Assembly (NCBI RefSeq): GCF_030055425.1
Contig: NZ_JASFYE010000002.1
Span: forward strand, 62,001 to 126,000
DNA: 64,000 nt
Direction: 5' to 3'
Origin: Methanothermobacter sp.
Lineage (GTDB): Archaea > Methanobacteriota > Methanobacteria > Methanobacteriales > Methanothermobacteraceae
In this document: piece after piece, positions 1 through 64,000 of the stretch
How the letters are laid out: each line of letters opens with the position of its first letter
Numbering within the stretch: the first letter of the stretch is position 1
Position numbers and translations under genes: made by a program
The notes under the pieces: model-generated
What the model was told of the DNA's origin: nothing
The model's database searches: none
What the model saw: only the letters and a program-made list of their open reading frames with translations

Positions 1-1094
1 TTCCAGCTGCTGAGGGTTGTCTGGGATCCATCGAGGTATATGAAGGGTTCAGCCCTGCCCAGCCTCACCCCCATTCCCTTCAGGATATCCGGGGTGAGGT
101 TAACCTTACCCCTCAGTTCAATTATTTTTCTGGCCGACCTTGGTCCTATTCCAGGGACCCTGATGATTTCATGATAGGGGGCGGTCTTGAGGTCCACCGG
201 GAAGATATCCATCTCCATGGCTGCGGCGTACTTTGGATCCACAGAGGTGTCCAGGTAGCCCCCACTGAACCTCAACTCGTCAACACCGAAACCATAGGAC
301 TTCAGGAGGGAGTCAGCCTGATAGAGTCTGAAGACACGCCCGGGGTCTGCTTCGGCCCTTTTCTCAAGTGCAGTCCCTTCAATGGGCTGAAAACCACTGA
401 AGTACACCCTCCTGAGGGAATATTTATCGTAGATCCACTTAACACGTTTAACTATATCCTCATCTGTTTCATCAACAGCCCCAACCATCAGCTGGGTGCT
501 CTGACCTGAGGGTGCAAGTTCAGGGTGTCTCCTCTTGAACCTGCTGATCCACCTCATTCTCCGCAGAATGTCAACACTGTAGTCCTTGGTGGATGAAAGT
601 TCATCAAGACCATCCCTGGTTGCGGTCTCAAGGTTGATGCTCACACGACTTGCAAGTTCCATGGCCCTTCTTACGGTGTCCATGGATGAGCCCGGTATGA
701 TCTTGAGGTGTATGTAACCGCCATAACCCTCAAGTCTCAGGATTCTGAGTGTCTCCAGGAGCTTTTCCATGGTTTCATCAGGGTCCCTGCTCACCCCGGA
801 GCTGAGGAAGAGTCCATCAACGTAGCGCCTCTCATAGTAGTCAAGGAATATCCCTGCAACTTCCTCCGGCTTCAGCTCAACGGGCTCTTTCTCTGCGCTG
901 TTTATACAGTACCTGCAGTCGTTGCAGCACCTGTTGGTGAGCAGAACCTTGAAGAGGGGGACCCTGCAGCCCCTGTAACTTGTGTAGTAGATACCCGGCA
1001 GCGAAGGGTTCCGCTGGGAGGGGTCTGCACTGTAGTCGCAGAGGTCAAACTGGGCGCTGTCACTCAGCACCTGGACCCTTTCAGCAAGACTCAT
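1..1094 (-). CDS. Radical SAM protein with C-terminal HhH, putative DNA modification/repair (partial)
   Basis: The reverse strand is open from an ATG at 1094 to the window edge (364 codons seen; the C terminus lies outside). Near residue 56 it has the radical SAM cluster motif CxxxCxxC (CCNDCRYC), so it should bind a 4Fe-4S cluster and S-adenosylmethionine. The visible C-terminal part contains a helix-hairpin-helix-like stretch (RVPGIGPRSARKIIELRG), a DNA-backbone binding motif. This pairing is typical of the family annotated as putative DNA modification/repair radical SAM proteins, often encoded beside a uracil-DNA glycosylase-like gene. The substrate is unknown. An in-frame ATG at 1112 would add six residues; I prefer 1094 because family members begin close to this point. 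Neither start has a strong ribosome binding site. Confidence 0.85.
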   Translation of the reverse strand, partial: MSLAERVQVLSDSAQFDLCDYSADPSQRNPSLPGIYYTSYRGCRVPLFKVLLTNRCCNDCRYCINSAEKEPVELKPEEVAGIFLDYYERRYVDGLFLSSGVSRDPDETMEKLLETLRILRLEGYGGYIHLKIIPGSSMDTVRRAMELASRVSINLETATRDGLDELSSTKDYSVDILRRMRWISRFKRRHPELAPSGQSTQLMVGAVDETDEDIVKRVKWIYDKYSLRRVYFSGFQPIEGTALEKRAEADPGRVFRLYQADSLLKSYGFGVDELRFSGGYLDTSVDPKYAAAMEMDIFPVDLKTAPYHEIIRVPGIGPRSARKIIELRGKVNLTPDILKGMGVRLGRAEPFIYLDGSQTTLSSW

Positions 1095-1550
1095 GGTGAA
1101 TAATATGTCCATGATTCTATAACTAATTATATCAGGGGGCTCGCGGGATCCGCAGTGATTCTGATGGGGAGATAAGATGAATGATTTGAAAGGATTATAA
1201 TTGATTTTAAGTCATCATAAGAATTTAAATTAGATTTTAGATCACCAGAAAAGTTTAAAATTTCAAAGCATCCATATAATGCTCTGATATAAACACAGGT
1301 CCTTTTTAAGGTTCTGGATCCTCTCAGTATGGTGCCTCTGCACCCCCTTAAATAAACCATCAGATCATTCAATTTAAAAAACGATTTAATATGGCTTATT
1401 TTTTGAAAAAAGGAAACGTTAGTGTCAAAGTGATTTAAAGAAGAAATTAAAACATCACACCCATTACTTCAATTTTTAAAAAGTAATTAGAAGGCTCTGA
1501 TTGAAAAAAAGAGTTATAAAACGTCTTATTTTTCAATTCTGAGGCAAAAT

Positions 1551-1560
1551 ATTTATATAT
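1551..1560 (+). promoter_or_regulatory. TATA box for the Cys-rich secreted protein gene
   Basis: ATTTATATAT is a good archaeal TATA box. Transcription should start near 1582, giving a leader of roughly 45 nt before the proposed start at 1629. Confidence 0.6.
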
Positions 1561-1583
1561 GAGGTCAAAGTTATATTCCCAAC

Positions 1584-1615
1584 ATCCAGAGGGAACATTA
1601 AATATCTTTCTGGAT
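1584..1615 (+). promoter_or_regulatory. Leader hairpin just before the ribosome binding site
   Basis: ATCCAGA (1584-1590) and TCTGGAT (1609-1615) are perfect 7-bp inverted arms with an 18-nt loop. The 3' arm ends two bases before the GGAGG at 1617-1621, so folding could affect ribosome access. Regulation is inference. Confidence 0.4.
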
Positions 1616-1628
1616 TGGAGGCGGTAAA

Positions 1629-2120
1629 ATTAAGCGACTTTTTATTGCATCTTTATTTCTATTCTCCATAGCTGCAGCGGGCATAACCGCTTCTGAAGCG
1701 GAGGATAGAGGAACTGAAATCAGTGCAAAGCCCCTGAAGGTGGATGCCAAGAAGTATCATAAGAAGTACAGCAAAAAAAGAATCCATACAAAGGCGTACT
1801 ATAAAAAGAGGGTCCTCAAAAGGAAACATGTGAGGGCCTACAGACACACATCAAGGGATGTGGGGGCATCATCCCACACTGTAACCGCGGATTACGTTGA
1901 GGCCAGTGGAAGGTGTTCATGTTCACTTCATGTGGACTACAAGGAGCATCAGTCACGATTCAGGAATTACTGCCCATTCTGTGGCAGGCACGGAACACTG
2001 AGATATGAAGAGGGCTCCACATGTCCAGAGGGGATGTGGTTCTGCAGCAGATGCGATGCAGACTTCTGCCTTGTCCATGGCAAGTCACACACATCAAGGG
2101 CAAGATACCTTCTCAGATGA
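1629..2120 (+). CDS. Small secreted Lys/Tyr-rich protein with Cys-rich zinc-ribbon-like C terminus
   Basis: From 1629 the frame encodes about 163 residues: a signal peptide (KRLFIASLFLFSIAAAGITA), a basic region rich in K, Y and H, and a C-terminal domain with paired cysteines (CSC, CPFCG, C, CSRC, C) that looks like a zinc-binding ribbon. Similar Cys/His tails occur on secreted Methanobacteriales proteins, including transglutaminase-like and pseudomurein-related ones; that link is from memory. The only conventional start in frame is GTG at 1740, which has no ribosome binding site and would delete the signal peptide. An ideal GGAGG at 1617-1621 sits 7 nt before an ATT codon at 1629, so I propose AUU initiation. 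An in-frame TAA at 1599 limits upstream options. Function unknown; probably extracellular. Confidence 0.65.
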   Translation: MKRLFIASLFLFSIAAAGITASEAEDRGTEISAKPLKVDAKKYHKKYSKKRIHTKAYYKKRVLKRKHVRAYRHTSRDVGASSHTVTADYVEASGRCSCSLHVDYKEHQSRFRNYCPFCGRHGTLRYEEGSTCPEGMWFCSRCDADFCLVHGKSHTSRARYLLR

Positions 2121-2180
2121 ATTTCTGACAAATCCTTTTTTTTTATTCTGGGAAACAGAGGAAAGGTGCTATTCTCCCAA

Positions 2181-2190
2181 AACTTAAATA
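2181..2190 (+). promoter_or_regulatory. TATA box of cfbB; probable leaderless transcript
   Basis: AACTTAAATA is centred about 27 bases before the cfbB ATG at 2213, and there is no ribosome binding site before that ATG. Both facts suggest the mRNA begins at or very near the start codon. Confidence 0.5.
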
Positions 2191-2212
2191 AATGTAGCAT
2201 CGAGTTTCATAT

Positions 2213-3568
2213 ATGAGACTTGTACTTGCAGGGACAGGGAGCGCAGTTGGCAAGACCACCATAGCGACCGGGATAATGAGGGCACTCTCCGATAGGGGCA
2301 TCCAGCCCTTCAAGGTGGGTCCGGACTACATAGACCCATCATATCACACCATGGCCACAGGAAACATCTCAAGGAACCTCGACTCCTTCTTCATGACAGA
2401 TGCCCAGATAAGGGAGGCCTTCACAAGGGCAATGAAAATATCAGGGGCCAGAATGGGTATAATAGAGGGCGTAAGGGGACTGTATGAGGGTATAAGTGCA
2501 ACCGGGGACACTGGAAGCACAGCTTCAGTTGCAAAGGCCCTTAAAGCCCCGGTGGTTCTCATAATAAATTCAAGAAGCCTTGTTAAAAGCGCGGCGGCCA
2601 TGGTACTGGGTTTCAGATCCCTTGACCCGGAGGTTGAAATCAGGGGGGTTATCCTGAACCAGGTTAAGAACAGGAGACACTACCTCAAGACAAAGGAGGC
2701 TGTTGAGGAACTCACAGGCACCGAGGTGGTGGGGGGAATACCAAGGAGCGCAGAACTGGAGGTTGAGCAGAGGCACCTTGGACTTGTACCCGCCGTTGAA
2801 AGGGAGCAGATAGCATCCTACATTGAGAGATGGGGCAGTGCGATGGAGGAGTACCTGGACCTTGAGGCCCTTGAGGATATAATGGCGTCTGCAGGAAAAA
2901 TTGATGGAGAAAGGGAACCCCTGTGGCAGAGAGGAAATAAAAGTAAGGTTAAAATAGGCGTGGCATTTGACGAGGCCTTTAACTTTTATTACAGGGAGAA
3001 CATAGAGGCCCTTGAGGATAACGGGGCTTCAGTTGTCTACTTCAGCCCCCTCCATGATGAGGAGCTGCCTGATGTTGACGCGGTATACATAGGGGGTGGC
3101 TACCCTGAGGTATTTGCAGGGGAACTTGAATCCAACAGATCCATGAGGATGTCGGTGAGGAGGTTTCACGCAGACGGCAGACCCATCTTCGGGGAATGTG
3201 GCGGCCTGATGTACCTGATGAGGTCCATTGATGGGCGCGAGATGTGTGGTGTGTTCCCCTACGATGCTGAGATGACAAAAAAGGTCCAGGGACTGAGCTA
3301 CGTGATCTCTGAGGCGGTCTCTGACAACCTGATAACAGGGGAGGGGGATGTGTTCAGGGGACATGAATTCCACTACTCAAGGGTCTCAGTCACCGGAGAT
3401 GCGCAATTTGCCTTCAGGGTGCTCAGGGGAAGGGGCATAATGGACTCCATGGATGGAATAACCTCTGGATCGGCCCTTGCAAGTTACGTGCACATACATG
3501 CAGCATCATGCCCCAACTTTGCCGCAAACTTCACAAGGAATGCATGGGAGCTCCAGGATGAGGTTTGA
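2213..3568 (+). CDS. cfbB: Ni-sirohydrochlorin a,c-diamide synthase (CbiA/CobB-type), coenzyme F430 synthesis
   Basis: A 451-residue cobyrinate a,c-diamide synthase-type amidotransferase. It uses glutamine and ATP to amidate the a and c acetates; in methanogens without a complete aerobic B12 route this enzyme acts on Ni-sirohydrochlorin for F430 and can also serve cobamide synthesis. Residues 7-16 form the P-loop ([10 protein letters not shown]), followed by the family motif [13 protein letters not shown]. The C-terminal class I glutaminase domain has the nucleophile Cys329 in GECGGLMYL and a histidine in GHEFHYSRV. Length and domain order are standard. The 3' end overlaps the next gene by 11 bases. 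A second F430 gene, cfbD, lies at 19.5 kb. Substrate assignment rests on family knowledge; CbiA is the alternative name. Confidence 0.88.
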
Positions 3569-4640
3569 TATATTCTCCCCCTATTCTGTCATCATAGCGC
3601 TGCTCATATACCTTGTGCTTGCCATTTCAGGGACACTGATGGGTATCAGGGGTCTGAGACTTCCATCAGGGCTTTCAATTCTCTATATAGTTCTTGGTGC
3701 CACCATATTCATCCTTGGAGCATATATGTCTGGAAGGATACGAACAGAGAAACCTGCCAGTCCAGGAAATCCACGGGAAAAACTTCTGGTCCTTCTTGTC
3801 ACGTCTGGAATCATTCTACAGGCACTGAACCTTTATATGCTGGGGGGAATTCCGCTCCTCAGCGGTTATCTCAAGGCAAGGGCGGTTACGAAGATATGGC
3901 TTCTTTCATACCTCATATTCCTCCCATCAATTAACATGCTTCTTGCAGCTTATCCCAGGAGGAGGTACTGTATTCCACTTATCATTGGAGCCACACTCTT
4001 TGCCCTCACAGGCTACAGGACAACCGTTGTGGTTATACTGCTGAGCGGTATCATAACCATCTACTACTCTGCAAGGCCATCCCCCCGCCAGATAGGCCTC
4101 CTGCTATCAGCTCTTGCCATTGTGGCAATAGCCGTCGGCTATATTGCTGTTAAATCAATTGAATGGCAGACCTGGACCCTGAATCCACTGGAACTCCTTC
4201 TCTACAGGGCAGGCTACACCCTCATGGTATTTGACAGGCTCCTGGACCAGCAGGGGGCAACTGCCGGTAAACTCCTCTATTACACCCTTACAGGATATCT
4301 GCACTCAACGGATCCAAGGTCAATCGTTGGTGAGGCCGTGCTTGGCTACAGGCACTCAACAACATCACTCATATTTGGACCCCCCATCCTGGACTTCGGG
4401 CTTCCTGCAATGGTTATCCAGATGTTCCTACTGGGAATGATCCTTGGATTCATGCACAGGATTCAGATATCACTGAACGGGATCTTTACAGGTATTTATT
4501 CGGTAATTCTGGCCCATACCATAATCTGGGTTGAAACAGGCCCAACAGACCTTGTGGTCTGGTTGTTCTACATGGTCGCTGTCATATCAATTATATACGT
4601 CCTCTGGAGGTGTTATCCTGAAACTGGCAGTTGCAGCTGA
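3558..4640 (+). CDS. Multi-pass membrane protein, oligosaccharide repeat-unit polymerase-like
   Basis: A 360-residue hydrophobic protein with about ten predicted membrane segments and a basic cytosolic loop. The pattern (many helices, a large polar segment between residues about 210 and 270) resembles Wzy-type oligosaccharide repeat-unit polymerases, which join lipid-linked glycan units outside the membrane. I chose the ATG at 3558, which overlaps the end of cfbB and leaves a TM helix right after [10 protein letters not shown]. Upstream in-frame codons would only add sequence antisense to no known feature. It is translationally coupled to cfbB and overlaps the glycosyltransferase-like gene downstream, so a surface glycan role is plausible. 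Assignment is by topology and weak family resemblance. Confidence 0.7.
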
Positions 4641-5658
4641 ACTTGCACCTGCAAAGACCTTCCATCCCCTGATGCAGGAATCTGGACATGAATACCACTG
4701 CCTGTGTCATGGTGGGGGGGTGATGGATGTCCTGGGAGACCTCTGCCAGGAGTACTACTCCATGGGAACCAGCAGGAGCAGATCCGGGGGTAAGATGGAA
4801 ATCGCATACCTCGTCCTGAGGGATATTGCAGTTACCTGGCGCCACCTTGGAAAAATAAACCCGGATCTTGTGCTCACATGCGGGAATGCAGGGGATGTGA
4901 GGAAGGCCATCGCAGCATCATATCTCAGGGGAAAGGGTGTCCTTCATATTGAACAGGACATTTACAATCCCATTGAAATGATAGCCTTTGCAGACATTGT
5001 AACGGCACCGTCCACCCGCTACAGGGATTACCTTGAGGATGAGTACCTCCTTGAGAATGTTGAGGTCATAGGTGGCTACCCCCAGGCCCTCTATGTGAGC
5101 CGCCTCCAGACTGAGGATCCAGGTATCGGGAATTACACTCTCCTGGTCCTTGGAGGCGACCTGCGAAGGGGGGATATACCTGACCTTATATCGAGAGCTG
5201 AAGCCCTCAGAAGACGCATTATAGTGGTACCCTTCCGCTTCAGTCCACATTATGTGAGGAGCTTAGTAGGTTCAGAGAATACCGAGGTCCTTGAGGGATT
5301 TGTTGATCTTCCATCCCTCATGGCCTACTCTGATCTTGTCATATACGGGGCAGGAATGGGCCTCACCATTGAGGCCGCCGTGCTGGGTGTTCCGGCAATT
5401 AAGCTCCGGGGTTTCCATGAGAGACACGCGAGCGTGGACCTTGCAGTTGAGGTGGGGATACCTGTGGTTGACTCTGCCAGCCTAGGTGAGGTGGCGGATG
5501 ATGTGAAACCACCCGAGTCCTCAGGAATTGTAGGGGATGCTGAGATGGCCGTCAGAAAGTTGATAGGGCTCATTGATGATTTCCATGAAACTGCGGGTCC
5601 CAGGGGCGGATTGAGGTCTATGAAGCGCATCTGGGATGCCCGAAAAGGTTTCAGGTAG
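4618..5658 (+). CDS. GT-B-fold glycosyltransferase-like protein, apparent CTG start
   Basis: About 346 residues. The N terminus ([19 protein letters not shown]) and the later segments (DLVLTCGNAGDVRKAIAAS, VIGGYPQALYV, EGFVDLPSLMAYSDLVIYGAG, GLTIEAAVLGVPAIKLRG) follow the two-Rossmann layout of MurG/DUF354-like glycosyltransferases and UDP-sugar epimerases; the GxGLTIEAAxxGVPxI motif is the usual donor-binding signature. A near-perfect ribosome binding site GGAGGTG (4606-4612) lies 7 nt before a CTG at 4618 that begins the conserved domain; there is no ATG, GTG or TTG at that place. The gene overlaps the preceding polymerase-like gene by 23 bases, so the two are coupled. Donor and acceptor sugars are unknown. 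Confidence 0.7.
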   Translation: MKLAVAAELAPAKTFHPLMQESGHEYHCLCHGGGVMDVLGDLCQEYYSMGTSRSRSGGKMEIAYLVLRDIAVTWRHLGKINPDLVLTCGNAGDVRKAIAASYLRGKGVLHIEQDIYNPIEMIAFADIVTAPSTRYRDYLEDEYLLENVEVIGGYPQALYVSRLQTEDPGIGNYTLLVLGGDLRRGDIPDLISRAEALRRRIIVVPFRFSPHYVRSLVGSENTEVLEGFVDLPSLMAYSDLVIYGAGMGLTIEAAVLGVPAIKLRGFHERHASVDLAVEVGIPVVDSASLGEVADDVKPPESSGIVGDAEMAVRKLIGLIDDFHETAGPRGGLRSMKRIWDARKGFR

Positions 5659-5877
5659 CTGATGGATACCTTCACGTCATTAATTCTTTGGGTAACCACT
5701 ATTCCTGGTGATGATTAGGGCATTTGCTCGCTGTTCGTTCAACCTTTTTTCATTTGAAGCAAGACCAACGTGCGTTATATGAGCTCATGGGTTTCTGTTC
5801 CACCTCAATCATATACATTTATTAATAATAATTAATAATTTATTATGAATACTGGTATTAAAATGGAGGGTTTTGAT

Positions 5878-6291
5878 ATGAAATCGTCTCTGGGTGATGA
5901 GGTTATAGTGAGGCAGAGCAGCGGATACAGCTGCGGCCCGGCGGCACTTGCCACGGTTCTCAGAAACCTTGGAGTTCACTGCAGTGAGGCAGAACTGGCG
6001 GAGCTTGCAGGTACAGACGAATCAGGGACCACCATGTATGGACTGATACTCGCAGCAACCTCGAAGGGCTTGAGTGCAAGAGGGGTCAGGATGGAAATAT
6101 CGGGTCTGAGAAGGAATCACATCGCATTTGTAAGGTACGGTGACACGGCACACTACACCGTTGTTCTCTCGGTTGATGATAGAAACATCACACTGGCTGA
6201 CCCTGCCATGGGTAGGATCAGGATAAGGAGGGAGATCTTCTCAAAAATATTCACAGGCAATGTTCTTGTTGTTGAAAGGGAGGAGGATTAA
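5878..6291 (+). CDS. Peptidase C39-like cysteine protease domain protein
   Basis: A 137-residue stand-alone domain with the C39 layout: Cys19 in SGYSCGPAALATVL, His in GDTAHYTVVL and Asp in TLADPAMG form the expected catalytic triad. In bacteria such domains cleave double-glycine leader peptides, usually fused to an ABC transporter; here there is no transporter domain, membrane helix or signal peptide, so the substrate is unknown. I chose the ATG at 5878 because GGAGGG (5865-5870) lies 7 nt upstream; an in-frame ATG at 5845 would add eleven residues of low-complexity origin. The gene stands alone between an AT-rich promoter and mtd. Confidence 0.75.
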   Translation: MKSSLGDEVIVRQSSGYSCGPAALATVLRNLGVHCSEAELAELAGTDESGTTMYGLILAATSKGLSARGVRMEISGLRRNHIAFVRYGDTAHYTVVLSVDDRNITLADPAMGRIRIRREIFSKIFTGNVLVVEREED

Positions 6292-6311
6292 TAAACCTGA
6301 TATTAAATTAA

Positions 6312-6404
6312 ATGATTAAGATATTATCTATAATTTAAATTTTAATCATAATGACCCCAGAAAAGGTAAAAAGTATACTACTACTATAAAAGCTTAATCA
6401 TAAT
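6312..6404 (+). promoter_or_regulatory. Repeated TTAATCAT motifs upstream of mtd
   Basis: TTAATCATAAT occurs at 6342-6352 and 6394-6404, and its inverse ATGATTAA at 6312-6319; a shorter AATCATAA follows at about 6410. They lie between the C39-like gene and mtd, upstream of a TATA-like ATAAAATACTT. They could be operator sites; the AT-rich setting lowers confidence. Confidence 0.35.
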
Positions 6405-6459
6405 CTTTAAATCATAAAATACTTAATAAGGCGCAAAATAATAAGATTCTGGTGATCTA

Positions 6460-7290
6460 ATGGTTGTAAAAATTGGTATAATAAAATGTGGTAACATCGG
6501 GACCTCACCTGTGCTGGACCTGTTACTTGATGAGAGGGCAGACAGGCCAAACATAGATGTCTGTGTCGTGGGTTCAGGTGCAAAGATGAACCCCGATGAA
6601 ATCGAGAGGGCAGTACCAACCATGCTTGAAATGGAGAGGGACTTTGTTATATTCATAAGCCCAAACCCTGGCGCACCTGGCCCTGCAAAGGCAAGGGAGA
6701 TTCTATCAGAGGCTGATGTTCCAGCCATGATCATAGGTGACGCACCAGGCCTCAGGGTCAAGGATGAAATCGAGGAGCAGGGACTTGGATACATAATAGT
6801 AAAGGCCGACCCCATGATAGGGGCAAGAAGGGAGTTCCTGGACCCAACAGAGATGGCATCCTTCAACTCCGACGTTATAAAGGTCCTTGCATTCACAGGA
6901 GCATACAGGGTTGTGCAGAACACAATCGATGCAATGATTGCAGATGTTGAAGCCGGAAAGGCACCTGAACTTCCACAGGTGGTAATAGACACAGATAAGG
7001 CGGTTGAGGCAGCAGGCTACACCAACCCATATGCAAAGGCCAAGGCAATGGCTGCATATGAGATAGCAACCAAGGTGGCTGACATAGACGTCAGGGGCTG
7101 CTTCATGGTACAGGACCCTGACCAGTACATACCAATCGTTGCCTCAGCACACGAAATGATTTCTGCAGCTGCCAGACTTGCAGTTGAAGCAAGGGAAATC
7201 GAGAAGGCCAACGACACCGTGCTGAGAACACCACACGGTAAGGAAGGTGAAACACTGAGCAAGAAGGATCTTCTGGCCAAGCCAGAATAG
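6460..7290 (+). CDS. mtd: F420-dependent methylenetetrahydromethanopterin dehydrogenase
   Basis: A 276-residue cytosolic protein that I recognise along its full length as Mtd. It reversibly transfers hydride between reduced coenzyme F420 and methenyl-/methylene-tetrahydromethanopterin, step four of CO2 reduction to methane. The N terminus (VVKIGIIKCGNIGTSPVLDLL) and segments such as SPNPGAPGPAKAREIL and FTGAYRVVQNTIDAMI are characteristic of this methanogen-specific family, which has no recognisable nucleotide-binding motif. Start ATG at 6460 has GGTGAT four bases upstream. It is monocistronic, with a long AT-rich upstream region and a T-run after the stop. Mtd is the H2-independent counterpart of Hmd; an Hmd paralogue lies at 52 kb. 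Confidence 0.97.
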   Translation: MVVKIGIIKCGNIGTSPVLDLLLDERADRPNIDVCVVGSGAKMNPDEIERAVPTMLEMERDFVIFISPNPGAPGPAKAREILSEADVPAMIIGDAPGLRVKDEIEEQGLGYIIVKADPMIGARREFLDPTEMASFNSDVIKVLAFTGAYRVVQNTIDAMIADVEAGKAPELPQVVIDTDKAVEAAGYTNPYAKAKAMAAYEIATKVADIDVRGCFMVQDPDQYIPIVASAHEMISAAARLAVEAREIEKANDTVLRTPHGKEGETLSKKDLLAKPE

Positions 7291-7459
7291 ATCTTCAACC
7301 ACTTATTTTTTCTGATACATGAGCTTTCAATGGATTTAATTCTTGCCTTTGCAACGTTCCAGCATGGTTTATATTCCCGGATGCTTAATTTCATCGGTCC
7401 AGCGGCCCATATAAATAGATGGCATGGGGCCTGTTGAATGGGCTGTCGTTTACCGGTCG

Positions 7460-8242
7460 TCAGATGCTCTCCGCACTGAATCTGAAGATTAACTTCCCAT
7501 CTCTGTAGACCCTCAATTCTCCTCGAAGGAAGGTCTCCCATTTTTCACTGGTCAGAGGTTTACTTGCGATTATGTAACCCTCCTGATCAGGTTTCTTCTC
7601 ATGGGCGAGGTCTATCTGGTAATCGTCATCAAGGAGTTCAACGGGACCGTAGGGCGCTCTTCGATGCAACTGGTAGAGACCTTTGTACCCCTCCATGTCA
7701 TGATAGGAGAAGAGGTGTTTACCGTCGGATAGGAGGCAGTTAAATATTCCATGCCTGTTTATTTCATTCAGGACGCTCCAGAGCCACTCGTAATCCTCGT
7801 CATCCCTGAATTTAACGCCCTCCTCACTGATGCGGTTCATGATGTGGCAGAATGCGATCTCGGAGTCAGTTGTCCCAACGGGCTTATACCTTCCACCCTC
7901 AGGGTTATCAATGTTGAGGGTGCCGTTGTGGGCGAACACATGGTCCCGTCCGTCCCATTCCCTCTGGAAGGGGTGGGTGTTCCTGTGGGACTTATCCCCG
8001 CTGCTTATCTTACGTATATGGGATATTATGATCCAGGAACCTATAGGTTCATAGTTCTCCAGGAACTGTGACAGCGGACTCTCCTTTGATGGGCAGGGCT
8101 CTTTGTAAACCTGTACCGATTCATCTGGATAGAAGGCCAGCCCCCAGCCATCTGGATTATCCTCTGACCTCATCCTGAAACCCCTCAGGGAAAAGGATGG
8201 TTTCACTTCCCGGTTAAAACAGAACCCCAGAAGTTCACACAA
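7460..8242 (-). CDS. Class II glutamine amidotransferase domain protein (YafJ-like)
   Basis: About 260 residues of Ntn-hydrolase fold: CELLGFCFN at the start, RSEDNPDGWGLAFY, SHIRKISSGDKSHRNTHPF, FAHNGTLNI and the TTDSEIAFCHIM motif are the hallmarks of stand-alone class II glutaminases (YafJ/EgtC-like). Such enzymes need Cys as residue 2 so that it becomes the N-terminal nucleophile. The TTG at 8242 directly precedes that Cys and has GGGGGTGAT a few bases upstream, so I choose it over an ATG at 8296 that would bury the Cys at position 20 or beyond. The amide acceptor is unknown. It is a lone gene between mtd and hisB. Confidence 0.85.
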   Translation of the reverse strand: MCELLGFCFNREVKPSFSLRGFRMRSEDNPDGWGLAFYPDESVQVYKEPCPSKESPLSQFLENYEPIGSWIIISHIRKISSGDKSHRNTHPFQREWDGRDHVFAHNGTLNIDNPEGGRYKPVGTTDSEIAFCHIMNRISEEGVKFRDDEDYEWLWSVLNEINRHGIFNCLLSDGKHLFSYHDMEGYKGLYQLHRRAPYGPVELLDDDYQIDLAHEKKPDQEGYIIASKPLTSEKWETFLRGELRVYRDGKLIFRFSAESI

Positions 8243-8474
8243 ACCAATCACCCCCATTTTGTAATCAGATTCTTCCAGTGATGGATTGTGAGGCATACCG
8301 AGGTCAGTTCAGTCTTAAACGGCAGATCCATGATTGATTTAAGCGAGAACCTCTTAATAAATTGCATCAATTACGTAAAAACGCATATCTGAATGATATG
8401 GTGTTCTGGACTCCTATATGCGAAAATACTGTGATGAAATGACTTTAAGGCGCACGTTGCCATCCACAGATTCT

Positions 8475-9050
8475 CTACAATCTGCCCTTGGTGCTTGGAA
8501 TCATATCGTGTTCAACCCGTACAGCGTCCCTGAGTGCCATTGCAAGTGCCTTGAAGAGTGCCTCGGCCTTATGGTGGTCGTTACTTCCCCTGACAGATGC
8601 ATGGATGTTAATGGCAGCAGAAGCCGCAAATGACTCAAAGAAATGCCCTATGTTATCTGATGAGACATCCCCGATCTTATTAACACCGAAATCAAGTTCA
8701 AGTACCGTGTAGGGTCTTCCACCCAGGTCCAGTGCAACTGTGGCCAGGGACTCATCCATCGGGACCATCGCATGGGCCATCCTCCTTATACCCTTTCCAT
8801 CACCAAGGGCCTCCCTGAGGGCCTCGCCCAGTGTCAGTGCAACATCCTCAACCGTGTGGTGGTCGTCCACCTCCAGATCTCCCCTTGCCTCCACCTCAAG
8901 GTCCATGAGCCCGTGACGGGCCAGCGATCCAAGCATGTGGTCAAGGAATCCAAGACCTGTATTCACATTTGACCTTCCACTGCCATCAAGGTTCAGATCA
9001 ACCTTCACATGGGTTTCAAGGGTTTCCCGGGTCTTCAGACTTCTTCTCAT
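8475..9050 (-). CDS. hisB: Imidazoleglycerol-phosphate dehydratase
   Basis: A 191-residue HisB, which dehydrates imidazole glycerol phosphate to imidazole acetol phosphate in histidine synthesis using two Mn ions. The metal motifs FLDHML, DDHHTVED, SSDNIGHFFES and GSNDHHKAEA are intact. I use the ATG at 9050 because the family begins with this kind of MRRSLKTRET segment; ATG at 9059 would add three residues. The start lies inside the end of the ferredoxin gene, so the pair is translationally coupled. hisG is elsewhere (45 kb), so histidine genes are dispersed. Confidence 0.95.
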   Translation of the reverse strand: MRRSLKTRETLETHVKVDLNLDGSGRSNVNTGLGFLDHMLGSLARHGLMDLEVEARGDLEVDDHHTVEDVALTLGEALREALGDGKGIRRMAHAMVPMDESLATVALDLGGRPYTVLELDFGVNKIGDVSSDNIGHFFESFAASAAINIHASVRGSNDHHKAEALFKALAMALRDAVRVEHDMIPSTKGRL

Positions 9051-9246
9051 AGTTATCATCCCTTATGATCCTTATGGCGCCTTCAGGACATTTACTTGCA
9101 CATATCATGCACTGGTGGCAGAATTCAAGATTTGAGGCTCTGGCAGGTTTTCTCCTGTCTATGGTCCATATCCTGCCCCCCTTGGGACACGCCTCACGGC
9201 ACTCACCGCATCCGGTGCATTTATCTGGATCCACAATTATCTTCAA
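9016..9246 (-). CDS. Small 2[4Fe-4S] ferredoxin
   Basis: A 76-residue protein with two classical cluster motifs: Cys10, 13, 16, 20 (CTGCGECREACP) and Cys43, 46, 49, 53 (CHQCMICASKCP), so it should be a low-potential electron carrier. The linker between clusters is longer than in clostridial ferredoxins and basic (RRKPARAS). Start is TTG at 9246 preceded by GGTGAT. It follows the ModE-like regulator by 18 bases and overlaps hisB by about 35 bases. The redox partner is unknown; the position next to a molybdate/tungstate-type regulator may hint at formylmethanofuran dehydrogenase-linked metabolism, but that is speculation. Confidence 0.9.
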   Translation of the reverse strand: MKIIVDPDKCTGCGECREACPKGGRIWTIDRRKPARASNLEFCHQCMICASKCPEGAIRIIRDDNYEKKSEDPGNP

Positions 9247-9264
9247 TTAAATCACCACCATCAG

Positions 9265-9936
9265 TCATATCTTAAGAACAGTAACAGCAACAGCCTTAAA
9301 ACCAGCATATACATTGGATCCAGGGTTCAGTTTCATTTTACGTTGAGATTCACGTGTTATACGGGTCTTGAGTTTAATGTCCCCTGCATTGATCCTGACG
9401 GTCACAATGTCCCCTTCCAGTTCAAGGCCTGTAACAGTTCCTGGAATGGTGTTCCTCATGCTGGTATCGTACCTCTCACCCATGACCACAATGTCCTCAG
9501 GGTCAACGAGGAGTATGACCTCATCTCCAGGGGATAACCCCTCAACCACTGGCGCCTCCAGGAGGGAGTTTCCCACCCTTATTCTTGAACCATACCCTGA
9601 GATTTCCTCAACGGTTCCCCTGATTTCGTTACTGGAAATCTGCCTTTCGAGGGCCCTCTTTAATTTAAGATACTCAAGGATAACCCTGACGCCTGTTTCT
9701 GTGAGTCTGCTACCTCCACCACCCCCCTTTCCACCCCTTCTGGTTTCCACGACCTCTTCACCGAGGAGTTCCTCAATGTTCTTTATATAGGCAAGGGCGC
9801 TGCGGTAGGGGATACCCGCCTCCTCTGCTGCTTTGCTTATGGAACCCCTGCTCTGGATCAGCCTGAGAAGTCTGAACCTTCTCCCATCCATGGGGACTTC
9901 GGTTCCGTCAATGCTGATTCTGCAGCTGAAGCTCAT
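9265..9936 (-). CDS. ModE-like molybdate/tungstate-responsive regulator
   Basis: 223 residues. The N-terminal winged helix (GRRFRLLRLIQSRGSISKAA, then AGIPYRSALAYIKNIEELLG) and the Gly-rich wing (RRGGKGGGGGSRLT) match the ModE DNA-binding domain. The C-terminal half holds two Mop/TOBE-like oxyanion-binding segments (NEIRGTVEEI... and NTIPGTVTGLELEGD...). In bacteria ModE represses molybdate uptake when loaded with oxyanion; methanogens need Mo or W for formylmethanofuran dehydrogenase. No transporter genes adjoin it; it leads a short operon with the ferredoxin and hisB. Confidence 0.85.
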   Translation of the reverse strand: MSFSCRISIDGTEVPMDGRRFRLLRLIQSRGSISKAAEEAGIPYRSALAYIKNIEELLGEEVVETRRGGKGGGGGSRLTETGVRVILEYLKLKRALERQISSNEIRGTVEEISGYGSRIRVGNSLLEAPVVEGLSPGDEVILLVDPEDIVVMGERYDTSMRNTIPGTVTGLELEGDIVTVRINAGDIKLKTRITRESQRKMKLNPGSNVYAGFKAVAVTVLKI

Positions 9937-9976
9937 TGTAGAACCTATGGATCTTGTTCTTTATATTCTTATGCCA

Positions 9977-11533
9977 TCACCTTGCCCAGCGGTCCATGAG
10001 GTCAGCCACCCTGTTCATGGCTCCTGAGAGGGGGCCCATCCTTGATGCGGACTTCCTCAGAAGCCTCACGTCCCGCTTCTCAACACCCCCTATAAGGAGC
10101 AGGCCTGCACCGTAAACCAGGGGACTGAAGATTATTGCCAGAAGGAGCCCCATGATGGTCCGGGGAAGGAGCAGCATGAAGACCCCCATAACCCCTGATG
10201 CGAATCCTATCCTGAGAAGTGAGAGGCCCGGTGGCTTCACACCGGTTATCTCTGAGGTCTTCCAGAGGATGATGATCATTATGATAAGGGCTGCGATTGT
10301 TGTTGCAAGGGCTCCCCCCTCGATTCCAAGTAATGGTACGAGGGCAACGTTCAGTGCAAGGTTTATGACAGTCCCGGCAACCAGAACGTACATTGGAAGA
10401 CGGGGGTAACCTATCCCCTGGGCGATACTTGATGATATCATGAAGAGGGTGTAGAAGCTCATCCCAACAACCAGTATGCTCAGGGCACCAGCACCGAAGA
10501 TGAAGTTGCTCCCAAAGAGTAGTTCAAGGAGGGGCTCTGAGAAGACTGCTATGCCAACACACATGGGAAGCACAAGGAGAGTCACGACCCTGTATGACTG
10601 TACAATGTAGGTTTCAAGGAGCCTCCTGTCCTTCAGTGCGAAGGCCTCTGATGCCGCAGGAAGAACAGCGGTTGCCACAGAGAGGGATACTACAAGGGGA
10701 AGCCTTGCGATGGGATCAGCCGCGGTGTAGTATCCCACAGAGGTTGTTGCCATGAACACACCTATCACAAATACACTTATATCGTATATCGCCATCTCAG
10801 AGAGGGCGGTGATTATAACGGGGATGGAGAATGAGAGAAGCACTTTCACAAGCCCCAGCTCCTCCCTGATGGTCAGCCTCTTTTCTGGGGGAGCAGGTGG
10901 GAAGTAGCTGTTCATCAGCCTTTTGAATATCAGGATAGCTGATATGGCCGATGCAAGAAAACCCATGGCGGTACCCATAACCGCCCCTGCTGCATAGAAA
11001 CCGGCCATCACAAGGACAACGGCGAGAATTATCATGAAAACCTGCTCAACCGCCCTTGTAATCACGACGTACTCCATCCGGTATATGCCCTGAAATGCGC
11101 CCCTGAAGGCCCCAACTATAACACTGAAGGGTGTTATGAGTGCAACAGCCTGCAGGGGGTACTGGGCGGCCGGTTTATGGAAGAACTGGTTTGCAAGCCA
11201 GGGTGCTGTGAAGAACATTACGAGGGAGAAAGTCAGACCAAGAAATATCATGACCTTCAGCGAGGTTACAACAACCTGCCTGGCCATCTCATCCTCCTTG
11301 AGGGCCCGGTGCTGGGCCACATACTTGGCTATTGCCGGCGGCAGACCCCCAGCGGCCAGTATCTGGAATATCCCCTGGAATGGGAGTGTCAGTCCCAGGA
11401 GTCCGTAGCCCTCGGGTCCAAGGAGACGTGTCATGAGAACCCGGTATATATATCCACCCACCCTGAAGAGGAGGTTGCCGATTATTATAAAGAAGCTGCC
11501 CTTTAAGAGTTTGGAGGTACCTGAAGATGCCAT
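9977..11533 (-). CDS. Polysaccharide flippase (MOP/MVF superfamily)
   Basis: A 518-residue protein with about 14 membrane helices, of the oligosaccharidyl-lipid flippase type (Wzx/SpoVB-like). Motifs such as RVLMTRLLGPEGYGLLGL near residue 32 and AAGGLPPAIAKYVA near residue 60 are typical of the SpoVB/MurJ-like branch. It probably moves lipid-linked sugar units across the membrane for glycan or pseudomurein assembly. The ATG at 11533 is preceded by GGTGATTCA, a good ribosome binding site. It has no close operon partner; polymerase- and glycosyltransferase-like genes lie 5 kb to the left. Confidence 0.9.
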   Translation of the reverse strand: MASSGTSKLLKGSFFIIIGNLLFRVGGYIYRVLMTRLLGPEGYGLLGLTLPFQGIFQILAAGGLPPAIAKYVAQHRALKEDEMARQVVVTSLKVMIFLGLTFSLVMFFTAPWLANQFFHKPAAQYPLQAVALITPFSVIVGAFRGAFQGIYRMEYVVITRAVEQVFMIILAVVLVMAGFYAAGAVMGTAMGFLASAISAILIFKRLMNSYFPPAPPEKRLTIREELGLVKVLLSFSIPVIITALSEMAIYDISVFVIGVFMATTSVGYYTAADPIARLPLVVSLSVATAVLPAASEAFALKDRRLLETYIVQSYRVVTLLVLPMCVGIAVFSEPLLELLFGSNFIFGAGALSILVVGMSFYTLFMISSSIAQGIGYPRLPMYVLVAGTVINLALNVALVPLLGIEGGALATTIAALIIMIIILWKTSEITGVKPPGLSLLRIGFASGVMGVFMLLLPRTIMGLLLAIIFSPLVYGAGLLLIGGVEKRDVRLLRKSASRMGPLSGAMNRVADLMDRWAR

Positions 11534-11609
11534 TGAATCACCGGAAAAATAAATCTGATAGCGCCTTAAATAAGCCTTTTGGTCGAAGTTGCAATGATAA
11601 AAAAATAGC

Positions 11610-12194
11610 TTATGGGGTCTGGGAATTCAGAAATCTCTTAAACATTTTGAGGGTTTTATCAAGGGTTTTAAACCCGTAGGAGTCCTCCTTAACGCCCTCG
11701 ACGGTGTCCCTTGACCAGAGACACGCCCCCAGGTTTGCTCCGAAGGACCCCCCGCTTACTGGTATTACTCCGTTGAGGATGTAGAAGGTGTGTATCTGCA
11801 TGAGGGCAGGTTCCTGCCCCCCGCACCTGTCGCCACCAACAGCTATGCCCATGCCCAACTTACCCCTCAGGGAGTCGTAGTCCTCTGCGCCAAGCGCCCG
11901 GCAGCGGTCCATTATGGCCTTCACCTGGGCGCTGACACCACCATTGTAGACAGGGGTTGCAATTATGATTCCCCGGGCCCCCCTAAGGAGGTCGTAGAGT
12001 GGGTACATGTCGTCCTTCAGCACACACTCCTTATTTCTGAGGCAGTAGTCACAGTGCCTGCAGGGTGAGATGCTCTTACCCCTAACGGTGAAGAACTCCG
12101 TTTCAAGTCCCTCATCCGCCAGTTTTTCAAGGGCCCTTTCAAGCACGTAATGGGTGGCCTGTTTCCTGGGGCTTCCACATATACCCACTATCAT
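11610..12194 (-). CDS. Iron-sulfur flavoprotein (Isf-like, NADPH-dependent FMN reductase fold)
   Basis: 194 residues with a flavodoxin-like fold. GSPRKQATHYVLERAL binds the FMN phosphate and TPVYNGGVSAQVKAIMDR is the second flavin motif. Between them Cys45, 48, 51 and 57 form the compact C-x2-C-x2-C-x5-C motif that binds a 4Fe-4S cluster in archaeal Isf proteins, which reduce O2 or H2O2 or carry electrons from ferredoxin. I prefer ATG at 12194 with GGGGAT upstream; a TTG two codons earlier is possible. It follows Fae-Hps by 18 bases and may share its transcript. Confidence 0.9.
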   Translation of the reverse strand: MIVGICGSPRKQATHYVLERALEKLADEGLETEFFTVRGKSISPCRHCDYCLRNKECVLKDDMYPLYDLLRGARGIIIATPVYNGGVSAQVKAIMDRCRALGAEDYDSLRGKLGMGIAVGGDRCGGQEPALMQIHTFYILNGVIPVSGGSFGANLGACLWSRDTVEGVKEDSYGFKTLDKTLKMFKRFLNSQTP

Positions 12195-12212
12195 ATGCAA
12201 TCCCCTTATCGG

Positions 12213-13433
12213 CTAGATTGACTCGTCCTCGTCAAGGGGCAGTCTCATGGTGTCTGGGTCCTGGGGCATGTGCTCCAGGAAGTCCTCGGCGGCCCTCCTA
12301 ACATCCCTTGAGCCGATTATGTACCTTCCAACCACTATTATGTCGGCGCCGCTATCAAGGGCCTCCTGCATCTTGGAGGGCGTTATACCGCCTGCAACGG
12401 CCACAAGACCCCTGGGGCCAAGTATATCCTTTATTTCCCTTATGTTGCCCCATTCGCTCATTTCACCAATTTCCTCTCCACGCTCTGCCCTGAGGGTTTC
12501 AAGGTCCACATTCCTGTGGAGGAGGACGATGTCCGGTTTGTATCTGAGGCCCCTGAGTTTATCAACGAAGTTTTCAACATTCATCATGTCCAGTATGGAG
12601 TATATGCCCTGTTTCTGGGCCTCGTGGATGGCCTTCTCAATGGACTCAACGGTTCCAAGACCTGATATGGCCACTGCATCAGCGGTCTCATCTGCGGCCA
12701 TCTTAACCTCTATCCTGCCAACGTCAAGGGTTTTGAGGTCGGCTATTATGAATGCGTCCCTTCGAAGCTCCCTTATCCTGCTTACAACACCAACACCGAA
12801 CTTCTTGACAAGGGGTGTTCCGGCCTCGAGGAGTATCCTTTCCCTGTTGGGGAGGGCGTCAATGATCCTCTCCATCTCCTCCATGCTGTCCAGGTCAAGG
12901 GCAACCTGCAGGTAGGGGGGATTCCAGAGTCTGACTGCTCTGAAGCCCATGATGGGGTGGCTTCCCCGGTCCTTTTCACTGAGGACCTTCCTTGCTGAGG
13001 GGTAGTTCTCCATGGCCCTTCTGAGGGCCAGTTTGGTTGCCCCGTAGTTGTACTGGTATATCTTGCGGTAGTCCTCTGCCTCTGGGTGTATGAATACACT
13101 TACAATTACCACGAGGTCCTCAACCTTTTCCTCGGGGATTATTCCCTCCTCAACTGCATCGGCAACTGCACGGGCAACTGCTGTCTGGGCTGGCCCGAAG
13201 ACCTTATCGGCGTCCTCAAGGCAGCTCACCGTGACCTTGGGTACTATGAGGGTGGCGGGTTTTGTCATGAGGTTAGGCCTTATAACCGATAGAAGTGGTG
13301 TATGACCGAGGGAAAGGCTGGTGAGGCCATTTGCAAAGGCGGCCCCCGCGTTTCCCTCCTTATCACCTATGATGAGATCTATATGGGCGACTTCATTGCC
13401 GCTTCCTATTAGTGCTTCACCTATTCTGTACAA
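12213..13433 (-). CDS. fae-hps: Bifunctional formaldehyde-activating enzyme / 3-hexulose-6-phosphate synthase
   Basis: A 406-residue fusion. Residues 1 to about 165 are Fae ([32 protein letters not shown], the [15 protein letters not shown] block), which condenses formaldehyde with tetrahydromethanopterin. From about 170 follows hexulose-phosphate synthase ([39 protein letters not shown]), which in archaea releases ribulose 5-phosphate from hexulose phosphate together with formaldehyde. The fusion is typical of methanogens that lack the oxidative pentose pathway, so it supplies ribose and captures the formaldehyde. Start is TTG at 13433 with GGAGG 7 nt upstream. It lies 12 bases after a small membrane protein gene. 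Confidence 0.95.
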
Positions 13434-13445
13434 TCTTGATCCTCC

Positions 13446-13742
13446 TTATGTGGTTTGATTTTGAGCCGGTGGTTCGGGTTCTTCAGGTGTCGTGGTGTTT
13501 CCTTCACCGGGCGTGATGGGTGTGATGTTTGTTCTGGTTTTATTCACGGTTTTTTTCGGGTTTTCAGTGCTGACCGGTGCAGGGGATTCATTTGCAAAAC
13601 TCATATCTGTTGTTGCGTTGTCAGCCCAGTCCAGCTGGGTCACGTTCTGTTCATGGGCCCCCATGTACAGGGCAACATTGAAACCGACCATCAGTGCTAT
13701 GATAAGGATCATGGCACCGATAACGATATTCCTGTAGTCCAT
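13446..13742 (-). CDS. Small membrane-anchored Thr/Pro-rich protein, unknown function
   Basis: 98 residues. One N-terminal transmembrane helix (VIGAMILIIALMVGFNVALYM) is followed by a low-complexity tail rich in N, T, P and E with several NxT/S sequons, so the tail is probably outside the cell. No domain recognised. GGTGATC precedes the ATG. It is the first gene of the unit with fae-hps, 12 bases apart, but nothing links the two functionally. Confidence 0.8.
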   Translation of the reverse strand: MDYRNIVIGAMILIIALMVGFNVALYMGAHEQNVTQLDWADNATTDMSFANESPAPVSTENPKKTVNKTRTNITPITPGEGNTTTPEEPEPPAQNQTT

Positions 13743-13794
13743 CAGATCACCTTGATGAGATTGATATAAACTAATTTAGTGTAGGTGATGATGG

Positions 13795-13806
13795 TATTTA
13801 TATGTA
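13795..13806 (-). promoter_or_regulatory. TATA box for the small membrane protein / fae-hps unit
   Basis: On the minus strand the sequence reads ACATATAAATAC, a strong archaeal TATA box about 55 bases before the ATG at 13742. That gives a short leader containing the GGTGATC ribosome binding site. A second TATA-like TTTATATC lies nearer the gene. Confidence 0.45.
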
Positions 13807-13822
13807 TTGAAGAAGAAGATAC

Positions 13823-13885
13823 GGGATTTTAATGGCTGAAATCCAGTGGAGTTCCAGGTATCATGGAGTTTCAGCCAGAAATCCC
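13823..13885. terminator. Long imperfect hairpin after trpB2
   Basis: GGGATTT (13823-13829) pairs with AAATCCC (13879-13885) and TGGCTGAAA (13833-13841) with TTTCAGCCA (13869-13877), then TCCA with TGGA inside. The 63-nt structure begins about 20 bases after the trpB2 stop and, on the minus strand, is followed by a TCTTCTTCTT tract. A terminator is the simplest reading; a structured RNA is possible. Confidence 0.55.
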
Positions 13886-13905
13886 CATTAATTCATTCTG
13901 GACTC

Positions 13906-15192
13906 TCAGATTTTGCCCTCAAGATAGTCCCCGTAACCCTTGAGGTCAAGGAGCCCGTGGCCAGAGAAGCTTACAACTATTGTTTTCTCCTCACCGGTCT
14001 CTCTGCACTTTCTGGCCTCCTCCATGGCAACACTTATGGCGTGGCAGGTTTCCGGTGCAGGGACGACCCCTTCGGCCTTTGCAAATTTAACACCGCTCTC
14101 AAATATCTCATGCTGCGCCACGGCTCTGGCCTTGACGATGCCCTCCTTCACCAGGAGTGCAACCTGCGGTGACATTCCATGGTACCTCAGACCACCTGCG
14201 TGCACGGAGGGGGGTACAAAGTCGTGACCGAGTGTGTACATCTTGAGGAGTGGTGTCATACCTGCAGTGTCACCGAAGTCGTAACGGTATTCTCCCTGGG
14301 TGAGGGTCGGGCAGGATCTTGGTTCAGCTGCTATGAATTCACAGTCGAGTTTACCATCAATTTTATCCTTTATGAATGGGAAAACCGCCCCGCCAAAGTT
14401 GCTCCCCCCTCCAACACAGCCTATCATGATGTCAGGTGTTTCACCCGCTATTTCCAGCTGCTTCTGTGTTTCAAGACCTATCACGGTCTGGTGTAAGAGA
14501 ACATGGTTGAGGACACTTCCCAGGGAGTAGTAAACGTTTTCATACTGGAGGGCCTCCTCCATGGCCTCTGATATGGCTATACCAAGGGAGCCCGGGTGTT
14601 CAGGGTCCTCACTGAGTATTTTCCTTCCGAATTCGGTATGGTCACTTGGTGATGGGACAACCTCGCCACCATAGAGCTGCATTATTGTTTTCCTGAAGGG
14701 CTTCTGGTTGAAGGAAACCCTGACCATGTAAACCTTGCACTGGAGGTCCATGAGTGAACATGCAAGGGAAAGGGCTGTTCCCCACTGGCCAGCACCAGTT
14801 TCTGTTGTGAGCCTTTCAGCGCCATCTTCACGGGCATAGTATGCCTGTGCTATGGCAGTATTCAATTTGTGGCTTCCTGTGGGTGAGTAATCCTCCCTCT
14901 TGTAGTATATCCTGGCGGGGGTGTCAAGCATCTCCTCAAGGCCCTTTGCCCTGAAAAGTGGGGTGGGCCTTCCGATCATCTTGTAGACATCTCTGACCTC
15001 ACGGGGGATCTTTATCCAGCGCTCCATTGACATCTCCTGCTCAAGGACACCCCTTGAGAACACCCTTGGAAGGTTCTCTATGTTCTCTCCGCCCTCAGGG
15101 TTTCTGGGTTCTGGTAGTGGTGATGGCAGGTCCGGGTTGATGTTGTACCATTTTTTTGGTATTTCGTTTTCGTCAAGAACAATCTTGTTCAT
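13906..15192 (-). CDS. trpB2: TrpB2-type tryptophan synthase beta chain
   Basis: 428 residues of the TrpB2 branch, which joins indole and serine to make tryptophan without depending tightly on a TrpA partner. The PLP lysine is Lys109 in [11 protein letters not shown], the [11 protein letters not shown] loop is intact, and [10 protein letters not shown] is the PLP phosphate-binding loop. The long N terminus and the RRYHGMSP-like [15 protein letters not shown] stretch are TrpB2 features. It stands apart from any trp operon. TGTACA sites in its promoter suggest control by the tryptophan repressor TrpY. GGTGAT precedes the ATG. Confidence 0.94.
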
Positions 15193-15264
15193 GGTATCAC
15201 CTTAGATTTCATGATAAGGTCGTGTTATCATCAGCATTTACATGCATGATGTCTCTTTAAAGAA

Positions 15265-15296
15265 CTATTTAAAACTTTACAGTACATATCTGTACA
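15265..15296 (-). promoter_or_regulatory. trpB2 promoter with TRP-box-like operators
   Basis: On the minus strand a TTTTAAATAG TATA element (about 15265-15275) is immediately preceded by a degenerate TGTACT (15281-15286 in complement) and a perfect TGTACA (15291-15296). TGTACA is the known TRP box bound by TrpY in Methanothermobacter, which controls both the trp operon and trpB2. The boxes would block TBP/TFB access. Confidence 0.7.
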
Positions 15297-15339
15297 TTTA
15301 GGAAACGGTTAATAAATGGGGGGAAGATATGATTCCCAT

Positions 15340-16359
15340 ATGAAGATACTTGCAGTTGATGTGGGTGCAGGGACCCAGGATATAATGTACCATGACACTG
15401 CGGTTGATAGAATTGAAAATTCCATAAAGATGGTAATGCCCTCACCCACAAGGATAATCGCAGAAAGGATCAGGGGAATCAGTGAGGACATCTTCATTCA
15501 TGGCCAGACAATGGGTGGGGGACCCGTGAGCAGGGCCATAATGGAACACCTTGAGAGGGGCTACCGGGTTGTAATGACCCCCGAGGCAGCAAGGACCATC
15601 AGGGACGACCTTGAAAGGGTCAGGGCAATGGGGGTAGAGATATCAGACAGGGACCCTGGCCTGAGGAGGGTGAAGTTAGCGGATGTGGATCTCGGGGCCA
15701 TAGCAGGGGCCCTGGGACACTTTGATGTTGAACTGGAGATTGACTTCCTGGGGGTGGCTGTTCAGGACCATGGTGCAGGTGGTGATATTGGTGATAGGAA
15801 CTTCCGTTTCATGAAGATCAGGGAGAAACTCAGAGAACCATTGAAACCTCAGCAGTTCTCATACCTCGGCGACGTACCCGATTACTTCACAAGGATGAAA
15901 TCCATTGAGGAGGCACTTGATTATCCTCTCCTTATGATGGACTCCAAGTTTGCCTCAATAGCAGGGGCACTCCTTGACCCCGCAGTGGACTCAGATGGGC
16001 CGCTGGTCGCTGTTGATGTGGGTAACGGCCACACGCTGGCAGCCAGCATACTGGATGGCAGGATACATGGGGTCATGGAGCACCACACAAAAATGCTGTC
16101 CCCTGAGAAACTTGAGGAACTCCTCCTTAAACTCGCCCATGGTGAGATAACCCACCGGGAGGTCCATGGCGACGGCGGTCATGGTGCCCATGTCCTCGGA
16201 GGGGTGGGTGAGCCTGAGGTGGTTGTTGCAACTGGTCCACAGAGGATTATTCTCGATGAAACATCCCTCAGTGTCCACCATGCTGCACCTGCAGGGGACG
16301 TCATGATGACAGGGCCCGTGGGGCTCATAGGGAGCATAGAATACAGGGTGATGCACTGA
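15340..16359 (+). CDS. DUF1786 protein (ASKHA-like fold, unknown function)
   Basis: 339 residues. The N terminus (MKILAVDVGAGTQDIM) and a second motif (LVAVDVGNGHTLAASI near residue 222) are phosphate-binding segments of the actin/Hsp70/sugar-kinase fold. The family is archaeal and was sometimes mislabelled as pyruvate-formate lyase activating; no Cys cluster is present. I chose ATG 15340 since the conserved fold starts there; ATG 15316 would add eight residues. The next gene begins 40 bases downstream. No function can be assigned. Confidence 0.85.
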   Translation: MKILAVDVGAGTQDIMYHDTAVDRIENSIKMVMPSPTRIIAERIRGISEDIFIHGQTMGGGPVSRAIMEHLERGYRVVMTPEAARTIRDDLERVRAMGVEISDRDPGLRRVKLADVDLGAIAGALGHFDVELEIDFLGVAVQDHGAGGDIGDRNFRFMKIREKLREPLKPQQFSYLGDVPDYFTRMKSIEEALDYPLLMMDSKFASIAGALLDPAVDSDGPLVAVDVGNGHTLAASILDGRIHGVMEHHTKMLSPEKLEELLLKLAHGEITHREVHGDGGHGAHVLGGVGEPEVVVATGPQRIILDETSLSVHHAAPAGDVMMTGPVGLIGSIEYRVMH

Positions 16360-16398
16360 TGGGTTCAGGGAACATGAGGGCAATTTTAAGGTGATTTC

Positions 16399-17061
16399 AT
16401 GATAAGGATTGACCCCCACATACACACGGTATATTCAGGGGATGCAAGGGGAACGCCACGGGATGTGCTGAAGAGGGCCTCCCTTGTGGGCCTTGATGCA
16501 GTTGCGATTGCAGACCACAATACAATGAAGGGTTCCCGGATTGCAATGGGGGAATCAGCAGAGTTTGGGGTCACGGTGGTCCCTGCAGTGGAACTCAGCA
16601 CATCCGCAGGGCACATAGTGGCACTGGGTGTGCAGGAGGAAATACAGAGGGGCCTCACCCCTGCAGAGACCCTGGATGAAATACACTCACAGGACGCACT
16701 TGCCATAATACCACACCCATTTGTCAGGTACAGACAGGGACTCTTTGTGAACGAGAGAAACCTCCGTGTTGATGCAGTTGAAACCCTCAACTCCCGCTAC
16801 ATAGTTGGTTACTCCAACTGGAGGGCAAGGAAATTCGCAAGAAAGAGGGGCATCCCTGAGATAGGTGCAAGCGACGCACACTTTGTGGAGGCCGTTGGAA
16901 GCTCACTCACGGTCGTGGAGTCTGAAAATACAGCTGACGATATAATTGGGGGTATAAGAAGGGGTAGAACCAGGCCAGAGGGAAGAAGGACACCCCTCCC
17001 CCTGATTTTGAGGGAAGTAATCAACAAAAAGCTCATAGGCAGGATTAGAAATGATATCTGA
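16399..17061 (+). CDS. PHP-domain metal-dependent phosphoesterase
   Basis: 220 residues with the PHP layout: His7, His9 and Asp15 (DPHIHTVYSGD), ADHNT, PAVELST, IIPHPF, and the final GASDAH with Asp and His ligands. Stand-alone PHP proteins of this size hydrolyse phosphoesters such as 3',5'-nucleotide bisphosphates or small sugar phosphates; the substrate here is unknown. GGTGAT lies just before the ATG. It overlaps the DUF63 gene by 11 bases, indicating coupled translation. Confidence 0.9.
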   Translation: MIRIDPHIHTVYSGDARGTPRDVLKRASLVGLDAVAIADHNTMKGSRIAMGESAEFGVTVVPAVELSTSAGHIVALGVQEEIQRGLTPAETLDEIHSQDALAIIPHPFVRYRQGLFVNERNLRVDAVETLNSRYIVGYSNWRARKFARKRGIPEIGASDAHFVEAVGSSLTVVESENTADDIIGGIRRGRTRPEGRRTPLPLILREVINKKLIGRIRNDI

Positions 17062-17842
17062 GCTTCAGAAGTTCCTGGAGAGCAACTTCTTCTACCTCCA
17101 CCCTGGCTACACACCCCTCAACACGGTTGTTTTTGGCCTTGTACTCGGAGTTGCTGTTCTCATCATACTCAGAATGTTCAGGTGGCTTAAAAAGGACCCC
17201 AGGGAACTTCTGGTGCCACTGCTTCCCTTCATATTTCTGGGGTCAGGTGCAAGGGCCCTTGTTGATAATGGGATCTATCCACTCACCCATCTCCTTGTGA
17301 CCCCAGGCATATACATCCTTGTGGGACTCACGGCAATAACAACGCTTCTCATCTCGGTTAAACTTGAGAAACTTTATGGATGGGATTACAGAAAGCTTGT
17401 ATTTGTTACAGGGGCGGTTCTTTCCATACCAAACATCATAAGCATGCAGAAGATTAATCCAGTACCCTTTTTCTCTGTACTGGGGGTATTCCTGGCATCT
17501 GCAGTCCTTCTCTATATAATAGGTATTAAATGGGAACTTCTAAGGGACAGGATGAACCTCTACGTGGTATACGCGCACCTTTTTGATGCATCCTCAACCT
17601 ACGTTGCCGTTGACCTCTATGGCTATGCTGAGCAGCATGTCCTGCCATCGGCATTCACTGCCCTGACTGGCACGGCCCTCGTGATGTTTCCCCTCAAGAT
17701 AGCGGTCATATTGATGGCGCTCTATGCCATTGACAGGTACGTTGAGGACTCCGGGGATTCAGATCTACTTAAACTTGTGATATTCATACTTGGCCTTGCA
17801 CCTGGCCTCAGGAACTTTCTGAGTCTCAGCATGGCGGTTTAA
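17051..17842 (+). CDS. DUF63 family integral membrane protein
   Basis: 263 residues with about eight membrane helices and short charged loops. The segment HLFDASSTYVAVDLYGYAEQH near residue 177 and the final region (ALYAIDRYVED...) are characteristic of DUF63, an archaeal membrane family of unknown role. Polar residues inside helices (DASSTY, R in FLGSGARALVDNG) suggest a catalytic or transport function rather than a simple anchor. It overlaps the PHP gene. Confidence 0.85.
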   Translation: MISELQKFLESNFFYLHPGYTPLNTVVFGLVLGVAVLIILRMFRWLKKDPRELLVPLLPFIFLGSGARALVDNGIYPLTHLLVTPGIYILVGLTAITTLLISVKLEKLYGWDYRKLVFVTGAVLSIPNIISMQKINPVPFFSVLGVFLASAVLLYIIGIKWELLRDRMNLYVVYAHLFDASSTYVAVDLYGYAEQHVLPSAFTALTGTALVMFPLKIAVILMALYAIDRYVEDSGDSDLLKLVIFILGLAPGLRNFLSLSMAV

Positions 17843-17894
17843 ATATATCCATGACCCCTCGTCTCTTGGCATCAGAACCCCTCTTCTGACTTTT

Positions 17895-17920
17895 AAGTTA
17901 TAACTTATAACTTATAAGTC
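17895..17920. promoter_or_regulatory. Overlapping palindromes upstream of leuA
   Basis: AAGTTATAACTT (17895-17906) is a perfect 12-bp palindrome, followed by AACTTATAAGTC (17909-17920), a near-palindrome. The 15-base string TTATAACTTATAAGT (17905-17919) recurs at 44818-44832 before dadD. They lie about 75-95 bases before the leuA start, upstream of its TATA-like element, as expected for an activator or repressor site. Confidence 0.45.
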
Positions 17921-17990
17921 TGATGTGTAAAAGCTTTTAATTGTGGCGGCATATAGATCATGATAAAAGGCCAGACCACGGGGAATTTAA

Positions 17991-19508
17991 ATGTACATAG
18001 AAGAGGTTAAACCGGAAATGAAGCTACCTGAGACGGTTAGAATATTTGACACAACACTCAGGGACGGTGAGCAGACACCTGGAGTGGCGCTCACGGTGGA
18101 TGAGAAGATATGCATAGCAAGGAAACTGGACTCCCTTGGAGTTGACACAATAGAGGCAGGGTTCCCTGCAGCCTCCCCAGGGGAGATGGACTCGGTAAGG
18201 AGGATAGTTGAACTGGGCCTTGATGCGAATACCTGTGGTTTGGCAAGGGTGCTCAGGGAGGACATAGACGCTGTTATTGACTGCGGCGCTGATTACATAC
18301 ACACCTTCATAGGGACCTCACCCCTCCACAGGAAGTACAAGCTCAAAATGTCCCCTGAGGAGATAATAGACAGGGCGGTATTCGGGGTGGAATATGCGGT
18401 TGAACATGGGCTCAGGGTGGAATTCTCTGCCGAGGACGCCACTAGGACAGAATTTGATTACCTTGTGGAGGTATACAGGGCCGCAGAGGATGCAGGGGCT
18501 GACATGATAAATGTCCCGGACACCGTTGGGGTGATGATACCCCGGGCCATGAACCACCTCATAAGGGGCCTCAGGGATGAGGTCAGGACGCCCATCAGCG
18601 TCCACTGCCACAATGACTTTGGACTGGCCGCTGCAAACTCCCTTGCAGCGGTTGAGGCAGGCGCATCACAGGTACATGCAACCATCAACGGGCTCGGTGA
18701 AAGGGCAGGAAATGCAGCCCTTGAGGAGGTTGTGATGGCCCTCATAACCCGCTATGACCTCCCCCTCACCATAAAGACAACGGAACTTGTGAACATCTCG
18801 GAATTCGTATCAAAGATAACAGGGGTAAGGATGCCCCCCAACAAGGCAATCGTGGGCGAAAACGCCTTTGCACACGAGGCTGGCATACACGTCCACGGGG
18901 TTCTTGAGAAGGCAGAGACCTATGAGCCCATAACACCTGAGATGGTTGGCCACAAGAGGAGGATAGTCCTCGGTAAACACACGGGGGCCAACGCCCTCAG
19001 ATCAAAGCTTCAGGAATACGGCATAGATATGAATGAGGACCAGTTCTGCACCCTCTATGAACAGGTCAAAAGACTAGGGGATAAGGGTAAAAGGATCACT
19101 GACGCAGATCTTCGGGCAATGGCAGTCACGATCCTTGGAAAGGCAACAAGGGAGATTGTGAAGCTTGAGGGCATAGCGGTGATGACAGGTGAGAGTGTGA
19201 TGCCAACGGCCACCGTGAAGCTGAGGATTGGAGATGAAATCAAGACAACATCAATGACCGGTGTGGGGCCTGTTGATGCGGCCATAAATGCCATACAGAG
19301 TCTTGTAAGTGAAACAGCAGATATAGAACTTGATGAGTACAACATAGAGGCAATAACAGGTGGTACAAACGCCCTTGCAGAGGTCTTCGTTGTCATGAGC
19401 GACGCCGACGGCAACAAGGCAACGGGAAGATCCACCAGGGAGGATATAGTGATGGCGAGTGTGGAGGCGGTCCTCGATGCCATCAACAAGATCCTGAGCC
19501 TCAAATAG
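17991..19508 (+). CDS. leuA: 2-isopropylmalate synthase
   Basis: 505 residues. The catalytic TIM barrel carries [16 protein letters not shown] (residues 17-32), the [13 protein letters not shown] metal motif and [14 protein letters not shown]. The C-terminal third (from about residue 380, including [13 protein letters not shown] and [14 protein letters not shown]) is the LeuA allosteric dimerisation domain, which makes the leucine enzyme or citramalate synthase more likely than the shorter homocitrate synthase AksA. It condenses acetyl-CoA with 2-oxoisovalerate. GGGG lies a few bases before the ATG. cfbD follows after eight bases. Confidence 0.88.
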
Positions 19509-19516
19509 GTGTGCTG

Positions 19517-20704
19517 ATGGAGCCAGTATCAACATGTAAACTCTTCGGGGCTGTAAGGGCTGTTTCAGGCATCCGCAATGCCATACCGCTCATCCACGGT
19601 CCCAGGGGCTGCGCATACCACATTGGATACCTTCTGAAGGCAAGGGGAGGTAAAAGGATAAGGGTTCTATCAACAGAACTCACTGAATCAGACGTGGTAT
19701 TCGGGGCCACCGATAAACTCAAAAAGGTCATAATTGACGCTGACAGAACCCTTAAACCGGAACTCATAGCTGTTATGAGCTCCTGTGCAACAAGCATAAT
19801 AGGGGAGGATATAGGGAGGGCTGCAGAGGAGGTTAAGGGGGAACTTGATTCTAAAATCATAACCATCAGTGCAGGGGGTTTTGAGTCAAACCAGGGCGAA
19901 GGATACCTCGAGGTTATGATGGCACTCCTTGAGTCCATTGCAGGTGATGCGAAACCATCAGATGAGCCATCAATCAACATCATAGGTGAGTTCAGGGGCG
20001 GCCCCGACCTCAAACATATTGTGGATACCCTTGGCAGGATGGGTGTTTCTGTGAACTGTGTTCTCACATCCGGGAGCACAGTCGGTGATATTGAGGGGAT
20101 TGCGTCCGCCCATCTGAACTATTCCTTCTGTGATGTATCAGGAATAGGGCCCTGCAGGTTTCTCGAGGAGAAATTTGGGATGCCCTTCATCCACCACCCC
20201 ATTCCCCTGGGATTCTCAAACACACTGAGGTTCTATGAGGAGATACTTGACCACCTCAGCATTGATTACCCCCTCCAGGATGAAATCGGTGAATACGCTG
20301 AGGAAAGTGATCGCCTGAGATCGGAACTGGAGGGTGTGAGGGTCGGTATAGTTTCAGGGCCCACAAGGGCCGTGGCACTGGCCGGATTTGTAAGCGAACT
20401 TGGAATGAAACCCGCTGTTGTGGCAATGGACATGATCGGTGAGTACACACTTGAAAACCTCTCTGGAACTGGCGTGAGGTCGGAGGTCCTGGTGGGGGCT
20501 GACCTCTCTGAGCTGGAGGATACGCTTATCAGGAATGAACCTGAGGTCATACTCGGTGGAGTTGCAGAGACAGGGTTCTCAGAATCACTGGGGGCGCCCC
20601 TCATCGATGTTATGCATGGCTCTGCCCTCACTGCAGGGTTCAGGGGCGCATGTGTAACCGGTGGGAGGATACTCGAAGCTGTTAAGTCCAGGATGTGTTA
20701 TTAA
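19517..20704 (+). CDS. cfbD: Ni-sirohydrochlorin a,c-diamide reductive cyclase, NifD-like subunit
   Basis: 395 residues of the nitrogenase component 1 superfamily. Three cysteines in VSTCKLFGAV, HGPRGCAYHIG and SSCATSIIGED align with the cluster ligands of NifD/NifE. The protein is shorter than NifD and no NifK neighbour is present, which fits CfbD, a homodimer that with the NifH-like CfbC reduces and cyclises Ni-sirohydrochlorin a,c-diamide in F430 synthesis. I prefer ATG at 19517, five bases after GGTG, which overlaps the leuA stop; GTG at 19511 is an alternative. Substrate assignment rests on family knowledge. Confidence 0.85.
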   Translation: MEPVSTCKLFGAVRAVSGIRNAIPLIHGPRGCAYHIGYLLKARGGKRIRVLSTELTESDVVFGATDKLKKVIIDADRTLKPELIAVMSSCATSIIGEDIGRAAEEVKGELDSKIITISAGGFESNQGEGYLEVMMALLESIAGDAKPSDEPSINIIGEFRGGPDLKHIVDTLGRMGVSVNCVLTSGSTVGDIEGIASAHLNYSFCDVSGIGPCRFLEEKFGMPFIHHPIPLGFSNTLRFYEEILDHLSIDYPLQDEIGEYAEESDRLRSELEGVRVGIVSGPTRAVALAGFVSELGMKPAVVAMDMIGEYTLENLSGTGVRSEVLVGADLSELEDTLIRNEPEVILGGVAETGFSESLGAPLIDVMHGSALTAGFRGACVTGGRILEAVKSRMCY

Positions 20705-20728
20705 ATTTTTTAATTAGCATATCACAAA

Positions 20729-20740
20729 CTTTATATAATC
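20729..20740 (+). promoter_or_regulatory. TATA box of alba
   Basis: CTTTATATAATC lies about 45 bases before the alba ATG, a strong archaeal TATA box giving a leader of roughly 20-25 nt with GGAGG. Confidence 0.6.
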
Positions 20741-20783
20741 AGGGGGTTCTATCTTTATTACAGACACTCTTGGAGGTTAAGTG

Positions 20784-21059
20784 ATGTCAGAGGAGAATGT
20801 AGTATACATCGGAAACAAGCCTGTAATGAACTATGTTCTGGCCGTAGTGACTCAGATGAACGGTGGAACCAGTGAAGTGATCCTTAAAGCCCGTGGAAGA
20901 GCTATAAGCCGGGCTGTTGACGTTGCAGAGATTGTCAGGAACCGTTTCATACCAGACATACAGATAGAGAACATCGACATATGTACAGAGGAGATCATTG
21001 GTAACGAGGGAACCGCTACCAATGTTTCAGCGATAGAAATCCAGCTCAGAAAGGATTAG
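20784..21059 (+). CDS. albA: Chromatin protein Alba
   Basis: 91 residues. [21 protein letters not shown] and the following [22 protein letters not shown] are the conserved Alba segments; Lys in GNKP (the acetylation site in Sulfolobus Alba) is present. Alba dimers coat DNA and bind RNA. GGAGG (20772-20776) lies 7 nt before the ATG; a GTG one codon earlier is less well placed. A strong TATA box and terminator make it a single-gene unit. Confidence 0.96.
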
Positions 21060-21070
21060 GGATATAAAAG

Positions 21071-21098
21071 ATGGAAGCCACAGGTTTCCATTCTTTTA
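21071..21098 (+). terminator. Terminator hairpin after alba
   Basis: ATGGAAGCC (21071-21079) pairs with GGTTTCCAT (21083-21091) around a 3-nt loop, with one G-U pair, followed by TTCTTTT. Confidence 0.65.
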
Positions 21099-21423
21099 TA
21101 TTTTATATGCACTGAATTTTCAGGACATCTGCTCTTTATCAGTTATTCAGAACAGTCATTGCCTTCTCACTTAACCCCCCATACTTTATCAGAAATTAAG
21201 AAAGTTTTAATACTATTTTACTCAACAATTCAGTTTAATATCTCACTTTCATAGAATTGTAATAGTTTATTCACATATTCTGGAGATCATGATTATTTTT
21301 TCAAATTTTTTCAGTATTCTATCAAACTATTTATGGTAGCGTGTACATACAAAGAATCACTCCTCAAGAATTTATAATTGAGGGCACTGAAAAATTATTT
21401 TCCTGAAAAAGGAGGGGGGATGA
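21099..21423. other. AT-rich intergenic region before the surface protein
   Basis: About 325 bases without a gene. It contains T-rich tracts, a single TGTACA, and near its end the promoter-proximal inverted repeat listed separately. I see no RNA gene. Confidence 0.5.
21362..21383 (+). promoter_or_regulatory. Inverted repeat bracketing a TATA box
   Basis: CCTCAA (21362-21367) and TTGAGG (21378-21383) flank GAATTTATAA, a TATA-like element about 50 bases before the surface-protein start. A repressor bound here would block the promoter; inference only. Confidence 0.4.
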
Positions 21424-23310
21424 ATGAATAGGAAATTCAGGGCCTCCCGGTCAACTGGACCGGTAGGTCTTGGGCTGGTGGCACTTCTTTTAGTGTTAGT
21501 CCTAACAGGCACATCCTCTGCTGAAAGTGGAGGTCAGGCCGGGACAACACTCACAGCCAGTGTCACGGCAAACACAAGCTATGTGAGTGAATACACATGG
21601 CAGATCCACAAGAATGTCACACCCGACAGCTGGGACATCTTTAAGGGAGACTCAGCCACTTCAGAGTACACAGTAGGTGTTGAGAGGGAAGATCCTACAG
21701 ATAGTGCATGGATTGAGGGCAACGTGACTGTACACAATGGTGGAGGTGTTTCTACAGAGAATCTCTCAGTTATACTGGAGCTGAGGGATGGTATACCACC
21801 ACCAAATGACCTTATAGGGGTTTATCCACTGGATATATCATCGAATCCTGTTCTTGATCCAGGAGAAACGGGGACATACCCATACAGGATTTACCTCACC
21901 CCTGAACAGGTACACCCAGGGGGTAACTACAAGGTGACTGCGAATGTTACAATTACAAACCATTCCGGGCGCCTCGGAACACCCTTTGGACCGGCACCAT
22001 CAGCAACGGCAACACTCCCTGCATCACCGGTGACGCTGAATGAGTGCATACATGTTGATGACACAAGTGGAGAGTCATGGCTCTTTAACGACTCAGGATC
22101 AGTTACATACACCAGGCGGTTTACCGGGGAAGGAACATACAACAACACGGCCACAATAAGGGAAACCGGTCAGAGTGCCAGTGCATCTGTCCGCGTTAAC
22201 GTGTATGAGCTGATGGTCTCCAAGAATGCCACAACGTCCTACACTAGGACCTACACCTGGAACATCAGCAAGGAGGCCGACTTAACAGAGGTTACAGTGA
22301 ACATGGGGGACACGGTAACGGTGAACTACACGGTGAACATTTCAGTTGATACAGGAACAGACAGTGACTGGATGGTGGGAGGCACCATCACAGTGTTCAA
22401 CCCTGCACCCATTGCCGCTGTAATAAGCTCCGTCTCTGATACCGTATCACCAGGAGTTCTGATGAATTTAACCGGCGCAACGTTCCCATGTGTACTTGAA
22501 CCAGGCGGTACACTTGTCCTCAACTACATGGGAAGTCTGCCTGATGGTTCTTCAAGGGCTAACACTGCAACGGTGGTTCAGCAGAACCATGACCACTACC
22601 TGGACAGTTCAGATATGGCTGGATCTACAGAGTACACCGCAATGGCTGATGTGGAATTCGGTGAACCTTCAGAACTTGTTGATGAATCTGTAACTGTATC
22701 CGACGACAGATGGGGCTACCTGGGAGTCATCAATGTGGGCAGTGACATAATGCCCGGAGAAACCTACACATTCAACTATTCTGTGGTCTATGGACCCTAC
22801 AATGCACCTGGACTTTACACAGAGGTTAATGAGGCATCATTTGTAACATGTGATACCAGCACCGGGGGATCAGACTCATGGCTGGTTGATGTATATGTGA
22901 GGAGCCCTTACGGTACACTGACAATAGGCTACTGGAAGACACACGCCGGTTTCAATGGAAACAACCAGGATGCTGTAACACCACTCCTTGGCACGGGTTT
23001 ATGGCTTGGAACTGCTGGTGGAGATAGGAGTGTACTTGCCACCACCGCTGAACAGGCTGTGAGAATCCTAAGCTTCAATGGCTCAGCATCCAATGGAATA
23101 AACAAGCTATATGCACAGCTACTTGCAGCAAAACTGAATATACTCAACGGAGCCTATGCTTCCCCACAGGTTCTCAGCGTGATTGCCCAGGCAGATGCTT
23201 TCCTAGCAACCCATGATGCGTCCAGCTGGAGCAGCCTCAGCAAAAAGGATCAGCAGAAGGTCCTTCAGTGGATGAGTATGCTGGATAAATACAACAATGG
23301 AATGCTCTAG
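21424..23310 (+). CDS. Secreted surface protein with duplicated beta-sandwich domains and GYWKTH C-terminal domain
   Basis: 628 residues. A signal peptide (VGLGLVALLLVLVLTGTSSA) is followed by two related domains beginning YVSEYTWQIHKNV (about residue 53) and TRTYTWNISKEAD (about 275), each with a later W-x2-G-x3-V segment. They resemble DUF11/CARDB-like Ig folds. From about residue 500 comes a distinct domain opening TLTIGYWKTHAGF, then a helical region (AEQAVRILSFNGS..., DQQKVLQWMSMLDKY). GYWK[TN]H domains are known to me mainly from secreted bacterial proteins. There is no C-terminal membrane anchor. Many NxS/T sequons suggest glycosylation. GGAGGGGGG precedes the ATG. Adhesin or envelope role inferred. 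Confidence 0.8.
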   Translation: MNRKFRASRSTGPVGLGLVALLLVLVLTGTSSAESGGQAGTTLTASVTANTSYVSEYTWQIHKNVTPDSWDIFKGDSATSEYTVGVEREDPTDSAWIEGNVTVHNGGGVSTENLSVILELRDGIPPPNDLIGVYPLDISSNPVLDPGETGTYPYRIYLTPEQVHPGGNYKVTANVTITNHSGRLGTPFGPAPSATATLPASPVTLNECIHVDDTSGESWLFNDSGSVTYTRRFTGEGTYNNTATIRETGQSASASVRVNVYELMVSKNATTSYTRTYTWNISKEADLTEVTVNMGDTVTVNYTVNISVDTGTDSDWMVGGTITVFNPAPIAAVISSVSDTVSPGVLMNLTGATFPCVLEPGGTLVLNYMGSLPDGSSRANTATVVQQNHDHYLDSSDMAGSTEYTAMADVEFGEPSELVDESVTVSDDRWGYLGVINVGSDIMPGETYTFNYSVVYGPYNAPGLYTEVNEASFVTCDTSTGGSDSWLVDVYVRSPYGTLTIGYWKTHAGFNGNNQDAVTPLLGTGLWLGTAGGDRSVLATTAEQAVRILSFNGSASNGINKLYAQLLAAKLNILNGAYASPQVLSVIAQADAFLATHDASSWSSLSKKDQQKVLQWMSMLDKYNNGML

Positions 23311-23367
23311 GCATTCCATAAAACTTTTTTTAGAGTTTAGCATAATTCTAGGATTTCATAAAAATTT

Positions 23368-24312
23368 TTAGACCTTCTCTTTAAACCAGAGTACATGTTT
23401 TGCGGCTGCTGAGACCTCCCTGAACCTGCTGTTAAGGAACTCCACCTTATGGATTGAGATCCTTATGACGTTCATATCCACGGGGAGATTCCTCATGGCC
23501 TCAGTATCTAGGCCCCTTAGATTATAGATCCTTTCTGATTCCTCTTCATCCAGTATCTCCACGACACCGGTTATCTGCATCCCAGCCAGGTTGCTCATGG
23601 ATGTGTAGTCCTCGTAAACTGCAACAGAGGCGTTACTGTTCTCAAGGATACCGGCGAATTTCTCCCCACCCTCACTGATCACGTATATGGACTCCCCGTC
23701 ATACACGTATTCAAGGGGTGTTGCCCTTGGGCGGCTGTCATGGCAGGTTGCAAGGACACATGTGTTATGGGACCTCAGAAACTCATCAATGGATTCACGG
23801 AGTTCATTCTCATCAATGTCAGTCATAAGCGAGTCCCTGATCTCTTTAAGTTCAAGGGCAACCTCAATCACCTCTGAGATATCAAAGAGGTCATAATCCT
23901 TAATTTCAATTCCAGCAACCTCTGAGAACCTCCTGAGATCCTCAAGATCCCCATCAGAGAGTCTTTCAAGGATCATGCGGCCACCAAGTGTGGCTGAATG
24001 GACAGCGCCCCCAAGAAGTTTTTCAGCCTCACTGAGAGCCCTTCTACCATCATCCGGACTCAGGGAAACCGAGAAGATCGCAAAGGGTTTATCACGAAGC
24101 CAGGGATTTTTCTTTATAAAATCGGTTATCCTGTCGTGTAAACGGCCCCTGTAAACCCCTGAACCGATAACGAAGAAGTCAAATTCCCTGCCGTCTTCCG
24201 GAAACTCGCCTGTGGTGCAGCACCTTGAGGGCCCGAGTATTCTCCCGATGGCTGATGCAGCCTCCTCTGTGGAGCCGTAGGTGCTCTCATAGATTATGAG
24301 TGTCCTGAACAT
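23368..24312 (-). CDS. Fusion of flavodoxin domain and PNPOx-like FMN-binding domain
   Basis: 314 residues in two parts. Residues 1 to about 150 are a HemG-like flavodoxin (LIIYESTYGSTEEAASAIG binds FMN phosphate; FFVIGSGVYRGRLHDRITDFI and FSVSLSP follow). Residues from about 170 form a split-barrel pyridoxamine-phosphate-oxidase-like domain (FLRSHNTCVLATCHDSRPRA, ISEGGEKFAGILENSNASVAV). Both parts are expected to bind flavin, so the protein may move electrons between two FMNs. HemG activity itself is unlikely in this context. The start ATG at 24312 lacks a strong ribosome binding site. Function unknown. Confidence 0.85.
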   Translation of the reverse strand: MFRTLIIYESTYGSTEEAASAIGRILGPSRCCTTGEFPEDGREFDFFVIGSGVYRGRLHDRITDFIKKNPWLRDKPFAIFSVSLSPDDGRRALSEAEKLLGGAVHSATLGGRMILERLSDGDLEDLRRFSEVAGIEIKDYDLFDISEVIEVALELKEIRDSLMTDIDENELRESIDEFLRSHNTCVLATCHDSRPRATPLEYVYDGESIYVISEGGEKFAGILENSNASVAVYEDYTSMSNLAGMQITGVVEILDEEESERIYNLRGLDTEAMRNLPVDMNVIRISIHKVEFLNSRFREVSAAAKHVLWFKEKV

Positions 24313-24346
24313 ACTTCACCTTCAGCTTTTTAAATAAAATAAGGGT

Positions 24347-25555
24347 TTATTTCCTCACAACCCTTCTTATCACAGCACCAGCCCCTATGATGGCTATTAT
24401 TATCACCGCCACATAGTATGCGAATGGTGAGGTGGGACCCTCCTTCTTCTTGGAGTCAAGGGCGTAGATGTAGCCGTTTTCGGTTGCAAAGTAGACGGTC
24501 TTGCCGTAGACTACGGGCGATGAACTTGCCGGTGAGCTGAAAAGGTAGTAACCCGGTGAGTAGCTCCACTCCTCCTTCCCTGTGTACTTGTTGAGGATGT
24601 GGAGTGTCCCGTCATCTGAGCCCACAGCCACCATGTTCTCGAAGAGGGCTGGCGCTGATCTCACGGCCCCACCTGTTTTGAATGACCATTTCAGGTTACC
24701 TGTCCTTGTGTCAAGTGAGGTCACGTTGCCATCATCGCATCCAGCAAAGAGGCTGTTCTCCTCTGTGTCAATGGCTGGTGTTGACCTGACCCTGTCACCG
24801 AGGCTGTACCTCCAGACCGCGCTTCCATCGGACTCTGATAGGGCATACATGTTCCCGTCATCTGACCCCACGTAGATGGTCCCGTTCCAGAAGGCAGGTG
24901 ATGAGATGACCTGGTCACCGGTTGTGTAGCTCCACTTCTCCTTCCCGTCGGACTCTGATAGGGCATAGACATTACCATTGCATGATCCAAAGTAGACGGT
25001 TCCGTTCACCACAAGTGGTGATGATTTAACAGCCTCCCCGGCATAGAACTCCCACTTCTTTGACCCGTCATCTGCGTCAACTGCGTAGAGCCTGCAGTCA
25101 TCTGACCCCACATATACGGTGCCTCCGCTAACTGCAGGGGATGACTCTATCCTGTTTCCTGTTTTAAATTTCCATTGGAGGTCACCGGTGTCTGTGTCTA
25201 TGGCGTAGAGGTATCCGTCTCCTGAACCCACATAAAGGGTGCCGTTGACCACCGCAGGGGATGATACAACCGCACCGCCTGTCCGGTAGCTCCAGACAAC
25301 TGAACCGGTCTCGAGGTTCACCGCATAAACCTTCCCATCGACTGAGCCGATGTAGGCCACCTTGTTGAATATTGCAGGTGATGACTTTATCCCGCCGATG
25401 GAGAGATACCATGTCCTTGCTGAGAAGTCACTTGGCTCCCCAGAGAAACCTGTGCGCTGCTGGCCCCCATGGAAGAGGGGCCAGTCTGCAGCTGATACAG
25501 GGCTTAAAACCATCCCAATGATTATAATCACTGCAATCAAACCTTTCCTTATCAT
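24347..25555 (-). CDS. Secreted PQQ-like beta-propeller protein with C-terminal membrane anchor
   Basis: 402 residues: signal peptide (LIAVIIIIGMVLSPVSAA), eight repeats of the form SSPAxxxGTxYVGSxDGxxYALxxxTGxxxWxY that build an eight-bladed propeller, then a C-terminal helix (YYVAVIIIAIIGAGAVI) ending in RRVVRK. The topology is like BamB/PQQ-repeat proteins but without dehydrogenase active-site residues, so a binding or structural role outside the membrane is more likely than an enzyme. It ends 28 bases after the ABC permease gene and may belong to the padR-ABC unit. Confidence 0.88.
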   Translation of the reverse strand: MIRKGLIAVIIIIGMVLSPVSAADWPLFHGGQQRTGFSGEPSDFSARTWYLSIGGIKSSPAIFNKVAYIGSVDGKVYAVNLETGSVVWSYRTGGAVVSSPAVVNGTLYVGSGDGYLYAIDTDTGDLQWKFKTGNRIESSPAVSGGTVYVGSDDCRLYAVDADDGSKKWEFYAGEAVKSSPLVVNGTVYFGSCNGNVYALSESDGKEKWSYTTGDQVISSPAFWNGTIYVGSDDGNMYALSESDGSAVWRYSLGDRVRSTPAIDTEENSLFAGCDDGNVTSLDTRTGNLKWSFKTGGAVRSAPALFENMVAVGSDDGTLHILNKYTGKEEWSYSPGYYLFSSPASSSPVVYGKTVYFATENGYIYALDSKKKEGPTSPFAYYVAVIIIAIIGAGAVIRRVVRK

Positions 25556-25583
25556 ATTACCACCTGAAATTTAGCCTTACCAC

Positions 25584-26741
25584 CTAAATGTCCCTGTTAA
25601 ACCTGGTAACCCCCATTGAAAAGAACAGGAGTGTGAATCCAAGAAGCACGGCCAGGTCAAGCCAGATGTCCCCGACACCCGCACCCTTCAGCATCACTGA
25701 CCTAAGAGCGTCGTTGGCATAGGTGAGGGGCACCACGTAGGCCAGCTTCTGGAACACCCATGGCATGGTCTCGATGGGGTAGAAGACCCCTGATACGAAC
25801 ATCATGGGCATTGCAAAGGGCATAACCATCTGCATGTAGTCCTCCTGGGTCCCCACCCTCGCCGATATCATTATTCCGAATCCCACAAAGCACAGTGCTG
25901 TGAGTACAAGTAGAAGGACCGTAAGGAGCATGCTGCCGTTGATCTTTATTCCGAAGAGCAGTATGGCGACACAGAGCAGGAGGAATGCTCTTCCACTTTC
26001 TATAATCAGTTTTGATATTATTTTACCCCCAACAACTGTTGATACGCTTGTTGGGGTCATGAAGAGACGTGCGAGTTCTCCCCTCTCCCTTTCCCCTGCA
26101 ATTGACTGTCCCATACCGAACATGCAGGAGAACATTATGGTCATTGCAAGTACCGCGGGCACCAGGAAATCCATGTACTTGACGTCGCCGTAGATTCTGT
26201 CAACCTGGAAGTTTATTGTGCTCACGATGCTCTGAAAGCCCGTCTCCCCGGGGGTTGAATTCTGTTTCTGAATGTTCACAGAGGGGCTCTGCATCTTCTG
26301 AACCGCAATTTCACCTGAAAGCCTGCTGAAAAGCGCCTGGGTTTCAGGTACGAGGGCCTGACTTGCCAGCTGGTCAGAGGAGTCAAGGTACATGACCACT
26401 GTTGGCTCGTCTGTGAGGTCATCATAGTTTGGGGGCAGTATTATTGCCGCCTTGACCTCCCCTGCATCCACCATGTCCCTTGCGGTTTCAGGGTCCTTCA
26501 TGATATCCTTAATATCATAGAGGCTCATGTTCCTCATTGCAGCGACGGTCTGGTCTGTGAGGGGGCCGCTGCTCTGCTCAACTATAACCACCGGTATGTT
26601 CTCCAGTGTACCGCCCATACCGTAACCGAAGAGGGTTATCATGAGTATGGGGAACAGTATGATTGATATGAGGCGGGGTTTGTGCCTCCAGAGGACTATG
26701 AGGTCCTTCTTGAGCATCCACATTACCTTCTTCATTTCCAT
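25584..26741 (-). CDS. ABC-2 type transporter permease
   Basis: 385 residues: an N-terminal helix, a large extracytoplasmic domain (about 40-180), then five helices with the SGVFYPIETMPWVFQKLAYVVPLTY signature of the ABC-2 (YhhJ/DrrB-like) family. It exports an unknown substrate, possibly drugs or lipids. GGAGG in the last codons of the ATPase gene lies 8 nt before its ATG, so the two are coupled. Confidence 0.92.
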   Translation of the reverse strand: MEMKKVMWMLKKDLIVLWRHKPRLISIILFPILMITLFGYGMGGTLENIPVVIVEQSSGPLTDQTVAAMRNMSLYDIKDIMKDPETARDMVDAGEVKAAIILPPNYDDLTDEPTVVMYLDSSDQLASQALVPETQALFSRLSGEIAVQKMQSPSVNIQKQNSTPGETGFQSIVSTINFQVDRIYGDVKYMDFLVPAVLAMTIMFSCMFGMGQSIAGERERGELARLFMTPTSVSTVVGGKIISKLIIESGRAFLLLCVAILLFGIKINGSMLLTVLLLVLTALCFVGFGIMISARVGTQEDYMQMVMPFAMPMMFVSGVFYPIETMPWVFQKLAYVVPLTYANDALRSVMLKGAGVGDIWLDLAVLLGFTLLFFSMGVTRFNRDI

Positions 26742-26746
26742 AACGG

Positions 26747-27796
26747 TTACCTCCCTGTAACCTTCATAAAGACATCCTCAAGTGAGGGGTCCCTGGTTGA
26801 AATTGAGCTTATCCTGGCATTGTTCCTTATAACTGCCCCGAGGACATCATTTATGGCAGTGTCACAGCCCTCATCCAGTTCAAGTATTATCCTGCCGGTG
26901 TGGTGCCTTTTAACCTCCAGTGTAACCGGGAGGGATTCGAGTTCAGCTATGAGTTCATCACTGAGGTCGGTGATCAGCATGCTGAGCTCCTTACCGGCGC
27001 AGGCCCCGGATTTTTTCATTTCCTCAATGATCCTTTTTTCGGATTCAGGGGTCTCCTCCTGTATCCTGTCAAGTATGGTGCCAATCTCCCGTGCCCTGAG
27101 GGATTCCTCCTCCCTTATAACGGTGTCCTTGAGGCCCTGGGGCGTGTCAAAGGCTGCAAGCAGCCCCTGATTTATTATACCCACATAGTCGCAGAGGAGT
27201 TCAACCTCGTACATGTCATGGGAGCAGAGTATGATGGTGTGGCCGCTGCTGTTCAGTTCCTCGATGAGGTCCCACAGCACCCTCTTTGTTGTCGGGTCCA
27301 GCCCTATGGTTGGCTCGTCGAGGAAGAGTATGTCTGGCTGGTGTATCAGACTTGCAACCAGGGAAACCTTCTGCTGCTGTCCCCCTGACATCTGTCCAAC
27401 GGGTTTATCTGCCGCGTACTTTATGTCAACCAGTTCCATGAGTTCATCGATCCTTGTTTCCTTGAGGTCCTCTGGCATTCCATAGAAGTCTGCGCACATC
27501 TCCACGTTTTCCCTTGCTGTGAGGTCCTCGTAGAGGCTGACCTTCTGGGGGACCATACCTATCTGCTGTCTCACCTCGTCGGGGTTCTCCAGTATATCAT
27601 ATCCGGCGACACGGGCCGTGCCTGAACTTGGAGGTATGAGGCAGGTGAGCATCTTTATGGTTGTGGTCTTACCTGCCCCATTGGGCCCCAGGAACCCGAA
27701 GATAGAGTTCTTCTCTATCTTCATGTTGAGGCTGTCCACTGCTTTGAAGTCCCCGTAGACCTTTGTGAGGTCGTAGGTCTCTATGGCGTATTTCAT
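26747..27796 (-). CDS. ABC exporter ATP-binding protein
   Basis: 349 residues. Walker A GPNGAGKTT, Q-loop, signature MSGGQQQKVSLVASL, Walker B DILFLDEPT and the switch histidine (CSHDM) are complete. After residue 230 comes an extra C-terminal region of about 110 residues typical of DrrA/Nod-type exporters. It powers the adjacent permease. Its start overlaps the PadR gene by four bases. Confidence 0.93.
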   Translation of the reverse strand: MKYAIETYDLTKVYGDFKAVDSLNMKIEKNSIFGFLGPNGAGKTTTIKMLTCLIPPSSGTARVAGYDILENPDEVRQQIGMVPQKVSLYEDLTARENVEMCADFYGMPEDLKETRIDELMELVDIKYAADKPVGQMSGGQQQKVSLVASLIHQPDILFLDEPTIGLDPTTKRVLWDLIEELNSSGHTIILCSHDMYEVELLCDYVGIINQGLLAAFDTPQGLKDTVIREEESLRAREIGTILDRIQEETPESEKRIIEEMKKSGACAGKELSMLITDLSDELIAELESLPVTLEVKRHHTGRIILELDEGCDTAINDVLGAVIRNNARISSISTRDPSLEDVFMKVTGR

Positions 27797-28215
27797 TCTT
27801 CCTCCTCCCTCTCACATGGGAACATGTCGTTCCAGAAGTCCTCCCATATCCTTGAGATGTGGTTTTTCATTATATCACGGATCCTCTCTATTGTTTCACT
27901 GCCCAGTGGGGTTATCTCGTAGTACTTGACCCTCTTCTCCCCGTGCATATCCCATGAACCCCTTATGAGTCCCTTCTTCTCCAGGTCGTGGAGTACTGGG
28001 TAGATGACGCTTGGACCGGGTGGTTTGATCTCTTGGCAGTGCATCCCCTTGATTGAGTAGAACCTCTCAAGTCGTCGCATTATCTCGTATCCATGGATCC
28101 TTTCCCTGCTTATCATCCAGAGGATCATTGTTTTTCCGAATCCCCTCATGAAACTCTTTATTATCTTCTCATCGAACTGCCCCCCCTCTCCATGGGGGCC
28201 ATTTTCTGCACACAT
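27793..28215 (-). CDS. PadR family transcriptional regulator
   Basis: 140 residues. The winged helix (MILWMISRERIHGYEIMRRLE, then PGPSVIYPVLHDLEKKGLIRG and KRVKYYEITPLGSETI) is the PadR fold; the C-terminal helix would dimerise. PadR proteins usually repress a neighbouring exporter until a ligand binds. The ATG has GGAGATG upstream, and the promoter contains a perfect palindrome, so autorepression of the whole unit is likely. It is first in the order padR-ATPase-permease. Confidence 0.9.
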   Translation of the reverse strand: MCAENGPHGEGGQFDEKIIKSFMRGFGKTMILWMISRERIHGYEIMRRLERFYSIKGMHCQEIKPPGPSVIYPVLHDLEKKGLIRGSWDMHGEKRVKYYEITPLGSETIERIRDIMKNHISRIWEDFWNDMFPCEREEEE

Positions 28216-28234
28216 CAGGACATCTCCAGAAAGT

Positions 28235-28258
28235 GATATATCAATTTTCTGATATATC
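28235..28258 (-). promoter_or_regulatory. Operator/promoter of the padR-ABC operon
   Basis: GATATATCA (28235-28243) and TGATATATC (28250-28258) are perfect 9-bp inverted arms with a 6-base spacer, 20-43 bases before the padR ATG. Each arm contains a TATA-like TATATC, so binding would block transcription initiation. The symmetry fits a PadR dimer. Confidence 0.65.
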
Positions 28259-28506
28259 CTGTTTTATATATACTTTTTGGTGGTACGATGAAGGTAATGT
28301 AGGGTAACACCTAAAACAGTTCTTATCACCACACATTGTCCGGTGAAGAGGAACGCCCTTCACATCCAGCCCATGGTCGGGGTCACTGTAGACGTCTTAA
28401 AACCGGAGGTACCATGCAGATCCAGGCACCTATAAGTATCTTTCATTTTCAGAGGGAATGGAAACACTCATAAGGCTGGCTGAATAGAAAACCAACCGGG
28501 ATCTAT
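28259..28506. other. Intergenic region with plus-strand TATA-like element
   Basis: TTTTATATATAC (about 28261-28272) could start a plus-strand transcript running to the next gene. A small hairpin (TGAAGAGG / CCCTTCA) lies near 28344-28362. I find no open frame or RNA gene I can name. Confidence 0.35.
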
Positions 28507-29253
28507 ATGAGGCTCGGATTTTCAACCCTGGCACTTTTCATGGAACCAATGGAGAATATCCTGGAGAAAGCAGAGGAGGACGGCTTTCAGCTTCTTGAAA
28601 TACTCTGCGAGGGACCCTACTGGCCCCGAAGGCTCCTTGAAGATGGGGCGGCACTGGAGGTATTTGAATCCTTTGACCTTGAAATACTCCTCCACGCCCC
28701 CACCATAGACCTGAACCCCGGCAGCATGAACCAGGGCGTAAGGGAGGAGACAGAAAGACAGATGATGGAGACGGTGGAACTCGCATCAAGGATAGGGGCA
28801 ACAACCGTAACAACCCACCCCGGTCTTGTGCACAGGAGGGAGGAGAGGATAAGGAACGCGGCCCTTAAATTCGCATCCGAAACACTTAAAAACTGCGTGG
28901 CCCATGCAGAGGATTCATCGGTAAAGTTCTCAGTTGAGAACATGCCCGGTCGGTTCTCATACCTCTGCAACAGCCCCCGCGAGCTTGCAGAATTCTCAGA
29001 GGAATGCGGATCATATGTGACTGTGGATGTGGGCCATGCGAACACCACGGGTTTCCTTGAGGATTTCCTCAGAATGGAGAGAATAGCCCACCACCACCTG
29101 AGCGACAACAACGGTGAAAGGGACCAGCACCTCCCCCTGGGGGAGGGAACTGTTGACCTTGAACTCCTCAGGGGGATAGACCGTGGGGTGATAGAACTGA
29201 ATAACTATGAGGGAGTCATAAAGAGCAGAAGACTCCTGGAATCCTTTTATTGA
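28507..29253 (+). CDS. Sugar phosphate isomerase/epimerase-like TIM-barrel protein
   Basis: 248 residues of the xylose isomerase-like/AP endonuclease 2 superfamily. Metal-ligand positions are visible: LEILCEG, LLHAPTID, TTHPGLVH, FSVENMPG, VDVGHAN, HHHLSDNNGERDQHLPLGEG. Endonuclease IV proper is longer and has more ligands, so isomerase, epimerase or an uncharacterised hydrolase are all possible. The ATG at 28507 lacks a ribosome binding site. A broken TMEM175-like gene follows at once. Confidence 0.82.
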   Translation: MRLGFSTLALFMEPMENILEKAEEDGFQLLEILCEGPYWPRRLLEDGAALEVFESFDLEILLHAPTIDLNPGSMNQGVREETERQMMETVELASRIGATTVTTHPGLVHRREERIRNAALKFASETLKNCVAHAEDSSVKFSVENMPGRFSYLCNSPRELAEFSEECGSYVTVDVGHANTTGFLEDFLRMERIAHHHLSDNNGERDQHLPLGEGTVDLELLRGIDRGVIELNNYEGVIKSRRLLESFY

Positions 29254-29256
29254 GGC

Positions 29257-29929
29257 GTGAAACACGAAGAAGAACAGAATTGAGGGCCTCGTGGATGGAA
29301 TATTCGCCATTGCAATGACACTCCTTGTTCTCGGCATTGAAGTGCCAGAGGGAATCATAACAGAGTCCTCAATGGCTTCATACCTCACACTCCTCGCCCC
29401 CAGGATCTACATCTACTGCCTCAGCTTCATCCTCCTCGGGATTTTCTGGTGGGTTAACCACATGCAATTTGAAAAACCTGAAGGAGGTTGACACGGGTTT
29501 CTGTGGATAAACGTATTCTGGCTGATGTTCGTGGCCATGGTGCCATTCTCAACTGAACTCACAGGAGACTATGGAGGACTTGTGACATCCAGGTTCATGT
29601 TCCATGTTAACATGCTGATGATAGGCCTCCTGCTATCTGCAAGCTGGTTCTACGACTATAAAAATGGGCTCATGGATCTTGAAAGGGAACAGTACCTGAG
29701 GGCACTTAAGAGGAACCTTCTGATGCCATTTGCAGCAATCGTGGCACTCCTGCTAACACCATTCACCCCCGAGTACAGCTCCATTGCCTATGCAATCATG
29801 TTCCTCAAGAGGTTCATAGATATCAGGCCTTACATAGGCATGAAATCAGTGACGTGCGCCACGGCGATATTTGAGTTCCTCCAGAATATCAGGGCCTTAT
29901 ATAGGCCCATCCATCGCACTGTTTTCTGA
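29257..29929 (+). pseudogene. TMEM175/DUF1211-like K+ channel gene, disrupted
   Basis: Translation of frame 2 gives RIEGLVDGIFAIAMTLLVLG and four or five further membrane helices in the pattern of prokaryotic TMEM175 (DUF1211) potassium channels, whose first helix carries an FSDG-type motif (here LVDG). The frame is interrupted by TGA at 29489. Reading with one A removed from 29472-29476 and one T added at 29498-29500 restores ENLKEVDTGFLWINVFWLMF, which fits the family far better. No ATG, GTG or TTG lies in frame before the first helix; an in-frame TGA sits at 29258. So the gene appears inactivated by a +1/-1 pair and lacks a start, unless the indels are sequence errors. Its 3' end overlaps the convergent DsrE-like gene. 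Confidence 0.65.
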
Positions 29930-30239
29930 CAATCTCACCTACACCCGAGGATACGGTATCAACACCATCAACAAGTTTCCCTGAGGTTATACCCAATGCC
30001 TTCAGGGTGTTGGAACAGGCAGCGAATCTGACACCATCATCAATGAGCTCATCGATCATATCTGAGTACTCCGAGTCCCTCATGAGGGCACTGACACCCT
30101 TTGAGTACGCCACAACCTCAATCTCAACATTCTGAATGTCGGCCATCAGGTTCCTCACATTGGCAAAAAGCAGCAAAACCCTCTCATCGTCATCCTCATC
30201 AAGGTGGAATACTGCACGGTAAACTCTCTCATCATCCAT
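29889..30239 (-). CDS. DsrE-like sulfur-relay/rhodanese-associated protein
   Basis: 116 residues of the DsrE/YchN fold: alternating strands and helices with a conserved Cys in GVRFAACSNTLKALGI, the position that accepts persulfide in DsrE and TusD. It follows the SoxB-like gene by 31 bases on the same strand. ATG 30239 has GGTGAT four bases upstream; the ATG three bases earlier and a GTG at 30248 are alternatives. A sulfur-transfer role is inferred from fold and neighbour. Confidence 0.8.
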   Translation of the reverse strand: MDDERVYRAVFHLDEDDDERVLLLFANVRNLMADIQNVEIEVVAYSKGVSALMRDSEYSDMIDELIDDGVRFAACSNTLKALGITSGKLVDGVDTVSSGVGEIVRKQCDGWAYIRP

Positions 30240-30270
30240 CATGATCACCAGAGCTTTTGCTGGAAGACAA

Positions 30271-31695
30271 TCATACTGGTGTTATCCTCCCATCGAGTTC
30301 GGCATTAACCGGGCTGTTCTTCTCAATGTACTCCCTGAGGGCGTCAACGGCCCTGATGTCCATCTCCTCATGGTTCTCACCGTAACGTGATGGCACACCC
30401 TGACTGGTTACATAGACTGCAGTGTAGGTTCTATCTGGATCAAGGGGCTTCCCGTTCACGAATACCTTCTGTATCCGGCTACCGGGCGGGTTCTCTATCT
30501 TGAAGTAGATCTCGAGGCCCATGCACCTCTTGAGGTAGCCCCCCATCTGCCTGTAGGGGTCCCTGGAGAATGTGAGCTCAATGTTCTCCTCCATCATCTC
30601 CAGGATTTCCCTCCCCAGAAGTTCAACACGGGATACCGGGGGATTAACAGGGATCATGTTCCAGAGGTCCTCAACCCTGATATCCCCAGGGGGTACCGGG
30701 GCACCGTAGCGCCATCCATTGGAGAATGCAAGTTCAGATTCACCAACACCCATTATCGCCTTGAGTAGAAGGTTGTCCATGGTTGACTCAAGTATGGTGT
30801 ACCTGTTGAGATGCGTCCTTGTTGAACCCACGGTGGCCTCAAGGTAGTCCCTGTCCACATCAGACGCCCTCATGACCAGCTCCTCAACATCATCATTTGA
30901 CGGCCCCCTGACCCTTACAAGTTCGTGTTTGAATTTCCGGACACCACCATCAACCTCAAGGTCAAGGCGCCCAATGAATGAGCCATGGCACCCTGACTGT
31001 ATTATGATGGTGTCATTGACAATGAAGGGCCTCTCAAGCCTGTTATGGGTATGGGCGCTAAGAAGCACGTCTATACCATCAACATCCGCTGCCAGCTGGC
31101 ACTCCTGGGGGAAACCCAGATGTGATATGACCACCACAAGGTCCACCCTCTCCTCATCACGGAGCACCTCTATCCAGTAGGGGAGTTCATCACGTCCAAG
31201 GGTGAACTCAAGGCCCTCACTGAACCGTGGCGGCATCACCTTATCCACTATATTGGATGCTATCCCCACAACCCCCACCTGGAGGTCACCCCTCTCCACT
31301 ATCTCATATGGTCTAAAAGCAAGGCGTTCTGTACCCTCATGGTAGCAGTTTATTGCAAGAACAGGATGATTCAGTTTTCCCGCCACTTCCATGAATCTTC
31401 TGGGTCCATAGGCGAACTCCCAGTGGGCTGTCATTGCATCAAAGCGCATTTCATTGAGTATGGGGATAAGGGCAGCGCCCTCACTCTTCACGGCATGGTA
31501 TGTGCCGTGGATGGTGTCACCACAGTCAAATAGTAGTGTTGGTCCCTCTTCACGTATACCAGCCACAAGGCCCGCTATGTGGTGGTAACCCCCCAGGGTC
31601 TCATACCTTACGTCTCTGCCCTCCCAGAAGAGTTCCGGGTGGGATTTGAGGTATCCGTGGGTGTCATTCACCTGCACGATGCACAGTTCACTCAA
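30271..31695 (-). CDS. SoxB-like dinuclear-metal phosphoesterase/thiosulfohydrolase family protein
   Basis: 474 residues of the 5'-nucleotidase (UshA/CpdB) superfamily. The first metal motif is QVNDTHGYL, then DCGDTIHG. Where 5'-nucleotidases have GNHEFD this protein has AHWEFAYGP, the form found in SoxB, and VISHLGFPQECQLA and LLSAHTHNR supply later ligands. The C-terminal NGWRYGAPVPPGDIRVEDLWNMIP is also SoxB-like. SoxB frees sulfate from a SoxY-bound intermediate and is periplasmic; this copy has no signal peptide and no other Sox gene is near. It may act on phosphoesters or on a sulfur-loaded cytosolic carrier, perhaps the DsrE-like neighbour. Start TTG at 31695. Confidence 0.8.
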   Translation of the reverse strand: MSELCIVQVNDTHGYLKSHPELFWEGRDVRYETLGGYHHIAGLVAGIREEGPTLLFDCGDTIHGTYHAVKSEGAALIPILNEMRFDAMTAHWEFAYGPRRFMEVAGKLNHPVLAINCYHEGTERLAFRPYEIVERGDLQVGVVGIASNIVDKVMPPRFSEGLEFTLGRDELPYWIEVLRDEERVDLVVVISHLGFPQECQLAADVDGIDVLLSAHTHNRLERPFIVNDTIIIQSGCHGSFIGRLDLEVDGGVRKFKHELVRVRGPSNDDVEELVMRASDVDRDYLEATVGSTRTHLNRYTILESTMDNLLLKAIMGVGESELAFSNGWRYGAPVPPGDIRVEDLWNMIPVNPPVSRVELLGREILEMMEENIELTFSRDPYRQMGGYLKRCMGLEIYFKIENPPGSRIQKVFVNGKPLDPDRTYTAVYVTSQGVPSRYGENHEEMDIRAVDALREYIEKNSPVNAELDGRITPV

Positions 31696-31712
31696 TATCA
31701 GCCCCCCATATT

Positions 31713-32504
31713 TCAGAATTCTATATCCAGAACCTCCCTTATGTTATCAACAACGTAGTCGGCAGCCTCAATCAGTCTCTGAGGCACAGGTTCCCTCTGC
31801 TGGAGTGTTAAAACTCCCACATCAGCTTCCCTCAATGCAAGGATATCGTTGAGGCCGTTACCCACCATCATGACGCTGCTGTACCTTCTCTTCAGCTCCT
31901 GGATTATCTCTGCCTTCCTCTCGGTGTCGGCGGTGTCAAAGACGTTCTCCTGGGGTATCCTGATGATCCTTGCAAGTTCCCTCAGTGACCCCCGCCGGTC
32001 CCCCGATGCAATGTACATGTGGATTTTTCTCTTCCTGAGTTCCTCCACAACATCCGGGACCTCCGGGAAGAGCTTTCCACCTGCAGTTATTGTGAAGTCA
32101 ACCATGTTTCTGTCAATGTTGACTATGAAGCCGGATCCACTGCATATCTGTATGTTGTAGTTCTTCCTGGAAACGGCATCTATGGTGTCCTGTATGTCCC
32201 TGACAGTTGCAGGGTCATCCCTGAGGATATCCATGATCTCATCAGAGGTAACCGCGGTGTTGGCGTAGCTGACATCGAAGTCTATGCGGTTTCTCTTTAT
32301 GAACTCATATATGGTCTGGTCGGGTTTTGCATTTACAATACAGGTTGCGGGGTCGGTCTGAAGCACAACAAGGGCCCTTCTGTCCCTGTAATCCACAATA
32401 TCAAGTGAATTCATCCTGTCACATATCTTACCTGTTTTAAGGTTCTTGAGGGCCCTGTACCTTCTTATGAGTGTCCCTGAGTTATCAAAAACAGCCGCCT
32501 TCAT
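31713..32504 (-). CDS. HAD-superfamily phosphatase
   Basis: 263 residues. Motif I is AVFDNSGTL (nucleophile Asp7; the usual second Asp is replaced by Ser), motif II YIASGDRRG, a Lys in ERKAEII, and motif IV MMVGNGLNDILAL. The GNGxND form and DxSGT are like the P-domain of P-type ATPases and some soluble archaeal HADs. An inserted cap region lies between motifs I and II. Seventeen bases separate it from the SoxB-like gene. Substrate unknown. Confidence 0.85.
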   Translation of the reverse strand: MKAAVFDNSGTLIRRYRALKNLKTGKICDRMNSLDIVDYRDRRALVVLQTDPATCIVNAKPDQTIYEFIKRNRIDFDVSYANTAVTSDEIMDILRDDPATVRDIQDTIDAVSRKNYNIQICSGSGFIVNIDRNMVDFTITAGGKLFPEVPDVVEELRKRKIHMYIASGDRRGSLRELARIIRIPQENVFDTADTERKAEIIQELKRRYSSVMMVGNGLNDILALREADVGVLTLQQREPVPQRLIEAADYVVDNIREVLDIEF

Positions 32505-32554
32505 CAGTTACTACTATGCATTTCATGGTATTAATGATTTGAGGCGTGATTGTA

Positions 32555-33172
32555 TTATATCCCAGTTAAAGCATTCACAAAGAAGTAGGCTCCCACTATA
32601 ATCAGAAACCCGTTACATACTGCCATAATTGCCCTGTAGACATTCCCAGACGTATCGAATGCCCCTCTGGATGATAGAAAGGATACCAGGCTGTACCAGG
32701 CAAGGTCGGATGACCAGTGACCCACCAGGAAACCTGCAAGTCCAGCAGCACCTGCAAGTTCAACTCCACTGTACATGAGGGCGGCCCCAACAGCACCCCA
32801 CCATATAAAGAAGTAGGGGTTGGAAAAACTTATCACTGCTCCCCTTAGGACAGATCCCCCTGCTGGAATATCCCCTGATGATTCGTCCCTGGACCTCAGA
32901 CCCCTGATACCGGTCCAGATGAGGACTGAGCCACCTGCAATCCCAATGAAGGAGGATGCGGACTCTGATGAGAGGAGGTAGCCCATACCCATGAATATCA
33001 GAACAACCAGAATGGCCTCACCCAGGATGTGGCCGGTGACAAGGAGGGGCCCTGCCCTGAAACCCCCCTGAATGGAGTCCGAGACCGTGACAGTGAGAAG
33101 GGGGCCGGGGGCCATTGCCCCTGAGAGGCCTATGATGAAGGATGTTACGGTAAATAGGATCACACTGAGCAT
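32555..33172 (-). CDS. LysE/RhtB family exporter
   Basis: 205 residues and six membrane helices. The N terminus GLSGAMAPGPLLTVTVSDSI is the LysE family signature with its helix-breaking APGP. Such proteins export amino acids or small metabolites. GGGAG precedes the ATG. It follows a 54-codon gene by 13 bases and precedes the HAD gene by about 50. Confidence 0.9.
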   Translation of the reverse strand: MLSVILFTVTSFIIGLSGAMAPGPLLTVTVSDSIQGGFRAGPLLVTGHILGEAILVVLIFMGMGYLLSSESASSFIGIAGGSVLIWTGIRGLRSRDESSGDIPAGGSVLRGAVISFSNPYFFIWWGAVGAALMYSGVELAGAAGLAGFLVGHWSSDLAWYSLVSFLSSRGAFDTSGNVYRAIMAVCNGFLIIVGAYFFVNALTGI

Positions 33173-33185
33173 TCTTCTCCCAAGC

Positions 33186-33350
33186 CTAATTGTACCTGTT
33201 AAGTATCTTCATGATCTCAGTGAGGTGACGGTCAATCTCCTCTATCTCATCCTTCCTGAGGGCCCGGGTCCTTCCGAGTATCCTTATCCTCTCGAACACA
33301 TGGTCCATCCTTACGAGGAGTTCATGCATTGATGTCCTGGTGGGGTACAT
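33186..33350 (-). CDS. Small helical protein, unknown
   Basis: 54 residues from ATG 33350: MYPTRTSMHELLVRMDHVFE then a charged helix ending MKILNRYN. It looks like two amphipathic helices and is rich in R, E, D. It has GGAG about ten bases upstream. The tight spacing to the LysE gene supports a real gene. No family recognised. Confidence 0.5.
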   Translation of the reverse strand: MYPTRTSMHELLVRMDHVFERIRILGRTRALRKDEIEEIDRHLTEIMKILNRYN

Positions 33351-33460
33351 GATATCACAGCTCCGGTAACTAACTGTGTTCACCATCCTATATAGCATCT
33401 TTTCCTGGGGGCAGTGAATGGGACCAAACCCTTGTGATCAGGGTTTTATACCACCTTTTC

Positions 33461-34453
33461 TCAGCCCTGCAGGTCAACCTCCAGGCCCTCACCTGACTCA
33501 GCAGCCCTCTCATAGACCATCCAGGCTGTTGTAACATCCTGCAGGGAAAGTCCGGTTGAATCAAATACTGTTATATCCTCACCTGATCTTCTGCCCTCAA
33601 TTTTACCTGTTATCACATCCCCTATCGCCCCCTGGAGGTCCTCCTCTGTGATAAGGCCCTCACTGAGGGGCACGTTTATCTCTCCACTGTGGGATGCCTG
33701 TTCCCAGTTGTCATAGAATACCCGCCCCCTTTTGAGTATGAGGGGGTCCAGTTCCTGCTTTCCAGGGGCATCCGCCCCCATGGCACATATGTGTGTCCCT
33801 GGTGTTATCCAGTCAGCCTTCACCAGGGGCTTCCTTGAGGGGGTGGCAGTTACAACTATGTCCCTCCCCTCCACAGCCTCCCTGATATCCCGGGCAGGTT
33901 TGACCCTGAACCCATAGACCTCAGAGGCTTTCCCTGCGAATTTATCTCGCTGGGATGGTGTCCTGCAGTAAACATAGGCCTCCTCAAGGTCTGCGACCCT
34001 GCTGATGGCCATGAGCTGTGTCCAAGCCTGTCTCCCGGCACCCACCATCCCCAGTGTTGAGGCCTCCCGATCTGCAAGGTACTTCACGGAGACCCCGCCG
34101 GCTGCCCCGGTCCTCATATCGGTTATATATGTTCCATCCATGAGTGCAAGGGGGAACCCGGTCCTTGGATCGACAAGCTCTATGACAGCCATGACCGTCG
34201 GGAGGGAATGTTCACGGGGATTTGAGGGGTGGACATTCACGCACTTAACACCCGCCATTTCAAGTTCCTCAAGGTAGGAGGGCATCACCCTGAGGTCCCC
34301 ATCGTATTTCCTGAAGAATAGGTACATCTTGGGGGGCATCTGGACACGGCCAAGAGCATCCTGGACAAAGGCGTTCTCAACGGCCTTCAGGCAGTCATCC
34401 ATGGTCAGAAGACCCTCAACATCACTTTTTTTGAGTATAATGGTTTTCTCCAT
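33461..34453 (-). CDS. Alanine dehydrogenase / ornithine cyclodeaminase family protein
   Basis: 330 residues. PPKMYLFFRKYDGDLRVMPSY, LMDGTYITDMRTGAAGGV and the NAD-binding TLGMVGAGRQAWTQ place it in the OCD/mu-crystallin family. In archaea members act as alanine dehydrogenases (AF1665 type) or ornithine cyclodeaminases; the sequence alone does not decide. ATG 34453 has AAGGGTGA five bases upstream; the earlier ATG at 34474 adds seven residues. It is divergent from gatA. Confidence 0.88.
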   Translation of the reverse strand: MEKTIILKKSDVEGLLTMDDCLKAVENAFVQDALGRVQMPPKMYLFFRKYDGDLRVMPSYLEELEMAGVKCVNVHPSNPREHSLPTVMAVIELVDPRTGFPLALMDGTYITDMRTGAAGGVSVKYLADREASTLGMVGAGRQAWTQLMAISRVADLEEAYVYCRTPSQRDKFAGKASEVYGFRVKPARDIREAVEGRDIVVTATPSRKPLVKADWITPGTHICAMGADAPGKQELDPLILKRGRVFYDNWEQASHSGEINVPLSEGLITEEDLQGAIGDVITGKIEGRRSGEDITVFDSTGLSLQDVTTAWMVYERAAESGEGLEVDLQG

Positions 34454-34502
34454 CACTTCACCCTTTCCATCCATTCCATATCCTAGATCTTGGTCATCTT
34501 CA

Positions 34503-34512
34503 CATTTATTAA
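34503..34512 (+). promoter_or_regulatory. TATA box of gatA
   Basis: TTTATTAA within 34503-34512 is a plausible TATA box; transcription would start near 34535, giving a leader of about 120 nt that contains the structured region. Confidence 0.4.
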
Positions 34513-34540
34513 TGTTGAAAATGAAATTAAACCCAGATAG

Positions 34541-34624
34541 GAGGGTGACCAGGCACCTGCAGATACCTCAGGATAACCATCATGGAAAGCCAGGGACCCT
34601 CACATGCAGGTCTTCAGGATAACC
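34541..34624 (+). promoter_or_regulatory. Possible pseudoknot and repeat in the gatA leader
   Basis: GAGGGT (34541-34546) pairs with ACCCTC (34596-34601); ACCTGCA (34555-34561) pairs with TGCAGGT (34605-34611). The arms alternate, as in an H-type pseudoknot. TCAGGATAACC occurs at 34568-34578 and again at 34614-34624. The block ends about 35 bases before the gatA start and may be a structured leader. Confidence 0.4.
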
Positions 34625-34658
34625 GGTTTACTCAATGATAGGATACGGGTGTTTGGAA

Positions 34659-36014
34659 ATGGAAATCATGGATAAGGTTGAAATGATTAAGGATCATGGC
34701 ATGACCGCATCAGAGAACCTTGAAAGGTTCATCAGGACAATAAGGGCAAAAAATGATGACATAAACGCATTTATAGAGGTCAGGGAGGAGGAGGCCTTCC
34801 AGAGGGCTGAGGAGATAGACTCAAGGATAGCCTCCGGCGAGAGGACAGGTAGACTCGCGGGCCTGGTTATAGGTGTTAAGAGCAACATCAACGTGGAGGG
34901 ATTCACGGTATCCGCAGCGTCCAGGACCCTTGAGAACTACACTGGAAGCTACGATGCAACCGTCATAAGGCGCATAAAGGAAGAGGACGGGATAATAGTC
35001 GGCATGACCAATATGGACGAATTCGCAGCAGGGAGTTCAACAGAGACATCATTCTTTGGCCCCACAGACAACCCCTCTGCACCTGGAAGGATACCCGGTG
35101 GTTCCAGTGGGGGAAGCGCCGCTGCCGTTGCAGCCGGGATGTGCGACATTGCACTGGGATCGGATACCGGGGGATCCATAAGGAACCCGGCCTCCCACTG
35201 TGGGGTCATGGGGTTCAAGCCAACCTATGGGCTGGTTTCAAGGCAGGGGCTCCTTGACCTTGCCATGAGCTTCGACCAGATAGGACCCCTTGCAGCTGAC
35301 GTATCTGGCCTTCAGCTGACCCTTGAGGTGATATCAGGCCATGACCCCACCGACCCAACAACCATTTCAGAGGACCATGAACTCGGCGTGGATCGTGAAC
35401 TGAAGGATATGCGCTTCGGGGTCGTGAAAGAGTTCCTTGAGGTCACCGATGAATCGATAGATGCTGCCATCCAGGGGAAACTTGACCTGATAGGGGATGA
35501 GGGGGCTGAGATAGTGGAACTTGATTTCAGGTATATTGACCTCTGCCTCCCAACCTATTACCTCATAAACTATGTTGAATTCTTCTCAGCCACAAGGAAG
35601 TACGATGGCAGGAAGTATGGCCACAGGATAGAGGATGTATGCGGACCTGAGGTGCTCAGGAGGATACACATGGGCTCCTACATCAGCCAGAAGGAACTAT
35701 CTGGTAAATACTACAGGAGGGCCCTCCAGGCAAGGTCACTCATAAGGAGGGAGATAGAGGGTCTCCTGAAGGACGTGGACATAATACTGGGCCCCACAGT
35801 CCCTAAACTCCCCCACAGGCTTGGAGAGGAACTTGAACCAATGGAGATGTATGCCTATGATGTTCTAACAGTCATAGCCAACCTTGCAGGTATACCAGCT
35901 GCAAGCATGCCTGCAGGTGACGCTGATGGGGTCCCTGTGGGTCTGCAGCTCCAGGCAAAGCCAGGCGACGATGGAATGATACTCTCTGCAATGAGGGGTA
36001 TAGCCTCCCTTTAG
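34659..36014 (+). CDS. gatA: Glutamyl/aspartyl-tRNA amidotransferase subunit A
   Basis: 451 residues of the amidase family. The catalytic Lys74 (IGVKSNINVEG), the cis-Ser in PGGSSGGSAA and the nucleophile Ser in GSDTGGSIRNPA are present. With GatB and GatC (not in this window) it makes Asn-tRNA or Gln-tRNA from misacylated precursors; in archaea GatCAB chiefly serves Asn-tRNA since GatDE makes Gln-tRNA. I prefer ATG 34659; ATG 34635 and 34668 are alternatives. A permuted CobQ-like gene follows after 11 bases. Confidence 0.92.
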   Translation: MEIMDKVEMIKDHGMTASENLERFIRTIRAKNDDINAFIEVREEEAFQRAEEIDSRIASGERTGRLAGLVIGVKSNINVEGFTVSAASRTLENYTGSYDATVIRRIKEEDGIIVGMTNMDEFAAGSSTETSFFGPTDNPSAPGRIPGGSSGGSAAAVAAGMCDIALGSDTGGSIRNPASHCGVMGFKPTYGLVSRQGLLDLAMSFDQIGPLAADVSGLQLTLEVISGHDPTDPTTISEDHELGVDRELKDMRFGVVKEFLEVTDESIDAAIQGKLDLIGDEGAEIVELDFRYIDLCLPTYYLINYVEFFSATRKYDGRKYGHRIEDVCGPEVLRRIHMGSYISQKELSGKYYRRALQARSLIRREIEGLLKDVDIILGPTVPKLPHRLGEELEPMEMYAYDVLTVIANLAGIPAASMPAGDADGVPVGLQLQAKPGDDGMILSAMRGIASL

Positions 36015-36025
36015 AGTGAGTTTAC

Positions 36026-37495
36026 ATGAGGATTGGACTCGCATACCTGAGGGGCTCTGTACCGGCCTTTGAGGATTTTGGATTTCTACCCACCGACCTG
36101 GTTAAGGAGAATGGCCTCGTGAATGGTGAGAGGGCCCACAGGGTCCTTGATGGCATCATAATACCCGGTGGGAGCATAGTTGAGTCTGGAAGTCTATCAG
36201 AGGACCTTGCATCAGAGATAAGGAGGATGGCTGCTGAGGGGAAATTTGTCCTGGGCATCTGCTCAGGGTTCCAGGCACTGGCAGAGAGGACGGATATAGG
36301 GAGAAAATCGCCGTGCCCCATATACAGGGAGGGTCTGGGGCTCCTGAATGTATCATTTCACCCGATGATAAGCAACGACCGTGTTGAGGCCCTTATCACC
36401 GGTGAATCGTTTCTCACCTCAGGTTTAACCGGTGAGAGGGTAACCGGTTTTCACTGCCACACCTACGGTGAGATAAGGGGGGATGCGCCTGAGATAATGC
36501 GCTCCATAATAAGGAGGGCCGATTACAGGGACAGGAGGCTTGAGGTAACCTCCGGGGTCTGCAGTGATGATGGAAACGTCGCAGGTACCATGGTCCACGG
36601 GGCACTGGATGAGAACCCCGCCCTTGTGGAGAACATACTGGAGTTTCTGGGTGCCGGTGAGGATGCAAGGGAGAGGATAATGGAGAAGAACAGGGAACTC
36701 AGAAAAACCCTCAGGTCAGAGATAGGCGTGGAAACAGGTATAAACGTTGAAGAAAGAGTAAGGGAGACCAGGAAGACCCCTCAGGCCATCATGATAGCAT
36801 CCACAGGCTCGGATGCAGGGAAGACCTTCATAGTCACCGGCCTTGCAGGGGCCCTCAGGAGGCGGGGTCTCAGGGTGGGGGTCATGAAGGTGGGCCCTGA
36901 TGTGAGGGACATAGTACCGGCCCTCTACCTCATAAAGGAGCCCATGGAGGAACACTCCTCCATAAGGATAGGGCACCTGGGGTGGATGGACCTTGAGGAT
37001 GCCCTGGAATCGGTGAGGGGAAGGTATGATATAATACTGATCGAGGGTGTTATGAGCATATTAACAGGGCTCCTCAATGAAACCGTACCCTACTCAGGGG
37101 CTGAAATCGCTCTTGCAGCCGGAATCCCGGTTATAATGGTGGCCGGCTGCAGCAGGGGCGGGGTGGAGTCCGCGGCCGTTGACCTGGACGCCCATATAGG
37201 TGTCCTTGAGAAACTTGGGGTTGAGGTCCCCCATGCCATCCTCAACAGGGTCTATGACATGGATATATTCGAGAGGGCCTCAGGGGGGAGGTACCTTGCT
37301 CTGCCCAGGGTTAGGATGAGCATGAGGGGCGGCACCCCTGAGGTTGAGATAAAACTTGAGGACTTCTGCATGAGGGCAATGGAGGCTGTTGAGGAGAACC
37401 TTGACGTGGATCTTCTAATATCTGAGGCAGCGGAACCAGAATTCAGGGGATACACTGACCTTGAGGAGATAATGAGAAGATTCAGGAAAAATTAG
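36026..37495 (+). CDS. CobQ/CbiP-like protein with reversed domain order
   Basis: 489 residues. The first ~200 residues are a GATase_3-like glutaminase (IIPGGS at 46, nucleophile Cys79 in GICSGFQAL, GFHCHTYGEIRG, TMVHGALDENP). A linker follows, then a dethiobiotin-synthase/CobQ-type P-loop domain (STGSDAGKTFIVTG about 257, then GVMKVGPDVRDIVP and IILIEGVMS). In CbiP and CbiA the ATPase domain comes first, so the order is swapped. Active-site residues look intact, so an ATP- and glutamine-dependent amidation is likely. The substrate is unknown; cobyric acid and other tetrapyrroles are candidates. It is 11 bases after gatA. Confidence 0.82.
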   Translation: MRIGLAYLRGSVPAFEDFGFLPTDLVKENGLVNGERAHRVLDGIIIPGGSIVESGSLSEDLASEIRRMAAEGKFVLGICSGFQALAERTDIGRKSPCPIYREGLGLLNVSFHPMISNDRVEALITGESFLTSGLTGERVTGFHCHTYGEIRGDAPEIMRSIIRRADYRDRRLEVTSGVCSDDGNVAGTMVHGALDENPALVENILEFLGAGEDARERIMEKNRELRKTLRSEIGVETGINVEERVRETRKTPQAIMIASTGSDAGKTFIVTGLAGALRRRGLRVGVMKVGPDVRDIVPALYLIKEPMEEHSSIRIGHLGWMDLEDALESVRGRYDIILIEGVMSILTGLLNETVPYSGAEIALAAGIPVIMVAGCSRGGVESAAVDLDAHIGVLEKLGVEVPHAILNRVYDMDIFERASGGRYLALPRVRMSMRGGTPEVEIKLEDFCMRAMEAVEENLDVDLLISEAAEPEFRGYTDLEEIMRRFRKN

Positions 37496-37528
37496 GTTAT
37501 TTTTTTAAGTAAGACGAAATAGTGGGGG
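37496..37528. terminator. Convergent T-run terminators
   Basis: TTATTTTTTTAAG after the plus-strand stop and AAATTTAACCCCC... facing the minus-strand gene end; a seven-T run should end the gatA transcript. Confidence 0.45.
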
Positions 37529-38257
37529 TTAAATTTCAAGATCCTCCTCAGGGATCTCCTCCCCCTCTGTTATTGTTATACCCTCCTCTCCCCCTATCTC
37601 ATAGGTGAGGAACTGGAGGGGTGTCTTTGTGCTTCTCATCTTAACTATGTCCATTATACGCTCCCTTCGACCCGTGTAGGGGTTCTCCCTCCTGCCGAGC
37701 TTTATGGCACCATAGACCGAGAAGAGGGCAAGTTCATTGAATTCTTTGGAGGTTGCGCTGTCAAGTATGATGACAGAGGTTATCCCCCTCTGCTTGAGCT
37801 CATATACCAGGAGGTCAAACTGGTTCCTGAACTCATATGCTGTTAACTTGGCTGTGTAGCCCCCAAGACTGTCTATAACGACCACCTCAGCCTCAGGGGG
37901 GATGTCGTGTATTATCTTGGTGAAGTTGCCCTTCATTGGGTCCATGTCCATGCTGAGCTCGGCCTCTGTTATCCTGGCCCTTATACCGGTCAGTTCAATG
38001 AAGTTGAGGAGTCCCCTCTCCTCAAGTTCCTGGGTGTTCCAGCCAAAGGAGTTTGCCTGGATGTGGAGGTCATTGGCGTCCTCCTCGGCTGTGATATAGA
38101 CCGTGTTGTATCCCTCCATGCAGCTGCTTATTGCAAAACGCAATCCAAAGATTGTCTTCCCGCATCCGGGTTCCCCGGTTATGAGGACGGATCTGCCCAT
38201 GGGGAAGCCGCCTATTGTGTCATCAAGTCCACTGATTCCTATTTTCAGCCTATCCAT
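37529..38257 (-). CDS. KaiC-like RecA-superfamily ATPase
   Basis: 242 residues, a single KaiC-type domain: [21 protein letters not shown], Walker [10 protein letters not shown], an acidic pair after YITAEED, and Walker [11 protein letters not shown]. Such single-domain KaiC proteins are widespread in archaea and may act in signalling (archaellum FlaH-like) or redox sensing; no specific role is known. ATG 38257 follows GAGGTG by six bases; GTG 38266 is part of that site. It lies 11 bases after ribB. Confidence 0.88.
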
Positions 38258-38268
38258 AAGAAACACCT

Positions 38269-38943
38269 CTAAGATCTGAATTCCATGTATGATTCAATGA
38301 GGTCTGCTCCGCTCATGAATATGAGGTCGTGTTCCTCTGCATATTTCATGGCGTCATCTGTTGAAAGCGCATTACCGGTCCTGTCATCCATCATCTCACA
38401 GCAGACCGCAACTCCCTCAAGCCCGGCCATCTCCATGAGTGCTATGCTCATCTCGGTGTGGCCCCTCCTCCTGGTCACATGGCCATCAGCGGCCCTCAGG
38501 AGGGTGACATGGCCTGGTGACCTGAAAAGATCCCCGAACTCATGGTGTTTTTTGTTTTTACAGAGCTCTGCAAGCTCCTTTATGGTTAAAGCCCTGTCAT
38601 TGTCGGTTATTCCCGTGAATGTCCTCCGGTGGTTCACTGTTATGGAGAACGCCGACTTTTCATCGTAGGGTATATCGTGGGGTGATAGCCTGCTGAGTAC
38701 CGGGTAGCGGCCTGAGGCCTCATTCATTATATCGGTCATGTAGGGTATGCCGAGACTTTCTGAGTTCTCCCATGATACAGGTACACATATGAGGCCACCT
38801 GCATCGTTCCTCATGACCCTGATATGATCGGGGGTTGTTTTTTCAGCAGCAACAATCATATCTGTTTCCCGTTCACGGTTGTCCGCGTCGAATACAAGGA
38901 CCATTTCTCCCTTTCTGAGTGCTTTAAGGGCTTCCTGAATCAT
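38269..38943 (-). CDS. ribB: 3,4-dihydroxy-2-butanone 4-phosphate synthase
   Basis: 224 residues. [29 protein letters not shown], and [18 protein letters not shown] are the catalytic motifs. It turns ribulose 5-phosphate into the four-carbon unit for riboflavin, and so for FMN, FAD and the deazaflavin F420. ATG 38943 has GTGATC just before it; GTG 38967 is an alternative. In one run with ribK and sepS. Confidence 0.95.
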
Positions 38944-38971
38944 ATGATCACGACTCTGTTGTATCACTCAA

Positions 38972-39361
38972 TTAATCTGATGATTCATCATCCATTATCT
39001 TTAGGCTAACAGTATCTCCATCTCTTAATTTAAGGGTTTTTCTGAGGTTTACAGGGGCAACAAATTCAAGGCACACATCCCTGTGATGGGTTTTAACAGG
39101 GAACAGAATGGCTCCATCAACCTCATCGTTCAGCACGGCCCTAACATAGAGCACATCCCCGAAACCGCCACCACCATGTATTTTATCAGCCTTAAGGCGC
39201 AGTTTCCTGACGATTTCAGGGGTACCGGTTTCTATGTTGAGGGTGCCGGGGAATGGTTCGAAACCCAGTTTCTCCCTGAACTGTTCAAGGTAGACGTCCC
39301 GCGTCATGAAGTATGCGCCCTCACCGAAACCTGACCTGACCCTTCCGGTTATGATCATCAT
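38972..39361 (-). CDS. ribK: CTP-dependent riboflavin kinase
   Basis: 129 residues of the archaeal RibK family: GRVRSGFGEGAYFM, FPGTLNIE, DKIHGGGGFGDVLYVRA, the swapped-beta-barrel kinase that uses CTP rather than ATP to make FMN. The start lies beside the sepS stop (TGATCATG), so translation is coupled. Confidence 0.93.
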   Translation of the reverse strand: MMIITGRVRSGFGEGAYFMTRDVYLEQFREKLGFEPFPGTLNIETGTPEIVRKLRLKADKIHGGGGFGDVLYVRAVLNDEVDGAILFPVKTHHRDVCLEFVAPVNLRKTLKLRDGDTVSLKIMDDESSD

Positions 39362-39363
39362 GA

Positions 39364-40959
39364 TCACTCCAGCCTGCCCCTTACCGTTGAGAAGAGGGGG
39401 CCCCTCAGGTCTATCTCACGGTTTCTGCCTGTTATGTACCTCATGGCCACATCATCCAGGATGAGGTTCAGGTCAGAGAGGGACCTTGCTATCGTGCTCC
39501 TCACCTCAACCTCATCGGCGCCGCTCACAGCCATCTCCTCCACCCTGTAGGCTGCCTCGGCTGCAAGTGCATCCATGTAGGTTATCCCTGTGTTGAGGCC
39601 ATCCCGCCGGGCGCTGGCTATGAGTTCGTTGTCCAGTTCAGTCCCGGGTGGAACACCCAGTATGTTGCCATCGTGGATGTAGATGGTGTTCCAGACCGCC
39701 GGTCCAAGGAGCCGTGTGTTCTCCTCATCCTCAACTGCCTCCACCCTGATCCTCCTCCCAAGGAATTCACCACTGTAAACCTCAAAGCTGCAGGGTGACT
39801 CTGCGTCTGCATGGGCCCTCCAGGTTTCAATTATCCTCTCCATCAGCATCCTGCCATCTGAGGTTACAGGGTGGAGGTTTATCCTGAGCATGCCGGCGAT
39901 GTCCCTGTCGGTGAGACTCCAGGGGCCATGGATCTGGGGGTAGACCATCTCCCGGACGTCATCCACCTGGTTGAGTATCATGGCCACACGTTCAACACCC
40001 ACCCCGAGGTTCATGACCTCCTCGTCTATACCGTACATTGAGAGTGCTATGGGGGAGTATAACCCGAAGGTTGCAATTTCAACCCAGTCCCGGAGGCCAG
40101 GGTGGTAGGCGTAGACCTCTGTCTGGGTCCCGGGAATGTAGTACTTGGATTTCTTCTCATCAGGCAGAAACTTGAACCTTGAGAAGCCGAAGTGCTCAAG
40201 CAGGCCCTCGGCCACTGCCTTCCCAACGTCGAGGGGGACCTCATCGTCCACAAAGACACATGAGGCTGAGTGATAGGTCATGAGGTGACTTGAATCCTCC
40301 CTCTGCTCCCTCCTGAAGCACCGGTCAATTGAGAAGAGTTTCAGGGGGAGGGGGTACCTGTCATGTATGTTCTGCAGGGATATGAACCATCCGGAGGTCA
40401 TATGGGACCTAAGGGTTGTCCTACCTGCCACGGGCTTGAGGTCCCTTATCTCAGGGAACACCCTCTCGATGATCCTGAGGGCGTCATGGCTTTCAACCTC
40501 AAGGGCCCCGGATACCTCAAGGACGAGGTCGTCCCCTGAGATGTCACCCTTCTTGTAGGACCTGAAGACCTCCTTGAGGCTCTGGATTCTGTCCTCTGTC
40601 ACCTCAACTCCCATATCCTCTATCATCCGGATCTTATCAAGGCCCAGGCCTATGTCTGGCCTTGGAAGCCCCCCCAGGTAGAAGCAGCGGTCCAGGACCG
40701 CCGGGGCCTCGGGGCCGAACTGGCGGTATATGTGCTCCTCGTCTATGAATACCGGGTTCACCATCTCACTGAAACCCAGCCTGAGGTAGGCCTCCCTTAT
40801 CATCCAGATGGTGTCATAGAGGATGTGGGATTTTCCCACACCAAACCTCAGGCGTGGATACTGCATGTCATGGTGGGGCTTTTTAAGGAGCTTCCCGCTC
40901 TCAAGCCATGCCCTCTCAAAGTCCCTCCTTGATAGTTTAACTATATCCTTCTTCTTCAA
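39364..40959 (-). CDS. sepS: O-phosphoseryl-tRNA synthetase
   Basis: 531-residue class II synthetase of the SepRS type. Motif 2 is FSIDRCFRREQREDSSHL, motif 3 GVGVERVAMILN; TSGWFISLQ and the C-terminal anticodon-binding region are typical. It charges tRNA-Cys with O-phosphoserine, which SepCysS then converts to Cys-tRNA-Cys, the only route to Cys-tRNA in organisms without CysRS. Start TTG at 40959 has GGGGG close upstream. It leads the sepS-ribK-ribB-KaiC run. Confidence 0.96.
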   Translation of the reverse strand: MKKKDIVKLSRRDFERAWLESGKLLKKPHHDMQYPRLRFGVGKSHILYDTIWMIREAYLRLGFSEMVNPVFIDEEHIYRQFGPEAPAVLDRCFYLGGLPRPDIGLGLDKIRMIEDMGVEVTEDRIQSLKEVFRSYKKGDISGDDLVLEVSGALEVESHDALRIIERVFPEIRDLKPVAGRTTLRSHMTSGWFISLQNIHDRYPLPLKLFSIDRCFRREQREDSSHLMTYHSASCVFVDDEVPLDVGKAVAEGLLEHFGFSRFKFLPDEKKSKYYIPGTQTEVYAYHPGLRDWVEIATFGLYSPIALSMYGIDEEVMNLGVGVERVAMILNQVDDVREMVYPQIHGPWSLTDRDIAGMLRINLHPVTSDGRMLMERIIETWRAHADAESPCSFEVYSGEFLGRRIRVEAVEDEENTRLLGPAVWNTIYIHDGNILGVPPGTELDNELIASARRDGLNTGITYMDALAAEAAYRVEEMAVSGADEVEVRSTIARSLSDLNLILDDVAMRYITGRNREIDLRGPLFSTVRGRLE

Positions 40960-41153
40960 ATGGAACCCCCGTGATCTTTATGGTATACGTAATAGGGATC
41001 ATCAAGTGCGATGAGCCGGGTTATCACCCATCATGAGATGCTTCCGTTAAATTAGCCAGTTGAAGGTGCCTTCAGTTTTCCCACCGTCACCTTCAACAGG
41101 AAGGGTGATCTTTCACTTCCCATATTCATCACCTTAACATATTGACTGCCAAA

Positions 41154-41162
41154 CCTTATAAT
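41154..41162 (+). promoter_or_regulatory. TATA box of tfrA; probable leaderless transcript
   Basis: CCTTATAAT lies about 28 bases before the ATG at 41186, and there is no ribosome binding site before it, which fits a transcript starting at that codon. Confidence 0.5.
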
Positions 41163-41185
41163 AATGAATGTTGAAAATAATCTCC

Positions 41186-42829
41186 ATGGAAAGCGAGCTT
41201 TACGAATGTGATGTTCTCATAATAGGCTCAGGCGGAGCCGGCTGCAGGGCAGCAATTGAGGTTTCTGAACACAAACTGACACCAATCATAGTTTCAAAAG
41301 GTTTATCATTCAAATCAGGATGCACAGGAATGGCTGAGGGCGGATACAACGCCGCATTCGCATGCGTTGATCCAGAGGACAGTCCCGATGTCCACTTTGA
41401 GGATACAATGAGGGGCGGGGGATTCATCAACGACCCCAGACTTGTCCGTATACTGGTGGACGAGGCCCCTGACAGGCTGAGGGACCTTGAAGAATATGGT
41501 GCACTCTTTGACCGCCAGGAGTCAGGCCTCCTGGATCAGAGGCCCTTCGGAGGCCAGACCTACAGGAGGACATGCTACCATGGGGACAGGACAGGCCATG
41601 AGATGATCATGGCCCTCAAGGAGGAGGTTATAAGGAGGGACATAGAGACCATCGATGAGGTGATGATAACCTCACTCCTTGTTGAGGATGGCAGCGTCCT
41701 TGGCGCCATGGGTGTATCCATCAGGAATTCGGAGCCTGTGGCCTTCAGGGCCTCCTCCACCATACTGGCATCAGGGGGGGCAGGCCACATATACCCTGTG
41801 ACCTCCAACACCATGCAGAAGGGCGGTGATGGCTTTGCAATTGCCTGGAAGGCGGGGGCTGACCTCATAGACATGGAACAGGTCCAGTTCCACCCCACCG
41901 GCATGGTCTACCCTGAGTCACGGAGGGGGGTCCTTGTGACGGAGGCCGTGAGGGGTGAGGGCGGTATACTCCTCAACAGTGAGGGTGAACGGTTCATGGG
42001 CCGCTATGACCCCCGAGGGGAACTTGCAACAAGGGACGTGGTTGCAAGGGCCATATACACCGAGATAATGGAGGGCAGGGGGACCGAGAACGGCGGCGTC
42101 TACCTCGATGTGAGCCACCTCCCTGATGAGGTTATAGAGGAGAAACTTGAGACCATGCTACTCCAGTTCCTGGATGTGGGCGTGGATATAAGGTCCGAGC
42201 CAATGGAGGTTGCACCCACAGCACACCACTTCATGGGGGGTGTCAGGATAGATGAGTGGGGCAGAACCAACCTCAGGAACTTCTTCGCAGCGGGAGAGGT
42301 GGCAGGCGGTGTCCACGGGGCCAACAGGCTCGGAGGAAATGCCCTGGCCGATACCCAGGTATTCGGGAGGAGGGCAGGCATATCGGCTGCAAAAAACGCC
42401 ATGGATTCATCCATGAGACAGGTCAGGCCACTCATTGAGGAGGAAGAACAGCGGATTAAGGGCCTGGTCCGCGATGGATCCATAAGGCCGGCTGAGATAA
42501 GGGATGAACTCCATGAGGCGATGTGGAGTGATGTTGCAATTGTGAGGAGCCGGAGGTCACTTGAATCTGCAATGTCCAGGATTTCCACGCTGATGGATAA
42601 ACTGGGGGACCTTGATGTCCCTGAGACAGGAGGGTTTAACAGCAACCTCCTGGAGGCCCTTGAACTTGAGAACATGCTCATAACAGCCTCACTGGTGACC
42701 CGCTCAGCCCTTATACGGGAGGAGAGCAGGGGGTCCCACTACCGGGAGGATTTCCCTGAAACACGCCCAGAATGGAAAAGGAGCATATTACTAAACAGGA
42801 AGGGAGATCCTCAGTTCATAGAGAGATGA
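41186..42829 (+). CDS. tfrA: Thiol:fumarate reductase subunit A (flavoprotein)
   Basis: 547 residues of the succinate dehydrogenase/fumarate reductase flavoprotein family. DVLIIGSGGAGCRAA binds FAD; QVQFHPTGM, TEAVRGEGGILLN and HGANRLGGNALADTQVFG are active-site and FAD motifs. The His that binds FAD covalently in other family members is replaced (SGCTGMAEGGYNA), so FAD is probably not covalent. TfrA reduces fumarate with coenzymes M and B as donors, giving CoM-S-S-CoB; the FeS subunit TfrB is not in this window. ATG 41168 would add six residues; TATA position favours 41186. Confidence 0.9.
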   Translation: MESELYECDVLIIGSGGAGCRAAIEVSEHKLTPIIVSKGLSFKSGCTGMAEGGYNAAFACVDPEDSPDVHFEDTMRGGGFINDPRLVRILVDEAPDRLRDLEEYGALFDRQESGLLDQRPFGGQTYRRTCYHGDRTGHEMIMALKEEVIRRDIETIDEVMITSLLVEDGSVLGAMGVSIRNSEPVAFRASSTILASGGAGHIYPVTSNTMQKGGDGFAIAWKAGADLIDMEQVQFHPTGMVYPESRRGVLVTEAVRGEGGILLNSEGERFMGRYDPRGELATRDVVARAIYTEIMEGRGTENGGVYLDVSHLPDEVIEEKLETMLLQFLDVGVDIRSEPMEVAPTAHHFMGGVRIDEWGRTNLRNFFAAGEVAGGVHGANRLGGNALADTQVFGRRAGISAAKNAMDSSMRQVRPLIEEEEQRIKGLVRDGSIRPAEIRDELHEAMWSDVAIVRSRRSLESAMSRISTLMDKLGDLDVPETGGFNSNLLEALELENMLITASLVTRSALIREESRGSHYREDFPETRPEWKRSILLNRKGDPQFIER

Positions 42830-42837
42830 GCAGTAAG

Positions 42838-43509
42838 TTAAAACTGCTCAGAGGTCACCATATCCATTATCTCAGGGCTGCGGTAGTCTCTGAAGACATG
42901 ATCAGCCCCGGCCCGTGTGAGATCTGCCTCCCCGTACCTCCCGGCTGCTATTCCAATCTTAAGGGCACCCACATGGGCCCCGGCCATCATATCGTAGGGT
43001 GTGTCACCGAAGAGGACGATTCTTCCCGAGGCCCCCATCTCAAGTCCCCTTTTAACCGCGATTTCTGTGAGCTCCTCCCTTATGGGGCTGTCACTCCCAA
43101 AGCCCCCGAATGAGAAGTAACCTGCAATTCCAGCCCTCTCAAGCTTCATGAAGGCTATTTCCTTCAGGTTACCTGTGACAATCCCCATGCAGGCACTGCA
43201 GGATCTTAGAGCCTCAAGAAACTCCATAACACCATCTATGAGTCTGATATCATCGTACTGGATGTTTTTTCCCACATAAACTACGAGTTCATGGAGGAAG
43301 TCATCCATACCATCATCTATATCCTCTGATTTGAGGCCCAGGAGGCTGAGGACCTCCCTGGCTATTGCAGGGTCTGTTTTTCCATGGTAATCTATGAGGT
43401 CAACGGTGGCGTCAACACCGTAGACTTCCCTGAAAGCATGGCTGAATGCCTCCTCATGGACCTCTGAGCGGTGTATGAGGGTTTTGTCTATGTCGAATAG
43501 TGCGATCAT
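42838..43509 (-). CDS. HAD-family phosphatase, phosphoglycolate phosphatase-like
   Basis: 223 residues: motif I ALFDIDKTL, motif II GIVTGN, Lys in FMKLERAG, motif IV VLFGDTPYDMMAG, with an alpha-helical cap between residues 20 and 90. This is the subfamily containing phosphoglycolate phosphatase and beta-phosphoglucomutase; substrate unknown. Follows dadD by nine bases. Confidence 0.86.
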   Translation of the reverse strand: MIALFDIDKTLIHRSEVHEEAFSHAFREVYGVDATVDLIDYHGKTDPAIAREVLSLLGLKSEDIDDGMDDFLHELVVYVGKNIQYDDIRLIDGVMEFLEALRSCSACMGIVTGNLKEIAFMKLERAGIAGYFSFGGFGSDSPIREELTEIAVKRGLEMGASGRIVLFGDTPYDMMAGAHVGALKIGIAAGRYGEADLTRAGADHVFRDYRSPEIMDMVTSEQF

Positions 43510-43518
43510 CTTCCGAAC

Positions 43519-44808
43519 CTACTGTTTTGATGCAAGCTCCTCTGCAGCACCCTCTGCAAGTTCCATGACGTGTTCCTCGTCCAGCACCTTCAGTTCACCC
43601 TCCAGTAGCAGAATCCTCCCGTCACATATCACAGTATCAACATCCGCGCCACTGGCAGAGTAGACGAGGTGTGAGGCCGGGTTCCTCCAGGGTGTGAGGT
43701 GTGGTCTGCGGGTGTTCAGGACCACAAGATCCGCCAGCATGCCCTCCTCTATGAGGCCAGAATTGACTCCCAGGGCCTTGGCACCATTCACTGTTGCCAT
43801 CCGGAATACATCCATGGCGGGGAGTGCCGTGGGGTCATGGAGGCTGACCTTCTGGAGCAGTGAGGCGGTCTTCATCTCCTCAAACATATCCAGGTTATTG
43901 TTTGAGGCGGCCCCGTCTGTCCCGATGGAGACGTTAACACCCCTCTCCATGAGTTCAGGTACAGGTGAGGGGCCTGATGCCAGTTTCATATTGCTTGAGG
44001 GGTTGTGTGAGACCTTCACCCCCCTCTCTGAGAGGATCTCCATTTCATTTTCGCTCAGCCAGACACAGTGGGCGGCCACGGTCCCCGGTCCAAGGACGCC
44101 TGTAGAATCCAGGTACTCAACAGGGGACATTCCATGGGCCTCTGAGACCTCCCTGACCTCATTTTCTGTTTCAGATACGTGGATGTGGATACCAACACCG
44201 TGTTCAGCCGCCAGTCGAGCGGTTTCTCGGAGGAGTTCCTCTGAGCAGGTGTAGGGGCTGTGGGGTCCAAGGGCAACCCTTATGCGTCCATCTGCCATCC
44301 CGTGGCATTCACGGATTATCCGGAGGCTCTCCCTGATCTCAGCCCTCCTCTTATCATCATCCCCCAGGTCTATCATCCCGTGACTCAGAACGCATCTCAG
44401 CCCCGCCTCATCCACTGCACGGGCCACTTCATCCATGTAGAAGTACATGTCATTGAAGGTGGTTGTACCTGACCTTATCATCTCCACACATCCAAGGAGG
44501 GCCCCTGCATGGCAGTACTCCCCGTTGAGGTGGGCCTCGGCTGGCCAGATATGGTCATTCAGCCACCTGTCAAGGGGGAGGTCATCTGCCATCCCCCTGA
44601 ACAGTGTCATTGAGAGGTGGGTGTGTGTATTCACAAGACCCGGGATGATGAGTTTCCCGTGGCCATCAATGACGGTGTCAGCGTCACCTGGACTCAGGGT
44701 GTCTGAAACCTCCTCTATGGTGTTACCCTCAATCAGAACCGATCCCCTGCGGGGGCCTGCTGCGTCAAGGACCTGGGCGCCATGTATCAGTATGCTCTCA
44801 TTCTCCAT
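43519..44808 (-). CDS. dadD: 5'-deoxyadenosine / SAH / MTA deaminase (amidohydrolase)
   Basis: 429 residues of the amidohydrolase fold. NTHTHLSMTLFRGMADD holds metal ligands, followed by HIHVSETE, AHCVWLS, NPSSNMKLASG and GTDGAASNNNLDMF. The family (MtaD/SsnA-like, formerly N-ethylammeline chlorohydrolase) in methanogens deaminates 5'-deoxyadenosine and related nucleosides left by radical SAM and methyl-transfer enzymes. GGTGATCCG precedes the ATG. Confidence 0.92.
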   Translation of the reverse strand: MENESILIHGAQVLDAAGPRRGSVLIEGNTIEEVSDTLSPGDADTVIDGHGKLIIPGLVNTHTHLSMTLFRGMADDLPLDRWLNDHIWPAEAHLNGEYCHAGALLGCVEMIRSGTTTFNDMYFYMDEVARAVDEAGLRCVLSHGMIDLGDDDKRRAEIRESLRIIRECHGMADGRIRVALGPHSPYTCSEELLRETARLAAEHGVGIHIHVSETENEVREVSEAHGMSPVEYLDSTGVLGPGTVAAHCVWLSENEMEILSERGVKVSHNPSSNMKLASGPSPVPELMERGVNVSIGTDGAASNNNLDMFEEMKTASLLQKVSLHDPTALPAMDVFRMATVNGAKALGVNSGLIEEGMLADLVVLNTRRPHLTPWRNPASHLVYSASGADVDTVICDGRILLLEGELKVLDEEHVMELAEGAAEELASKQ

Positions 44809-44817
44809 CGGATCACC

Positions 44818-44833
44818 TTATAACTTATAAGTT
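44818..44833. promoter_or_regulatory. Palindrome shared with the leuA promoter
   Basis: AACTTATAAGTT (44822-44833) is a perfect palindrome; together with flanking bases TTATAACTTATAAGT (44818-44832) it is identical to 17905-17919. It lies just upstream of the dadD ribosome binding site. Confidence 0.45.
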
Positions 44834-44966
44834 TTAACTTATAATCTGGGATGAATCTAAAGCTATTATATAGGTTCCTTAAAAAGAGATATAAGTGATG
44901 TGATTCTGCAGATGAGATACATATGTACGGCATTCACAGTAAATATTTGAGTCACCGAGGGATTGA

Positions 44967-45830
44967 ATGAAGATAAGAATAGCGGTTCCCTCAAAGGGAA
45001 GGATAAGCGAACCTGCAATAAGGCTACTTGAAAATGCAGGTGTGGGGCTGAAGGATACAATTAACAGGAAGCTATTTTCAAAGACACAGCACCCCCAGAT
45101 CGATGTCATGTTCAGCAGGGCAGCCGATATACCCGAATTCGTTGCAGATGGGGCGGCTGACCTTGGTATCACAGGGTACGACCTCATAGTGGAGAGGGGG
45201 AGTGAGGTTGAAATCCTTGAGGACCTCAACTATGGGAGGGCCAGCCTTGTCCTGGCAGCCCCTGAGGACTCCCCCATTGATAAACCAGGGGACATACCCG
45301 ACGGTGCGGTCATAGCAACAGAGTTTCCCAGGATAACAGAGGACTACATCAGAAAAAGGAACATAGGGGCCGAGATAGTTGAACTCACAGGCTCCACAGA
45401 GATAGCGCCCTTCATCGGGGTGGCGGACCTCATAACCGACCTCAGCAGCACAGGCACCACACTCAGGATGAACCACCTCAAGGTCATTGACACACTCCTT
45501 GAGAGTTCAGTGAAACTCATAGCAAACCCTGAAAGTTACAGAAGCAAGGGACAGCTGATAGAGGAGCTCAGAACGGGTATACGGGGAGTTATAGATGCAG
45601 AGGGCCGCAGACTCGTAATGCTGAACATAGACAGAAAAAACCTTGATCGTGTGAGGGCACTCATGCCAGGCATGACAGGACCCACGGTCTCTGAGGTGCT
45701 CTCAGATAATGGGGTTGTGGCTGTCCACGCGGTTGTGGATGAGAAGGATGTCTTCAACCTGGTGAACAGGCTCAAGGCCGTGGGGGCAAGGGACATACTG
45801 GTTGTGCCAATTGAGAGGATAATCCCCTGA
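44967..45830 (+). CDS. hisG: ATP phosphoribosyltransferase, long form
   Basis: 287 residues. IAVPSKGRISEPAIRLLENAG and DLGITGYDLIVE are catalytic; DLITDLSSTGTTLRMN is the PRPP motif. The last ~75 residues form the regulatory domain of the long HisG, which needs no HisZ and is inhibited by histidine. First step of histidine synthesis; hisB is at 8.5 kb. Nine bases separate it from the FAH-family gene. Confidence 0.95.
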   Translation: MKIRIAVPSKGRISEPAIRLLENAGVGLKDTINRKLFSKTQHPQIDVMFSRAADIPEFVADGAADLGITGYDLIVERGSEVEILEDLNYGRASLVLAAPEDSPIDKPGDIPDGAVIATEFPRITEDYIRKRNIGAEIVELTGSTEIAPFIGVADLITDLSSTGTTLRMNHLKVIDTLLESSVKLIANPESYRSKGQLIEELRTGIRGVIDAEGRRLVMLNIDRKNLDRVRALMPGMTGPTVSEVLSDNGVVAVHAVVDEKDVFNLVNRLKAVGARDILVVPIERIIP

Positions 45831-45839
45831 GGTGTATCA

Positions 45840-46613
45840 ATGAAGTTCCTCCGGTTTTCAGATGGCGGAAGGGTTCTCTGCGGCTTTACAGACGGAGAAA
45901 AGGTATTTCAGGTTGAAAGTGATCAATACCTCCTTGAAGACCCTGAGGTTATCTCGGAACATGATATGGGGGACTTGAGGATCCTCCCACCGGTTTCACC
46001 CTCAAAGATTATCTGTGTGGGTCTCAACTACAGGGACCATGCAGCTGAACTTGGAATGGACATCCCCGATGAACCCGTCATATTCCTCAAGCCACCAACC
46101 GCGGTCATAGGTCATGGTGATGCAATAGTATACCCTGCAATGTCCTCAGAGGTTGACCATGAGGTTGAACTTGCAGCGGTTATATCAGAAAGGGCAAGGC
46201 ACGTTAATTCAGAGGAGGCGGATGAATTCATAGCAGGCTACACGGTCCTCAATGATGTAACTGCAAGGGACCTCCAGAGGCGCGACGGCCAGTGGACCCG
46301 TGCAAAGAGCTTTGACACCTTCTGCCCCATAGGGCCATTCATAGAAACTGATATCAGACCCAGCAACCTTGACATATCCCTTGAACTCAATGGGGTACTC
46401 AGGCAGTCATCCAGCACATCCAACATGATATTCACCGTCCAGGAACTGGTTGAGTTCATATCAGAGGTCATGACACTGGAGCCCGGCGATATCATTGCAA
46501 CCGGCACACCACCAGGAGTTGGAGAGATGAAACCGGGTGACACCGTCAGGGCCACAGTTGAGGGTGTGGGAACACTTGAAAACAGGGTTGAATCTTCAGA
46601 TAACATCCAGTGA
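45840..46613 (+). CDS. Fumarylacetoacetate hydrolase family protein
   Basis: 257 residues. The C-terminal domain carries GLNYRDHAAELG, FLKPPTAVIG, DHEVELAAVI and GTPPGVGEMKPGDT, with the acidic metal ligands. Family members act on oxaloacetate, acylpyruvates or hydroxymuconates; in archaea the usual labels (2-hydroxyhepta-2,4-dienedioate isomerase) are unlikely to be physiological. Directly downstream of hisG with short spacing. Confidence 0.87.
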   Translation: MKFLRFSDGGRVLCGFTDGEKVFQVESDQYLLEDPEVISEHDMGDLRILPPVSPSKIICVGLNYRDHAAELGMDIPDEPVIFLKPPTAVIGHGDAIVYPAMSSEVDHEVELAAVISERARHVNSEEADEFIAGYTVLNDVTARDLQRRDGQWTRAKSFDTFCPIGPFIETDIRPSNLDISLELNGVLRQSSSTSNMIFTVQELVEFISEVMTLEPGDIIATGTPPGVGEMKPGDTVRATVEGVGTLENRVESSDNIQ

Positions 46614-46663
46614 AAACCATCATCTGAAAATAAGCTTTATTTAATCCCCAAGCCAGCATATTA

Positions 46664-46670
46664 TTTTTTT
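46664..46670. terminator. T-run between convergent genes
   Basis: A run of seven T after TTA on the plus strand, and A-rich DNA that gives U-rich RNA on the minus strand, lie between the FAH-family and leuS stops. Confidence 0.5.
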
Positions 46671-46723
46671 AAATAAAAGGGTCAGGCAATGAATAAATAA
46701 AAAAATGAATGTCCCCCTTAACC

Positions 46724-49540
46724 TCATGTCTCAAGGTATATTGCGGGTTTAAGGGGAACAGCATTTTTGGCCTTGTTTTCAGGGTCGTAGTCCGCATCGC
46801 GGTGGATCACCACATCGGCCCCCACCTCTGATTTTATGTAGTCACCGGCATCAACCAGTACACTGTACTCGTCCACAGCAACAACCTCAGATTTACCTGC
46901 ATCCCGGAGGATCCTCCTCACGAATTCCGAGACCTCCTTCATGTTGCTGTGGACTCCTGAGGCTGAAACCCTCCCCATTATGGCACCCATATCCGGTTTT
47001 CCAACCTCAGATGCTATTCTCAGGACATCCCACTTCCAGGGCGGTGATATGTAGAGGTGCACCCTCTCAGGCCGGGTGTCCAGTATCTTCATGATCTCCT
47101 GGATATCCCTGACGGTGTTCTGGACCATCTCCTCTGCAACCTGGACCTCCCTGCTTATTGCGTCCTCCCTGAACCCTGGCCATGGGGCCTCTGCTACGAA
47201 ACCCTCACCACCGTATCTCTCCCACATCTCCTCGGCTGTGTAGGGAGTGAATGGTGCCATGAGCCTTATCCAGGCGCTCAGAACATATGCGAGCACCATT
47301 TTAACCTCCATGTCCGCACGTCCATCAACACGGGCCATGTAGTGGTCCACATCCTTTTTGAGGAGATATAGTGCCTCCTGCACTGCCTTACGGGTCTGGA
47401 ATGACTCAAGGGCCTCAGTAGCCTCTTTTATCCTGTGGTTAAGCTGGCAGATCATCCACTTACCGGCGAAACTTTCAGGCTCAAATTCAGGAAGCTCAGA
47501 TAGGACCAGTTCGCCGTCCCAGATCTCAGAGACCCTTTCACCAAAGTCCCTGAACCACTCGATGCGCCTCCTGGTCCCTATAACCTCCTTCTCCCTCCAG
47601 TCGAAGTCCTGCCAGGGCTCTGCAGATGACATGAGGAACAGGCGCACAACATCCGCCCCGTGCCTCTCTATTGCATCCCGCAGCAGTATCACGTTACCCT
47701 TGGATGAGGACATCTTGTTACCCTCAAGGAGGCCCATTCCAAATACAACAACACCACGGGGCCAGCGGGATTCAGGGAATATGGCGGAATGATGGAATAT
47801 ATGGAATGTGAGGTGGTTGCCTATGAGGTCCTTGGCAGATAACCTCCAGTCAAGGGGGTACCAGTAGCTGAATTCCTCCCTGAGTTCATCCCCCACTTCA
47901 GATTCATCAAGGAAGACACTGTCAAAGAACTCATCATTCAGTTTCTCAGGGTCCATCTCCCTCAGTTTATGGGCGATGGTGTAGTAGGCCATGTAGATGG
48001 TTGAATCGGTGAGGGGCTCTATTATCCACCTCTCATCCCAGGGGAGCCTTGTACCGAGACCAATCCTCCTGGAGCATGCCCAGTCATTCAGCCAGTCAAT
48101 GTAGTACTGGAAGTTGGCCCTAACCTCCTCTGGTATTATCTTCATCTTGGAGAGGCACCGGTGGGCCATTTCCTTCCAGTCCTCATCGGAGTACTTCATA
48201 AACCACTGGTCCTCCATGAGCCTCACAACGCACCTTCCACCGCAACGGCATATCACAGGGCGCTCTGCAAACTCGTACATCTCATCGGCCAGCCCCTCAG
48301 ATTTCAGTTCATCTGCTATGACTTCACGGGCCTCTGAAACCTTCATTCCAGCATATACAGGGATGTGGCTGCTCATCACACCCTTGGCATGTTCAACCTT
48401 GTAGAGTTCCCCGGTGGCGTCCTCAAGGCGTTCATCCTCCTGACTCTCAACCCCGAATTTCTGGATTGCCTCCGCGGCAGGGAACATTCCGTAACCCTCA
48501 ACTGTGATAACATTGATGGGTTCGAGGCCCTTAATCACATCACCGAGGCCATACCTTTCAAGCAGTTCAGAGTTCTTCCTGAGGTCCTCAAGGGCTATGA
48601 AGTCTGCAGGGGCATGTGCAGGCACAGAGAATACCACTCCGGTGGCATATTCAGGGTCAACGAATGAGGCTGGAAGTATGGGGTGCCTTTCTCTGGTTAC
48701 AGGGTTTTCAACTTCCCTTCCAATGAGTTCCTCAGGGTCCACCTCGCCCTCAACCTCAAGGTCAAGCTTCTGATGGGAGAGGTTATCAAGGGAGGCGCGG
48801 CTTACTATCCACTCTTCACCGCCTGTCCGCACCCTCACGTACTCCTCCTCCGGGTTCAACCAGAGGTTGGTTGCACCGTAGATTGTTTCAGGCCTGAAGG
48901 TGGCCGCAACAAGGTATGAATCATCCATTCTGAACTTGAGGAGTGTGAGCTGGTTTATGGCCACACCCTCCCCCTCAAGGAGGTCATGGTCACCCACAGG
49001 GTTTTCACAGTCAGGGCAGTACTTCACTGGATGGGCACCCTTCCTTACAAGGCCCATCTCACGGAGCTTCCCTATCTGCCACTGTATGAAACTGCTGTAG
49101 GTGGGGTCCGTGGTCTTGAATTCACGCCTCCAGTCTATGGAGTAGCCCATATCCTCCATCACAGAACGGTACTCCCTGCTGAAGTATTCAACTATGTATT
49201 CAGGGTCACTGAAGCGTTCAAGTTCATCTTCGGGTACCTTGTGGACCTCCCTGTAGATCTTGAGGGTCCAGGGGTCCTTTCTCTGTATCCTCCTGGCTAT
49301 ACCTATTACCGGGGCCCCTGTGACATGCCAGGCCATTGGAAAGAGGACGTTGTATCCCTGCATCCTCTTGAAACGTGCATAGACATCCGGGACAGTGTAG
49401 GTCCTGCCGTGTCCTATGTGCATGGCACCGCTGGGGTAGGGATAGGCAACTGTCAGGAAGATCTTCTCTCTGTCATCGGGGTCAGCATGAAATATTCCTG
49501 CATCTCTCCACCTATCGCGCCATTTACTCTCAATATCCAC
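46724..49540 (-). CDS. leuS: Leucyl-tRNA synthetase
   Basis: About 938 residues. The HIGH-type motif reads [15 protein letters not shown] and the KMSKS motif [12 protein letters not shown]; the CP1 editing domain lies between. Length and order are typical of archaeal LeuRS. GTG at 49540 directly follows GGTGATT and opens [11 protein letters not shown], so I prefer it to upstream ATGs inside the cutA end. It is downstream of cutA. Confidence 0.96.
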
Positions 49541-49553
49541 TGAATCACCGCCA

Positions 49554-49871
49554 TCATGGCTTTTTGACTTCATCATTTAACCATTCAAGGTAATCACGGG
49601 ATCCCCCTGTTATGGGAATTGAAATTATGCATGGATTATCATAACTATGTAGTTCCCTAACTCTTTTAATTATTTGCTGGGTTAGTTCACTGGTTGTTTT
49701 AACAATAAGGACCGACTCCTCATCCTCCTCAAGGGAGCCCTCCCAGTGGTAGAATGATTTTATGGAGGGTATGATGTTCACACATGCTGCGAGTCTATCC
49801 TCAACAAGTCTACGCCCGATCCTTGCTGATTCCTCCTGGCCTGAGGTTGTTATGTATATCAGAGTGAACAT
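49554..49871 (-). CDS. cutA: Divalent-cation tolerance protein CutA
   Basis: 105 residues of the trimeric CutA1 family: [43 protein letters not shown]. The role is uncertain despite the name; metal binding and copper tolerance have been reported in other organisms. Its ATG overlaps the nadE stop by one base. Confidence 0.93.
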
Positions 49872-50656
49872 CAGATCACCTCAAGATCAGGTATTTCAGG
49901 GGGTCTGAGTTTGTGCCCTGCTGCACGGACCATCCCCTCTATCCTCTTAACCTCTTCAGCAGGCACTCCAAGTTCAGATGCGACATCAGAAACCCCCATT
50001 TTTTTATCAACCAGCAGAAAGAGGATCTCATCCAGGACATCGTAACTTATCCCCAGTTCCTCCTCATCGGTCTGACCTGGCCAGAGGCCGGCTGATGGGG
50101 CCTTGGATATTATCTCGGATGGAACACCAAGCTCCTCTGCAAGCATCCGAACCTGTTTCTTGTAGAGGCCCCCAATTGGAAGTATGTCGACTCCCCCATC
50201 ACCGTATTTGGTGAAGTAACCCACAAGGAGCTCCGTACGGTTACCGGTACCTGCCACAAGCCGGTTCATGGAGTTTGCATGGTAGTAGAGGACCATCATC
50301 CTTGCCCTTGGCTTGAGGTTCGCCAGAGCGAGTCTGCTGGGCTGGTGACCGCATATACCACTGAAGGACTCCAGAATGGGTTCAATGTCCACGGTCTCAT
50401 ATTCTATCCCGGTTTCCTCTGCAACCAGCTCTGCATGTTTGAGGTCCTCGGGGGGTGTTGTGGCAGATGGCATGATTATGCCAAGGACCCTATCCGGGCC
50501 AAGGGCGTCCGCTGCAAGGTGGGCCACCGTTGAAGAGTCCACACCCCCACTGAGACCCATTACAACGCCCTCTGTCCTGCTATCAGCCACCATGGTCTTT
50601 ATGAACTCCTCTATCCTCTCCCTCACGTGGGGACCAAGTCCTGGAACATGTCTCAT
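49871..50656 (-). CDS. nadE: NH3-dependent NAD+ synthetase
   Basis: 261 residues. [19 protein letters not shown] is the P-loop-like PPi motif; [21 protein letters not shown] and [16 protein letters not shown] are NadE signatures. No glutaminase domain is fused, so ammonia is the N donor. ATG 50656 follows GAGG by eight bases; a frame upstream of it lacks conserved sequence. Confidence 0.95.
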
Positions 50657-50737
50657 GGAACCATCCTCTCCAAAGTAGCAATGGTTAAAAGTAAGTAGGG
50701 TATATCTTATATAACCATATAAATCAATGTAAGGTAA

Positions 50738-51760
<1,023 letters not shown>

Positions 51761-51886
51761 TTGGAATATAATATGTTCGGGGCTTATAATATTAAAAAAT
51801 AATTAACTTCAAACACCATTATTTTTACATAAAACCTGTCTGAAGGCTTTAAAAATCCATAAAATTTTTAATCCATGATTTATTTG

Positions 51887-51935
51887 ATTTTAAGGTTATA
51901 TTGGATCATTAGGTTCATTTTAAGGTGATATTAGG
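51887..51935 (+). promoter_or_regulatory. Direct repeat upstream of hmdII
   Basis: ATTTTAAGGTTATATTGG (from 51887) and ATTTTAAGGTGATATTAGG (from 51917) are near-identical and 30 bases apart (about three helical turns), 105-135 bases before the start. Confidence 0.45.
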
Positions 51936-52020
51936 TCTTATTTTTTTTAAAGAATCAAATGCCAAAATTTATAATATTCCTTCAAATTACTTAACAATAT
52001 ATTAACGTTAGGTGAGCACT

Positions 52021-53046
52021 ATGAAAGTTGCAGTTTATGGCGCGGGTAATCAGAAACTTTATGTGGACCAGCTGAACTTGCCTGAAAAATACGGGGGTGA
52101 GGCACCCTACGGCGGAAGCAGGATGGCAATTGAATTTGCAGAGGCAGGTCATGACGTTGTGCTAGCAGAGCCAGCAAGGGAAATGCTGGATGACGCACAC
52201 TGGAAGGTGGTTGAGGATGCAGGTGTAACAGTGACAGATAACGATGCTGAGGCAGCCAGCGAAGCAGAAATAGCAGTTCTCTTCACACCATTTGGTAAAA
52301 AGACCTTCGATATAGCCAAGGACATAACAAAGCACCTTCCAGAGGGGGCTGTGATAGCAAACACCTGTACTGTATCCCCGGTGGTCCTATACTATGTCCT
52401 TGAAAGGGAACTTCGAAGGGACCGTCAGGACCTGGGTATAGCATCAATGCACCCTGCAGCTGTCCCCGGGACACCACAGCACGGCCACTACGTCATAGGC
52501 GGACACTCAAGCAGTGAACTTGACATAGCCACCGATGAACAGATCTCAAGGTGTGTTGAACTTGCAGAAAGCTGTGGTAAGACAGCATACGTTGTACCTG
52601 CAGACGTATCAAGTGCAGTTGCTGATATGGGGTCCCTTGTAACTGCCGTAACACTTTCAGGTGTCCTTGACTACTACTACGTTGGTACCCAGATAATCAA
52701 GGCGCCTGTGGAGATGGTTGAGAAGCAGATCCTCATGACACTCCAGACAATAGCATCCCTTGTTGAAACATCAGGCGTGAATGGAATGCTCAAGGCCATG
52801 AACCCTGAGCTCCTTGTGAGGAGTGCAAGGTCAATGCACCTCCTTGAGGAGCAGGAGGAACTGGATGCTGCAATCAACACACTCTCTGACCTTGATGATG
52901 AGGTTACCAGGTGGATAAATAAGGGTGAGATCAGGCACACGGATCTCGTTGCAGCCCAGGCCCTTGCAAAGGAACTCAAGAACCTCATGGGTGGAAAGGC
53001 AGCAGAGGGTACCATAAGGAGGTGCATGAGGAAGATGTTCGAATAA
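52021..53046 (+). CDS. hmdII: Hmd paralogue HmdII
   Basis: 341 residues with the Hmd fold: an N-terminal Rossmann domain (MKVAVYGAGN) and a C-terminal helical dimerisation region. Cys116 in NTCTVSPVV matches the Cys that binds iron of the FeGP cofactor in Hmd. The catalytic His14 of Hmd (GAGxxxxH) has no counterpart: this protein reads GAGNQKLYVD. HmdII proteins are reported to bind the cofactor but not to have normal H2-forming dehydrogenase activity, and Hmd paralogues have been linked to aminoacyl-tRNA synthetases. ATG 52021 lies five bases after GGTGAG. Confidence 0.88.
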   Translation: MKVAVYGAGNQKLYVDQLNLPEKYGGEAPYGGSRMAIEFAEAGHDVVLAEPAREMLDDAHWKVVEDAGVTVTDNDAEAASEAEIAVLFTPFGKKTFDIAKDITKHLPEGAVIANTCTVSPVVLYYVLERELRRDRQDLGIASMHPAAVPGTPQHGHYVIGGHSSSELDIATDEQISRCVELAESCGKTAYVVPADVSSAVADMGSLVTAVTLSGVLDYYYVGTQIIKAPVEMVEKQILMTLQTIASLVETSGVNGMLKAMNPELLVRSARSMHLLEEQEELDAAINTLSDLDDEVTRWINKGEIRHTDLVAAQALAKELKNLMGGKAAEGTIRRCMRKMFE

Positions 53047-53156
53047 AATCTTTATTTTTAACTATTTTAAGGGGTAATTTCTTTCAAGAGATAAAATCAG
53101 GTTATATTCGGATATTTAAGAATTAATTGCTTTTCAAATAAAAAAAGAAATAATAA

Positions 53157-56100
53157 TCAGGTCACGGTTATTCGCATATCAACCGTCCTGAACGTCCTGG
53201 TTATGTACACGTAACTGTAACCCCTGATTGTCTTTGTGTGGCTGAGGGTTGCTGACAGTGTATCCGCCCTGAAGGTCTCAGATAACCTTATGGTCCTTGT
53301 GTACCTGCTTGGGTTGTAGATTTTCCTTGTTGTAACGATTCTTGCATCGTACGGGTAGTATCCTATGGTTGCAGTGTAGGATCCTCCGGGTTTCAGTGTA
53401 AATTTGTAGGTCCTGTATGCAAGTTTCGACCCGCCTGATGAGTAGACTGTGACATAGTAGGTCACCGTTGCAGTGTAACTTCCGGTGTTTTTGAATGTGA
53501 ATCTGTAGGTCCTTTTCGCGGGGTTCACGTAAACTGTGGCGGTTTTCAGGTTGTTGATGCTGAATGTGTACGTACCTGGGGATGAGACGTATCTCTGGAA
53601 TCTTAGCACCGCACCCTCATGGGGCCCCACCCTCACCGTGTAGGTACCTATGAGATTGCCGTTGAGGTAAACTGGAATTTTAAAGTCACCTTCAATGTCA
53701 CCGGTGTTCTGGATTTCTGCCTCAACCTCGACGGTGGCTGATCCCACGGCACTGGATGGTGTCACATTGAGTGACCCTATTTCAAGTGTGGCCGGTTTCA
53801 GTGCATTGACGTTTGCAGCCGGTAGCGTGTCAACGGTAACTGTGTGGTTGCCCCGCTGTGTTATGGTGTATCTGAATGTCACGGTGGTCTCTCCACCGGC
53901 AGCCACGTTCACGGTCCTTGATGCAACCGGTACCCCGTCTATGTAGAGCCTTGCGGTGTAGTTGCCTGAAACTTCACCCACATTGGAGACCCTTGCAGAT
54001 GCTTCAACTGTCAGGGGAATAACACCCTCGTGTGGTGAAACCACCAGGTTGTCCACTACGAATGTGGCAGGTCTCAGGACCCTCACGGTCACAGGTGCAA
54101 GGTCATTAACCGTGACATCATGGGTTCCAGGGTCACTGAGTTCCACCCTGAAGAGTACTGTGGAGGCACCGGGTCCGGTAAGCTGCACGGTCTTATTCTG
54201 AACATTCACTCCGTCTATGTAGAGTCTTGCGGTGTAGTTGCCGCTTCCAGTCTCAGTGGTGCTGATTCTCGCTGTCACGTTGAATATGAGCGGTGAAACA
54301 CCTGAAATTGGAGTTACGTTGAGGTTTGAGACTAATGGTTCATTGAGTACCCTCACGGTTACGGGTGCAAGTGCCCCTACACCGGCAAGGTAGGGTCCCG
54401 GAGCATTAAGGGTGTGGTTGAACCTGACCTGAGATGTTCCGCCTGCGGGAACTGTCACGGTTCTTGTATCAACAGCTGCACCATTTATGTAGAGGGTTGC
54501 GGTGTACTCCCCATCAACCTCCCCAGTATTTCGGAGTTTAGCGGATGCTGCAAGGTCAAGGGGACTGAATCCTGATGCTGGGGTGACGGTTAAATCTGAG
54601 GCGGTTATATTCGCCGGTTTAAGAACCCTGACATTCCCTGTGAATCCATTGATTCCAACACTGTAGTTTCCGGGTAACAGTGTTGTTTTCATTGATATTT
54701 CCTTTGTTTCACCGGGGTTTAGGCTGACCGTGTTCTCCTGCACGGTTTGGTTGTTGACATGGAGCCTTGCTGTGAACCCTATGACCATATCATAGGGGTT
54801 TGTCACATTGAGGAGTGCCGTAACGTTCAATGTACCCACGCCTGTTACAGGGGTAACAGCGAAGCCCCCGAACACAGGTTCAGGGTCAAGAACCCTGATT
54901 TTAACCTCTTCACCGGAGTTAACACGGAGATTGTACTCCCCGGGAACAACGATCTGGTTCTTAATTGAAACCTTAACACTTGACCTTCCAGGGACGGTAA
55001 CCGTTTGGCTATCCCATGCGACACCGTCAAGGTAGACTGTAACTGTGAAATCACCTGGAAGGTCTCCCTGGTTCCTTACTGTGGCGTTCACCGTGACATT
55101 GAGGGGTGACTTACCCTCCGGTGGCGTTACTGTCACATTGGTGAGGGTGAAGCTGGCTGCACTGAGGGCCCTGACTGTGCCTGAAGTGGCGTTGTTGAGT
55201 GCTATGGTGTAAATTCCACTTTCGGGGAGTGTTATCATGGCAGAGAACGGTACCGTGCTTCCTGCGGGAACATCGAATGTCTGTTCATGGACATCCACTC
55301 CATTGACATAGATTATGGCCGTGTAACTCCTTGTCCTTGAGTCTATGTTGGTGATATTCGCGGTGACCATGACATTCAGCGGTGCAAGACCACTTTCCGG
55401 TGTCAGCCTGAAACCGTCCACAAGGAACTTTTCACCCTCCATCACATTGACGGTGAGGGGATCAAGGTCATTGATGGTTATTTCATGCATACCTGCGGCA
55501 AGGGTGCTGTTGAAGGATACCCTGACCCTTGATTTTGCATCAACAGTCACATTTTTGCTATCAACGAGAATTCCATCGATGTAGAGGCCAGCGGTGTATG
55601 TGTCAGGTAGATCACCGTAGTTCACAATATCAGCGGTCACGTTAACCCTGAGAGGTTCTGTGCCGGCACGTGGCAGTACTGTGAGATTTTCAGGGATTAT
55701 GAGCGGGCCGCTGAATGCCCTCACAGTGAATGGCTGGAAGTTGTTCACGGTGACAGAATATGTTCTGCTGTTCCTGAGAAGGTATTCGAAGCTGAAGTCC
55801 CTTGTTGCTTTTGAGGCCACCTCTATCCACTGCCATAAGACCTCGTATCCGTTAACGTAGAGCCCGAGGCGGTACCATCCGCTGGCATCCCCGTAGTTGG
55901 TGATTTTACCGTTAACTGTAATTGATAGGGGCGCTGTTCCATTCACCGGTGTTACACTGAGGTTACTTATGAAGAAGGGTGTGAACCTTGTGAGGAAACC
56001 ATCCGATAGTCCTGTGAGTTTCATTTTGATGGCATCCGATGTTACAGGGAAATTGTTTGACCAGGTCTTCCCGGCAATATAGATGTTCTGGTAGGGGTCA

Positions 56101-57320
56101 ACAGCAACAGCATAGCCATGATCCGCTTCTATACCCCCGAGATAGGAACTGTAGAGAACGCTTCGCGGGATGCTGAATTTTGTGATGAAGGCATCCACAC
56201 CGTTCAGTGACCTGTCAAGTGCTCCCTGTGTCAGGGGGAAGTCAGCTGAGGATGTTGTACCTGTCAGGTAAAGGTTTCCATACTTATCCGCTGCAATTCC
56301 ATATACTGCGTCATCACCGCTTCCACCGAAGTAGGTTGAGTATGTCACTTCCTCGCCATCGAATGCAGCGATGAATCCATCAGAAAGGCCCTTCTTTGTC
56401 CTCTGGTATGCAGTCATGGGGGTTATGGGGAAGTCCGTGGAGTTTGTTTTACCTGCAACGTATATGAGACCACCATAGGAGGTAATGGCGTGGCACATGT
56501 CCTGTCCTGAGCCTCCAAGGTAGGTTGAGTGGTCAAAGCTCATCTGTGGGGTGAATCTTGATATGAAGATATCATTCGTGCCCCTCTTATACTGTGAAAC
56601 CGCATCGAAGGTTACCGGAAAATCATCAGAGTAGGTGTACCCTGCAATGTAGATGTTTCCGTTGTTGTCAAGGGCAAGTCCCTGGCAGTAGTCATCCCAG
56701 GATCCTCCAAGGTAGCTCAGGTAAAGAATGTTAAGGTCATGATCAAGTTTGGCGATGAATGCATCATAACCACCCTTATTGATTTTCTGGTAGGCGTCAT
56801 CTGTCACCTGAAGGTCCTCTGAGATTGTGTATCCGCTCACATAGAGGGTCCCCGACCCGTCCATTGCAAGACCCTTTGCAACGTCATACCTGGATCCACC
56901 AATATATGTAATCCCGTCGATTTTGCCAAGGGGGTCTATCCGTGCCACGAATGCATCCTTAGCCTCAACACCATCCCTACTTATTTCGCCTGCAACATAG
57001 GCGTATCCATCTGCATCTGCGATTATCCTGTGTCCCCAGTCGTCTCCAGCTCCGCCGAAGGTTGTGTAGTATATGATCTTTCTTGATGTGTTGAACCTGG
57101 CCACGAAAACGTTTTTGGATCCGCTGACGTGCGTTGAACCGGTTACATAGATATAGCCTGATTCATCAACGTAAACGTCACGGGCCTCATCAACCACATC
57201 ACCACCGAGGTAGGTTGAGTAGTCCATGGTGTAATTTGATTCAGCAAAGGCTGAGCCCTGAAGGACGAGCATGAGGAGGAGCCCGCAGATCAGAGCAGAA
57301 AACTTTTTATATGGATCAAT
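53157..57320 (-). CDS. Very large secreted surface protein: seven-bladed SBBP propeller plus nine CARDB/Ig-like repeats
   Basis: About 1,387 residues. A signal peptide (FSALICGLLLMLVLQGSAFA) precedes seven repeats of the form STYLGGxxxDxxxxI (to about residue 455), expected to form a seven-bladed propeller. Then nine Ig-like repeats each open with a phrase like NLxVTPxxGxxPL and end before the next VRVL segment (about 455-1270). The C-terminal ~120 residues (TYRFTFKNTGSYTATVTYYV onward) are rich in Y and T and may attach to the cell wall. Many NxS/T sequons. GGAGG lies eight bases before an ATT at 57320; a GTG at 57329 overlaps the binding site, so AUU is favoured. Envelope or adhesion role inferred. 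Confidence 0.82.
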   Translation of the reverse strand: MDPYKKFSALICGLLLMLVLQGSAFAESNYTMDYSTYLGGDVVDEARDVYVDESGYIYVTGSTHVSGSKNVFVARFNTSRKIIYYTTFGGAGDDWGHRIIADADGYAYVAGEISRDGVEAKDAFVARIDPLGKIDGITYIGGSRYDVAKGLAMDGSGTLYVSGYTISEDLQVTDDAYQKINKGGYDAFIAKLDHDLNILYLSYLGGSWDDYCQGLALDNNGNIYIAGYTYSDDFPVTFDAVSQYKRGTNDIFISRFTPQMSFDHSTYLGGSGQDMCHAITSYGGLIYVAGKTNSTDFPITPMTAYQRTKKGLSDGFIAAFDGEEVTYSTYFGGSGDDAVYGIAADKYGNLYLTGTTSSADFPLTQGALDRSLNGVDAFITKFSIPRSVLYSSYLGGIEADHGYAVAVDPYQNIYIAGKTWSNNFPVTSDAIKMKLTGLSDGFLTRFTPFFISNLSVTPVNGTAPLSITVNGKITNYGDASGWYRLGLYVNGYEVLWQWIEVASKATRDFSFEYLLRNSRTYSVTVNNFQPFTVRAFSGPLIIPENLTVLPRAGTEPLRVNVTADIVNYGDLPDTYTAGLYIDGILVDSKNVTVDAKSRVRVSFNSTLAAGMHEITINDLDPLTVNVMEGEKFLVDGFRLTPESGLAPLNVMVTANITNIDSRTRSYTAIIYVNGVDVHEQTFDVPAGSTVPFSAMITLPESGIYTIALNNATSGTVRALSAASFTLTNVTVTPPEGKSPLNVTVNATVRNQGDLPGDFTVTVYLDGVAWDSQTVTVPGRSSVKVSIKNQIVVPGEYNLRVNSGEEVKIRVLDPEPVFGGFAVTPVTGVGTLNVTALLNVTNPYDMVIGFTARLHVNNQTVQENTVSLNPGETKEISMKTTLLPGNYSVGINGFTGNVRVLKPANITASDLTVTPASGFSPLDLAASAKLRNTGEVDGEYTATLYINGAAVDTRTVTVPAGGTSQVRFNHTLNAPGPYLAGVGALAPVTVRVLNEPLVSNLNVTPISGVSPLIFNVTARISTTETGSGNYTARLYIDGVNVQNKTVQLTGPGASTVLFRVELSDPGTHDVTVNDLAPVTVRVLRPATFVVDNLVVSPHEGVIPLTVEASARVSNVGEVSGNYTARLYIDGVPVASRTVNVAAGGETTVTFRYTITQRGNHTVTVDTLPAANVNALKPATLEIGSLNVTPSSAVGSATVEVEAEIQNTGDIEGDFKIPVYLNGNLIGTYTVRVGPHEGAVLRFQRYVSSPGTYTFSINNLKTATVYVNPAKRTYRFTFKNTGSYTATVTYYVTVYSSGGSKLAYRTYKFTLKPGGSYTATIGYYPYDARIVTTRKIYNPSRYTRTIRLSETFRADTLSATLSHTKTIRGYSYVYITRTFRTVDMRITVT

Positions 57321-57329
57321 GATTATCAC

Positions 57330-57829
57330 CTCCCTAAAACATTACAGTTTATATTTCAGTTACAATGAATATAGTTTACTATTTAATTTTAAAACTGAAA
57401 AAAGATTTCTATACTGAAATACATTCATTTTAAACTATTAGAATACATTAAACATTGAAATATAAGTTTAAAGGTTAGATTTTTGTTAAAAGAATACTTA
57501 TATGTATTATCTAATTTAAATTATAATAAAGAGGTGTTCATTTGTTTTTTTCAAGAATTTCAGCCCTATTATTGACTTTTAAATATATTTCCTACTGAAA
57601 TCTAAATAAAATGGAGTTATGATGACCTCAGATTTGCTGGAGTAACATGAACTGAATGGACATGGATCTAAACTGTGGAGGGTTTACAGTTATCTGTGAT
57701 CAGTAAGTGCAGAAAAGTGGGGTCATTCTGCACCGGGATCAGTTTTTATCCAGCAGACAATTCATTAAATAAATAGGAAACTTCAGTACTTTTATCAGGT
57801 TTAGCATAAGAAGAAATCCATCGGGCTCT
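57330..57829. other. 500-base AT-rich intergenic region
   Basis: No gene seen. It separates two minus-strand genes, so it contains the promoter of the surface protein. The heptamer CTGAAAT or close forms (TTGAAAT, CTGAAAA) recurs at least five times between 57345 and 57605. A further TATA-like AATTATAATAAAG faces the plus strand near 57520, but no gene follows it on that strand. Confidence 0.5.
57345..57356 (-). promoter_or_regulatory. TATA box of the giant surface protein gene
   Basis: The minus strand reads GAAATATAAACT at this position, about 25-30 bases before the ribosome binding site. Confidence 0.4.
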
Positions 57830-58453
57830 TCAGAATACAACAATGACTGACATGTAACTGAATTCAGATACCATCAATTCCTCAAGTTTCAGTTTAACAA
57901 CCCTCTCATCGGGATAGCTGAGCCTTTCACAGACAGCAGCACATCTTTCTGGATCCACACCACTTTCAATAAGGAACCTGGCGGTCTCAGAGGGAGTCCT
58001 TGAGGGAAGGAGTATTGTTGGCCTCCCGTTATCAAGGATGTCCAGTAGATCCTCCTCAGCGCGACCGTGAAACGTGACTATGTCAGCATCATCCCAGGGG
58101 ATAAGGAGCCTCGCAGCGCAGAGCTGGACGGAACTCACACCAGGGATAACCTGGACTTCAACGTCAAGCTTCTTTTCTGATATTATCCTCTTAACTGGTT
58201 TCAGAACACCTGAAAATCCCGGGTCACCTGTTGAGAGCACCGAAACCTTACCTGAAACTGCAAGCTCGGCTGCCATTTCAAGCTTTTCATCCATATCCCC
58301 AGCACCCAGCACGACAGCTTCATTCGCATCAGGAAACAGTTCAAGGGCCCTTCTGCTCCCAAATACAGTATCGGAATCTTCCACAGCAGCAGCCGCGGCA
58401 GGTGTGATGTAATCAGATGAACCGGGACCTATTCCCACTATATAGAGCACCAT
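57830..58453 (-). CDS. cbiE: Cobalt-precorrin-7 C5-methyltransferase
   Basis: 207 residues of the tetrapyrrole methylase family: YIVGIGPGSSDYITPAA, SVLSTGDPGFSG (SAM binding), VIPGVSSVQLCAARL. CbiE methylates C5 in the anaerobic B12 branch; CbiT, which methylates C15, is not here. The vitamin is needed by Mtr and other corrinoid proteins. It stands alone, divergent from the GTPase gene. Confidence 0.92.
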   Translation of the reverse strand: MVLYIVGIGPGSSDYITPAAAAAVEDSDTVFGSRRALELFPDANEAVVLGAGDMDEKLEMAAELAVSGKVSVLSTGDPGFSGVLKPVKRIISEKKLDVEVQVIPGVSSVQLCAARLLIPWDDADIVTFHGRAEEDLLDILDNGRPTILLPSRTPSETARFLIESGVDPERCAAVCERLSYPDERVVKLKLEELMVSEFSYMSVIVVF

Positions 58454-58544
58454 GACAATTCACAACCAGTGCATTCAGTAAACCGGATCTTGGTCAGAAC
58501 CAACATATATAATTGTTTCATGACCATCTATTAATGTGGTAACA

Positions 58545-59735
58545 ATGATTCAGATTGCAGTCACAGGAAAACCCAACGTTGGAAAATCATCCTTCTTCAA
58601 CGCAGCCACACTCTCTGAGGCAGAGGTGGCATCATACCCATTCACCACAATCGACGCCAATCATGCAGTTGCCTATGCATCCTGCAGGTGCCCCTGCCAG
58701 GAGCTTGGAGTTCAGTGCAACCCTAGAAACTCACGATGCATTGATGGCACGAGACTGATCCCGGTGGAACTCATCGATGTGGCAGGGCTTGTCCCGGGGG
58801 CCCATGAGGGAAGGGGCCTTGGAAATAAGTTCCTGGATGACCTCAGACAGGCCAGGGCATTTCTGCATGTAATAGACGCATCAGGTTCAACAGACGAGGA
58901 GGGAAGGCCTGTTGAGCCAGGGAGCCATGACCCTCTGGAGGATGTGCAGTTCCTTGAGGAAGAAATAACCATGTGGCTCTATGGCATCCTTGAGAAGAAC
59001 TGGGAACGCCTTTTAAGGAAGGCGGTATCAGAGAAGCTTGATATGAATCGCATAATCCATGAACAGCTTTCAGGTACAGGTATAACTCCTGAGGATATCA
59101 TCGAGGCCTCAAGGAAGGTGGAGGCAGATATCTACTCATGGGGTAAGGATGAACTCCTGGAATTTCTCGATGAACTCCTCAGGATAGCGAAACCCATGCT
59201 GATAGTTGCAAACAAGGCCGACATTCCAGAGGCGCGTAAAAACATTGAACGCCTCATGGATTCCTACCCACACGTGGTGCCGGCATCTGCAGAGGCTGAA
59301 CTTGCCCTCAGAAGGGCATCCGAGGCCGGACTTATTAATTACATTCCAGGTGCAGGGGACTTTGAGATCGTTGATGAGTCTGGACTCACCGACAGGCAGA
59401 GGTTGGCCCTTGAGTATATCCGTGAAAACGTCCTTGAGGTCTATGGAAGCACCGGTGTCCAGGAGGCAATCAACAGGGCGGTATTTGATCTTCTTGATAT
59501 GATAGTTGTCTTTCCGGTTGAGGATGAACACCACTACATGGATCAGAGGGGTAACGTTCTCCCTGACGCACTCCTGGTGCCCCGTGGTTCAGGCCCCAGG
59601 GACCTCGCCTACCTGATACACACCGAGATCGGAGACTCCTTCATGCACGCGGTGGATGCAAGGAAGGGAATGAGGATTGCCGCGGACCATGAACTTGAGG
59701 ACGGTGACATAATAAGCATAATATGCAGCAGATAG
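58545..59735 (+). CDS. YchF/OBG-like GTPase with TGS domain
   Basis: 396 residues. G1 is [11 protein letters not shown]3 [17 protein letters not shown]4 NKAD. A Cys-rich insert ([19 protein letters not shown]) near residue 45 is typical of archaeal and eukaryotic YGR210-type members. A coiled-coil follows, then the C-terminal TGS domain ([17 protein letters not shown]). Related GTPases bind ribosomes or nucleotides. ATG 58545 starts the fold; GTG 58536 adds three residues. Confidence 0.9.
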
Positions 59736-59760
59736 TATTACATAAAGTTAATAACAGGGG

Positions 59761-59869
59761 TGGTAAGTTTCAAGTGTAAAGTGGGTGTTATTTGCTGCTA
59801 TGAAGTATGCTGCAGGAAATCATGATATTACTGAAAGTTATTAAATTAAGTGGTAAGTTTCAAGTGTAA
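59761..59869 (+). repeat. 19-bp direct repeat, 90-bp period, before the P-type ATPase gene
   Basis: TGGTAAGTTTCAAGTGTAA occurs identically at 59761-59779 and 59851-59869. The second copy ends 15 bases before the ATPase start. The interval contains no gene. Likely regulatory or a relic of a local duplication. Confidence 0.6.
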
Positions 59870-59884
59870 TTCATGGTGAGGGCA

Positions 59885-62608
59885 ATGGGGGGTATACATG
59901 AACTCCATGAGGAAGAGGTTTTCAGGAGTCTTGAGACTTCACCCTCTGGCCTTGACCCCCCTGAGGCTGAAAGGCGCCTTGAGAAATATGGCCCCAACGA
60001 ACTTGAGGAGGTCAGGGGTAAACCACACATACTTCTCTTTCTTTCCAACCTTTACAATGTACTGGCGATCCTGCTCTGGGTATCAGCTGCCCTGTCACTC
60101 ATCACAGGCAACACCCAGCTTGCAGTTGCGATTGTACTTGTAATAATCATAAACGCGGTCTTCAGTTTCTGGCAGGAATATGAGGCAGAGAAGGCTGCAG
60201 AGGCCCTAAGGGATATTCTGCCGGTTATGGTTAAGGTTCTGAGGGGTTCAGATGAAACTGTTATCCCTGCGGCTGAGGTGGTTCCTGGGGATCTGATCCT
60301 TCTCGAGGAGGGTGACACGGTTCCGGCAGATGCAAGGCTTGTTGAATCAAGCCAGCTCAAGATTGACGCATCCACCCTCACAGGCGAATCAAAACCGGTC
60401 AGAAAGGTGTCGCATCCAGTTGAAAAATTCGATAATTACATAGATATCGATAACATCGTATTTGCAGGTACACAGGTGGTATCAGGGACAGGAAGGGCCA
60501 TAGTATTTGCAACAGGAGGGGATACAGAATTCAGCAGGATAGCATCCCTTACACAGGAAGTGCGAGAGGAGCCAAGCCCCCTCCAGAGGCAGATATCCCG
60601 GGCTGCCAGTATCATAAGCATTCTGGCAGTTTCAATGGGCATCGTTCTTTTTGCAGTCAACCTCTACATTGTTAAACTCCCCCTCGAGACTGCGCTGATC
60701 TTTGCAATAGGGCTCATGGTTGCAAATGTACCGGAGGGCCTTCTACCAAGCGTAACACTGGCGCTTGCGGCATCAGCAAGGAAGATGGCCAGGGAGAACG
60801 CCCTTGTGAAGAGACTCTCCAGTGTGGAGACACTGGGATCCACAACAATAATCTGCACAGATAAGACCGGGACCCTCACAAGGGGTGAGATGACAGTAAG
60901 GAAGATCTGGATACCCTACAGGGTCGTGGAGGTCACAGGTTCAGGCTACAGGCCAGAGGGGGAATTCCTCTGCAACGGAAACCCCGTAACCCACCGGGAG
61001 GTAAGGGAGATAAGACTCCTAATGAGGGCGGCGTCATTCTGCAACGATTCAAAACTTGTTAGAGACGAAAAGGGCTGGCACGTGATTGGGGACACAACAG
61101 AGGGCGCACTCCTCGTGGCTGCAGAGAAGATAGGCTTTGACCTTGAGGGGGAACTTGAGAGTATGCCCCGAATAATGGAGCTCCCCTTTGATTCAAAGCG
61201 AAAGTCAATGACCTCCATCCATCAAAAATCAGGTAAAAGGGTGGCCTACGTCAAGGGGGCCCCAAAAAAGATAATAGATTTATCAGAGAGGATATCAGTG
61301 GATGGGAGACCCAGAACACTGGACGATGATGAAAAAAGGAAGATCATAGAGATACATGACAGAATGGCCTCTGAGGGCCTCAGGGTACTCGCATTCGCCT
61401 ACAGGGAACTCCCGGAGGACCTTGAGGATTACACGCCAGAGAATGTTGAAAGGGAACTGACACTGGTTGGAATGGCTGCAATGCATGACCCGCCCAGGGA
61501 GGGTGTGAAGGAGGCTGTGAGGCAGTGCAGAACTGCAGGTATAAGGATAATAATGATAACCGGGGATTACGGGTTAACAGCCGCGGCCATAGCAAAGGAA
61601 CTTGGTATCATAGAGTGCGACAGCTACAGGGTGATAAAGGGAAGGGAACTTGATGAAATGGAAGACCCTGAACTTTTAAGGATACTTTCTGAGGAGGAGA
61701 ACATAATATTTGCCCGGGCAGTCCCAGAACACAAGATGAGGATAGCGTCGGTCCTTGAGGGCGCCGAGGAGATAGTTGCAATGACAGGTGATGGGGTGAA
61801 TGATGCCCCTGCCCTCAGGAAGGCGGATATTGGCGTTGCAATGGGTAGCGGCACCGACGTTGCAAAGGAGGCCGCTGACATAGTACTCGCCGATGACAAC
61901 TTTGCAAGCATTGTAACTGCGGTGAGGGAGGGCCGGACGGTATATGAGAACATAAGAAAATTCATAACCTACATATTTTCACATGAAACCGCAGAGATAG
62001 TCCCATTTGTCCTTATGGTGCTCTTTGGAATACCCCTACCCATAACAATAATGCAGATACTTGCAATAGACCTCGGTACCGATACACTGCCCGCCCTTGC
62101 CCTGGGAAGATCCCCACCCGAATCTGATGTGATGCAGAGGCCACCAAGACCGGTTAGGGAGAGACTACTTAACCTTGAGGTCCTCCTCAGGGGGTACCTG
62201 TTCACAGGATCCATTGAGGCATTTCTTGTGATGATGGCATACTTCCTTGTGCTCTCAGGGGGAGGATGGGTGCCAGGCCAGAGCCTCCCCGCAGATGACC
62301 CCCTCTACATGAGGGCAACAACTGTTGTCTTTGCAGGTATAGTGATGGCCCAGATGGGCAATCTCCTCTCATCACAGACCACCCGCTCCTCAGCACTGAA
62401 GGTGGGGCTTCTGAGGAACAGGTGGATACCCGCCGGCATGATATTCGCAGTCATTGTGATGCTGATGGTCATATATCTGCCCCCAATGCAGCCGGTTTTC
62501 GGGACACAGCCACTGAAACCGGTTGAATGGCTGATGATCATCCTCTTTGCTCCACTGGTTTTTCTTACAGATGAGGCGAGGAAGTTAATTCAGAGGAGGC
62601 TTGGTTGA
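59885..62608 (+). CDS. Type IIC (Na,K-ATPase-like) cation-transporting P-type ATPase
   Basis: 907 residues. The phosphorylation motif is CTDKTGTLT, with TGES in the A-domain (LTGESKPV), KGAPK and TGDGVNDAPALRKADIG. TM4 reads VANVPEGLLPSVTLALA, TM5 SHETAEIVPFVLM and TM6 AIDLGTDTLPALAL. The Glu of TM4, the Glu of TM5 and both Asp of TM6 (IDLGTD) that coordinate Na+/K+ in animal Na,K-ATPase are conserved, so Na+ and/or K+ are the likely ions rather than heavy metals. There is no beta subunit. ATG 59885 follows GGTGAGG; ATG 59873 adds four residues. It precedes the mthK region. Confidence 0.9.
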   Translation: MGGIHELHEEEVFRSLETSPSGLDPPEAERRLEKYGPNELEEVRGKPHILLFLSNLYNVLAILLWVSAALSLITGNTQLAVAIVLVIIINAVFSFWQEYEAEKAAEALRDILPVMVKVLRGSDETVIPAAEVVPGDLILLEEGDTVPADARLVESSQLKIDASTLTGESKPVRKVSHPVEKFDNYIDIDNIVFAGTQVVSGTGRAIVFATGGDTEFSRIASLTQEVREEPSPLQRQISRAASIISILAVSMGIVLFAVNLYIVKLPLETALIFAIGLMVANVPEGLLPSVTLALAASARKMARENALVKRLSSVETLGSTTIICTDKTGTLTRGEMTVRKIWIPYRVVEVTGSGYRPEGEFLCNGNPVTHREVREIRLLMRAASFCNDSKLVRDEKGWHVIGDTTEGALLVAAEKIGFDLEGELESMPRIMELPFDSKRKSMTSIHQKSGKRVAYVKGAPKKIIDLSERISVDGRPRTLDDDEKRKIIEIHDRMASEGLRVLAFAYRELPEDLEDYTPENVERELTLVGMAAMHDPPREGVKEAVRQCRTAGIRIIMITGDYGLTAAAIAKELGIIECDSYRVIKGRELDEMEDPELLRILSEEENIIFARAVPEHKMRIASVLEGAEEIVAMTGDGVNDAPALRKADIGVAMGSGTDVAKEAADIVLADDNFASIVTAVREGRTVYENIRKFITYIFSHETAEIVPFVLMVLFGIPLPITIMQILAIDLGTDTLPALALGRSPPESDVMQRPPRPVRERLLNLEVLLRGYLFTGSIEAFLVMMAYFLVLSGGGWVPGQSLPADDPLYMRATTVVFAGIVMAQMGNLLSSQTTRSSALKVGLLRNRWIPAGMIFAVIVMLMVIYLPPMQPVFGTQPLKPVEWLMIILFAPLVFLTDEARKLIQRRLG

Positions 62609-62724
62609 TCAGATATTTTTTCCTCAGAGAAGACCGGTAACCATATCATGAGCCGACTAGCAGGACTCTTTCAGAAATTTTTTAATAATGCAAATTAGAA
62701 ACGTATTGCAGAGGAGGTGCCTGA

Positions 62725-62994
62725 ATGAGATGGATTGCACTTATGCTTTTGATGGTATTTCTTGCCGGCGCCCTTGAAGCATGCGCTGCACACGACTCAG
62801 ATTCCATGAAACCCACAATCAAGAGGGGCGGATTCAGCGGATTTAAGGGTTCATCAAAGAAGCTCAAAACAGATCTTGACGATGACGATGAGGGGGGCTC
62901 CGGCGGCTGGTGGCTGCTTGCAGCTATTGTGATTGTTCTGATTGTTGCTGTGGTTCTGGCATACATATTCTTCACAAGGCGGGGGTCCCCATAA
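62725..62994 (+). CDS. Small acidic membrane protein, unknown
   Basis: 89 residues: an N-terminal signal-like helix ([17 protein letters not shown], with a possible lipobox-type Cys), a linker with [14 protein letters not shown], an acidic patch DLDDDDEGG, and a second helix ([22 protein letters not shown]) ending in FTRRGSP. GAGGAGGTG precedes the ATG. It lies 16 bases upstream of mthK and probably shares its transcript, so it could be a channel-associated protein. No family recognised. Confidence 0.8.
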
Positions 62995-63010
62995 GGGAAG
63001 GGTAATTGAA

Positions 63011-64000
63011 ATGGTGCTCATAGTTGAGATAATAAGGAAACACCTTCCCCGGCTTATGAGGGTCCCGGCTGCGCGGATATTCCTCCTTGCAGCAGCGGTC
63101 ATCGCCTACGGAACCCTTGGATTCCACTTCATTGAGGGTGAATCATGGACGGTATCATTCTACTGGACCTTCGTGACCATAGGGACCGTGGGTTATGGGG
63201 ACTACAGCCCATCAACACCACTGGGGATGTACTTCACCGTGACCCTCATAGTCCTGGGTATAGGGACATTTGCCATCGCAGTTGAGACACTCCTTGAATT
63301 CCTGATAAAGAGACAGCAGATGAGGCTTATGGGGCTGATAGACGTGGTTAAATCAAAACATGTGGTTATATGCGGGTGGAGTGAGAGCACACTGGAGTGC
63401 CTGAGGGAACTCGGTGGAAGCGAGGTCTTTGTGCTCGCAGAGGATGAGGGCGTCAGGAAGACTGTCCTCAAGAATGGTGCCAATTTCGTGCATGGAGACC
63501 CAACAAGGATATCTGACCTTGAAAAGGCCAATGTAAAGGGTTCAAGGGCAGTTATAGTTGACATGGAGTCTGATTCAGAGACAATACACTGTATACTGGG
63601 GATAAGGAAAATTGACTCCAGTGTGAGGATAATAGCCGAGGCCGAACGCTATGAGAACATCGAGCAGATCCGGATGGCAGGGGCCGACCAGGTGATCTCA
63701 CCATTTGTTATATCCGGCAGGCTCATGTCAAAAAGCATAGACGATGGCTATGAGGCCATGTTTGTACAGGATGTCCTTGCAGAGGGATCCACAAGGAGGA
63801 TGGTCGAAGTTCCAGTACCCCCTGAAAGCCCCATTGAGGGTGTATCGGTTCTTGAAGCGGACATCCATGAGCGGACAGGCGTGATAGTAATTGGCGTGGG
63901 GCGGGGCGATGAACTCATAATAGACCCACCCAGGGATTACGTATTCAAAGAGGGTGATATAATTCTGGGGATAGGGAAAACCCATGAGATAGATCGCCTG
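63011..64000 (+). CDS. mthK: Calcium-gated potassium channel MthK (partial at window end)
   Basis: 330 of about 336 residues are visible. Two pore helices flank the selectivity filter TVGYGD (59-64); Gly83 is the hinge and Ala88 the narrow point of the inner helix. From residue 107 ([18 protein letters not shown]) comes the RCK domain, with Ca2+ ligands Asp184, Glu210 and Glu212 all present. In the known protein translation also starts at Met107, giving free RCK subunits that complete the octameric gating ring; Met107 is kept here. Start ATG 63011 follows GGG...AAGGG by a short gap. The last few codons lie outside. Confidence 0.95.

Follow-up and report, generated by a model that had tools for sequence, protein, structure and literature searches.

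Accessory subunits such as KCNE, FXYD and the BK beta and gamma proteins (small, with the N-terminus outside and a transmembrane helix followed by a basic inner tail) are each paired with a channel or a pump. The K+ channel MthK, which has been studied in many laboratories, serves as a standard system for how K+ channels are gated by Ca2+, inactivate and conduct; to our knowledge, there is no agreement yet on what it does in the cell. Small proteins that bind larger membrane complexes have also been described, AcrZ (PMC7267776) and CydX (PMC6005532) among them, and in methanogens the small protein MtrI is found on the Mtr complex (PMC12774963). For MthK itself, our search of the open-access literature found no described partner; the solved structures that match the channel, PDB 1LNQ and later, are annotated as MthK, and a small partner is absent from the open-access papers searched.

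Here, we are concerned with a single question: does MthK naturally work with a partner that is missing from the structural studies? We argue that it probably does. If so, research on the native channel has so far lacked a component, even in the strain whose protein was crystallised.

The window (the whole stretch of 64,000 nucleotides of Methanothermobacter DNA that was analysed) ends, reading rightward, with a YchF-like GTPase, a P-type ATPase, a small gene that we call SP and mthK. The ATPase, or pump (59873..62608, + strand), is an open reading frame of 911 amino acids from the ATG at 59873, the original prediction having started it at the ATG at 59885. SP (62725..62994, + strand), recognised as an open reading frame and by alignment and profile search, encodes an 89-residue small membrane protein of an unnamed family. 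Finally, mthK (63011..64000, + strand) starts at the ATG at 63011 and runs past the window's end, with 330 of its 336 codons inside and its last base at G000:C2:126018 in the assembly, where the protein has 336 residues; domains, alignment and the match to 1LNQ identify it as a Ca2+-gated K+ channel with a two-TM pore and an RCK domain. The three genes are present as first described, and the gap from the SP stop codon to the mthK ATG is exactly the 16 bp claimed. Further to the left, the minus strand (53157-57329) encodes a secreted protein of 1,390 residues in which, by eye, an N-terminal part consists of SBBP-like repeats and many CARDB-like repeats occur; its N-terminal end also turns up before this locus in other members of Methanothermobacter.

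Pfam models find Ion_trans_2, TrkA_N and TrkA_C in the window's MthK, and the TVGYGD filter is present in the alignment. The protein is an ortholog, 85% identical, of the channel of G005 (which we take to be M. thermautotrophicus deltaH), and it keeps the pore filter, the Ca2+ ligands of the RCK domain (D184, E210 and E212) and the internal start Met107. Because the G005 protein is identical to PDB 1LNQ across all 336 residues, the strain behind the MthK structures has an SP gene before its mthK; that SP is 91 residues long, lies directly before mthK at a gap of 102 bp (G005:C1:1380799-1381074) and is presumably MTH1519. We found no mention of MTH1519 or MTH1520 in the open-access literature. 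In all four Methanobacteriaceae orthologs of MthK (L022, L023, L024 and L025; genera g8 and g9), E212 is replaced by Gln, a change that may alter their response to Ca2+.

How constant, then, is the pairing of SP with MthK? Profile searches of 151 Methanobacteriales genomes with SP (A1) and MthK (A2) found true MthK in 12, all above 640 bits with E < 1e-190 (a remote relative in G096, at 128.9 bits, was left out of the 12), and they found SP in 11 of these 12, at 100-137 bits and E < 1e-28, and in none of the 139 genomes without MthK. The next best SP match in the order scored 20.6 bits (E 5e-4); further weak matches had E of 1e-3 to 8e-3, and weak ones in G125, G029 and L012 were set aside as different proteins in unrelated contexts. 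In all 11 genomes, mthK follows immediately after SP on the same strand, at a distance of 13-102 bp, with no gene between the two in any genome that has both, and this adjacency extends across Methanothermobacter and the two Methanobacteriaceae genera, so that the pair singled out by the original prediction is indeed a conserved one. A scan of genome contigs with MthK brought up remote relatives only, the nearest of which (L033) has no SP-like reading frame upstream. For co-presence, a Fisher calculation gives p = 7e-16 while ignoring kinship among the genomes, and because of this, independent evolutionary events, to which we return below, carry more weight.

Such a consistent genomic association is what one would expect of a dedicated channel partner, and SP shows it with one exception. 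That exception, G007, keeps an intact MthK and has no intact SP reading frame, which means that MthK does not strictly need SP. The interval before its mthK is similar in size to the others, complete with a Shine-Dalgarno sequence and an ATG, and decay of an SP gene at this place is plausible; of 300 shuffled sequences, between 25 and 253 resembled intact SP genes locally, at the DNA level, as well as this interval does, and since the interval did not outscore the shuffles, we do not call it a proven pseudogene. The G007 channel (L020), the sole one without an intact SP, carries E44Q, P70A and L71A on the outer side of the pore. A70 and Q44 are found too in orthologs that have SP, and a tie between these changes and the absence of SP is only suggestive.

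The DNA in front of SP is also conserved. The last 57 bp or so before the gene (TTTCAGAAATTTTTTAATAATGC...GGAGGTG) are nearly identical in the window's four closest species, in which the spacing of SP and mthK is 13-18 bp; further upstream, the sequences diverge. The block contains the Shine-Dalgarno sequence GGAGGTG (62713..62719, + strand), which lies 5 bases before the ATG and is conserved in Methanothermobacter, and it includes a BRE/TATA-like element, ttcagaaattttttaataatgc (62671..62692, + strand), that makes it a good candidate for the promoter of both SP and mthK. In g8 and g9, the gap between the two genes is 65-71 bp and A+T-rich; it could hide a second promoter, and a single transcript there is not certain.

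What kind of protein is SP? Aligned, the 11 intact SPs have a common layout: a hydrophobic stretch at the N-terminus, a middle region (41-68 residues) in which a part rich in Lys, Gly and Ser precedes a run of Asp, a strongly hydrophobic helix that opens with Trp or other aromatics, and a tail of RR or KK. In the window's protein, residues 1-22 (62725..62790, + strand), where hydrophobicity is at its maximum, are a probable cleaved signal peptide (or a first TM helix), the cut presumably falling at ACAA/HD. Residues 23-59 (62791..62901, + strand) form a putative outer segment, apparently disordered (pLDDT < 50 over 25-43 and 45-52), that ends in the Asp run (D50, D52-D55 and E56). Residues 60-86 (62902..62982, + strand) are, by alignment, hydrophobicity and predicted helix, a TM helix with a Trp pair at its outer end and Arg-Arg at its inner end. 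P30, G39, S43, D50, D52 and D55 are invariant in the alignment. AlphaFold2 places helices at 3-24 and 60-86 around a disordered middle, with moderate confidence (mean pLDDT 60), and its prediction for the deltaH SP modelled alone is similar. The most likely reading of these models is a type I single-pass protein, its signal peptide removed, with a disordered Asp-rich segment outside and one TM helix; were the protein left uncut as a hairpin of two helices, its middle would again lie outside. The earlier description of a two-helix acidic protein was therefore right about the two hydrophobic stretches and the Asp run, while the first stretch resembles a signal peptide. A Cys lies near the signal end in all SPs, where the fit to a lipobox, as a lipoprotein reading would have it, is poor.

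Searches of Pfam, NCBIfam, PDB and PHROGs with SP gave sub-threshold matches or none, and no paralog was found in its own genome. SP is nevertheless a real gene, beyond chance, because its pN/pS is 0.31, 0.35 and 0.18 in three clades; it is also conserved across two families. It diverges much faster than MthK, with between-clade identities of 43-48% against 85%, and the dN/dS of MthK is 0.02-0.08.

We propose that SP and mthK are a two-gene transcription unit and that MthK has in SP a small membrane protein as its dedicated partner, a proposal whose chances we judge to be about even. A functional link of some kind between SP and MthK is quite likely; direct binding of SP to MthK as an accessory subunit, judged from genomic evidence, falls slightly short of an even chance; and the fullest version, in which SP is a resident auxiliary subunit, its Asp-rich outer segment sets external-cation-dependent behaviour and the native channel is a hetero-oligomer, is offered tentatively. 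The observations from which all of this starts are adjacency and gene order, co-presence and co-absence, purifying selection, the promoter-like block and the layout of SP. From there, the mechanism might run as follows: SP would be co-transcribed with mthK; its signal peptide would be removed and its middle would face outside; its TM helix would pack on the pore domain of MthK, as KCNE or FXYD do on theirs; and the Asp run would come to lie just above the membrane, at the outer mouth of the pore, where its charge might increase K+ nearby, or bind or screen divalents, and so alter inactivation or conduction. Alternatively, SP might aid the assembly of MthK, or its stability at high temperature. 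Against the proposal stand the small number of independent co-losses (about three), the much faster evolution of SP and the fact that, in published work, recombinant MthK works without it.

Might the two proteins share a regulon, with an envelope or osmotic function, and never touch? They would then be co-transcribed and be lost together because one and the same condition calls for both, and an operon arrangement with co-loss fits a shared pathway as well as it fits a complex; the disordered outer segment of SP could, moreover, touch the cell wall. One would expect a general envelope protein to occur somewhere in free-standing form, however, and nowhere in the order is there such a copy of SP, which leaves us regarding this explanation as unlikely, if still to be taken seriously. 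The same genomic evidence, with SP encoded just before MthK, would suit a factor for the assembly, insertion or stability of the channel that is not a resident subunit, and small single-pass proteins with such roles exist in bacteria, where KdpF stabilises Kdp. A pure insertion helper would not need a conserved Asp-rich outer segment, though, and we think this role improbable.

The partner proposal gains from loci where both genes are missing. The old neighbourhood reads YchF, pump, SP, mthK, sfsA (convergent), cfbD, a nucleotidyltransferase and hisH, and in three lineages, SP and mthK are missing together from a locus that is otherwise kept. In a CfbD tree, whose deep branches are poorly resolved, g11 (G049) pairs with g8 (support 95/91) and g16 (G071) with g9 (94/75) as sister lineages. 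G049 has, on one contig, a phosphoesterase 76% identical to the one that borders SP in g8, then 93 bp, then sfsA, with neither SP nor mthK; in G034, of g8, the same interval from phosphoesterase to sfsA is 1,723 bp and holds both. In G071, the pump and sfsA stops are about 30 bp apart, and SP and mthK are both absent. G009, of family f3, keeps YchF, pump, sfsA and cfbD, with a different gene between pump and sfsA and neither of the pair. Because the deep CfbD branches are unresolved, we count about three independent events, of loss or of gain. Co-presence, together with joint absence at loci that are kept, makes SP and mthK behave as a two-gene cassette. With only about three independent co-absences, and with sfsA and cfbD as further conserved neighbours, SP and mthK could in principle be neighbours deleted jointly by chance, with no functional link; but sfsA, cfbD and sometimes the pump survive where the pair is gone, SP occurs in no genome without MthK and nothing intervenes between the two, and we consider such hitchhiking very improbable.

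The pump is a neighbour outside this cassette. Its domains, family score and residues mark it as a P2 ATPase that shares features with the Na,K type: its E288, E708, D733 and D737 correspond to the carboxylates E327, E779, D804 and D808 of the animal Na,K-ATPase, and like the Na,K- and H,K-ATPase alpha subunits, it has the motifs VANVPEGLL and IDLGTD. It differs from them in scoring 649.6 bits with TIGR01106 (Na,K-ATPase alpha, IIC), below the curated cut-off of 946.1 and closely followed by a PMR1-type Ca2+ model at 638.2, and in having Glu at N776 and, at the third Na+ site, Asn at D926 and Ala at E954. The claim of all four cation ligands holds, in other words, for the four carboxylates and not for these three positions. 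A second P2 ATPase of the same genome (G000:C5:37955-40561, L098) is about 40% identical to the pump and has VAAIPEGL in M4. In G006 (L021/L105), the pump match covers query residues 3-718 only, in a frame of 747 amino acids, with the C-terminal part in another frame, which suggests a frameshift.

As for distribution, five genomes (G009, G011, G013, G015 and G071) have the pump, at 62-69% identity, with neither SP nor MthK, and G048 and G075 (the latter a 94% complete draft) have SP and MthK without the pump. Between pump and SP, deltaH and G002 have a gene whose product is about 130 residues long, g8 has two genes and g9 has two different ones. The ion module of pump, SP and MthK put forward in the original prediction does not survive this separate inheritance, the unrelated genes that intervene in three lineages and the promoter-like block that SP has of its own, and the interpretation as a whole is partly supported. 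That SP serves the pump in the manner of an FXYD subunit, as its FXYD-like size and probable topology and its place directly downstream in the window might suggest, is scarcely credible given the pump genomes without SP, the SP-MthK genomes without a pump and the separate block before SP.

We come back, then, to SP as a partner of MthK. With AcrZ, CydX, KdpF and MtrI, SP can be compared as a small protein, and it differs from them in its Asp-rich outer segment, its signal-peptide-like start and a K+ channel as its would-be target. No sequence similarity to KCNE, FXYD or the BK beta and gamma subunits was found, and SP is archaeal and associated with MthK by genomics; like them, it is small, probably has its N-terminus outside and a TM helix with a basic inner tail, and is paired with a channel. 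If SP proves to be a resident subunit, many MthK structures and recordings describe the pore-forming subunit only, and if the partnership is true, SP would be an archaeal counterpart of KCNE-like subunits, testable in assays that already exist.
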